The position numbers and the translations under genes are program-made. 42,160 bases of DNA, taken from Comamonadaceae bacterium CD01. GTDB lineage: Bacteria; Pseudomonadota; Gammaproteobacteria; Burkholderiales; Burkholderiaceae_C. Every line of letters begins with the position of its first letter. Position 1 is the stretch's first letter. A model generated the notes under the pieces. It saw only the letters and a program-made list of their open reading frames with translations, ran no database searches and was not told the DNA's origin. The stretch is from contig PGEI01000018.1 of assembly GCA_002894305.1 (NCBI GenBank), positions 1 to 42,160 on the forward strand, in the 5' to 3' direction. Shown piece after piece: positions 1 to 42,160 of this stretch.

Positions 1-2
1 TG

Positions 3-209
3 TCTGCGCTTCACCTTCGCGTACTCGATCGATATAGAAATGGAATCAAGCGCGGCACCCTCGTGGCCGCCGGCCCCGAGGCCTGGAACATCACGGTGGA
101 GATCGGTCTGTACCGCCAGCATGCCGAAATGGCCCCGGCGGCGGAGCTGCTGTGGGAGCTGGCAGAAAAGCGAATCCCTTGCGCCATTCCTGACCGTACC
201 GGCTCTTGA
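3..209 (+). CDS. C-terminal fragment of a gene cut by the window edge, possibly a LysR-type regulator
   Basis: An open frame runs in from the left edge with no start codon inside the window and ends at TGA 207-209, giving the last 68 residues. The stretch reads like a protein end: a strand-like segment NITVEIGLYRQ followed by an amphipathic helix MAPAAELLWELAEK. This strand-plus-helix ending resembles the C-terminus of LysR-type effector-binding domains, which is a family impression and not a proven match. About the first 14 codons are also plausible in another frame, so a frame change near the edge cannot be excluded. The 83 bases between this stop and the convergent spoT stop show no hairpin terminator. 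Confidence 0.4.
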   Translation, partial: SALHLRVLDRYRNGIKRGTLVAAGPEAWNITVEIGLYRQHAEMAPAAELLWELAEKRIPCAIPDRTGS

Positions 210-292
210 TGCCCGGATCAGGCAGCACAGCCCGCAACACCATCGTTTTCGAAGCGCTCACGGCTGCGAGATGAACGCAGTCCACGGGCCTC

Positions 293-2572
293 TCACCCGC
301 TGGTCACCGGCGCAATCTCGCGAAACACCCTCTGCACCGACGGCACACGGTGCAGTGCGCGGATCACCGCCTCCAGATGGGACAAGTCGCGCACCGAGAT
401 CAGGAAATGCAGATCCATGGTCTGCGTCATCGCGTCGTCCATGTCCACGCGCACGATGTCGGCGCCCGCTTCGGACAGCTCGGACGCAATGCGCGCCAGC
501 ACGCCCTTGCCGTTGGAGACCGTCACGGTGATCGCCGCCTGGAAGCTGCGTACCGGCTCCTCCGACCAGTCGACCGCGATGAAGCGCTCGCTGTCCTTGC
601 GCAGCAGCTTTTGCGCCACGCCGCAGCGCGCATGGTGCACCACCAACCCCTCCCCGCGCCCCAGGTAGCCGACGATGGGATCGCCCGGAACGGGGCGGCA
701 GCATTTGGCGTAGTGCACCGCGCTGCTCTCGCTGCCGTCCAGCGTGATGCCGCCTTGCGACATGCTCTCGTGCGCGCTGTAGCGCTCGCGCGTGAGCAGC
801 AGCGCGTCAGGGCGCCAGCCGGCCTCGGCCAGCAAGTCGGTCATGCGCTTGGCCACCAGGCCGGCAATGCGCCGGCCCAGGCCGATGTCGGTCATCAGCT
901 CCTCGCGCGATCGGTTGCCGGTAATGCGCAGCAACTTGTCCCACTGCGCCGCATATTGGTTGGCGTCCGGCAGCTGCTGCACGCCCTCGGCGCGCAGGGC
1001 CTGCGCCAGCAGCTTCTCGCCCAGTACCACCGACTCGGTCTGCGCCAGCGTCTTGATGTGGTGGCGGATCTTGGAGCGCGCCCGCCCGGTGCGCACAAAA
1101 CCCAGCCAGGCCGGGTCGGGGCGGGCGCCCTCGGTCGTCTCGACCTCGACCACGTCGCCATTCTTGAGCTCGGTGCGCAGCGGCACCTCCTCGTTGTTGA
1201 TGCGCGCCGCCGTCGTGCTGTCGCCCACGTCGCTGTGGATGGCGTAGGCGAAGTCGACCACGGTCGCCCCACTGGGCAGCGCCATGATCTGCCCACGCGG
1301 CGTGAAGATGTAGACCGCGTCGGGGAACAGGTCGACCTTGACGTGATCCCAGAATTCGGCCGCGTCGCGCGTCTCGTTCTGGATGTCCAGCAGCGACTGC
1401 AGCCACTGCGTTCCCAGCCGCTCGGCCTCCTCGCCGCCGCCCTTGGCCTTGTAGAGCCAGTGCGCGGCAACGCCGGACTCGGCAACGACGTGCATCTCCT
1501 CGGTGCGCAGCTGGAACTCGATGTTCAGACTGGCCGGCCCCACCAGCGTGGTGTGCAGCGACTGGTAGCCGTTGAGCTTGGGGATGGCGATGTGGTCGGT
1601 GAACTTGCCCGGCACCGGCTTGTACATCTGGTGCAGCACGCCCAGCGCGGTGTAGCAGTCGATAACCGAGTCGACGATGACGCGAAAGCCGTACAGGTCG
1701 GACACCTGGGCAAAACTCAGGTGGCGCGTGCCCATCTTGCGGTAGATCGCCTGCAGCGTCTTCTCACGCCCCGACAAGCGCACCCTCATGCCCTGTCGGG
1801 CAAAGGCAGCCTCGACGTCGACGCGCACCTTCTCGATCATCTCGCGCCGGCGCCCGCGCGAGCGCTCCACCGCCTTGGCCAGCGTCGCATGGCGCCATGG
1901 GTGCTGGTAGTGGAACGACAGATCCTGCAGTTCGCGGTAGGACTGGTTCATCCCCAGGCGATGCGCAATCGGCGCGTAGATGTCCAGCGTCTCGCTGGCA
2001 ATGCGTCCCCACTTGTTGCGCGGCATGTCGCCCATGGTGCGCATGTTGTGCGTGCGGTCGGCCAGCTTGATCAGGATGACGCGCACGTCGCGCGCCATCG
2101 CCAGCAGCATCTTGCGAAACGATTCGGCCTGGTTCTCCTCGCGCGTGTTGAATTGCAGCTTGTCGAGCTTGGTCAGCCCATCGACCATCTCGGCCACCGG
2201 CGCGCCAAAGCGCTCGATCAGGTCGGCCTTGCCCACGCCGCAGTCCTCCAGCACGTCGTGCAGCAGAGCGGCCATCAAGGCCTCGGCGTCGAGCTTCCAG
2301 CCGGCGCAGATGGCGGCCACGGCGATCGGGTGGGTGATATAGGGCTCGCCGCTGTTGCGCAACTGGCCCAGGTGGCAGGTATCGGCGTAGCGGTAAGCCT
2401 GGCGCACCCGCTCGATGCTGTCGGCGTCCAGATAATCGAGCTTGTCCAACAGCCCCGCAAAACTGGCGGCTGCTGCATTCAATGCGGCCGTACCCGGTGA
2501 AGGCGGCAACGCAGATGGCGCCACCGTGCCTTGTTCATGTGGCCCGGTGACCGGATGAAACGCGTCGTTCAT
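293..2572 (-). CDS. spoT: Bifunctional (p)ppGpp synthetase/hydrolase SpoT
   Basis: This enzyme makes and degrades the alarmone (p)ppGpp, controlling the stringent response. The 759-residue length is normal for the RelA/SpoT family. An HD hydrolase domain is visible (H81, LLHDVLED with H105-D106), followed by the synthetase domain (GREKTLQAIYRKM, DLYGFRVIV, LNGYQSLHTT), a TGS domain (DLFPDAVYIFTPRG) and a C-terminal ACT domain. The intact HD motif means hydrolase activity is expected, so SpoT/Rel is a better call than synthetase-only RelA. The ATG at 2572 (MNDAFHPV) was chosen because the 30-residue upstream extension runs back through the rpoZ-spoT terminator hairpin and is unlike the family. 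It lies downstream of gmk and rpoZ, the usual proteobacterial order. Confidence 0.95.
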   Translation of the reverse strand: MNDAFHPVTGPHEQGTVAPSALPPSPGTAALNAAAASFAGLLDKLDYLDADSIERVRQAYRYADTCHLGQLRNSGEPYITHPIAVAAICAGWKLDAEALMAALLHDVLEDCGVGKADLIERFGAPVAEMVDGLTKLDKLQFNTREENQAESFRKMLLAMARDVRVILIKLADRTHNMRTMGDMPRNKWGRIASETLDIYAPIAHRLGMNQSYRELQDLSFHYQHPWRHATLAKAVERSRGRRREMIEKVRVDVEAAFARQGMRVRLSGREKTLQAIYRKMGTRHLSFAQVSDLYGFRVIVDSVIDCYTALGVLHQMYKPVPGKFTDHIAIPKLNGYQSLHTTLVGPASLNIEFQLRTEEMHVVAESGVAAHWLYKAKGGGEEAERLGTQWLQSLLDIQNETRDAAEFWDHVKVDLFPDAVYIFTPRGQIMALPSGATVVDFAYAIHSDVGDSTTAARINNEEVPLRTELKNGDVVEVETTEGARPDPAWLGFVRTGRARSKIRHHIKTLAQTESVVLGEKLLAQALRAEGVQQLPDANQYAAQWDKLLRITGNRSREELMTDIGLGRRIAGLVAKRMTDLLAEAGWRPDALLLTRERYSAHESMSQGGITLDGSESSAVHYAKCCRPVPGDPIVGYLGRGEGLVVHHARCGVAQKLLRKDSERFIAVDWSEEPVRSFQAAITVTVSNGKGVLARIASELSEAGADIVRVDMDDAMTQTMDLHFLISVRDLSHLEAVIRALHRVPSVQRVFREIAPVTSG

Positions 2573-2617
2573 CCCTTTAATGTAACTTGACCGCCGTAAA
2601 AACTCGTGTTCCAACAA

Positions 2618-2642
2618 AAAAGCACCGTGCAACGGTGCTTTT
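2618..2642 (-). terminator. Hairpin terminator or attenuator between rpoZ and spoT
   Basis: An 11-bp perfect stem (AAAAGCACCGT pairing with ACGGTGCTTTT) closes a 3-nt loop. On the minus strand it is followed by a run of T, the form of a Rho-independent terminator. It sits 44 bases after the rpoZ stop and 45 bases before the spoT start, so it could end the gmk-rpoZ transcript or tune read-through into spoT. Confidence 0.8.
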
Positions 2643-2686
2643 GGACTGATGCCACGCCGCACCCGTGCGGCTGGCGCTCAGGGCGA

Positions 2687-2890
2687 TCAGCCAGGGACTT
2701 TCTTCAGCATCTCCAGGCCCACCTTGCCCGCGGCGATTTCGCGCAGCGCGGTCACGCCCGGCTTGTTGCGGCTTTCGATCTTGGGGGTGTGGCCCTGGCT
2801 GAGCATGCGGGCGCGGTAGGTGGCGGCCAGCACCAGTTGGAAACGGTTGGGAATCTGCTCCAGGCAATCTTCCACAGTAATGCGTGCCAT
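2687..2890 (-). CDS. rpoZ: RNA polymerase omega subunit
   Basis: Omega is the smallest RNA polymerase subunit; it helps fold and place the beta-prime subunit and contributes to a ppGpp binding site on the enzyme. The 67-residue protein starts [20 protein letters not shown], the classic N-terminus of proteobacterial omega, and ends with a short helix ([16 protein letters not shown]). This is the usual short betaproteobacterial form. It lies 33 bases after the gmk stop in the same direction. The following hairpin separates it from spoT, so omega and guanylate kinase may be more strongly co-expressed than SpoT. Confidence 0.95.
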
Positions 2891-2923
2891 GGGTTCTCCA
2901 GGGAAAAAAGAGGCGGTGAAAAT

Positions 2924-3544
2924 TCAGCAAATGCCGAGCGACGCGAAGGTGTCTGACCGGCTGCAGCGTTGTGCTGCGTATTTCAGGCGCTGGGCGTGGA
3001 CGATGGATTTGAGATCGAAAAGCGCCCGCTCGAAAACCTCGTTGATTATAACGAAGTCGAATTTGCAGGCCTGTGCCATCTCCTGCGCGGCATTGGTCAA
3101 GCGCTTTTCGATCACATCTTCGGTATCTTCGCCGCGACGCTCCAGGCGAGAACGCAGCTCCTCCCAGCTGGGCGGCAAAATGAAGACCAGCACCGCGTTG
3201 GCAAACACCTGCTTGATCTGCAGCGCGCCCTGGAAGTCGATCTCCAGCACCACGTCCGCGCCCTGTGCCATGCGCTCCTCGATGGCCCTGCGCGACGTAC
3301 CGTAGCAATTGCCATGCACCTGCGCCCATTCGACGAAGGCGTTGGACGCGATCATGGCGTCGAATTCCGGCTGCGAGACGAAGTAATACTCGCGCCCGTG
3401 CTTTTCCTGGCCGCGCGGCGCACGCGTGGTGTGCGAGACCGAGGGCTGGACATGCGAGTCGAGCTCCATCAAGGCGTTGACGAGGCTGGATTTGCCTGCC
3501 CCGCTGGGGGCAGAGACGACAAAGAGATTTCCGGGATAGTCCAT
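2924..3544 (-). CDS. gmk: Guanylate kinase
   Basis: It phosphorylates GMP to GDP with ATP in purine nucleotide synthesis and salvage. The P-loop [11 protein letters not shown] is at residues 11-21. The GMP-binding segment ([20 protein letters not shown]) and the lid region with ERR follow, for 206 residues, the normal size. The ATG at 3544 ([15 protein letters not shown]) is the natural start; a 40-residue upstream open extension is low-complexity and unlike the family. It lies between yicC (116 bases upstream) and rpoZ. Linkage with spoT fits guanine nucleotide control, since Gmk is a known ppGpp target in some bacteria. Confidence 0.95.
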
Positions 3545-3660
3545 ACAAACAGGCGCTGGCCTGGGTGCGCACAAAGGGCGATTATCCCCAAATCCGCTCG
3601 CCCTCCAGCCAAACCGCCGCCAGCCCCCGCGCCGCATGGGGCCACCCACCGCGGCGCCGC

Positions 3661-4569
3661 TCACTCGATGTTCTGCACCTGCTCGCGCATCTGCTCAATC
3701 AGCACCTTCATGTCCACGCTGATGCGCGTCAGCTCCATGGTGGCGGACTTGGAGCCCAGGGTGTTGGCTTCGCGGTGCAACTCCTGGATCAGGAAGTCCA
3801 GGCGCTTGCCGACCTCGCCGCCCTTGTGCAGCAGCCGCTCGATTTCGTCGAGATGGCCTTGCAGGCGGGTGATTTCCTCGGCCACGTCAATGCGCAGGGC
3901 AAACGCCGTGGCCTCCGATAGCGCGCGCTCCTGGGCTGCCTCGCTGGGCGCGTCGCCCTGCGCCAGGCCCATCGCGTCGGCCCAGCGCTGCAAGAAGCGC
4001 TGGCGCTGCTGCGCCACCAGCTCGGGCACCAGCGGCTGGGCCTGCAGCGCCAGCGCGCGCAGCGCCTGTACGCGCTCGACCAGCATGGCCACCAGGCGCT
4101 CGCCCTCGCGTCCTCGCGCTTCGATCAGCGCATCGAGCGCCTGGTCGGCCAGCTGCTGCACCGCATCGCCCCAATCCTGGCGCGGCGCGCCCAGCTGCGA
4201 GCACAGGCGCAGCGCATCGGCCACCGACAGCGGCGGCGCCTGCGGCAGCCAGGACAGCACGCCGTCCTGCAACGCGCCCAGCTGCTGCAGCAGCGGCACC
4301 GAAGGGTGGGCCAGCACGCCATCGTCACCCTCTTCGACAAATGCGCGCAGCTCCACCTTGCCGCGCTTGAGCCGGCGGGTGAGCAAGGCGCGCAGCTGCG
4401 GCTCCTGCGCGCGCAGCTCATCGGACAGGCGCAGCGAAAGATCCAGGAAACGGCTGTTGACCGAACGCAGCTCCAGCCCCAGCCGGCGCCCCGGACGCTG
4501 TGTTTCAGGGGTGCTGCCAACGCCTTGCTGCTGGGCGCTGCCGTAGCCGGTCATGCTGTAAACTGCCAT
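3661..4569 (-). CDS. yicC: YicC family endoribonuclease
   Basis: YicC-type proteins are endoribonucleases implicated in RNA turnover. The N-terminus [10 protein letters not shown], the segment [20 protein letters not shown] and the very conserved C-terminus [15 protein letters not shown] are all present. At 302 residues it is slightly longer than the usual ~290. The extra residues are a Gln/Gly/Pro-rich insert between the first strand and LELRSVNSR (about residues 11-27). The ATG at 4569 was chosen at the family's MxxYSMTGY start. The gene diverges from the Ser/Thr kinase gene across 73 bases, so both promoters must lie in that short gap or overlap the coding ends. It heads the yicC-gmk-rpoZ-spoT run. 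Confidence 0.9.
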
Positions 4570-4642
4570 AGGACTTTGTGACGAATTGCTTGCAAAGCAG
4601 CCATTATCGGCCCGCTCATCCCATTCTCGCCCGCGTTGCTCC

Positions 4643-5647
4643 ATGTCCAAGCCCAAGCCCGCCCCATTGCCCGCCGACACGACGATCGGCGGCTACCGCG
4701 TGGTGCGCCGCCTGGCTGCCGGCGGTTTCGGCGTGGTCTACCTGGCAGTCGATCCGGAAGGCCAGCAGGTCGCGATCAAGGAATATCTTCCCGCATCGCT
4801 GGCCACGCGCGAGCCCGGTGAACTCTTGCCCAAGGTGGCGCCCGAGAAGCTGTCGCTGTACCGCCTGGGACTCAAGAGTTTTTTCGAGGAAGGTCGATCG
4901 CTGGCTCAAATTTCGCACGCCTCGGTGGTGAGCGTGCTCAATTTCTTTCGCGAGAACGACACCGTCTACATGGTGATGAACTACCTGGAGGGCGCGTCGC
5001 TGCAGGAATACATCATCACCGCGCGCGATCTGAAGACGCTCAAGGTGTTTCGCGAGTCGACCATCCGCTCGCTGTTCGACGAGGTGCTGCGGGGCCTTCG
5101 CATCGTGCACCAGCACAAGATGCTGCACCTGGACATCAAGCCGGCCAACATTTTCATCACCGACGACAACAAGGCGGTGATGATCGATTTTGGCGCCGCG
5201 CGCGAGGTGCTGTCCAAGGAGAGCAACTTCATCCGCCCGATGTACACCCCCGGCTTTGCCGCGCCCGAGATGTACCGGCGCGACACGCAGATGGGCCCCT
5301 GGACCGACATCTACGCCATTGGCGCGTGCATCTACGCCTGCATGAGCGGCTACCCGCCCAGCGAGGCGCCGCAGCGCCAGGACAAGGACAGGCTGGCCGC
5401 GGCGCTGGGCAAGCTGCGCGGCGTGTACTCCGACAGCCTGATCCAGATCGTCGAATGGTGCATGGCGCTCGATCCGATGGCACGCCCACAATCGGTGTTC
5501 GCACTGCAAAAAGAGCTCTCGCGCGAAGGCGAGCGGCGCTACACCCGGCTGTCGGTGGCAGAGCGCATGCGCATGCAGATCGACAGCCTGGTCTCGCCCG
5601 ACAAGCCCGCCGACAAGAACGACCAGGCACAGGGGCGCGCGCGGTGA
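4643..5647 (+). CDS. Hanks-type serine/threonine protein kinase
   Basis: A single kinase domain covers most of the 334 residues. The glycine loop reads RLAAGGFGVVYLA, the ATP lysine lies in VAIKEYLP, the catalytic loop is HLDIKPANIF, the magnesium site is DFGAAR, and GFAAPEMY is the APE motif. The residue before the catalytic Asp is Leu, not Arg, making this a non-RD kinase, a class that usually does not need activation-loop phosphorylation. No transmembrane segment or sensor domain is visible, so it should be cytosolic. The ATG at 4643 fits the short leader MSKPKPAPLPADTTIGGY. Its stop overlaps the start of the PP2C phosphatase gene (GTGA), so kinase and phosphatase are translationally coupled. 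Confidence 0.9.
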   Translation: MSKPKPAPLPADTTIGGYRVVRRLAAGGFGVVYLAVDPEGQQVAIKEYLPASLATREPGELLPKVAPEKLSLYRLGLKSFFEEGRSLAQISHASVVSVLNFFRENDTVYMVMNYLEGASLQEYIITARDLKTLKVFRESTIRSLFDEVLRGLRIVHQHKMLHLDIKPANIFITDDNKAVMIDFGAAREVLSKESNFIRPMYTPGFAAPEMYRRDTQMGPWTDIYAIGACIYACMSGYPPSEAPQRQDKDRLAAALGKLRGVYSDSLIQIVEWCMALDPMARPQSVFALQKELSREGERRYTRLSVAERMRMQIDSLVSPDKPADKNDQAQGRAR

Positions 5648-6558
5648 AATTCTCCGTCTACCAGACCAGCGACCAGGGCGGGCGCGAGAAGAACGAAGAC
5701 CGCATGGGCTACTGCTACACGCGCGAGGCGGGCCTGTTCGTGCTGGCCGACGGCATGGGTGGCCACCCCGACGGCGAGGTCGCCGCGCAGATCGCGATCC
5801 AGACCGTCTCCGCGCTGTTCCAGCAGCAGGCAAAGCCCAAGCTCAAGGACGTTGGCCGTTTTCTGGGCGATGCGCTGCTGGCGGCGCACCACAAAATCCT
5901 GCAATACGCCGGCCACCCCGTCGACGCGCTGGACACGCCGCGCACCACGCTGGTGGCGGCCGTGGTGCAGGACGGCAGCGCCAGCTGGATCCACTGCGGC
6001 GACTCGCGCATGTACTTGGTGCGCGGCAGCGAACTGCTGGTGCGCACGCGCGACCACTCCTACCTGGAGCTGCGCACGCCCGCGTTCGACGACGCCATGG
6101 GGCTCAACCGCAACGTGCTCTACACCTGCCTGGGCTCGCCCAGCCTGCCGGTCTACGACCTGGACGGTCCCATCGTGCTGGAGCACGGCGACCGGCTGCT
6201 GCTGTGCTCGGACGGGCTGTGGAGCATGTTCGACGACGAAACCATCGCCCACCACCTGGGACGCCGCCCGGTAGCCAGCGCCATCCCCTTTCTGGTCGGC
6301 GAGGCGCTGGAGCGCGCGGGCAGCAGCAGCGACAACGTCACCGCGGTGGCAATGCAGTGGGAGATGCCCGGCGTCCAGGCCGCCGCAGCAGGCATCACCA
6401 CCGACGAGATGCACGACGAGCTGTTCGCCTCGACCATCCAGGCCGAGCCCTTCGACGGCCTGGACGATGGACACGACGAGCTGGACGACGCGGAGATCGA
6501 GCGCACGATTGCCGAGATCAACGCCGCCATCCAGCGCACCGCCGCACGCAAGCCCTGA
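5644..6558 (+). CDS. PP2C-family serine/threonine phosphatase
   Basis: A metal-dependent PPM/PP2C phosphatase expected to reverse phosphorylation by the adjacent kinase. The motifs are in order: [48 protein letters not shown] and [12 protein letters not shown], which carry the metal-binding aspartates. The start is GTG at 5644, overlapping the kinase stop by 4 bases; it gives [13 protein letters not shown], a typical beginning. The 304 residues include a C-terminal tail of about 60 residues that is rich in Asp and Glu ([16 protein letters not shown]) and lies outside the catalytic fold, perhaps for interaction. rph follows 55 bases later. Confidence 0.92.
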
Positions 6559-6613
6559 ACCTTGTCGCCCGACAGGCCTGCCCGGCGCAGTCCTGTTGGG
6601 CGCACGCACTGCC

Positions 6614-7366
6614 ATGAACACCTCCACCAACCCTTGCATCAACACTCCCCGCCACGACGGACGCACCGCCGACGCACTGCGCACGGTGCGCATCACCCGC
6701 CACTACACCATGCACGCCGAGGGCTCGGTGCTGGTGGAGTTCGGCAACACCCGCGTGCTGTGCACCGCCTCGGTCGAGGAAAAAGTGCCGCCGCACAAGC
6801 GCGGCAGCGGCGAGGGCTGGGTGACGGCCGAATACGGCATGCTGCCGCGCGCCACGCACAGGCGCAGTGACCGCGAGGCCGCGCGCGGCAAGCAAAGCGG
6901 GCGCACGCAGGAGATCCAGCGGCTGATCGGGCGCAGCCTGCGTGCGGTCTTCGACCTGAAGCACCTGGGCGAGCGCACGCTGCAGATCGACTGCGACGTG
7001 ATCCAGGCCGACGGCGGCACGCGCACCGCGGCGATCACCGGCGCCTGGGTGGCAGCGCACGACGCGGTCACCCGGCTGCTGCAGGACGGCAAGCTCGCGG
7101 CCAGCCCGATCACCGGCGCCGTCGCGGCGGTCTCGGTCGGCATCGTGGGGGGCCGGCCGGTGCTGGATCTGGACTACGCCGAAGACGCCGCCTGCGATAC
7201 CGACATGAACGTGGTGATGACCGGCGCAGGCCACTTCATCGAACTGCAGGGCACGGCCGAAGGCGCAGCGTTCAGCCGCAGCGAACTCGACGCTCTGCTG
7301 GCGCTGGCCGAGCAAGGCATTGGCCAGTTGCTGTCGCTGCAGCAACAGGCGCTGCAGCAGCCCTGA
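6614..7366 (+). CDS. rph: Ribonuclease PH
   Basis: A phosphate-dependent 3'-5' exoribonuclease that trims the 3' ends of tRNA precursors and other RNAs, normally as a hexamer. The 250-residue protein shows the family's opening ([24 protein letters not shown]), the phosphate-site region ([26 protein letters not shown], quoted here in parts: [15 protein letters not shown] and [15 protein letters not shown]) and [18 protein letters not shown]. The ATG at 6614 is chosen because the in-frame region before it overlaps the phosphatase gene and is not conserved. It lies 21 bases before rdgB, and this pairing is common in Proteobacteria. Confidence 0.95.
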
Positions 7367-7387
7367 CCCTTGCGATTGGAAAGCACC

Positions 7388-7987
7388 ATGCACCTCGTTC
7401 TGGCATCGAACAACCGCGGCAAACTGGCCGAGCTGCAGGCCATGCTGGCCCCGCTGGGCGTGCAGCTGAGCGCCCAGGGCGACCTGGGCGTCGGCGAGGC
7501 CGACGAGCCTTTTCACACCTTCGTAGAGAACGCGCTGGCCAAGGCCCGCTTTGCCAGCGCCCACACCGGCCTGCCCGCGCTGGCCGACGACGCCGGCCTG
7601 TGCGTACGCGCCTTTGGCGGCGAGCCGGGCGTTCAGACCGCGTACTACGCCACGCGCTTTGGCTACCCCAAGAGCGACGACAACAACGTGCGCGCGCTGC
7701 TCGAACAGATGCAGGACGTGCAGGACAGGCGCGCCACCATGGTCAGCACGCTGGTCGCGGTGCGCAGCCCGCAAGACCCAGAACCGCTGATTGCCATGGG
7801 CCGCTGCCGCGGCGAGATCACGCGCGAGCGCCGCGGCAGCGGCGGCTTCGGGTTCGACCCGGTGATGTACCTGCCTGAGCTTGGCAAGACCTTTGCCGAA
7901 CTGCCCACCGAGGTCAAAAACGCCCACAGCCACCGGGGAAAAGCCGTGCAGCAGATGATCGCGCTGATGCGCGCGCACTGGCTGTAG
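7388..7987 (+). CDS. rdgB: RdgB/HAM1 non-canonical purine NTP pyrophosphatase
   Basis: It hydrolyses dITP, ITP and XTP to monophosphates, keeping deaminated purines out of DNA and RNA. The N-terminus HLVLASNNRGKLAEL is the nucleotide-binding start of the family. ADDAGLCV carries the catalytic aspartates, and GGFGFDPVMYLPELGKTFAE with HRGKAVQQM completes the signature (partial segments GFGFDPVMYLPE and SHRGKA). The 199 residues are full length. The ATG at 7388 matches the family; six in-frame codons upstream are ignored. It sits between rph and hemW in one direction. Confidence 0.95.
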   Translation: MHLVLASNNRGKLAELQAMLAPLGVQLSAQGDLGVGEADEPFHTFVENALAKARFASAHTGLPALADDAGLCVRAFGGEPGVQTAYYATRFGYPKSDDNNVRALLEQMQDVQDRRATMVSTLVAVRSPQDPEPLIAMGRCRGEITRERRGSGGFGFDPVMYLPELGKTFAELPTEVKNAHSHRGKAVQQMIALMRAHWL

Positions 7988-8087
7988 CCGCCGCACGCCT
8001 TGCAGCCTGCGGCGTGCCAACATCGCCGCCACACTCGTTCCACCTCGCCAGGACACGTCCGAAATCCGGCGCGTTTTGGCCGTTGCC

Positions 8088-9332
8088 ATGTCCAAGACCA
8101 TTCACATCGCCTCCGCAGCCACGGGCGCCACGCCTGCCCCGCTGCACGACATCCAGCACTACCTGCGCGACGGGCCTTTGCGCCTGCGCGGCCAGCCGCC
8201 TCTGTCGCTGTACGTGCACATTCCCTGGTGCCTGCGCAAATGCCCGTACTGTGACTTCAACTCGCACGCGCTGCGCGAGGGCGACGGCGCGCCCGAGGAG
8301 CGCTATGTCGACGCGCTGATCTCCGACCTGCAGGCGGCGCTGCCGCTGGTCTGGGGGCGCAGCATCATCAGCGTCTTCATCGGCGGAGGCACGCCCAGCC
8401 TGTTCTCACCGCAGGCGATCGACCGGCTGCTGGCCGCCATCCGCGCGCTGCTGCCGCTGGATGCGGGCTGTGAAATCACGCTGGAGGCCAACCCCGGCAC
8501 CTTCGAGAAAGAGCGCTTTCGCGCCTACCGCGACGCCGGCGTCACGCGCCTGTCAATTGGCGTGCAAAGCTTCAACGACCGGCTGCTGGCCGCCATCGGC
8601 CGCGTGCACGACGGCGCGCAGGCGATGGCCGCCGTGCAGGAGGCGGCGCAGGCCTTCGAGACCTTCAACATCGACCTGATGTACGCCCTGCCCGGCCAGA
8701 GCCTGGCCGAGCTGGAAGCCGACGTGCGCCAGGCGCTGGATCTGGGCACTCCCCACCTGTCGGTCTACCACCTGACTATCGAGCCCAACACCTGGTTTGC
8801 CAAGCACCCGCCGCGCCTGCCCGACGACGACAGCGCCTACGCCATGCTCGACCGCATCACCGCGCTGACGGCCGAGGCGGGTATGGAGCGCTACGAGGTC
8901 TCGGCCTATGCCAAGGCCTACCACCCCTGCGTGCACAACAGCAACTACTGGCAGTTTGGCGACTACCTGGGCATTGGCGCGGGCGCGCACAGCAAGATCA
9001 GCTTTCCCCACCGCGTGATGCGCCAGGTGCGCTTTCGCGACCCGCAGCTGTACATGCAGCACGCGCTGGCGGGCAACGCCATGGCGCAGGACAACGAGGT
9101 TGCGCCGCAGGACTTGGTGTTTGAATACATGCTCAACGCCCTGCGCCTGCGCGCGGGCTTCATGGTGCGTGACTTCAGCGCCTGCACCAGCCAGCCGATC
9201 ACCGCCATCTCCGCAGGGCTAAAGGCTGCCGAGGCCAAGGGCCTGCTGGAGCACAACCTGGTGCGCGTGCGCCCGACCGAGCGCGGCTTCGATTTCCTGA
9301 GCGACCTGCAGGCGCTGTTTTTGCCTCAATAA
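8088..9332 (+). CDS. hemW: HemW, radical SAM heme chaperone
   Basis: A radical SAM protein of the HemN-like group that binds heme and delivers it to target proteins. The cluster motif WCLRKCPYCDF gives C48, C52 and C55 (CX3CX2C) after the LYVHIP strand, and GGGTPSLF follows as the SAM-binding segment. HemW proteins have been confused with coproporphyrinogen III dehydrogenase HemN; the 414-residue length and lack of the HemN N-terminal extension support HemW. The ATG at 8088 was preferred over a TTG four codons upstream. The gene ends 10 bases from the convergent I78-type lipoprotein gene, with no terminator hairpin in the gap. Confidence 0.9.
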   Translation: MSKTIHIASAATGATPAPLHDIQHYLRDGPLRLRGQPPLSLYVHIPWCLRKCPYCDFNSHALREGDGAPEERYVDALISDLQAALPLVWGRSIISVFIGGGTPSLFSPQAIDRLLAAIRALLPLDAGCEITLEANPGTFEKERFRAYRDAGVTRLSIGVQSFNDRLLAAIGRVHDGAQAMAAVQEAAQAFETFNIDLMYALPGQSLAELEADVRQALDLGTPHLSVYHLTIEPNTWFAKHPPRLPDDDSAYAMLDRITALTAEAGMERYEVSAYAKAYHPCVHNSNYWQFGDYLGIGAGAHSKISFPHRVMRQVRFRDPQLYMQHALAGNAMAQDNEVAPQDLVFEYMLNALRLRAGFMVRDFSACTSQPITAISAGLKAAEAKGLLEHNLVRVRPTERGFDFLSDLQALFLPQ

Positions 9333-9342
9333 AGCACCAGCG

Positions 9343-9663
9343 TCAGCCGCAGCGCGCGGAGATCACCACGCCGGTGGCGTTGACTCCCAGGTTCAGCCGC
9401 TCGGCATCGAACTCCAGCGTCACCACCTGGCCCGGGTGCAGCACGCGCGCCATGCGCGCGCCGGCGCGCACCCTCGCCTGCTCGATCACCTGCCCCGTCG
9501 CGCTCTTGCCCACCGCCCACTGCGCAGCCTGTGCGTCGCACACGCCGCCCACCGGCGCGGTGCTGGTACCAATAGGCACCGGTTTTTTCGGTGGTGCAAG
9601 CGACGAACATCCCGCCAATCCCAGGGCCGCCAATGCGGCCACTGCCCACAATCTGCTACGCAT
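9343..9663 (-). CDS. Lipoprotein with peptidase inhibitor I78-like domain
   Basis: The N-terminus is a lipoprotein signal (LAALGLAGCSS) with the lipobox cysteine following LAG, so the product should be anchored in the envelope. The rest resembles the I78 inhibitor family: CDAQAAQWAVGKSATGQV near the start, then RVLHPGQVVTLEF, LNLGVNATGVV and a C-terminal Cys that could bond the first. I78 family members include inhibitors of serine proteases. The ATG at 9663 has AAAGGA 9 bases upstream; an alternative ATG at 9681 adds six residues. It follows the SPOR-domain gene by 25 bases, suggesting one transcript and a shared role in the envelope. Confidence 0.75.
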   Translation of the reverse strand: MRSRLWAVAALAALGLAGCSSLAPPKKPVPIGTSTAPVGGVCDAQAAQWAVGKSATGQVIEQARVRAGARMARVLHPGQVVTLEFDAERLNLGVNATGVVISARCG

Positions 9664-9688
9664 ACGCTTCCATCCTTTCATCTTCAGC

Positions 9689-10822
9689 TCACCCGCCAGC
9701 GGCCGCCTCGACTACCGGCTGGGCATCCAGTCCCATCGCCTGCAGGGTGCGCACCGCGTCGCTGGCCTGCGCCGCCGAGCCGAAAGGCCCCACGCGCAGC
9801 CGCTGCAGCCGCCGGCCGTCGCTGCGCGCCACGGCCTGCACCTGTACCGGCAGACCCGCCTGCTGCAGCCGCTCACGCGCCCTTCGCACATTGTCCGGGT
9901 CGGCAAACAGGCCCACGTTGACGTACAGCCGGCGCGACGCGGGCGCGGCGGTAGTGATGGTGGTAGCGGGCGCGCGGTCTGCCGCCTTTTTCGTCACCGC
10001 CCTGGCCGGGGCCGGCTCCTGATCTGCTGCACGCACGGGCAGGGCCACCGCTGGCACCTGCTGCGCGCCAGGCTCGGCGCCGGCCTGGCTCGCAACGGCG
10101 GCCTCAGTGTCGGCCGGCACAAGCGGCTCGGCTGGCAGCGGCTGCGATGACGTGCTTTCCGTCAGCGCCACTTCGGGGACTGCGGCCGGTTGCTGCGGCA
10201 GCGGCTCCAACGATGGCGCAGACACCCCCCCTGCGTCCGGCGCCGCCACCGGGCTTTGCCCATAAACCCGCCAGCCAATCGCTGCTGCGCCAGCCAGCAC
10301 CGCGATGCTGCACACACCCACCACGGCGCCCCAGCGGCGGCCGCTGGCCTGCCCGCGCAGCAGCTGCAGCGCATCGCTCACCGTGGAAGCGGCGGTCACC
10401 GCCGCGTCGATTCGCCGGCGCACCTGGGCATGCACCAGTGCGTCGCCATACAGGCCGCACGCCGCGCACAGCAAAAGCAACATAGCCAGCACTACGCCAG
10501 CCAGCATGGGCAGTGGCAGTTGCGGCCACAGGCGCGGCGCGGCCCACGCCAGGGCGGCCAGCACCAGCAAGGCCAACAGGCCCAGCGCCGCTTCGCGCCA
10601 CAGGCGGCGAAACACCAGCCACGGCAGCGGCAGCAGCGCCGCGGCCCAGTTCCAGCCGGCCAGCACCCGGCCCACCGCATCCTGGCGCTCAAAGGCCGGC
10701 AGGTAATGCCGCACGGCCCTGTCGGCCAGCGCGGCCTGGTACAGCAGGGGGGCGATGTTGGCGGCCCGGGGCTCGCGCGCGCGCATCTGGAGCGAGTCGG
10801 CGGTGTCGTGCGGAGCTTGCAT
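9689..10822 (-). CDS. Membrane protein with DUF2628-like N-terminus and C-terminal SPOR domain
   Basis: About residues 30-60 (YLPAFERQDAVGR, GWNWAAALLPLPWLVFRRLW) resemble DUF2628. Two or three membrane segments follow, then another near WGAVVGVCSIAVLAGAAAI. A Pro/Ala-rich periplasmic linker leads to a C-terminal SPOR domain (RLYVNVGLFADPDNVRRA; LRVGPFGSAAQA). SPOR domains bind denuded peptidoglycan glycans at division sites, so a role in the cell envelope near septa is inferred. The start is uncertain: 10822 is used, with 10831 and 10903 possible and no convincing ribosome site for any. Any start beyond 10970 is excluded because it would lie in the tRNA-Ile gene. Confidence 0.7.
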   Translation of the reverse strand: MQAPHDTADSLQMRAREPRAANIAPLLYQAALADRAVRHYLPAFERQDAVGRVLAGWNWAAALLPLPWLVFRRLWREAALGLLALLVLAALAWAAPRLWPQLPLPMLAGVVLAMLLLLCAACGLYGDALVHAQVRRRIDAAVTAASTVSDALQLLRGQASGRRWGAVVGVCSIAVLAGAAAIGWRVYGQSPVAAPDAGGVSAPSLEPLPQQPAAVPEVALTESTSSQPLPAEPLVPADTEAAVASQAGAEPGAQQVPAVALPVRAADQEPAPARAVTKKAADRAPATTITTAAPASRRLYVNVGLFADPDNVRRARERLQQAGLPVQVQAVARSDGRRLQRLRVGPFGSAAQASDAVRTLQAMGLDAQPVVEAAAGG

Positions 10823-10922
10823 GCGCGCCATTCTGGCATGCGGCCTGCGCGCCGCAGCGCACACCGCGGGCGCTCCAGGCGCGGAGCGCGACACGCCCGC
10901 CATGCCCTGGCGGAGAAGAAGT

Positions 10923-10955
10923 AAAAAAGCCGCTGGCGACGAGGGATCGCCAGCG
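10923..10955 (-). terminator. Rho-independent terminator of tRNA-Ile
   Basis: A 9-bp perfect stem (CGCTGGCGA with TCGCCAGCG) with a 7-nt loop is followed on the minus strand by GC and six T. It lies 15 bases past the encoded CCA end of tRNA-Ile. Confidence 0.88.
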
Positions 10956-10969
10956 ACTGTCTGCAATCG

Positions 10970-11300
10970 TGGTAGGCCGTGCTGGGCTCGAACCAGCGAC
11001 CAAAGGATTATGCGTGCCACTTCGGCTTTCGCCGCCCGTTTCCGGTTCGTGGCCTGGACTCTGTCTTGCCTTTCGGCCTTCCCGTCGAGTCTCTACACGT
11101 TCCCCCTGCCGGGGGCTTCGCTCGGCGTTGGCATAGCGTTTGCACGCCTTAGCGTTCACCGAATTTGAGAAGTTCTACTTCAAGGCAGAGTGAACTTACC
11201 TTGAGCAACCCATGCAGTCCATTCCATGCCGCGGCCATCGGCCACGGGTTAGGGATGCACCCGCCAAGTCCTCTGCTCTAACCAACTGAGCTAACGGCCC
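10970..11300 (-). tRNA. ileX: tRNA-Ile(CAU) gene interrupted by a group I intron
   Basis: Two exons, 11300-11267 (34 nt) and 11012-10970 (43 nt), join into a complete 77-nt tRNA with encoded CCA. The acceptor stem pairs GGGCCGU with ACGGCCU, with a G1-U72 wobble. The D-arm reads AGCTCAGTTGGTTAGAGC and the T-arm GCTGG-TTCGAGC-CCAGC. Joining after U33 restores a 5-bp anticodon stem (GAGGA/UCCUU) and the loop CUCAUAA. The anticodon is CAU, and the body strongly resembles the isoleucine tRNA (E. coli ileX type) in which C34 becomes lysidine and reads AUA; it is not a methionine tRNA. Unspliced, the gene would be missed by simple tRNA scanning. An AATAAT hexamer 10 nt upstream of the 5' end could be part of its promoter. 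Confidence 0.92.
11013..11266 (-). ncRNA. Self-splicing group I intron (Azoarcus tRNA-Ile type) in the anticodon loop
   Basis: This 254-nt insertion has the group I core. P7 pairs GACUC (11091-11087) with GAGUC (11061-11057), where the known Azoarcus tRNA-Ile intron has GACUA/UAGUC. The blocks TCAAATTCGG and GTGTAGAGACT match Azoarcus as I remember it. An internal guide AUGGGUU (11213-11207) pairs with the joined exons GACU|CAU through P1, with a U-G wobble at the splice site, and through P10. P2 follows at once (CAAGG 11203-11199 with CCUUG 11185-11181). The intron ends in the required G. GNRA loops cap P5 (GCAA) and the P8 and P9 hairpins (GAAA). There is no homing endonuclease gene. A 53-nt extension of the P1 loop precedes the guide. 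Confidence 0.92.
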
Positions 11301-11447
11301 ACAGCCGCGCATTATTGCATGCTGAAAAGACGATCCGCGCCTTGCGGTATCGATGTCCAGACCTGGAATGCAGCACAGGCCGCAATGGCCCCAATACCAG
11401 ACCACCAGCACCATAAACGCGTCTCGTAGACAATCAGCGCCTTCCCT

Positions 11448-12659
11448 ATGGCACCTCCCGACGAAAACTTCTCTCTGCGCCGCATGGCGCTGCCCGCGTT
11501 TGGCCCCTCGCTGATGTTCGGCCTGTGCGAGGGCACCATCCTGCCGGTGCTGGCGTTGAGCGCCCGCGCACTGGGCGCCAGCCTTGCCGAGGCGGGCCTG
11601 ATCGTGGCCTTGATCGGCCTGGGCTCGCTGCTGGCCAATCTGCCGGCGGCAGCCATCACCACGCGTTTTGGCGAGCGGCGCGCCATGGTCGGCGCCGCGG
11701 TGTTCTGCGCGCTGGGGCTCATCCTGTGCCTTGCAGCGTCCAGCGTCTGGCTGCTGGGCGTGGGGGTGTTGATGGTGGGCCTGGCGCGCGCTGTGTTCAT
11801 GCTGGCGCGCCAGACTTTTTTGGTCGAGGCGGCGCCCCCCCACCTGCGCGCACGCGCGATGGCCATGCTCGGCGGCGTGCACCGCATCGGCATGTTCGCC
11901 GGGCCTTTCCTGGGCGCGGCGTGCATCCACTGGCTGGGACTTTCCGGCGCCTATTGGGCAGCGCTGGCGGTCACGCTGGCCACGGGCGCGCTGTCGCTGC
12001 TGGTGCCCGACCTGGTCGTGGATCGCCCGGCCGGCAGTGCGCCGGAGCAGGCGCCAGCCGCGCTGCAATTGCTCAGAACCCACGCACGCACCCTATTCAC
12101 GCTGGGCGTGGCCACGTCGCTGGTGGCCGCCATCCGCGCCTGCCGCCAGGTGGTGATTCCGCTGTGGGCCAGCCACATCGGGCTCGATGCCGCCACCACT
12201 TCGCTGATCTACGGCCTGATGGGCGCGGTCGACATGCTGCTGTTCTACCCGGCCGGCCAGGTGATGGACAAGCGCGGGCGCCTGGCGGTCACGCTGCCCA
12301 GCATGCTGATCATGGGCACCAGCCTGCTGGCCATGCCGCTGTCCAGCGGTTTTGCCAGCCTGCTGGCCGCCAGCATGCTGCTGGGCGTGGGCAACGGTAT
12401 TGGCGCGGGCATCGTGCTGACCATTGGCGCCGACGCCTCGCCCGCCGTCGGACGCACGCAATTCCTGGGGATCTGGCGGCTGATCACCGACGTCGGCAAC
12501 GGCGGCGGGCCACTACTGCTGTCGGGCCTGACCGCGCTGATCACGCTGGCAGGCGGCATTGCCGCCATCGGCGGCCTGGGCTTTGTCGCCGCCTGGATGT
12601 TCTGGCGCTGGCTGCCGCACGGCAGCCCGGTGCAGGCCACCGTGCTGCGCCGTCGATAG
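11448..12659 (+). CDS. Major facilitator superfamily transporter
   Basis: The 403-residue protein has about twelve hydrophobic segments. A loop motif resembling the MFS A-motif (NLPAAAITTRFGERRAMV) lies between segments 2 and 3, and a related AGQVMDKRGRLAV lies in the second half. The substrate cannot be read from the sequence; the general form is that of drug or metabolite efflux proteins. The ATG at 11448 gives a short cytoplasmic lead (MAPPDENFSLRRM) before the first membrane helix. It diverges from tRNA-Ile over 147 bases and ends 33 bases from the convergent TDT transporter gene. No regulator gene lies beside it. Confidence 0.85.
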   Translation: MAPPDENFSLRRMALPAFGPSLMFGLCEGTILPVLALSARALGASLAEAGLIVALIGLGSLLANLPAAAITTRFGERRAMVGAAVFCALGLILCLAASSVWLLGVGVLMVGLARAVFMLARQTFLVEAAPPHLRARAMAMLGGVHRIGMFAGPFLGAACIHWLGLSGAYWAALAVTLATGALSLLVPDLVVDRPAGSAPEQAPAALQLLRTHARTLFTLGVATSLVAAIRACRQVVIPLWASHIGLDAATTSLIYGLMGAVDMLLFYPAGQVMDKRGRLAVTLPSMLIMGTSLLAMPLSSGFASLLAASMLLGVGNGIGAGIVLTIGADASPAVGRTQFLGIWRLITDVGNGGGPLLLSGLTALITLAGGIAAIGGLGFVAAWMFWRWLPHGSPVQATVLRRR

Positions 12660-12692
12660 CTCCGCCCTGCGCCGTTAGAACGTATTTACGAT

Positions 12693-13757
12693 CTACATGC
12701 TCAGCCGCAGCAGCCGCCGGAGCATGCCGGCAAAGGTCAGCAGCCAGGCCAGCAGCGCCACGCCCCAGAAGTACGGGGGCAGGCCCTGCAAAAAGGCGAA
12801 TTCCATCGCCTGGCTCATCTGCCAGGTGCAGGCGGCGTACATGCCCAGCGGAAATACCGCGCCCCAGTACAGCGGGTCATAGCGCAGCGGAAAGCGCTGC
12901 AGCCCGTGGCGCCACACTCCCAGCAGCAGCAGCATCGGGATCCACCAGGTGCCGGTCGCCCAGTACAGCAGCGTGAAGCCCTTCAGAAACGGCAGCAGCG
13001 ACACAAGATAGGGCGCATGCGGAGCGTTCTCGATCAGCAGCGATCCGGCCAGCGTGGAGATGGCCATCGCACCCATGTTGATCCAGTACGGCGGCGACAG
13101 GTCGCCCGGCGCCAGGCGGAAAAAGGTGTAACGGTAGAAGATCAGCGACATCAGCCAGATGTAGAGCATGCCGCCCCACAGCCACATCGACAGCGCGAGC
13201 AGATTCAGCTCCAGGCGCAGCGGCTGGCCGATGCGCGCAGCCAGCAGGCAGCTGCCCACGGCGACCGACTGCGTGGCCACCACGGCCAGCAGCCAGGCGC
13301 CGGTGATGCCCCGATCCAGCGCCGGCTTGTGGCGCTTGACCGTGAGCACCGCGAAGATGGTGTAGGTCAGCACCAACCAGAACACCGCGGTCAGCAGCCA
13401 CAGCACGAAGCCGGCGCGCACGCTGCCCAGTTGCACCATGGCCTGGCTGGCCAGGATGCCGGTGGCGGCCACCAGCGTGAAATACGCCGGGCCGCGCGCA
13501 TGGTCGCCCAGGTCGGCCCAGAAGCGCCGCGGGTACAACGCGGCGCGCAGAACGTAGAGCACGCACAGCACCGCGTACTGCACGCCGTTGAGCCACAGCA
13601 GCAGGCGCGCCGGCCAGGCGTGGCCCAGCATGTGCGCGCCCAGCGCGACGATGCCCGTGGCCATGACCAGGCCGAAATACGCGGGCGAGAGATCGGCCAG
13701 CGCCAGGCGCCAGCGCGCCAGCAGCGGCCCGTGCTCTGGCGCGGCAGCGGTCGTCAT
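12693..13757 (-). CDS. TDT-family (TehA/SLAC1-like) transporter
   Basis: The 354-residue protein has about ten membrane helices and opens LSPAYFGLVMATGIVALGAH, the start typical of the tellurite-resistance/dicarboxylate transporter family related to TehA and plant SLAC1. Family members move anions such as C4-dicarboxylates, sulfite or tellurite-related species; the substrate here is not determinable. The ATG at 13757 (MTTAAAPEHGPLLARW) overlaps the stop of the upstream small membrane protein by 4 bases (ATGA), so the two are translationally coupled. A longer open reading upstream belongs to a shadow frame of that partner gene. Confidence 0.85.
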   Translation of the reverse strand: MTTAAAPEHGPLLARWRLALADLSPAYFGLVMATGIVALGAHMLGHAWPARLLLWLNGVQYAVLCVLYVLRAALYPRRFWADLGDHARGPAYFTLVAATGILASQAMVQLGSVRAGFVLWLLTAVFWLVLTYTIFAVLTVKRHKPALDRGITGAWLLAVVATQSVAVGSCLLAARIGQPLRLELNLLALSMWLWGGMLYIWLMSLIFYRYTFFRLAPGDLSPPYWINMGAMAISTLAGSLLIENAPHAPYLVSLLPFLKGFTLLYWATGTWWIPMLLLLGVWRHGLQRFPLRYDPLYWGAVFPLGMYAACTWQMSQAMEFAFLQGLPPYFWGVALLAWLLTFAGMLRRLLRLSM

Positions 13758-14119
13758 GCGCCCTCCCCCGGCTGCGCGCACGCCTGAACCACGGGCGCGG
13801 ATCTGCGCAGGCCGTAATAGAAAATCCAGGCCGCGACGAAGTAGACCAAGGGATAGGCCAGCACCCAGGCCAGCAGCGACGCGAAGGCGGCCAGCGTCAG
13901 CGGCCCCACCCACAGCACGCGTACCACGGCCAGGCACAGCGCCACGGTGTACAGCAGCAACGCGGCATAGGCGCACATGGTCGCCGCCCACAGCACGGGC
14001 CGAGCACGTGCGGAAACACATTGCAGGGCGCCACTGCGCAACTGGCGCGCAATGCGCAGTAGCCGGCCCACGCTCAGCGCAAGGATCAGCGGAAAAAGCA
14101 GCAGCGGAAGAATGAACAT
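13754..14119 (-). CDS. Small membrane protein coupled to the TDT transporter
   Basis: A 121-residue protein of unknown function. It shows about three hydrophobic segments: residues 2-18 (FILPLLLFPLILALSVG), 45-70 and 75-102 (ending AYPLVYFVAAWIFYYGLR), with short charged loops (RLLRIARQLRSG) and a hydrophilic C-terminal tail. I do not recognise a named family. The stop overlaps the TDT start (ATGA), and the tight coupling suggests an accessory subunit or a partner in the same membrane function; that is inference from gene order only. It starts 154 bases past the dctM stop, after the dctM terminator. Confidence 0.65.
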   Translation of the reverse strand: MFILPLLLFPLILALSVGRLLRIARQLRSGALQCVSARARPVLWAATMCAYAALLLYTVALCLAVVRVLWVGPLTLAAFASLLAWVLAYPLVYFVAAWIFYYGLRRSAPVVQACAQPGEGA

Positions 14120-14218
14120 GGGATGGTGGTGGCGGTGTGGCCAGCCGCAAACTGTAATGCGATTGTTTTACCCCGCGCAGAAAGAAGGCGGCGGTGCAGG
14201 CGCCCGCCGCGCGCCAAT

Positions 14219-14249
14219 AAAAAAACCTGCAGTGTCGCCACAGCAGGTT
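14219..14249 (-). terminator. Rho-independent terminator downstream of dctM
   Basis: AACCTGC pairs with GCAGGTT around an inner GTG/CAC pairing. On the minus strand the stem runs into seven T. It begins 25 bases after the dctM stop and separates the TRAP cluster from the small membrane protein-TDT pair. Confidence 0.85.
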
Positions 14250-14273
14250 CGTCCGCTTGGCACGCAAGAGCGT

Positions 14274-15557
14274 CTACATCATGCCCAGCGTGCGCGGCAG
14301 CCACAGCGACAGGCCGGGCCAGTAGGTGACCAGCACCAGGAAGCCCAGCATGGCCAGCAGCCAGGGCCAGACGGCGACGGTCAGCTCGGTGATGCCCATC
14401 TTGGTAATGCCCGAGGCAACGTACAGGTTCAGCCCCACCGGCGGGTGGCACATGCCGACCTCCATGTTCACCACCATCAGGATGCCCAGGTGGATGGGGT
14501 CGATGCCCAACTGCATCGCGATCGGGAACAGGATGGGCGCGAAGATCAGCATGATCGACGACGGCTCCATGAAGTTGCCCGCCATCAGCAGGATGACGTT
14601 CACCGCCAGCAGGAAGGTGATCGGCCCCAGGCCGTGGCCCAGCATCCAGTCGGCCATGGCCTGCGGGATGTTCTCGTTGGTCATGATGAAGCTGAACAGC
14701 ACCGCGTTGGTGATGATGTACAGCAGCATCGCGCTCATGTTGGCCGAGTTCAGCAGCACCTTGGGCACGTCCTTGAGGCCCATGTCCTTGTAGATGAAGA
14801 CCGCGACGAAGAAGGCATAGACCGCGCTCATCGCCGCCGCCTCGGTGGGCGTGAAGATGCCAGCGTAGATGCCGCCCATGACGACGATGATCAGGAACAG
14901 GCCCCAGGCGGACTTGCGAAATGCGTCCCAGCGCTGCGCCCACGACGCCTTGGGCAGGCGTGGGTAGTTGTTCTTGCGCGCGCGCCACCAGGTCACCAGG
15001 CCAAGCACCATGGCCAGCACCAGGCCCGGCACCACGCCGGCCATGAACAGCGCACCGACCGAGGTGTTGGTGGCCACTGCATACATCACCATCACGATGG
15101 ACGGCGGGATCAGGATGCCCAGCGCCCCCGAGGTGGTGATGACGCCCGCGCCAAAGCGCTTGGGGAACCCCGCCTTGACCATCGCCGGCAGCAGGATGGA
15201 GCCGATCGCCACCACGGTCGCCGGGCTGGAGCCCGACACCGCCGCGAACAGCGCGCAGGCCACCACGCCGCCCAGGCCCAGGCCGCCATACCAGTGGCCG
15301 ACCATGGCAGTGGCGAAATTGATCATGCGCCGCGCCACGCCGCCGTGGGTGAGGAAGTTGCCCGCCAGGATGAAGAACGGGATCGCCATGATCTCGAACT
15401 TCTCGATGCCGGTGAACAGCTTCAATGCCACCGATTCCAGCGGCACGTCGGTGAAACCGAACAGAAAGGTGAGTACCGTCAGGCCCAGCGAGATGGACAC
15501 CGGCATGCCGGTGAGCATCAGCGTCGCGAGAATGACGAAAATGATCAGTGCATTCAT
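14274..15557 (-). CDS. dctM: TRAP transporter large permease subunit DctM
   Basis: This is the large membrane subunit of a tripartite ATP-independent periplasmic transporter, which imports organic acids using the sodium or proton gradient. The 427 residues show about twelve helices and family signatures: MAIPFFILAGNFLTHGG, LFAAVSGSSPATVVAIG and GALGILIPPSIVMVMYAV, typical of the DctM/DedA-like permease domain. The ATG at 15557 overlaps the dctQ stop by 4 bases, indicating coupled translation. Gene order P2-P-Q-M is on the minus strand, ending at the terminator just downstream. The substrate is likely a dicarboxylate or related acid, but the cluster lacks any neighbouring catabolic gene to narrow it. 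Confidence 0.93.
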   Translation of the reverse strand: MNALIIFVILATLMLTGMPVSISLGLTVLTFLFGFTDVPLESVALKLFTGIEKFEIMAIPFFILAGNFLTHGGVARRMINFATAMVGHWYGGLGLGGVVACALFAAVSGSSPATVVAIGSILLPAMVKAGFPKRFGAGVITTSGALGILIPPSIVMVMYAVATNTSVGALFMAGVVPGLVLAMVLGLVTWWRARKNNYPRLPKASWAQRWDAFRKSAWGLFLIIVVMGGIYAGIFTPTEAAAMSAVYAFFVAVFIYKDMGLKDVPKVLLNSANMSAMLLYIITNAVLFSFIMTNENIPQAMADWMLGHGLGPITFLLAVNVILLMAGNFMEPSSIMLIFAPILFPIAMQLGIDPIHLGILMVVNMEVGMCHPPVGLNLYVASGITKMGITELTVAVWPWLLAMLGFLVLVTYWPGLSLWLPRTLGMM

Positions 15558-16264
15558 GACCGGTCCTTGCCTTCCTTGTCGTTGCGCCGAATCTCGTCGG
15601 GGTGCAGGTCGTCACGCATGCCGTAGGGGTCGAACTCTCCGGATTCGGTGAAACCGGGTGCCACGTTGGGCTCCTCGTCGTCGTCCAGCCCATCGACGTG
15701 GCCGTGGTCGTGGTGCGGCAACTCTCCGGTGCGGATGAAGCCCACCATCACCTGCAGAAAGCGAAAGCACATCAGGCCGCTGCCCAGCGGAATGGCGCTG
15801 TAGACGATCCAGGTGGGCCACTCCAGGTCGGGTGTGGTCGGGCCTTCGATCAGCTCGCTCACGTCCGCGCCCACCAGGTCGAAGAAGGCGTAGTGCGCGC
15901 CGTTGTCCCAGACGAAGGTGGCGCCCATGATGGCGACGACGCCGGTGAACAAGGCGCCGGCGGCCATGCCGAAGATGATGAACTTGCCGCGCAGGTCGGC
16001 TCCCATTCGGTTGATGACCACGTCCACGCCGACGTGGATGCCAGTGCGCACGCCGTAGGCGGCGCCGAACTTGGCCATCCAGACGAACATGATGATGGTC
16101 AGCTCCTGAGCCCAGGTCAGGTTCAGCGACAGCAGCCAGTCCTGCAGCCCGGGAATGGCGTAGCCGGCGGCGTAGCGGTGCAGCACGGCTACGAAGACGA
16201 TGAGCGTGGCAGCGCCCATCAGGAAGGTGATCAGCCACTCTTCCAGGTGGTCGAGAATTTTCAT
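15554..16264 (-). CDS. dctQ: TRAP transporter small permease subunit DctQ with acidic tail
   Basis: The 236-residue small membrane subunit has four hydrophobic segments and the typical LTWAQELTIIMFVWMAKFGAA and GIHVGVDVVI stretches. It is longer than many DctQ proteins (about 160-190 residues). The extra includes a loop with EGPTTPDLEWPTW and a cytosolic C-terminal tail of about 55 residues that is rich in His, Asp and Glu (PHHDHGHVDGLDDDEEPN). ATG 16264 (MKILDHLEEW) was chosen; a TTG four codons upstream is possible. Its stop overlaps the dctM start. Confidence 0.9.
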   Translation of the reverse strand: MKILDHLEEWLITFLMGAATLIVFVAVLHRYAAGYAIPGLQDWLLSLNLTWAQELTIIMFVWMAKFGAAYGVRTGIHVGVDVVINRMGADLRGKFIIFGMAAGALFTGVVAIMGATFVWDNGAHYAFFDLVGADVSELIEGPTTPDLEWPTWIVYSAIPLGSGLMCFRFLQVMVGFIRTGELPHHDHGHVDGLDDDEEPNVAPGFTESGEFDPYGMRDDLHPDEIRRNDKEGKDRS

Positions 16265-16357
16265 GGGATACCCCAATGCAAGACGGATGCACCCGCTGGC
16301 CGGCCGGCGTCGCGGCCGGCCAGCAGGCGCTCGGCACTACTCGGACGCGGTCGCGCC

Positions 16358-17365
16358 TTATTGCTTGGACGGATCGAAGCCCGTGGCTTCGTAGACGTCC
16401 TGGATGGTTTCCTTGCCGATGCGGCTGGCCATCTTCTGGTGCACCGGGATCAAGGCCTTCTTCAGCGCGGCACGCTCCTCGGGCGTCGGGGTGTAGATCT
16501 CGGTCTTGCCGCTCTTCCTCACCTCGTCCAGCGCACGGTCGTTCTCATCCTGCGCGATCTGGTTGGCGTAGGCAGTGGCCTGGCGCATCGCGTCTTCCAG
16601 CTGGCCGCGCACGTCGGCTGGCAGGCCGTCCCAGAACTTCTTGTTGACGATGACCGCATAACCCAGGTAGCCGTGCTTGGTCAGCGACAGGTGTTTCTGC
16701 ACCTCGTGCATCTTCTGCGTATAGAAGTTGGACGGCGGATTCTCGGTGGCATCGACCACGCCGGTCTGCAGCGCCTGGTAGGTCTCGCCAAAGGCGATCA
16801 CCTGCGGAATGCCGCCCAGCGCGCGGATTTCCTCTTCAAGCACCTTGGACGACTGGATGCGGTACTTCAGGCCCTTGTAGTCGGCCACGGCGTGCAGCGG
16901 CTTGCTGGCCGAGAAGTCCTTGAACCCGTTGTCCCAGTACGCCAGGCCGATGATGCCGCGCTTCTCCAGCTTCTTGAACAGCTTGGCGCCGACGGGGCCG
17001 GTCGTGACCTTGTGCAGGTCGTCGCGGCTGTCGAAGATGTAGGGCAGGTCGAAGACCTCGAAGTCCTTGACACCCAGCGGGCCGAACTTGGCCAGCGACG
17101 GCGCCAGCATCTGGACGGAGCCGAGCTGCAGCGCCTCCATCTCCTCCTTGTCCTTGTACAGCGCGCTGTTGGCGTAGACCTCGACCTTGACCTTGCCCTG
17201 CGTCAGCTCCTCGGCCTTCTTGGCGAAGAACTCGGACGCCTTGCCCTTGGGCGTGTCGTGCGCCACGACGTGGCTGAACTTGATCACGATCTGCGCATGG
17301 GCGGCCAGGCTGGCGCCAAAGGCCAGCACGGCGCAGGCCAGGATTTTCTTGACGGGAAATTGCAT
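16358..17365 (-). CDS. dctP: TRAP periplasmic substrate-binding protein DctP
   Basis: The 335-residue secreted binding protein delivers an organic acid to the DctQM permease. A Sec signal peptide is clear (KKILACAVLAFGASLAAHAQ, cleaved after AHA). The mature part begins IVIKFSHVVAHDTPKGKA, a DctP family hallmark. GLKYRIQSSKV contains the arginine that binds a carboxylate in characterised family members, and ENPPSNFYTQKM follows. The ATG at 17365 has GGAGACT upstream. It lies 93 bases before dctQ. A 6-bp inverted repeat lies about 70 bases upstream, and a second paralogous binding protein precedes it. Confidence 0.93.
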   Translation of the reverse strand: MQFPVKKILACAVLAFGASLAAHAQIVIKFSHVVAHDTPKGKASEFFAKKAEELTQGKVKVEVYANSALYKDKEEMEALQLGSVQMLAPSLAKFGPLGVKDFEVFDLPYIFDSRDDLHKVTTGPVGAKLFKKLEKRGIIGLAYWDNGFKDFSASKPLHAVADYKGLKYRIQSSKVLEEEIRALGGIPQVIAFGETYQALQTGVVDATENPPSNFYTQKMHEVQKHLSLTKHGYLGYAVIVNKKFWDGLPADVRGQLEDAMRQATAYANQIAQDENDRALDEVRKSGKTEIYTPTPEERAALKKALIPVHQKMASRIGKETIQDVYEATGFDPSKQ

Positions 17366-17431
17366 GGGGAGTCTCCTCGGATCACAGTGAAAAACGCTGC
17401 GCACTGTAGTCAATCGCAACAACAGCGGTAA

Positions 17432-17447
17432 CTGTGGCGTTCCACAG
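17432..17447. repeat. Perfect 6-bp inverted repeat upstream of dctP
   Basis: CTGTGG and CCACAG are separated by CGTT. It lies in the 124-base gap between the second dctP gene and dctP, about 67 bases before the dctP start. No T-run follows on the minus strand, so it is more like an operator or weak processing hairpin than a terminator. The role is unproven. Confidence 0.4.
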
Positions 17448-17489
17448 CTAGGGTTTACCCGATGGATGCTTCAGAACGTGCCGACGTTC

Positions 17490-18497
17490 TCAACCCAACT
17501 GCGCCTGCACGCGCTGCAGCCACGCCGCGCCGATGCGCTGCACCAACCCCTGGTGCACCGGCCGCAGCGCCTGCTGCAGGCGCTGGCGCTGCGCCCTACT
17601 CAGGTCGTGAATGCGCGTGGCGCCACTGGCATGCAGCGCGGCCAGCGCCGCGTCGTTTTCGCGCTGTGCAATCGCATTGCCCCATTGCAGCGCCTCGTCG
17701 AGCGCACGCGCCACCAGCGCGCGGTCGGTCGAAGCCAGAAACCGCCAGAAACGCTGGTTGGCCACGACCGCATAACCCAGCCAGCCATGGCCTGTCAGGC
17801 TCAGGTCGATCTGCACCTCGTGCATGCGCTGGGTCCAGAAGTTGGAGATGGGGTTTTCCGTGCCGTCGACCACATCCAGCGCCAGCGCCCGGTAGGCCTC
17901 GCCAAAGGACAGCACCACCGGGTGCGCGCCCAGCACCCGCATCTGGTGCGCAATGACGCGCGAGGCCTGGATGCGCATGCGCAGGCCAATGAAGTCCTGC
18001 GGCGCCAGCAGCGCACGGTTGGCGCTCATGTGCTTGAAGCCGTTGTCCAGATAGCCCAGTCCGACCAGCCCCTGGCGCGACAACCCCGCCAGCAGCTCGC
18101 GCCCCAATGCGCCCTGGGTGATGCGGTGCACCTGCTGCGCGGTGGCAAAGAGAAACGGCAGGTCAAACAGCTCGAACTCCGGAAAGCCGACGGGGCCGAA
18201 CTTGGACAGCGACGGCGCCAGCATGTCGACCGCGCCCAGCTGCAGTGCCTGCATTTCGTCGGCGTCGCCGTACAGCAGCGAATTGGGATAGACCTGCACA
18301 CGGATGCGTCCGCCGCTGGCGCGGGCGACGTTGTCGCGAAAGCGCTCCAGCGCCAGGCCCTTGGGCGTCTGGCGCGCCACGACGTGCGACAGGCGGATCG
18401 TGATCGATCCATCCTGCTGCGCCCAGGCGGGCACCGCCGCCAGGGCCAGCGCCTGCAGGCAACGGCGGCGGTCAAGCCGGGAATCAGCCAGGGACAT
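17490..18497 (-). CDS. Second TRAP periplasmic substrate-binding protein, DctP paralogue
   Basis: A 335-residue paralogue of the downstream dctP, similar along its whole length: ITIRLSHVVARQTPKGLAL against IVIKFSHVVAHDTPKGKAS, RMRIQASRV against KYRIQSSKV, and ENPISNFWTQRM against ENPPSNFYTQKM. The conserved binding arginine and core are kept, so it is probably functional. The leader has DRRRCLQALALAAVPAWA, which may be a twin-arginine signal or a Sec signal with a charged start. The ATG at 18497 is preferred to TTG at 18530. It is first in the TRAP run; the divergent pilB lies 153 bases away. Confidence 0.88.
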   Translation of the reverse strand: MSLADSRLDRRRCLQALALAAVPAWAQQDGSITIRLSHVVARQTPKGLALERFRDNVARASGGRIRVQVYPNSLLYGDADEMQALQLGAVDMLAPSLSKFGPVGFPEFELFDLPFLFATAQQVHRITQGALGRELLAGLSRQGLVGLGYLDNGFKHMSANRALLAPQDFIGLRMRIQASRVIAHQMRVLGAHPVVLSFGEAYRALALDVVDGTENPISNFWTQRMHEVQIDLSLTGHGWLGYAVVANQRFWRFLASTDRALVARALDEALQWGNAIAQRENDAALAALHASGATRIHDLSRAQRQRLQQALRPVHQGLVQRIGAAWLQRVQAQLG

Positions 18498-18650
18498 CAC
18501 GCGCGCAGAAAAATTGGATACGGACACCAACAGTCGGCAACCGCGCGCCGGCGTGGCAAAGCCACGACGCCCGGCCCCCGTGCCCCTCTTGGGATCAACG
18601 TGGCGATGATAGGATAGGTGGCGCTTTTCTTACGCCCTATTACATTCCTC

Positions 18651-20387
18651 ATGGCCGCCACCGCACCCTCGCCCAAGCCTCCGGCTCACGTCGCGCTGCC
18701 GAGCCTGGCGCGTACCCTGATGTCCGTCGGCAAGCTGGATCAGAAGACGGCCGAGGATCTCTACAAGAAATCGCTGGCCGGCAAAACCGACTTCATCGAG
18801 GAGTTGCTGGGCTCGCAGGCCATCTCGGCCACCGACCTGGCGCACACGCTCTCGGGCGTGTTCGGCGCGCCACTGCTGGACATCGACGCCATCGACCCGC
18901 TGCGGCTGTCCAGGGATCTGCTCGACAACAAGCTGTGCAAGGCCTACAAGGTCATTGCGCTGCACAAGCGCAGCAACCGCCTGATCGTGGCCACCGCAGA
19001 CCCGACCAACCAGGAAGCGGCCGAGAAAATCAAGTTCACTACCCAAATGGGCGTCGACTGGGTGGTCGCCGAACACGACAAGCTGATCAAGGTGGTCGAT
19101 GCGGTCACGAAGAGCGCCAGTGACGCGCTCGAGGGCATCAACAGCACCGGCGACTTCGAGTTCAACGACATCCCGATCGAAGAAAGCGAAGACGACAAGG
19201 ATCAGGCCGACACCGAGGTCGAAGATGCGCCGGTCGTGCGTTTTCTGCACAAGATGCTGCTCGATGCGGTGCACATGCGCGCCTCGGATCTGCACTTCGA
19301 GCCTTACGAGCATTACTACCGGGTGCGCTTTCGCGTCGACGGCGAGCTGCAGGAGATCACTACGCCGCCGACGGCGATCAAGGAAAAACTTGCCTCGCGC
19401 ATCAAGGTGATCTCGCGCCTGGACATCTCCGAGAAGCGCGTCCCGCAGGACGGGCGCATGAAGCTCAAGGTCGGCGCCGACCGCGTCATCGACTTCCGCG
19501 TCAGCACGCTGCCTACTCTGTTCGGCGAGAAGATCGTGATCCGTATCCTCGACCCCAGCAGCGCCAAGATGGGCATCGACGCACTGGGCTACGAGCCCGA
19601 GGAAAAAGAACGCCTGCTCACCGCGGTCAACCGCCCCTACGGGATGATTCTGGTCACCGGGCCGACCGGCTCGGGCAAGACCGTCTCGCTCTACACCTGC
19701 CTGAACATCCTGAACAAGCCAGGCGTCAACATCGCCACGGCCGAAGATCCTTCCGAAATCAACCTGCCCGGGGTCAACCAGGTCAACGTCAACGAAAAGG
19801 CGGGGCTGACCTTTGCCGTGGCCCTGAAGGCCTTTCTGCGCCAGGATCCGGACATCATCATGGTCGGCGAAATCCGCGACCTGGAGACGGCCGACATCTC
19901 GATCAAGGCGGCGCAGACCGGCCACCTGGTTCTGTCCACGCTGCACACCAACGACGCGCCGACCACGCTCACGCGCATGCGCAACATGGGTGTTGCGCCC
20001 TTCAACATCGCCTCCAGCGTCATCCTGATCACGGCGCAGCGCCTGGCCCGGCGCCTGTGCCCCCAGTGCAAGGAGCCGGCCGACATTCCGCACGAGAACC
20101 TGCTGGAGGCGGGCTACAAGGAGGACGAGATCGACGGCTCATGGGTCACCTACCGCCCCGTGGGCTGCAGCGCGTGCAACAACGGCTACAAGGGGCGTGT
20201 CGGCATCTACCAGGTCATGCCGATCACCGAAGAGATCCAGCGCATCATTTTGCGCGACGGCAGCGCACTGGACATCGCCAAGCAGGCGCGCCTGGAGGGC
20301 GTGCGCTCGCTGCGCGAATCGGGCCTGCACAAGGCCAAGGTCGGGCTGACTTCGCTGGAAGAAGTGCTTGCCGTGACCAACGAATAA
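18651..20387 (+). CDS. pilB: Type IV pilus assembly ATPase PilB
   Basis: The extension motor of type IV pili, a GspE/PulE-family hexameric ATPase at the inner membrane. The 578 residues show an N-terminal MshEN-type domain, then Walker A GPTGSGKT near residue 337, Walker B-like DIIMVGEIRDLETA near 400, and histidine box QTGHLVLSTLHTNDAPTT. A zinc-binding tetracysteine follows: CPQCKEP near 470 and CSACNNGYKG near 506. The ATG at 18651 gives MAATAPSPKPPAHV; an upstream GTG at 18618 is less likely. pilC and pilD follow on the same strand. The pilin genes and retraction ATPases are not in the window. Confidence 0.95.
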   Translation: MAATAPSPKPPAHVALPSLARTLMSVGKLDQKTAEDLYKKSLAGKTDFIEELLGSQAISATDLAHTLSGVFGAPLLDIDAIDPLRLSRDLLDNKLCKAYKVIALHKRSNRLIVATADPTNQEAAEKIKFTTQMGVDWVVAEHDKLIKVVDAVTKSASDALEGINSTGDFEFNDIPIEESEDDKDQADTEVEDAPVVRFLHKMLLDAVHMRASDLHFEPYEHYYRVRFRVDGELQEITTPPTAIKEKLASRIKVISRLDISEKRVPQDGRMKLKVGADRVIDFRVSTLPTLFGEKIVIRILDPSSAKMGIDALGYEPEEKERLLTAVNRPYGMILVTGPTGSGKTVSLYTCLNILNKPGVNIATAEDPSEINLPGVNQVNVNEKAGLTFAVALKAFLRQDPDIIMVGEIRDLETADISIKAAQTGHLVLSTLHTNDAPTTLTRMRNMGVAPFNIASSVILITAQRLARRLCPQCKEPADIPHENLLEAGYKEDEIDGSWVTYRPVGCSACNNGYKGRVGIYQVMPITEEIQRIILRDGSALDIAKQARLEGVRSLRESGLHKAKVGLTSLEEVLAVTNE

Positions 20388-20403
20388 ATCAGGGAGTTGT
20401 GCA

Positions 20404-21621
20404 ATGGCAACCATCGCGTCCAAAAGCATCAAGGACTTCGTCTTCGAGTGGCAGGGCAAGGACAGGAGCGGAAAAATCGTCCATGGCGAGCTGCGCGCCG
20501 TGGGCGAAAACCAGGTTCGTGCCACGCTGCGCCGCCAGGGCGTGCTGCCCACCAGAATCAAGAAACGGCGCATGCGCGCGGGCAAGAAGATCAAGCCCAA
20601 GGACATCGCGCTGTTCACGCGCCAGATGGCCACGATGATGAAGGCGGGCGTGCCGCTGTTGCAGGCCTTCGACATCGTCGGGCGCGGCAACACCAATCCC
20701 AGCGTCACCAAGCTGCTCAACGACATCCGCACCGACGTGGAGACCGGCACCGCGCTGAACTCGGCGTTTCGCAAATACCCGCTGTACTTCGACAGCCTGT
20801 ACTGCAACCTGGTCGAAGCGGGCGAGGCCGCCGGCATTCTGGAGACGTTGCTCGACCGGCTGGCCGTCTACATGGAGAAGACCGAGTCGATCAAGGCCAA
20901 GATCCGCTCGGCGCTGATGTACCCGATCTCGGTCATCATCGTCGCCTTCATCGTGGTCACCGTGATCATGATTTTCGTGATCCCGGCGTTCAAGGAGGTC
21001 TTCACCTCGTTCGGCGCCGACCTGCCCGCGCCCACGCTGTTCGTGATGGCCATCAGCGAATTCTTCGTGAGCTACTGGTGGATCATCTTCGGCGTGATCG
21101 GCGGGGGCTTCTACTTCTTCATGCAGGCCTGGAAGCGCAGCGAGAAAGTGCAGCGCTTCATGGACAGGCTGCTGCTGAAAGTGCCCGTCTTCGGCAAGCT
21201 GGTCGAGAAATCGGTCATCGCGCGCTGGACCCGCACGCTGTCGACCATGTTCGCCGCCGGCGTGCCGCTGGTCGAGGCACTCGACTCGGTAGGCGGCGCC
21301 GCGGGCAACTCGGTCTATCAGATCGCCACCGAGAAGATCCAGCAGGAGGTCTCCACCGGCACCAGCCTCACGGCCGCCATGGGCAACGCCAACGTCTTCC
21401 CCTCGATGGTGCTGCAGATGAGCGCCATCGGCGAGGAGTCAGGCTCGCTGGATCACATGCTGGGCAAGGCCGCAGACTTCTACGAGGAAGAGGTCGACGA
21501 GATGGTCGCCGGCCTGTCCAGCCTGATGGAGCCCATCATCATCGTCTTTCTGGGCACCCTCATCGGCGGCATCGTGGTGTCGATGTACCTGCCCATCTTC
21601 AAGCTCGGTCAGGTGGTCTGA
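20404..21621 (+). CDS. pilC: Type IV pilus inner membrane platform protein PilC
   Basis: The platform protein that couples PilB motor activity to pilin insertion. The 405-residue protein contains two copies of the GspF/PilC domain. The first has FTRQMATMMKAGVPLLQAF and the second WTRTLSTMFAAGVPLVEAL. Membrane segments lie near residues 175-200, 215-240 and 375-400 (IIIVFLGTLIGGIVVSMYLP). The ATG at 20404 has AGGGAG 8 bases upstream, 16 bases after the pilB stop. The pilD start is 3 bases past this stop, so the three genes form one transcription unit. Confidence 0.95.
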   Translation: MATIASKSIKDFVFEWQGKDRSGKIVHGELRAVGENQVRATLRRQGVLPTRIKKRRMRAGKKIKPKDIALFTRQMATMMKAGVPLLQAFDIVGRGNTNPSVTKLLNDIRTDVETGTALNSAFRKYPLYFDSLYCNLVEAGEAAGILETLLDRLAVYMEKTESIKAKIRSALMYPISVIIVAFIVVTVIMIFVIPAFKEVFTSFGADLPAPTLFVMAISEFFVSYWWIIFGVIGGGFYFFMQAWKRSEKVQRFMDRLLLKVPVFGKLVEKSVIARWTRTLSTMFAAGVPLVEALDSVGGAAGNSVYQIATEKIQQEVSTGTSLTAAMGNANVFPSMVLQMSAIGEESGSLDHMLGKAADFYEEEVDEMVAGLSSLMEPIIIVFLGTLIGGIVVSMYLPIFKLGQVV

Positions 21622-21624
21622 GCG

Positions 21625-22500
21625 ATGACGGGATCCGCGCAATGGGACGCCGCGCTGGTCGGCGTCCTCGGCCTGCTGATCGGCAGTTTTCTCAACGTCG
21701 TCATCCACCGCCTGCCGCGCATGATGCAGCAGCAGTGGCAGGACGAATGCCACCGCTACGCCATCGAGCAAGGCCTGCTGCCCGCCACGGCCGCGCCGCC
21801 CGCCGCGCAGGCGTTCAACCTGAGCCGGCCGCGCTCGCACTGCCCGCACTGCAGCCATGCGCTGCGCTGGTACGAGAACATCCCGGTGCTGAGCTACCTG
21901 GCACTGCGCGGGCGCTGCGCCGGCTGCCACGCCCGCATCAGCCCACGCTACCCGCTGGTGGAGCTGGCCACCGGCCTGCTGTTCTACGCCGCTGCGCTGC
22001 GCTGGGGCATCAGCGCAACGGCGGCCTGCTGGTGCATCTTCGCCGCGATCCTGATGGCGCTGGCCTGGATCGACTGGGACACGACGCTGCTGCCCGACGA
22101 CCTGACGCTGCCGCTGCTGTGGGCCGGGCTGATCGCCGCAGCGCTGCAGTACAGCGGCACGCCGCTACTCGACTCGGTGGCCGGCGCTGCGGCCGGCTAC
22201 CTGTCGCTGTGGTCGGTCTACTGGGCCTTCAAGCTGGCCACGGGCAAGGAGGGCATGGGCTATGGCGACTTCAAGCTGTTTGCCGCGCTCGGTGCCTGGT
22301 TCGGCTGGCAGGCGCTGGTGCCCATCATCCTGATCGCCTCGGTCTGCGGCGCAATGGTGGGCATCGGCATGAAGCTCTCGCGCCAGTTGCGCGAAGGCAA
22401 ATACGTGCCGTTCGGCCCCTTCCTCGCGCTGGGTGGCCTGTGCGCAATGCTGTGGGGACCTGATCGCCTGCTGCACGGCGTTCTGTCGCTGCTGGGATAA
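21625..22500 (+). CDS. pilD: Prepilin leader peptidase/N-methyltransferase PilD
   Basis: An inner membrane aspartyl protease that cleaves type IV prepilins (and type II pseudopilins) and N-methylates the new N-terminus. The 291 residues include LIGSFLNVVIHRLPRMM at the start. A cytosolic zinc loop has two CxxC pairs (CPHC and CAGC), as in bifunctional enzymes. The two catalytic aspartates are in DWDTTLLPDDLTLP and in GYGDFKLFAALGAWFG. The ATG at 21625 follows pilC by 3 bases, and coaE begins 3 bases after the stop, the conserved pilD-coaE linkage of many Proteobacteria. Confidence 0.95.
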   Translation: MTGSAQWDAALVGVLGLLIGSFLNVVIHRLPRMMQQQWQDECHRYAIEQGLLPATAAPPAAQAFNLSRPRSHCPHCSHALRWYENIPVLSYLALRGRCAGCHARISPRYPLVELATGLLFYAAALRWGISATAACWCIFAAILMALAWIDWDTTLLPDDLTLPLLWAGLIAAALQYSGTPLLDSVAGAAAGYLSLWSVYWAFKLATGKEGMGYGDFKLFAALGAWFGWQALVPIILIASVCGAMVGIGMKLSRQLREGKYVPFGPFLALGGLCAMLWGPDRLLHGVLSLLG

Positions 22501-22503
22501 GCC

Positions 22504-23142
22504 ATGGCAACTGCACACACCGCATCATCCCAAAAACGCCACAGCTTCCACCTGGGCGTGACCGGCGGCATTGGCAGCGGCAAGAGCACGTTTGCCGCGC
22601 TGCTGGCGCGTCATGGTGCGGCGCATGTAGACGCCGACGCGCTCTCGCGCGCCACGACGGCCGCCGGCGGCAGCGCCATTGCCGCCATCCGCGCGCAGTT
22701 TGGCGACGACTTCATCGACGCCGGCGGCGCGCTGGATCGCGAGCGCATGCGCGCGCTGGTCTTTGCCGAGCCCCTGGCGCGCAACCGGCTGCAGGCCATC
22801 ATCCATCCGCTGGTCGGCGAAGCGATCGCACGGGCCACCGCGCAGGCCGAGCATTCCGGCAAACGCCTTATCGCTCTCGACCTTCCGCTGCTGACCGAAT
22901 CCAGCCACTGGCCGGCCCGGCTCGACGCGGTGCTCGTCGTCGACTGCCAGGAAAGCACCCAGATCGAGCGCGTGCGGGTGCGCAGCGGGCTGCAGCCGCA
23001 GGCCGTCGAAGCCATCATGGCCGCGCAAAGCAGCCGCGCCGTGCGCTGCATGGCTGCCGACTGGGTCGTGTACAACGACGGCTTGTCGCTGCAGCAGCTC
23101 GAAGCACTGGCCGCCCAGGTAGCCACATCGCTGGGCGCGTGA
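22504..23142 (+). CDS. coaE: Dephospho-CoA kinase
   Basis: It catalyses the last step of coenzyme A synthesis, phosphorylating the 3'-hydroxyl of dephospho-CoA. The P-loop GVTGGIGSGKST is at residues 18-29. HVDADALSR and LDLPLLTES with VVDCQESTQIERVRVR match the family. Size (212 residues) is normal, with a short N-terminal extension (MATAHTASSQKRHSFH) before the P-loop strand. ATG 22504 is 3 bases after pilD, so expression is coupled with the pilus genes even though the function is unrelated. zapD follows after 152 bases with its own likely promoter. Confidence 0.95.
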   Translation: MATAHTASSQKRHSFHLGVTGGIGSGKSTFAALLARHGAAHVDADALSRATTAAGGSAIAAIRAQFGDDFIDAGGALDRERMRALVFAEPLARNRLQAIIHPLVGEAIARATAQAEHSGKRLIALDLPLLTESSHWPARLDAVLVVDCQESTQIERVRVRSGLQPQAVEAIMAAQSSRAVRCMAADWVVYNDGLSLQQLEALAAQVATSLGA

Positions 23143-23209
23143 TCGCCGCCCCAGCCCTGCGGCGGCAGCCGCACGCCACCGGCGGGATGCAAACGCTGAC
23201 ACAAAGGTT

Positions 23210-23239
23210 TTGAATCGCCCCAGCCGCGTCCCGGATAAT
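23210..23239 (+). promoter_or_regulatory. Likely sigma-70 promoter for zapD-yacG
   Basis: TTGAAT (23210-23215) and GATAAT (23234-23239) are 18 bases apart in the coaE-zapD gap, placing a transcript start near 23246. It would start upstream of the GTG used for zapD and downstream of an earlier in-frame ATG at 23238, supporting the GTG start. Prediction by eye only. Confidence 0.5.
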
Positions 23240-23294
23240 GCAGAAGTACCGTGTGCCAGGGCCAGCACATCGGACCAACCAGGAAAATGCCAGC

Positions 23295-24056
23295 GTGATC
23301 CTCTACGAATACCCCTTCAATGAACGCCTGAGAACCTATCTGCGGCTGGAGCACCTGTTTCGCAGGCTGGGGGAGTTGATGGCACGCAGCGCGGCGCTGG
23401 ATCACCATTTCGCGCTGGTCACGATTTTCGAGGTCATGGACGTCGCCGCGCGCGCCGACCTCAAGTCCGACGTGCTCAAAGACCTGGACAAGCACCGCCA
23501 GCAGCTGGCCAGCTACCGCGGCAACCCGTCGATCTCCGAAGCCGCGCTCGACGAGATCATGGGCCAGATCGACCACTGCTTCTCCACGCTGAACACCCAA
23601 AGCGGCAAGGCGGGCCATGCCTTGACCGACAACGAGTGGTTGATGTCGATCCGCAGCCGGGTCGGCATTCCGGGCGGCACTTGCGGCTTCGACTTGCCGT
23701 CGTACTACGCCTGGCAGCACCACAGCACCGAGCAACGCCAGCAGGACATCGAAGGCTGGGTGCAGCACCTGGCCCCGCTGGCCGAGTCCATCGACCTGTT
23801 GCTGCGCCTGCTGCGCGACGCGGGTCTGCCGCAGAAAATGGTGGCCCACCATGGCCAGTTCCAGCAGAACCTGCCCCAGGGGCGCAGCTTCCAGCTGCTG
23901 CGCCTGCGCATCGACCCGGCGCTGGGCCTGATCCCGGAGATCAGCGGCAACCGCCTGATCGTCTCGGTACGCCTGATGCAGGTTGACCCCCAGGACAGCG
24001 GCAAACTGATGGCCAGCACCGACGACGCCAGTTTCGAGCTCACACTGTGCGGATGA
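23295..24056 (+). CDS. zapD: Cell division protein ZapD
   Basis: ZapD binds FtsZ and bundles its filaments to stabilise the Z ring. The 253-residue protein starts ILYEYPFNERLRTYLRLEHL, the family hallmark, and continues with ALDHHFALVTIFEVMDVAAR and IGIPGGTCGFDLPSYYAWQH-type sequence (here GGTCGFDLPSYYAW). The start is GTG at 23295, with AGGA about 10 bases upstream; it aligns with the usual MxLYEYPFNE beginning, and no ATG fits. The stop overlaps the yacG start (ATGA). The coaE-zapD-yacG order is the conserved proteobacterial one. Confidence 0.93.
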   Translation: MILYEYPFNERLRTYLRLEHLFRRLGELMARSAALDHHFALVTIFEVMDVAARADLKSDVLKDLDKHRQQLASYRGNPSISEAALDEIMGQIDHCFSTLNTQSGKAGHALTDNEWLMSIRSRVGIPGGTCGFDLPSYYAWQHHSTEQRQQDIEGWVQHLAPLAESIDLLLRLLRDAGLPQKMVAHHGQFQQNLPQGRSFQLLRLRIDPALGLIPEISGNRLIVSVRLMQVDPQDSGKLMASTDDASFELTLCG

Positions 24057-24295
24057 TCCGGCCGACCATGCCTGCCACCAACCGTACCAACCGCCCCACC
24101 CAGCCACGGCCCGCCACGCGCACCGTGGCCTGCCCCACTTGCGGCGGCCCCAGCATCTACGACAGCAGCAACGCCTGGCGCCCGTTTTGCAGCCAGCGCT
24201 GCCGCCAGATCGACCTGGGCGCCTGGGCGCACGAAGACTTTCGCCTGCCGGGCGAAAACCCGCCCACCGCCGTGCCGGGTCAGGGCGACGCGTAG
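24053..24295 (+). CDS. yacG: DNA gyrase inhibitor YacG, zinc protein
   Basis: A small zinc-binding protein that, in E. coli, binds GyrB and inhibits DNA gyrase. The zinc site is complete: CPTC followed by CSQRC, then the typical RQIDLGAWAHEDFRLPG. The start is ATG 24053, overlapping the zapD stop; ATG 24068 is an alternative and would give 75 residues. The N-terminal ~25 residues are rich in Thr, Pro and Arg and are not conserved. The last 16 bases overlap the 3' end of the convergent DUF1330 gene. Confidence 0.92.
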   Translation: MIRPTMPATNRTNRPTQPRPATRTVACPTCGGPSIYDSSNAWRPFCSQRCRQIDLGAWAHEDFRLPGENPPTAVPGQGDA

Positions 24296-24573
24296 ACCAC
24301 CAGCACCACGTCGGCCGCCCGCTGACGCAGCGCAACCAGCGCTTGGTAGGCCGGCGACGCAAACCAGCCCCGTGCCGCTTCCACTGACGGAAAACCGATG
24401 GTGACGATGTCGCTGTGCTCTTCATACCCGCCAAGCGTTGCCACCGCCTCGCCGCGAAACAGCAATTCGGCGCCCCATGGCGACAGCGTGTCCGGCACCT
24501 TGCTGCGGTATTCGGCCCACAGCGCAGCATCCTTGACGGTGATGCGCCCGACGACATAGGCCTGCTGTGCCAT
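24280..24573 (-). CDS. DUF1330 family protein
   Basis: A 97-residue protein of the DUF1330 family, small alpha/beta proteins with a dimeric ferredoxin-like fold and no general function known. The sequence shows AYVVGRITVKDAALWAEYRS at the start and the usual VTIGFPSVEAARGWFASPAY and ending VVLVVYA. It has a strong ribosome site (AAGGAGGAG) 6 bases before ATG 24573. It lies 98 bases past livF with a terminator hairpin between, so it may be a separate unit. Its 3' end overlaps yacG by 16 bases. Confidence 0.88.
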   Translation of the reverse strand: MAQQAYVVGRITVKDAALWAEYRSKVPDTLSPWGAELLFRGEAVATLGGYEEHSDIVTIGFPSVEAARGWFASPAYQALVALRQRAADVVLVVYASP

Positions 24574-24593
24574 GGTCTCCTCCTTGGCTCAAA

Positions 24594-24619
24594 ACGATGG
24601 CGGCCCATGCAGGGCCGCC
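24594..24619 (-). terminator. Hairpin terminator downstream of livF
   Basis: GGCGGCCC pairs with GGGCCGCC around a 5-nt loop. On the minus strand it is followed by ATCGTTTT. It begins about 52 bases after the livF stop and precedes the DUF1330 ribosome site. The T-run is short, so termination may be partial. Confidence 0.65.
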
Positions 24620-24671
24620 GAACAAAAGTGGAGCCAGCTTCCTTGCCCGCTGGCGCCACGATAAAACCGCG

Positions 24672-25370
24672 TCATACCCCCAGATAGCGCTGGATGATCT
24701 CGGGGTGTTTCTTCAGATCCGCGGCCGAGCTTTCGTGCGCCATGTGGCCGTTGTTGAGGATGTAGACGCGCTGGGCCAGAGCCAGCGTTGCCGCCAGGTT
24801 CTGCTCGATCAGCACGATGGTCTGCCCCGCCTGCGACAGCTCGCGGCAGATGCGCACCAGATCCTTGACGATGACCGGCGCCAGCCCTTCGAAGGGCTCG
24901 TCGAGCAGGATGATCTTGGGGTCGCGCACCAGCGCGCGGGCAATGGCCAGCATCTGCTGCTCGCCGCCGGACAGGTCGGTTCCGCGGCTGCGGCAGCGGT
25001 CGCGCAGGCGCGGAAACATCTCGTAGATGCGCGCCAGCGGCCATTTGTTCTCGGCCGTCAGGCCCGCCAGGATGATGTTCTCCTCCACGGTCAGGCTGCC
25101 GAACACGCGGCGCTCCTCGTGCACCAGTTGCATGCCGACGCGGGCAATCGCATGCGCCTTCTTGCCGGCCAGCTCCATGCCGTCGAGCTTGACGCTGCCG
25201 CTGCGCGGCTTGACGACGCCCATCAGGCTCTTGAAGGTGGTGGACTTGCCCGCGCCGTTGCGCCCCAGCAGCGCCACCACCTCGTGCTTTTCCACGTGCA
25301 TGCCCACGTCGAACAGAATGTGGCTGTCACCGTAATAGCTGTTCAGCCCTTGTACTTCCAGCAGACTCAT
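24672..25370 (-). CDS. livF: Branched-chain amino acid ABC transporter ATPase LivF
   Basis: One of two ATPases of a HAAT-family importer. The 232 residues contain Walker A GRNGAGKST, signature LSGGEQQMLAIAR, Walker B IILLDEPFEGLAP and the LivF-type VLIEQNLAATLALAQRVYIL. LivF differs from LivG by this EQN segment and shorter length, and both are present here. The start (ATG 25370) overlaps the livM-livG stop by 4 bases, so it is coupled to the fused gene. Actual substrates of such clusters range from leucine to amides and aromatic acids and cannot be assigned from the ATPase. Confidence 0.93.
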   Translation of the reverse strand: MSLLEVQGLNSYYGDSHILFDVGMHVEKHEVVALLGRNGAGKSTTFKSLMGVVKPRSGSVKLDGMELAGKKAHAIARVGMQLVHEERRVFGSLTVEENIILAGLTAENKWPLARIYEMFPRLRDRCRSRGTDLSGGEQQMLAIARALVRDPKIILLDEPFEGLAPVIVKDLVRICRELSQAGQTIVLIEQNLAATLALAQRVYILNNGHMAHESSAADLKKHPEIIQRYLGV

Positions 25371-27196
25371 ACGATCTCCTCGCCGTACACGCCACCCAGG
25401 TAGGCCTCCTGGACCATGGGATTGGCTTTGATTTCATCGGGCGTGCCCTCGACCAGCAGACGGCCTTCCTGCAGGACGGTGACTTTCTCCACCAACTCGA
25501 ACAGCGCATCCATGTCATGGTCGATGACGACCAACGTGCGGCCATGGGCAATGGATTTGAGCAGCGCCACGGTCTCCACGCGCTCCTGCGGGCTCATGCC
25601 AGCCAGCGGTTCATCGAGCAGCAGCAGGCTGGGCGAGGTAGCCAGCGCCAGGCCGATCTCCAGACGACGCTTTTCGCCGTAGGCCAGTTCGGAGACCGGG
25701 GAGTCCAGGCGCTGGGTCAGATTCACCAGTTGTGCCGTCTGCTCCACCAGCCGCCCCAGCTTGGGCACCTTGTGCAGGCTTCTGAACAGGTCGGCCTTGA
25801 ACTTGCCGCGCAGTTCGCCGAGCGCCGCAATCATCAGGTTCTGGCGCACCGTGAGCTTCTCGAACAGCTGGTTGATCTGGTAGCTCTTGGTCAGCCCCAT
25901 CTGGCAGGCGTCGATCACGCTCATGCCGGTAATGTCCTTGCCGTCGAACACGATGCGCCCCGCCGTGGGCTCGACCTCGCAGGTCAGCATCTTGAAGAAG
26001 GTGCTCTTGCCCGCGCCATTGGGACCGATGATGCCGCGGATCTCGCCGTGATTGACGGTGAAGTCGATGTCGCTGTTGGCGAACAGGCCGCCATAGCGCT
26101 TGGTCAGGCCGGTGGCCTGCAGAATCGGGCCGCTCTTGCTGACCGTCGCCTTGGAGGCGACCACTGCGGGGCGTGCCGTCACAGCAGGCACCGGAGCGCT
26201 GGCCACTGGCGCCGGCTGCGATTTGCGCTTGAACGCCATGTGGTACAGATCGGCAATCGCGCCGGCCAGGCCGCGGCGCAGGAACACCACGAGCAGCACG
26301 AACACGATGCCCAGCACCAGCCTCCAGGACGCGCCCAGGTTCAGCACGGTCTGGAAGAAGTCGCTCAGGTACAGCCACACCAGCGCGCCCAGCAGCGGGC
26401 CGAACAAGGTGCCCGCGCCGCCAATGGCCGTCTGCATGACGATCTCGCCCGAAGTGTGGAACATGAAGGCGTCCGGCGGCATGAAGCCCTGCATCAGGCC
26501 CAGCAGCCCGCCGCCAAAACCGGCATACATGGCAGCGATGATGAACACCACCAGCTTGTAGCTGTGAATGTTGTGGCCCAGTGCCTCGGCGCGCATCGGG
26601 TTCTCGCGGATGGCGCGCAAGACCAGGCCGAACGGCGAACGCACGATGCGCAGCGCAATCACGATGGCGACGAAATACCAGAACGCGAAGAACACGTACA
26701 TCGCCATGTTGCTGGTGAACTCAATGTTGAAGAAACCCAGATCCAGGTTGGGCTGCGGAACACCGGGCAGGCCATTTTCACCCCCGGTGAACTCCGACAG
26801 CGGGTTGAACTCCACGAAGAAGAACACCTCTGCGATCGCCACCGTGATCATCGCGAAGTAGATGCCGGTACGCCGCAGTGCAATCAGGCCAATCACATAG
26901 CCGATGGCGCCAGCGAACACGGTGCCCAGCAAGATGGCGGCAATCGTGTTGGTGAACGAGGTCTGCGTGAGCAGATAGGCTGCAAACATGCCTCCCGAGC
27001 CAAAGAACGCCGACTGGCCGAACGACAGCAGGCCGGTATAGCCAAACAGCAGGTCAAAGCCGATGCCGACCAGGCCCCAGATCAGGATGCGGTTGATCGT
27101 CGCCGGAGAAAAACCCAGGTGCGGCAACACGAAGGGGGCGAGTACCAGCGCAATCAGCGTCAGGGTCTCGACGAGGAACGGGCGTTGTCTTGTCAT
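25367..27196 (-). CDS. livM-livG: Fused LivM permease and LivG ATPase
   Basis: A single 609-residue frame joins two subunits usually encoded separately. Residues 1-310 are a LivM permease with about eight helices (GFDLLFGYTGLLSFGQSAFF; EFTGGENGLPGVP). A basic and Ala/Val/Pro-rich linker follows (about 310-350). Residues 355-609 are LivG: Walker A GPNGAGKSTFFKM near 390, signature-like ELAYGEKRRLEIG and Walker B LLLLDEPLAGMSP. No stop or start interrupts the junction. Because one ABC importer needs LivH, LivM, LivG and LivF, the fusion would hold one ATPase next to one permease in the assembled complex. Start ATG 27196, 15 bases after livH. Confidence 0.93.
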   Translation of the reverse strand: MTRQRPFLVETLTLIALVLAPFVLPHLGFSPATINRILIWGLVGIGFDLLFGYTGLLSFGQSAFFGSGGMFAAYLLTQTSFTNTIAAILLGTVFAGAIGYVIGLIALRRTGIYFAMITVAIAEVFFFVEFNPLSEFTGGENGLPGVPQPNLDLGFFNIEFTSNMAMYVFFAFWYFVAIVIALRIVRSPFGLVLRAIRENPMRAEALGHNIHSYKLVVFIIAAMYAGFGGGLLGLMQGFMPPDAFMFHTSGEIVMQTAIGGAGTLFGPLLGALVWLYLSDFFQTVLNLGASWRLVLGIVFVLLVVFLRRGLAGAIADLYHMAFKRKSQPAPVASAPVPAVTARPAVVASKATVSKSGPILQATGLTKRYGGLFANSDIDFTVNHGEIRGIIGPNGAGKSTFFKMLTCEVEPTAGRIVFDGKDITGMSVIDACQMGLTKSYQINQLFEKLTVRQNLMIAALGELRGKFKADLFRSLHKVPKLGRLVEQTAQLVNLTQRLDSPVSELAYGEKRRLEIGLALATSPSLLLLDEPLAGMSPQERVETVALLKSIAHGRTLVVIDHDMDALFELVEKVTVLQEGRLLVEGTPDEIKANPMVQEAYLGGVYGEEIV

Positions 27197-27211
27197 TGTT
27201 GCTCCCTGCTA

Positions 27212-28087
27212 TCAATTGCGGCCAACGCTGCCCATCAGTCCGCGCGGGCGCAACACCAGTACCAGCGTCATCGCAACGAACAGCATCACGTAGGAATACG
27301 CCGGATTGACCATCGAGGTCAGGCTGATGATTTCGCCGGCAATCAGGCCGCCCAGGATGGCGCCCGGGAACGAGCCAACGCCACCGATCACGACCACCAC
27401 GAAGGTCTGAACCAGAATGGCGTCGCCCACGTCGGGGGCAACCGACACCACGGGTGCATTCACGATTCCGGCAAACCCGGCCGCCATCGCGCCGATGCCG
27501 AAGACCAGCATGAAGATGCGGTAGACGTTGATTCCCAGCGAGTCGACCATCACCGCGTCTTCGATGCCGGCGCGCACGATCATGCCGATGCGCGTGCGGT
27601 ACAGCACCCAGTACAGCACGAACAGAGCCACGGCGATGATGGCCAGCAGACCGATGCGGTAGGTGGGATAGACCATGAAGCCCAGGTCGGTAATCCCCAT
27701 CAGCGGCGCCGGCGGCGGCACGGTCTTGGACAGCGAACCAAAGAAGAAACGCACCAGTTCGACGAACACGATGCCCAGGCCGAAGGTGACGAGCAATTGG
27801 TCTTCGTCCGGCCGCGAATAGAAATGCCGGATGATGAGCTGCTCGGTCAATATACCGACCAGCATGACGAACAACGCCCCGGCAATCACCGCGACGATGA
27901 AAGAGTTGGTATAGGTGAACGCCATCCAGCCAGCGTAGCCACCCAGCATGAACATGGCGCCATGCGCCAGGTTGAGCACGCCCAGCGTGCCATAAATGAT
28001 CGTCAGGCCAGACGAAATCAGCGCCAGAAGCGCTCCCAACACCAGCCCGTTGAACAATTGCGATATGAAATTGGCCCAGTTAATCAC
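27212..28087 (-). CDS. livH: Branched-chain amino acid ABC transporter permease LivH
   Basis: The second permease subunit, 291 residues with about eight hydrophobic segments. FISQLFNGLVLGALLALISS at the start, TIIYGTLGVLNLAHGAMFML and VVVIGGVGSFPGAILGG are family signatures; the last resembles the cytoplasmic loop that contacts the ATPase. ATG 28087 is the natural start. It is separated from livK by 145 bases that hold an intercistronic hairpin, so permease levels are likely lower than binding protein levels. The livH-livMG-livF run then follows on the minus strand. Confidence 0.93.
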   Translation of the reverse strand: MINWANFISQLFNGLVLGALLALISSGLTIIYGTLGVLNLAHGAMFMLGGYAGWMAFTYTNSFIVAVIAGALFVMLVGILTEQLIIRHFYSRPDEDQLLVTFGLGIVFVELVRFFFGSLSKTVPPPAPLMGITDLGFMVYPTYRIGLLAIIAVALFVLYWVLYRTRIGMIVRAGIEDAVMVDSLGINVYRIFMLVFGIGAMAAGFAGIVNAPVVSVAPDVGDAILVQTFVVVVIGGVGSFPGAILGGLIAGEIISLTSMVNPAYSYVMLFVAMTLVLVLRPRGLMGSVGRN

Positions 28088-28193
28088 GCTGACCTGCCTT
28101 CATCGTTGATCGATGGAAATTTTTTCCGGCGCAAAACCACCTCCCGGCCTTGCGACCAGGGATGGAATTACACAGAAAATACAAGGAAGGAAT

Positions 28194-28221
28194 CCCGGGC
28201 GGGTTATTTACCCCACCCGGG
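28194..28221 (-). promoter_or_regulatory. Intercistronic hairpin between livK and livH
   Basis: CCCGGGCGGG can pair with CCCACCCGGG-type sequence (one mismatch) around a short A/T-rich loop. It starts about 11 bases after the livK stop. No T-run follows. Such hairpins commonly protect an upstream binding-protein message and limit permease expression; that role is inferred. Confidence 0.5.
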
Positions 28222-28232
28222 TTGCGCATCAC

Positions 28233-29582
28233 TCAGGTGTAATCACCCAGCTTGCAGCCAAAGGCGTCAGGCGCCTGGATGACCTTGTCGCCCGGGACGA
28301 TCTCGACGACTTCCCAGAAATCCTCGGGATTCTTCATGTCCTTCTTGGCCTTGCCGCGGACGATGATGACTGGCCGGACATATTGATGATCCTGGGGGCG
28401 GTAATGGAAATCGCCCAGTAAATGGGGAATGGCATCGCCCTTTTCCCACTGCTTGATCACGTCGGGCGGATAGAAACTATTGGCCTCGGTCACCATGCGT
28501 GCCCAGTGCGCAAAGCTCATATAGCCATTCTCTGCACCCCATTCGGGACGATAGCCATATTTTTTCTGGAATGTTTCGACAAACATTTTGGCCAACGGGT
28601 ACTGGTCTTCCAGTGTCCACCAGAAGTCGGTTGCAGAAAAAACGCCTTCACTGATGTCCACACCCGCCTCACGCGCAAAGAACGGAATCTGATAGGGCAG
28701 CACGAGCGTCATTTTTGGCAGTAAGCCAAACTGTTTGGCCTGTTGGCTCGACAGCGCAGCGTCACGCCCCCAGTTGACGTTAACCAAGAACTCGGCGCCC
28801 GAGTTGGCAATATTGGTCAAATACTGGCTGAAATCCTGCGTACCAAACGGAGAAACCTGGTTGGTCACCATGGTCCAGCCGCCCTGCTCGACCAGGAATT
28901 TGCGCATGGATTCAGTGGTCGTATGGCCGTAGGTGTAATCCGGCGTCATGAATGCGGCCTTGCGATTCTTGCCAAATTGCTTGACCAAAACCGGACCCAG
29001 CGCATTGGCCGTCATTTCGGCATAAACGCCCTGACGGAATCCATAACGCACACAATCCTTGCCCGTGGTGTCATTTGACCCTGAAATACCAGCCATATAG
29101 AGGATTTTTTCGCGTTGCGCGAATTTATTCATTGCCACAGCCACGGCCGACGAAGTCGAGCCGATCATCGCAATGACTTTGTGCTGGTTGATGAATGTCT
29201 GCTCAACCTGCAATGCCTGGTTCGGTTTGGCTGCCGAGTCGGCCGACAAGAAACCGACCTTCTTACCCAGAACACCATTATTGATTTTAGGAGCCAGCTT
29301 CTTCATCAATTCATGGTTGGTATTGATGTGCTCGATGGCCAGCTCCATGCCCTTGCGCTCGTCCTCGCCCTGAACGGCATAACTGCCCGTCAATGGCACG
29401 GCAGCACCGATATAGACCGTATCGCCCTGCGATCCCGCGGGCCAGGTTCCCATGGCGGGTTTGTCCTGTGCAAATGCAATGCGCATGCCGCCAAAGCTGA
29501 CGAATGCGGCACCAGCGCCCATTTGCAATGCATCGCGGCGCGAGATCAGCGTCGCCTCCTTGGTGGATTTAGCGTGTGACAT
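28233..29582 (-). CDS. livK: ABC transporter periplasmic binding protein (LivK-type) with Tat-like signal
   Basis: The periplasmic ligand-binding protein of the Liv-type importer, 449 residues. The leader contains SRRDALQMGAGAAFVSFGG, with twin arginines as in Tat signals. The mature part has TVYIGAAVPLTGSYAVQGED and MIGSTSSAVAVAMNKFAQ, features of periplasmic binding fold type I. Length is greater than classic LivK (~370), and the ligand is not evident. Start ATG 29582 has GGAG 7 bases upstream. The gene is visibly more AT-rich than its neighbours and uses A/T-ending codons more often (for example AAA and AAT). Confidence 0.88.
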   Translation of the reverse strand: MSHAKSTKEATLISRRDALQMGAGAAFVSFGGMRIAFAQDKPAMGTWPAGSQGDTVYIGAAVPLTGSYAVQGEDERKGMELAIEHINTNHELMKKLAPKINNGVLGKKVGFLSADSAAKPNQALQVEQTFINQHKVIAMIGSTSSAVAVAMNKFAQREKILYMAGISGSNDTTGKDCVRYGFRQGVYAEMTANALGPVLVKQFGKNRKAAFMTPDYTYGHTTTESMRKFLVEQGGWTMVTNQVSPFGTQDFSQYLTNIANSGAEFLVNVNWGRDAALSSQQAKQFGLLPKMTLVLPYQIPFFAREAGVDISEGVFSATDFWWTLEDQYPLAKMFVETFQKKYGYRPEWGAENGYMSFAHWARMVTEANSFYPPDVIKQWEKGDAIPHLLGDFHYRPQDHQYVRPVIIVRGKAKKDMKNPEDFWEVVEIVPGDKVIQAPDAFGCKLGDYT

Positions 29583-30004
29583 GTGTCTCCTTATATGGTC
29601 TTTGATCCCGGACAAACCGGGCGGCACCCGTGGGTTGCAAACTCATCTTGATGACGCGAGGTTGGCTGCCGGCCACAGGGCCAAACCGACACCCCAGACA
29701 TCGAACACGTCGCCTCAACGGCGTGCAAGCATTTGCAAGCCGTAATTCAATTTATTCCTGCTGGCCCCGCAATCCAAGCGGATAAATCCCTGATAGAAAA
29801 TACCCGCGAATGGCTTTTTTTGTCAGAGAAACGTAAGCAACCGAGAGGACGATGCTTCCGAACGAACTGTCAGTTTTATGTAAGATTTATCGTCACTGAC
29901 ATTCAAAACGCAAAGCATGCCGTTGCAGCATCTGGATCATTCCATTCAATTGCATTGCGTCAAATACATGGGCATGACAAGGCATCTGCCCCTGCGCCCG
30001 GGCT
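29583..30004. other. 422-base gap upstream of livK, probable regulatory region
   Basis: This AT-rich stretch lies between livK and the nudix gene, both on the minus strand, and has no supported coding frame. It should hold the livK promoter. Two weak candidates on the minus strand are TTGAAT (29906-29901) 17 bases from TTACAT (29883-29878), and TTGGAT 17 bases from TAAATT, nearer livK. A direct repeat TGCAAGC occurs at 29724-29730 and 29734-29740, spaced exactly 10 bases. No terminator for the nudix operon was seen. Confidence 0.5.
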
Positions 30005-30415
30005 TCAGCCGCCGCCGCGCTCCTGCTCCAGCCACTCCAGCACCGGATAGGCCCCGGGCAGCACCGGGCTGACCTGCAGCGGAAAATGCTGCCAGGACAT
30101 GGCCTGGCCTTCACGCATCTCGAACTCGCCCTGCCACTGGCGCACCTTGCACCAGTGCAGGCGCACCAGCGCATGGGGATAGTCGTGCTCGGTCACCTTC
30201 CAGGCCTGCACCGGGCCGATGGTGATGCCCAGCTCCTCGATGAGCTCGCGGCGCAGCGCCTGCTCGACGCTCTCGCCCGCCTCCAGCTTGCCGCCGGGGA
30301 ACTCCCAATAGCCGGCATAGGGCTTGCCGGCGGGGCGGGTGGACAGCAGCAGCGCGCCGTCGCCGCGCAGCAGAATGCCGACGGCCACCTCGGTGTGTTT
30401 GCGCTCCTGCGTCAT
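30005..30415 (-). CDS. Nudix hydrolase, MutT-like
   Basis: A 136-residue Nudix protein. The Nudix box is complete: GGKLEAGESVEQALRRELIE followed by ELGI, matching GX5EX7REUXEEXGU. The start VAVGILLRGDGALLLSTRPAGKPYAGYWEF (seen as VGILLRGDG and GKPYAGYWEFPGG) resembles MutT 8-oxo-dGTP diphosphatases, which cleanse oxidised guanine nucleotides. MutT is therefore likely but another nucleotide substrate is possible. The ATG at 30415 overlaps the stop of the DUF815 gene by 4 bases. An upstream extension in the same frame is a shadow of that gene. Confidence 0.88.
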   Translation of the reverse strand: MTQERKHTEVAVGILLRGDGALLLSTRPAGKPYAGYWEFPGGKLEAGESVEQALRRELIEELGITIGPVQAWKVTEHDYPHALVRLHWCKVRQWQGEFEMREGQAMSWQHFPLQVSPVLPGAYPVLEWLEQERGGG

Positions 30416-31287
30416 GCGTGCTGCCTGCGCCCGGCCCAGTCGCGGGCGAACTGCCATGCCACGCGGCCGCTGCGCGAGCCGCGTTCGAGCGCCCAGATCA
30501 GCGACTCGGGCCGCGCCTGCTCGATCTCCTGGGCTTCCACGCCCATGCTGGAGAGCCACTGCGCGACGATGGCCAGGTACTCGTCCTGGCTGAAGGGGTA
30601 GAAGCTCACCCACAGGCCGAAGCGCTCGGAGAGCGAGATTTTTTCCTCGACCACCTCGCCCGGATGGATCTCGCCGTCCTCGCTGCGCGTCTGGGCCAGG
30701 TTGTCCTTCATGTATTCGGGCAGCAGGTGGCGGCGGTTGCTGGTGGCATAGACCAGCACGTTGGGCGTGCTGGCGGCCACCGAGCCGTCCAGGATGGATT
30801 TGAGCGCCTTGTAGTCGGCCTCGCCCTCCTCGAAGCTCAGGTCGTCGCAGAAGATGATGAATTTCTCTGGGCGCTCGGCCACCAGGTCGACGATGTCGGG
30901 CAGGTTGACCAGGTCGGTCTTGTCCACCTCGATCAGCCGCAGCCCCTCGGCCGCATAACGGTTCAGGCAGGCCTTGATCAGCGAGGATTTGCCCGTGCCG
31001 CGCGCGCCGGTCAGCAGCACGTTGTTGGCCGACCGCCCCTGCACGAACTGGCGCGTGTTGCGCTCGATCTTGTCCTTCTGCGCGTCGATCTCCTTCAGCT
31101 GGTCGAGCCGCATGGTCGACACGTGGCGCACCGGCTCCAGCGTGCCAAAGCCGTTGCTGCGCTGGCGATAGCGCCAGGCGATGGCGGCAGTCCAGTCAGG
31201 CGCGGCCAGCGGCTGGGGCAGAACCGCCTCGATGCGGGTGATGAGCTGCTCGGCGCGTGCGAGCAAGTGGATCAGTGCGTCATTCAT
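30412..31287 (-). CDS. DUF815 family AAA-type ATPase
   Basis: A 291-residue P-loop ATPase of the DUF815 family. Walker A is LLTGARGTGKSSLIKA, and a Walker B-like FIIFCDDLSFEEGE is followed by the sensor-type VLVYATSNRRHLLPEYM. The C-terminal half includes SERFGLWVSFYPFSQDEYL and a basic end (GRVAWQFARDWAGRRQHA). Family members are AAA-like and of unknown cell function. It is coupled to the nudix gene and lies 38 bases after argJ in the same direction. The ATG at 31287 was preferred to an upstream start that adds eight residues. Confidence 0.9.
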   Translation of the reverse strand: MNDALIHLLARAEQLITRIEAVLPQPLAAPDWTAAIAWRYRQRSNGFGTLEPVRHVSTMRLDQLKEIDAQKDKIERNTRQFVQGRSANNVLLTGARGTGKSSLIKACLNRYAAEGLRLIEVDKTDLVNLPDIVDLVAERPEKFIIFCDDLSFEEGEADYKALKSILDGSVAASTPNVLVYATSNRRHLLPEYMKDNLAQTRSEDGEIHPGEVVEEKISLSERFGLWVSFYPFSQDEYLAIVAQWLSSMGVEAQEIEQARPESLIWALERGSRSGRVAWQFARDWAGRRQHA

Positions 31288-31325
31288 GGGGGCAAACACC
31301 CGGCTGGTCAAGCGCCGTGCAGGTT

Positions 31326-32555
31326 TCAGGAACGGTAGTCGGCGTTGATGCTGACGTAGTCGTGGCTCAGGTCGCAGGTCCAGACCGTGTCGCTGGCCGT
31401 ACCGCGCCCCAGCAGCACGCGCACCGTGATTTCGCTTTGCTGCATCACGCGCTGGCCGTCCTCCTCGCGGTACTGCGGGTGGCGACCGCCCTCTGTGACG
31501 ACGTGAACGTCATCCAGATACAGGTCGATCTTCGTCTGATCCAGGTCGCCGATGCCGGCATAACCCACCGCCGCCAGGATGCGGCCCAGGTTGGGATCGC
31601 TGGCATAGAAAGCGGTCTTGACCAGCGGCGAATGCGCAATCGCATAGGCCGCCTGACGGCATTCAGCCGCGTCCGCACCGCCCTCCACGCGCACCGTGAT
31701 GAACTTGGTCGCGCCCTCGCCGTCGCGCACGATGGCTTGCGCCAGCAAGCGCGCGACCTCCAGCAGCGCCGCGGCGAGCTGCTGGCCGTCGCCGCCGTCC
31801 AGCGACGTGACCGGCGCATTGCCCGCCTGGTGCGTAGCCACCAGGACGAAGGAGTCGTTGGTGCTGGTATCGCCGTCGATGGTCACGCGGTTGAACGAGC
31901 CTTCGGCCAGTTGCCGCACCAGCGGTTGCAGCAGCGCGGGGTCGATGGCCGCATCGGTAGCGACGAAACCCAGCATGGTCGCCATATTGGGGCGGATCAT
32001 TCCGGCGCCCTTGGCAATGCCGGTCACGGTGACGGTGCGTCCGCCCAGCCGAATCTGCCGGCTCACGGCCTTGGGCAGAGTGTCGGTTGTCATGATGCCC
32101 TCGGCCGCGCGCAGCCAGTGCGCCGGCTGGGCATCGGCCAGGGCGGCGGGCAGTCCGGCCGTGATGCGGTCGACCGGCAGCGGCTCCATGATCACGCCGG
32201 TGGAAAACGGCAGCACCTGCGCCGCGTCCACCCCCAGGTGCTGGGCCAGCGCCGCGCAGGTGGCGCGCGCGCCGGCCAGGCCTGGCGCACCCGTGCCCGC
32301 ATTGGCGTTGCCGGTGTTGATGACCATCGCACGAATGCCGCAGCCCGCCTGCAAATGCTCGCGACAGACCTGCACCGGCGCGGCGCAGTAGCGGTTTTGC
32401 GTGAACACGCCAGCCACGCTGGCGCCCTCGTCCAGCAAAAACACGGTCAAATCCTTGCGGCCTGCCTTGCGCACGCCTGCTTCGGTCACTCCGATGCGCA
32501 CGCCGGCAACCGGGTGCAGGTCGCTCGCCTGGGGAGCGGTCAGATTCACGGGCAT
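31326..32555 (-). CDS. argJ: Bifunctional glutamate N-acetyltransferase/amino-acid acetyltransferase ArgJ
   Basis: ArgJ transfers acetyl from N-acetylornithine to glutamate in the cyclic arginine pathway, and may also use acetyl-CoA. The 409 residues carry the self-cleavage site: [14 protein letters not shown], with the nucleophilic Thr at residue 193 generating alpha and beta chains. The [11 protein letters not shown] and [14 protein letters not shown] segments are also conserved. Whether it is mono- or bifunctional cannot be read from motifs alone. The ATG at 32555 gives MPVNLTAPQ. It lies 32 bases after secA and 38 before DUF815 in one run. Confidence 0.95.
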
Positions 32556-32587
32556 GGAACTCTCCTCAGATCACCGGGCCTACGGCT

Positions 32588-35332
<2,745 letters not shown>

Positions 35333-35581
35333 GCAAGCACGACCGCACTGCACGCCACAGCGGGCAAAGCGGCCGAATCCCTGTGAGGTTGAAACGAATG
35401 AGATGGGGCCTGCGCCCGGATTTGCAAGGAATTCGCACGGGAGCAAGAAGACAACCGGCGCATTTTAACGTCGTGCAACACCCCGGCTTTCGAGCAGGCA
35501 TCAAGCCGCCCCCGCCAAAGCGCCCGCCAGACGCTGCACAATTGGCACGGACGCCGCCACCGCTTCCAGCCACCACGCCCC

Positions 35582-35881
35582 ATGACCCGCCGCCACCACG
35601 CCATCCCTTTGCAGCAAGCCAGCCAGGAGTCGCCCATGCTCGCGCAGCTGATGGCGCTCACCCGCGAGTCCAGCGAACGACTGCGATCGATCACCCCATT
35701 GATGCCGCCGATGCTGCGCGCCGCGGTACAGGCCGGCCCGATCGAGGGCGATTGCTGGTGCCTGCTGGTCAGCAGCAACGCGGCCGCCGCCAAGGTTCGG
35801 CAGCTGCTGCCCGCGTTCGAAGCCCACCTGCGCACCCATGGCCGGCAGGTGAACCGTATCCGCATCCGCATTCAGAAGTGA
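35582..35881 (+). CDS. DciA-like DUF721 protein
   Basis: A short 99-residue protein of the DUF721/DciA type. DciA loads or operates the replicative helicase DnaB in bacteria lacking DnaC. The segment LLVSSNAAAAKVRQLLPAFE, with a C-terminal basic strand (INRIRIRIQ-like VNRIRIRIQK), fits the family's KH-like core. It is shorter than many DciA proteins. The gene is upstream of secA in the opposite direction, its common betaproteobacterial place. ATG 35582 is used; ATG 35636 is possible. A long hairpin lies 84 bases past the stop. Confidence 0.7.
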   Translation: MTRRHHAIPLQQASQESPMLAQLMALTRESSERLRSITPLMPPMLRAAVQAGPIEGDCWCLLVSSNAAAAKVRQLLPAFEAHLRTHGRQVNRIRIRIQK

Positions 35882-35964
35882 GCCGCAGCAAGCCCTCATC
35901 TTTCAGGGATTGATGACCTCCGCCGAAAAGCGGGACGTACTTCGCCATGGATGCGCCGAATTGA

Positions 35965-36005
35965 ATGCAAAAAGCCCGGATGGTTCACCATCCGGGCTTT
36001 TGCAT
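35965..36005. terminator. Strong two-way hairpin terminator between dciA and tRNA-Ser
   Basis: ATGCAAAA(A)GCCCGGATGG pairs with CCATCCGGGCTTTTGCAT around a 3- to 5-nt loop, a stem of about 18 bp. A- and T-runs flank the GC core on both sides, so it can end transcripts from either strand. It begins immediately after the encoded CCA of tRNA-Ser. Confidence 0.85.
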
Positions 36006-36095
<90 letters not shown>

Positions 36096-36130
36096 TGTCG
36101 ATCGAAGCCCGCGATTCTAGCAGGTATTTT

Positions 36131-37621
<1,491 letters not shown>

Positions 37622-37689
37622 AAGTGTGCTGACCCTGGCGCTGGCGCTGGCGCACTGCGCACGGGCCTTGGCAGGACGGGAGGCAAGCA

Positions 37690-38397
37690 ATGTTTTTCGT
37701 ATTCGGCCCGATGGGGCAGATGTACCGCGGCGGCGGAGACCGGCTGACCCAGGTGGCGGCCGTGCGCCGCGTGCAGCGCCCGCAGGCGCTGCGCACCCGT
37801 GCGCCGGCACCCCAGGCCGAGACGCCGGCGCACACGCAAATACCGGCGCGCGATGCCCGCTCCGGCGTACCCGCGCCGTCCATGCAGGCGCTACAGGCGG
37901 TCTCCGCCTATGCGCAGACCGAGTTGGGCCCGGCCGAGCCGCGCCAACCGCTGACACGGGTGAGCGACGTGATGACCCACATGCCGCTGACCATGGCGCC
38001 CGACATCCTCGTCAATGACGCCTGGCAGCGCATGGCCGACCTGGACGTGGCGCAGATGCCGGTGGTGAGCGACGCGGGCCGAGTCATCGGTCTGCTGCTG
38101 CGCGCCGACATGGCCCCGCTGGACCTGCTGCCCGCACCCGGCGCGATCCGCGAGGCGATTGCGCTGGCGCGCAGGCCGGTCTCGCAGGTCATGATCAGCC
38201 CCGTGCCGACGGTAAGCGCCGACACAGCGCTGCGCCGCGTCGCCCGCGTGCTGCTGGACACCGACCTGCCCGGGCTGCCGGTGACCGACGCGGACGGGCG
38301 GCTGCAGGGCTTCGTCTCGCGCAACGACATCCTGCACGCGGTGGCGGCCGAGCCGCCGCTGGATCTGTGGAGCGGCCCCGCGCCCGCACAGGCGTAG
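37690..38397 (+). CDS. CBS-domain pair protein
   Basis: A 235-residue protein with two CBS domains in the second half: VSDVMTHMPLTMAPDILVND (about residues 91-110) with AQMPVVSDAGRVIGLLLRAD, and VSQVMISPVPTVSADTALR with DLPGLPVTDADGRLQGFVSRND. Paired CBS domains usually bind adenosine nucleotides and act as energy or nucleotide sensors. The N-terminal ~85 residues are Ala/Pro/Arg-rich and unconserved in appearance. No catalytic domain is fused. The ATG at 37690 has AGGCAAGC just upstream. It is convergent with the CorC-type gene (11-base gap), which also carries CBS domains. Confidence 0.85.
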   Translation: MFFVFGPMGQMYRGGGDRLTQVAAVRRVQRPQALRTRAPAPQAETPAHTQIPARDARSGVPAPSMQALQAVSAYAQTELGPAEPRQPLTRVSDVMTHMPLTMAPDILVNDAWQRMADLDVAQMPVVSDAGRVIGLLLRADMAPLDLLPAPGAIREAIALARRPVSQVMISPVPTVSADTALRRVARVLLDTDLPGLPVTDADGRLQGFVSRNDILHAVAAEPPLDLWSGPAPAQA

Positions 38398-38408
38398 CCC
38401 GTGCGCCG

Positions 38409-39740
38409 TCACGGCGTGTCGGACGTGATCGAATCGGGCGTGATGATGGTGTCGTCGGGCATGCGCGTGGCCAGCACCTTGTCGATGGTCTTGCCGTCCA
38501 TGTCGACCACCTCCAGCTGCCAGCCCTGCCACTGCACGGTGTCGGTCACCGCAGGCATCTTGCCGGTGAGCAGCATCAGCATGCCGCTAAGCGTCTGGTA
38601 GCGGCCCTTGTCCTCGTCGGGAACGCTGGCCAGCTGCAGGCAATCCTTGAGCTCGGGAACCGGGATGTGGCCGTCCAGCAGCCAGCTGCCATCCTCGCGC
38701 TGCACCGCCCAGGCGTCGTCAGGGTCGTGCGAGGTGAACTCGCCGGTGATCGCCTCGACCAGGTCCTGCAGCGTGACGATGCCCTGCACCTCGCCGTACT
38801 CGTCGATGACGAAGGCCATCTGCACGCTGGACTGGCGGAATTCGTCGAGCAGTTCCATGCCGTTGATCGTCTCGGGCACGTACAGCGCCGGCTGCAAAGG
38901 CAGCGCCGACAGCTCGCGCGAGGCCTCGTTGCGTACCGCCTGCGCCAGCCAGTGGCGCGCGTTGACCACGCCCAGGATGTTCTCCATGCCGACGCGCACC
39001 ACCGGAAAGCGTGCATGATCCGACGCCTCGATGCGCTGCAGGTTCTCGTCGAACGAAGCCAACACGTCCAGGCACACCACGTCCGCGCGCGGCACCATCA
39101 GCGAGCCGATCTGGCGCTCGTCCAGGCGAAACACGTTGCGCACCATCTGGTGCTCCTGCGACTCGATCACACCCGCGCTCGTGCCCTCGGCCAGCACGGC
39201 GTGGATCTCGTCCTCGGTCACCGCGTTGACCTTGACGCCGCTCACGCCCAGCAGGCGCAGCAGCGCCTCGGTGGACAGCGACAGCAGCTTGACGAAAGGC
39301 GTGGTGGCGCGCGCCAGCCAGTTGATCGGGCGCGCCACCACGCGCGCCAGCGCCTCGGGATAGCTCTGGCCCAGGCGCTTGGGCACCAGCTCGCCGACGA
39401 CGATGGAGAAATACGTGATCAGCATCACCACCAGGCCGGTGGCCACATAGCCCGCAGTGGGCGCAGGAATGCCCAGCTGCAGAAACCAGTCGCCCAACGG
39501 CTTGGCCAGCGCCGCTTCGCCGACGATGCCGTTGAGCACGCCGATCGAGGTGATGCCGATCTGGATGGTGGAGAGAAAGCGCGTGGGGTCTTCGCCCAGC
39601 TTGGCCGCGGCGATGGCACCGCTGTCGCCCTCGTCGATGAGTTTCTGCAGGCGTGCCCTGCGCGCGGAGACCAGCGCCAGCTCGGACATGGCGAACAGGC
39701 CATTGAGCACGATCAGGGCAAAAAGTATGGCAACTTCCAT
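38409..39740 (-). CDS. CNNM/CorC-type membrane protein (DUF21, CBS, CorC_HlyC)
   Basis: A 443-residue hemolysin-like protein of the magnesium/cobalt transport family. The N-terminal DUF21 part has four hydrophobic segments (VAILFALIVLNGLFAMSELA, LSTIQIGITSIGVLNGIVGE, ATGLVVMLITYFSIVVGELVPKR in part). A CBS pair follows (GSLMVPRADVVCLDV; FVIDEYGEVQGIVTLQDLVE), then a C-terminal CorC_HlyC domain (GHIPVPELKDCLQL; QWQGWQLEVVDMDGKTIDKV in part). Relatives export or sense Mg2+ and Co2+; the name hemolysin is historical. ATG 39740 is the natural start. ispH lies 150 bases upstream. Confidence 0.9.
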   Translation of the reverse strand: MEVAILFALIVLNGLFAMSELALVSARRARLQKLIDEGDSGAIAAAKLGEDPTRFLSTIQIGITSIGVLNGIVGEAALAKPLGDWFLQLGIPAPTAGYVATGLVVMLITYFSIVVGELVPKRLGQSYPEALARVVARPINWLARATTPFVKLLSLSTEALLRLLGVSGVKVNAVTEDEIHAVLAEGTSAGVIESQEHQMVRNVFRLDERQIGSLMVPRADVVCLDVLASFDENLQRIEASDHARFPVVRVGMENILGVVNARHWLAQAVRNEASRELSALPLQPALYVPETINGMELLDEFRQSSVQMAFVIDEYGEVQGIVTLQDLVEAITGEFTSHDPDDAWAVQREDGSWLLDGHIPVPELKDCLQLASVPDEDKGRYQTLSGMLMLLTGKMPAVTDTVQWQGWQLEVVDMDGKTIDKVLATRMPDDTIITPDSITSDTP

Positions 39741-39890
39741 AGGCGGGGAGCCCGAAACGCTCCCGGGGTGTGGATCAGCGGCAATTGTATGAAGGCTTGC
39801 ATTGTGCGCGTATTGACCGCTCGCGCACCCGGATTTGCACCCAGTCCCGCGCCCGGCTCAACCCGCACGGTCGCGGCATGCGCCGCGCGC

Positions 39891-40895
39891 TCAACCGGCC
39901 GTGACCGTGGGCGTCGCGGGTGCAGGCTCGGGCGACGCCTCTGCTGCCTGCGCCTCGTGCGCCAGCTTCAGCCCCTTGGGCAGCGGAAACTTCACCGTCT
40001 CCTTCAAGCCCCGCATGGTCTGCACGTCGATGGTGCTCAGCTGCTGGATGCGCGCGATCACCGCCTGCACCAACACCTCGGGCGCCGACGCGCCGGCCGT
40101 CAGCCCCACGCGCGTCTTGCCGGCAAACCACTCGGCGCGCACCTCGTCGGCACTGTCGACCATGTAGGCCTGGCGGCCGCTGCGCTCGGCCAGCTCGCGC
40201 AGGCGGTTGCTGTTGGAGCTGGTGGGGCTGCCCACGACGATGACCACGTCCACCTGGCCGCTGAGCAGCTTGACCGCGTCCTGGCGGTTCTGCGTGGCGT
40301 AGCAGATGTCCTGCTGCTTGGGCTCGCGTACCTGCGGAAAGCGCGCGCGCACCGCGGCAGTGATCTCGGCCGCGTCATCCACGCTCAAGGTGGTCTGCGT
40401 GACGACGGCCAGCTTCTCGGTCTGCGCCGGCTGTACGCGGGCCACGTCCTCGACGGTCTCGACCAGGTAGATGCCCACGTCCAGCTGCCCCATCGTGCCC
40501 TCGACCTCGGGGTGCCCCTTGTGGCCGATCATGATGAACTCATAGCCCTCCTTGGCCAGCTTGGCCACCTCGACGTGCACCTTGGTCACCAGCGGGCAGG
40601 TGGCGTCGAAGATGGAAAAGCCGCGCGCGCGCGCCTCATCCTGCACCGCGCGGCTGACGCCGTGGGCCGAGAAGATCAGCGTCGCGCCCGGCGGTACGTC
40701 GGCCAGGTCTTCGATGAAGATCGCGCCCTTGGCCTTCAGGTCGCTGACCACGTAGGTGTTGTGCACGATCTCGTGGCGCACGTAGATGGGCGGGCCGAAC
40801 TTGGCCAGCGCACGCTCGACGATCTCGATCGCCCGATCCACGCCGGCGCAAAAACCGCGCGGCTCGGCCAGGATGATTTTCTTGCGCTTGTCCAT
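39891..40895 (-). CDS. ispH: 4-hydroxy-3-methylbut-2-enyl diphosphate reductase IspH
   Basis: The last enzyme of the MEP isoprenoid pathway, reducing HMBPP to IPP and DMAPP with a [4Fe-4S] cluster. The three cluster cysteines are C16 ([20 protein letters not shown]), C100 ([12 protein letters not shown]) and C198 ([11 protein letters not shown]). [13 protein letters not shown] and [10 protein letters not shown] are also conserved. The 334 residues include a C-terminal Ala/Pro/Thr tail. ATG 40895 (MDKRKK) is used; GTG 40901 would overlap the SlpA stop by 4 bases. slpA-ispH is a common proteobacterial pair. Confidence 0.96.
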
Positions 40896-40897
40896 GG

Positions 40898-41365
40898 TCA
40901 CAGAATGCCGACGATCTGCACCTCGAAGGTGACCGCGCGCCCGGCCAGCGGGTGATTGAAGTCAAAGCGCACCGCGCCGTCGTCGCGCACCTCGGCCACC
41001 GCGCCGGCGTACTGGCCATTGCCCTCGGGCGCGGGAAACTGCACCACCTCGCCCACTGCGTACCGCTCGTCGGGGTCGCCCACCTCGTCCAGCAACTTGC
41101 GCGTGACCCACTGCAGCATCTCGGGGTTGCGCTCGCCAAACGCCTCGCCGGCGGCCAGCTCAAACGTTGCGCGCTCGCCCTCGGCCAGGCCCAGCAGGCG
41201 CTGCTCCAGCGCCGGCGACAACCAGCCCGAGCCAACGGTCAGCGTCGCAGGCTTGCCGCCAAAGGTGCTGACCACGTCGCCCTCGGCGCCGGCCAGGCGG
41301 TAGTGCAGGGTCAAGAAGGCGCCTGGCTCCACGGTGGGCACGGCTGCGGCTGAAGTCATGGTCAT
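40898..41365 (-). CDS. fkpB: SlpA/FkpB-type FKBP peptidyl-prolyl isomerase
   Basis: A 155-residue FKBP isomerase with an inserted chaperone domain, of the SlyD/SlpA group. [16 protein letters not shown] and [19 protein letters not shown] form the FKBP half, and the insert has [12 protein letters not shown] and [32 protein letters not shown] closes the fold. There is no His-rich SlyD tail, so SlpA fits better. ATG 41365 (MTMTSAAAV) is used; ATG 41359 is possible. It precedes ispH closely and diverges from radC over 54 bases. Confidence 0.88.
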
Positions 41366-41419
41366 TGCAAGCAAAGGGGTGGATAAACTGCCGCCATTGT
41401 AGGAAACCGGGTAAAGCCC

Positions 41420-42115
41420 ATGCCGCTCAAAGACCTGCCCGCCGACGCCCAACCGCGCGAGAAGCTGCTCGCGCGCGGCCCCGCCGCCCTGGCGGACGCC
41501 GAGCTGCTGGCGCTGCTGCTGCGCACCGGCATGGCAGGCAAGGGCGTGCTGCAGTTGGCTCAAGAGCTGCTGTCGGCGCCGCCGCCCAAGGGCAACGGCT
41601 TTGGCGGCGTGGCCGGGCTGCTGCAAGCCAGCGGCGACGACCTCAAGCGCATCAAGGGCCTGGGCCCGGCCAAGCGCGCCGAGCTGCTGGCGGTGATGGA
41701 GCTGGCGCGACGCGCCACCGCCGAGCAGTTGCGCGAGCGCACCGTGCTCGACAACCCCGAGACCGTGCGCCACTACCTGCAGCTGCACCTTGCCGCGCGC
41801 GCCCACGAGGTGTTTGCCGTGCTGTTCCTGGACAGCCAGCACCGGCTGATCGCGCTCGAAGAACTGTTTCGCGGCACGCTCACGCAAACCTCGGTCTACC
41901 CGCGCGAAGTGGTGCTGCGCGCGTTGCACCACCAGGCGGCGGCCGTCATCCTGGCGCACAACCACCCCAGCGGCAGCGTCACGCCCAGCCGCGCCGACGA
42001 GACGCTGACGCAGACGCTCAAGGCCGCGCTGGCGCTGGTGGACGTGCGCGTGCTCGACCACGTCATCGTCGCGCCCGGGGCCGCGCTGTCGATGGCCGAG
42101 CAGGGATTGGTTTAG
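41420..42115 (+). CDS. radC: RadC family JAB/MPN domain protein
   Basis: A 231-residue UPF0758 (RadC-like) protein. An N-terminal helix-hairpin-helix ([19 protein letters not shown]) precedes the JAMM metal site HNHPSG with H180 and H182, then D193 (VTPSRAD). The family keeps the radC name, but a role in recombination repair has been questioned, and the true function is open. The opening [19 protein letters not shown] is typical. ATG 41420 is used. It ends 45 bases before the window edge. Confidence 0.93.
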
Positions 42116-42160
42116 GGCCTGTTAACGCTATTTTTGACGGATGCGTTGTGATCAAAAGGG

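Follow-up and report, generated by a model that had tools for sequence, protein, structure and literature searches.

Structure of the Split tRNA-Ile(CAU) Gene

The window, i.e., the whole stretch of 42,160 nucleotides from Comamonadaceae bacterium CD01 that was analysed, carries on its minus strand a tRNA-Ile(CAU) gene split by an intron. The 5′ exon (G1 to U33, 34 nt) lies at 11267..11300, the intron (254 nt, with a final G) at 11013..11266, and the 3′ exon (C34 to CCA, 43 nt) at 10970..11012. Both exons were delimited by ARAGORN in intron mode and by the joined tRNA, the 5′ exon also by uninterrupted homologues, and the intron is supported by Rfam, ARAGORN, covariation and the joined tRNA. 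When the exons were joined after U33, a complete 77-nt cloverleaf with the anticodon CAU was obtained. ARAGORN without introns called no tRNA at the split locus; in intron mode, it called a CAU tRNA with a 254-nt intron from tRNA position 35, that is, after U33. Furthermore, seven of the eight other genomes of the same genus that were searched contain an uninterrupted full-length gene, the junction of which reads ...GGACTCATAATCC..., and therefore the insertion is exactly between U33 and C34 and the borders are exact. These results were in agreement with an earlier note on this DNA, which had proposed tRNA halves 254 nt apart, a normal tRNA after joining and an entry point at U33/C34. In the eighth genome of the genus (G001), tRNA-Ile(CAU) carries another intron, at U36/A37.

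A terminator scan placed a terminator-like site directly downstream of the tRNA (10928..10958, minus strand). The sigma-70 scan found no promoters near the tRNA (shuffles gave a mean of 0.2), and a −10-like AATAAT is visible by eye there despite this null result.

Catalytic Core and Covariation

The catalytic core occupies 11078..11172 on the minus strand and comprises P3 (5′ strand), P4, P5, P6, P7 (5′ strand) and P3 (3′ strand), as given by Rfam, a 15-row alignment and our own core model R1. Structure and a survey of P7 placed P7 (GACUC/GAGUC) at 11057..11091, where it encloses the 3′ strand of P3 and a 3-bp P8 with a GAAA loop. On the same strand, the P2 hairpin UCAAGG...CCUUGA (11180..11204) showed double changes at five of its six pairs, and P9 with two GAAA-capped arms, P9.1 and P9.2 (11017..11052), was assigned from structure and alignment. 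No pair of the structure is broken in the window's intron. The P2 hairpin stands directly behind the guide and the intron ends in G before C34, both as the earlier note had described. This terminal G was present in 34 of 34 rows of alignment A1, though the extraction rule required it. The claim of GNRA loops held in part: P8, P9.1 and P9.2 have GAAA, but in the window the loop of P2 departs from GNRA.

Alignment A1 contained 34 rows of U33/C34 introns (L114 was left out for length), and its 54-pair structure was formed in 98.6% of 1836 cells. Double changes occurred at 16 pairs in 75 cells, versus shuffled means of 6.6 and 15.1, and slid versions of the structure reached at most 5 pairs and 22 cells. 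Further pair types were in line with the shuffles (32 vs. 29.8, reached by 59 of 500). P2, P5 and P6 contained 11 of the 16 double-changed pairs. P7, P8 and P9 were invariant and P3 varied at a single pair, in part since the letters of P7 and the 3′ strand of P3 are prescribed by the retrieval pattern; P8 was likewise partly fixed in this 34-row set. The second alignment had 15 rows, made up of Ile, Leu and Arg introns together with L127 and the viral-contig core L132. P3 is formed in every one of these rows, four of its six pairs showing double changes, and 36 double-change cells were counted over the whole alignment versus 9.1 in shuffles.

The P7 of the Azoarcus tRNA-Ile intron has the letters GACUA/UAGUC, and CUA/UAG was read in P7 of 11 of the 14 parsed U36-type introns. 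Of the 126 introns collected, 121 were parsed; the last three P7 pairs were complementary in 120 of them, and the last pair appeared with all four letters, as C-G in the window, A-U in the same 11 of 14 U36 introns, U-A and G-C. This covariation across the 121 parsed introns upheld the suggestion that GACUC/GAGUC is a compensatory change relative to Azoarcus.

The Rfam model Intron_gpI matched the core with 28.4 bits (E 7e-5, 1.5 kb searched). The covariance-model check proposed with the note therefore came out mixed, as the core was matched but the score was below the gathering score of 50. Searched over the whole CD01 genome, the same model recovered the tRNA-Leu intron alone (18.8 bits) and missed the split tRNA-Ile, and in a joint search of 10 loci it matched 4 of 10 at E ≤ 1 (20.7–33.8 bits), the window's locus being absent. 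Intron_gpI is a weak detector for these introns. R1 gave 105.6 bits at the window's intron, which also belongs to the 15 rows used to train it. The free fold of the precursor was discarded as evidence; it was stable (z −2.91, a value that none of 100 shuffles reached) but lacked group I topology. The conserved core of P3, P4, P6 and P7 with the P3/P7 pseudoknot, the covariation and the Rfam core match identify the element as a group I intron, as had been claimed. Its candidate subgroup is presumably IC3.

Internal Guide and Splice-Site Pairing

The internal guide AUGGGUU lies at 11207..11213 on the minus strand, as assigned from structure and alignment. GGUU pairs with exon GACU to form P1, the two preceding bases pair with U1 and G2 of the intron, and AUG is able to pair with CAU of the second exon (P10). 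The U33·G pair at the cut, with which the 5′ exon is held on the guide, was found in 34 of 34 A1 rows (column pair 8-95); in rows L119 and L123, where the guide is shifted by one base in the alignment, GGG is likewise present. Intron base 1 pairs in A1 with the guide-side G just before GGUU, and base 2 covaries with the next guide-side base (GC 12, GU 11, AU 8 and others 3). P1 itself is weak, two of its four pairs being wobbles.

The earlier note had described the guide as pairing with both exon GACU and CAU. The former pairing is conserved; the latter fits in the window but is not conserved. The base facing A35 is C, a mismatch in the middle pair, in 14 of 35 distinct introns (the site of row L080 in this count was assigned by eye), and P10 showed no covariation in the alignment. 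P10 was therefore rejected as a conserved helix. Judged by the alignment, the conserved guide is P1 with its 2-bp extension.

Receptor-like Loop in the P1 Extension

The extension of the P1 loop (11214..11266, minus strand) folds into a hairpin of its own with a 4 × 3 internal loop, CC[UAAC]..[CAU]GG, which was recognised by folding and from the receptor consensus in passages of PMC10004510. In the 39 introns of the U33 kind (L254 left out), the stretch before the guide was 38–167 nt long, with a median of 46 nt. The whole domain before P3 had a median of 88 nt in the U33 lineage versus 42 nt in U36 introns, and of about 40 nt in the Leu, Arg and Thr introns, about half of the U33 value.

The 4 × 3 loop appeared in the minimum-energy fold of 27 of the 38 distinct P1 extensions folded alone. 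Shuffled extensions gave 0.54 such loops on average and at most three in 50 sets (longest left out). The loop lies between CC and GG in 26 of the 27, with UAAA in 20 and with CAU or CAC opposite in 20, and the window has UAAC opposite CAU. The 11-nt GAAA receptor is given as UAUGG:CCUAAG in passages of PMC10004510. Like this tetraloop receptor, the P1 extension has a 4 × 3 internal loop flanked by CC/GG; unlike it, the U33 introns most often have CCUAAA with CAUGG or CACGG. The resemblance of the two is clear. The loop may dock onto L8, L9.1 or L9.2, all of which are GAAA here. A conserved receptor-like P1 extension would be a new and testable candidate way to position a short splice-site helix.

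Distribution of Related Introns

A 19-letter P7/P3 pattern scanned over named genomes gave 37 loci. At 34 of these, in Burkholderiales and some gammaproteobacteria, a complete tRNA-Ile(CAU) is interrupted by an intron at U33/C34. With 34 complete relatives in named genomes, recurrence at the same site is far beyond chance. Loci L112 and L113 have the 3′ splice site only, the 5′ half being absent from the stretch examined. L113 (Pseudoxanthomonas sp. CF125, about 5330–5480) contains the 3′ part of a U33-type intron and the 3′ exon, with no 5′ half found nearby, and no integrase was among the five ORFs tested beside this remnant. The remaining locus, L127 (Chthonomonas sp., of another phylum, Armatimonadota), has a related core with the same P7 letters, in a tRNA read by ARAGORN as Arg(UCG). 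Together with the window, G044, G046 and two loci from a viral collection, the 34 loci gave 39 extractions. Of these introns 35 are distinct, L103 and L122 duplicating those of G044 and G046. At the viral-collection locus L131, three ORFs tested had no family matches.

The hosts in Burkholderiales include Paracidovorax, Pseudacidovorax, Polaromonas, Rhodoferax, Ideonella, Lautropia, Ottowia, Burkholderia and Chitinasiproducens, and those outside this order are Halotalea, Dokdonella, Perlucidibaca and Pseudoxanthomonas (the remnant). Identity to the window's intron was 92% in Halotalea, 91% in Burkholderia sp. E7m39, 90% in Paracidovorax citrulli and 81% in a Rhodoferax. Because a single clade of the three gammaproteobacterial rows was not rejected (p 0.294), horizontal transfer of the U33 intron into gammaproteobacteria is only suggested by these identities.

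R1 matched 89 of 399 genomes drawn from the window's family and 64 of 369 drawn from its class; the reading covered most of the better matches, leaving aside about 15 weak ones in the family and many in the class. ARAGORN called an intron-bearing tRNA at 100 of the 139 loci read. Its isotype labels are unreliable where the site is off, and U33 introns were recognised by their 3′ splice site. In the window's family, the U33/C34 intron occurs in at least 10 genomes and the U36/A37 intron in at least 13. The exact 3′ splice-site pattern was present in 9 of 399 genomes drawn from the order (8 genera, 8 families) and, among the 369 class genomes, in the window's genome only; this pattern misses variants, e.g., those in G432 and G471, and the new matches count as pattern matches only. 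The reversed control pattern had no matches in the order or class samples.

Relationship to Known tRNA Introns

The core tree was built from the core and 3′ domain of 100 of the 126 introns, 26 called tRNA-Leu(UAA) being left out. Thirty-five U33 introns formed a clade (100/100), the nearest neighbours of which were two introns of a tRNA read as Thr(UGU), and 15 U36 introns formed another clade (100/100), apart from the first. Four U33 introns with P7 GACUG/CAGUC stood apart on long branches, and a U33 clade of all 39 was not rejected (p 0.487). L254 (G471) is a short-P1 intron at the same U33/C34 site, and a U33 clade including it was not rejected either (p 0.352); it may perhaps represent a separate arrival at U33/C34. 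Separate intron lineages at the two sites of tRNA-Ile(CAU) are favoured by the tree.

The window's intron resembles that of tRNA-Ile(CAU) in Azoarcus sp. BH72 in its gene and in being the same kind of small ribozyme. According to passages of PMC6274277, the Azoarcus intron is spliced after the anticodon CAU, with CAU as the 5′ tag, i.e., at U36/A37. In contrast, the window's site at U33/C34 is three nt earlier, and the insertion is not directly after the anticodon with CAU guide-paired as the 5′ exon. The window also differs in its long P1 extension, 3-bp P8 and different P9, the contrast being taken from U36-type relatives. The lineage of the intron is most likely distinct from that of the Azoarcus intron in site and architecture. 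Alternatively, the intron could be of the Azoarcus type, with splice sites slid by three nt and no separate lineage. This would fit the shared gene, and a single clade of U33 and U36 introns was not rejected (AU p 0.196), but the 35 U33 and 15 U36 introns form separate 100/100 clades, the nearest neighbours of the U33 clade are the two Thr(UGU)-read introns, and both the 5′ domain (medians of 88 and 42 nt) and the 3′ end differ. Such a slide is therefore unlikely compared with a distinct U33 lineage.

The introns of tRNA-Leu, tRNA-Arg(CCU) and tRNA-Thr(UGU) in the same bacterial families have the same core and a similar 3′ end, ...GGCGGCGAAAGCCGAAGUGGNANG, and differ in gene, site and their shorter 5′ domain (about 40 nt). 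Group I introns in tRNA-Ile2 of Acidovorax and Burkholderia have already been published with tRNAscan-SE 2.0 (PMC8450103). They are in the same gene, and passages of that source give no insertion position, structure or lineage. Three Paracidovorax species carry the U33/C34 type, and the published introns are probably the same. No published description of the U33/C34 site or of the receptor-like P1 extension was found in a search that left most subscription literature outside. Bacterial tRNA-Ile group I introns as such are known, and what would be new is the U33/C34 site with a distinct, patchily spread lineage.

Copy Number and Decoding of AUA

No second tRNA-Ile(CAU) was found in the CD01 genome with the 77-nt tRNA query and a tRNA model. 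The query matched the two halves and otherwise gave weaker matches. Six of the latter were read: five are tRNAs for Lys, Phe, Met, His and Thr, and the sixth received no call. The tRNA model marked 36 places, 32 above the cut-off. No tRNA-Ile(CAU) or (UAU) was among the 30 of these 32 that were read, and neither of the remaining two was matched by the tRNA-Ile query. Two CAU tRNAs among the 30 resemble, by eye, elongator and initiator tRNA-Met. Genes for tRNA-Asp, Asn, Glu, Cys, Tyr and Ile(GAU) are missing from the same 30. The intron-split gene is likely to be the only copy, in an assembly (212 contigs, listed as 99.96% complete and 4.97% contaminated) that lacks several other necessary tRNAs. 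Another intact gene, which the earlier note had named as part of a refuting condition, was thus not found, but the assembly itself is tRNA-incomplete.

These properties of the assembly, i.e., its 212 contigs, 4.97% contamination and missing tRNAs, also speak for another intact tRNA-Ile(CAU) lost from the assembly or for a contig foreign to the bin. However, the 5′ exon of the window is identical to those of G002 and G004 of the same genus, and in each of the seven same-genus genomes with an uninterrupted gene only one full-length match of ≥90% was listed. Either case is improbable, and the split gene as the likely sole copy is preferred.

TilS is present in the CD01 genome (156.5 bits), and tilS has been called essential in Burkholderia cenocepacia in the abstract of PMC10128029. 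Splicing would be needed to read AUA and hence be essential, as expected from group I chemistry. This argument rests on established knowledge because AUA does not occur among the roughly 2,160 codons of six nearby genes, the five of them that were run against Pfam having clear families. The rarity of AUA, together with the unconserved P10, would also suit an intron that no longer splices, with a dead tRNA gene and AUA avoided or read otherwise. Against this, all structure pairs are intact in the window, the halves make a full cloverleaf, TilS is kept and no substitute tRNA was among those read, so that a dead gene is hardly credible.

Proposed Splicing Pathway and Spread

Taken together, the element is very probably a self-splicing, P1-guided group I intron at U33/C34 of tRNA-Ile(CAU) that restores the anticodon loop and most likely belongs to a distinct lineage. 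It is a patchily distributed and probably functional ribozyme, familiar in kind but unusual in its position. Following group I chemistry, the precursor would fold so that exon GACU pairs with guide GGUU, with U33·G at the cut and an extension by intron U1 and N2. An external guanosine bound in P7 would attack after U33, and the freed U33 would then attack after the terminal G, so that U33 is joined to C34 in a normal anticodon loop. The ligated junction would read ...GGACU/CAUAAUCC..., and TilS would modify C34 after splicing. The intron interrupts the anticodon loop immediately before the wobble base, which TilS has to modify, and introns of different architecture have entered the same tRNA gene at two sites close together. 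A tRNA finder without intron mode misses the gene, and therefore such genomes appear to be without AUA decoding.

A broader proposal is that in a separate U33/C34 lineage of beta- and gammaproteobacteria the weak P1 depends neither on a long guide nor on P10; it would be held by an extended P1, in which a variant 11-nt receptor docks one of the intron's own GAAA loops. This lineage would spread without an endonuclease gene, the tRNA halves being replaced when integrative elements recombine at the anticodon loop. This combination is tentative, and we give it a rather low probability.

Several further loci were observed. The CD01 genome has a second group I intron at L001 1476–1797 (contig C146), in tRNA-Leu(CAA), with a guide UUUGAG matching CUC/AAA. 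Upstream of it, from L001 1250, lies a truncated intronless 5′ copy of tRNA-Leu, as if the intron-bearing copy had replaced the intronless one. In G215 (contig C2, 178–217.5 kb; L282 and L283), a stretch of about 32 kb has a complete tRNA-Ile containing a U36 intron at one end and a 3′ tRNA half with a different U36 intron at the other. Inside it are two Phage_integrase genes as well as a further complete tRNA-Ile, this one containing a U33 intron. Such introns may be located in the attachment sites of integrative elements and be carried by them. In G004 (contig C7, about 90.6 kb; L090), a 3′ tRNA-Ile(CAU) half that starts at GACTCAT and the intact gene are separated by 7.4 kb, and an integrase is encoded at a distance of about 0.9 kb. 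In the window's genus, too, elements may integrate at the anticodon loop. In addition, a strong match to Rfam SECIS_3 (85.5 bits) was observed at L100 1042–1100 in Chitinasiproducens palmae.
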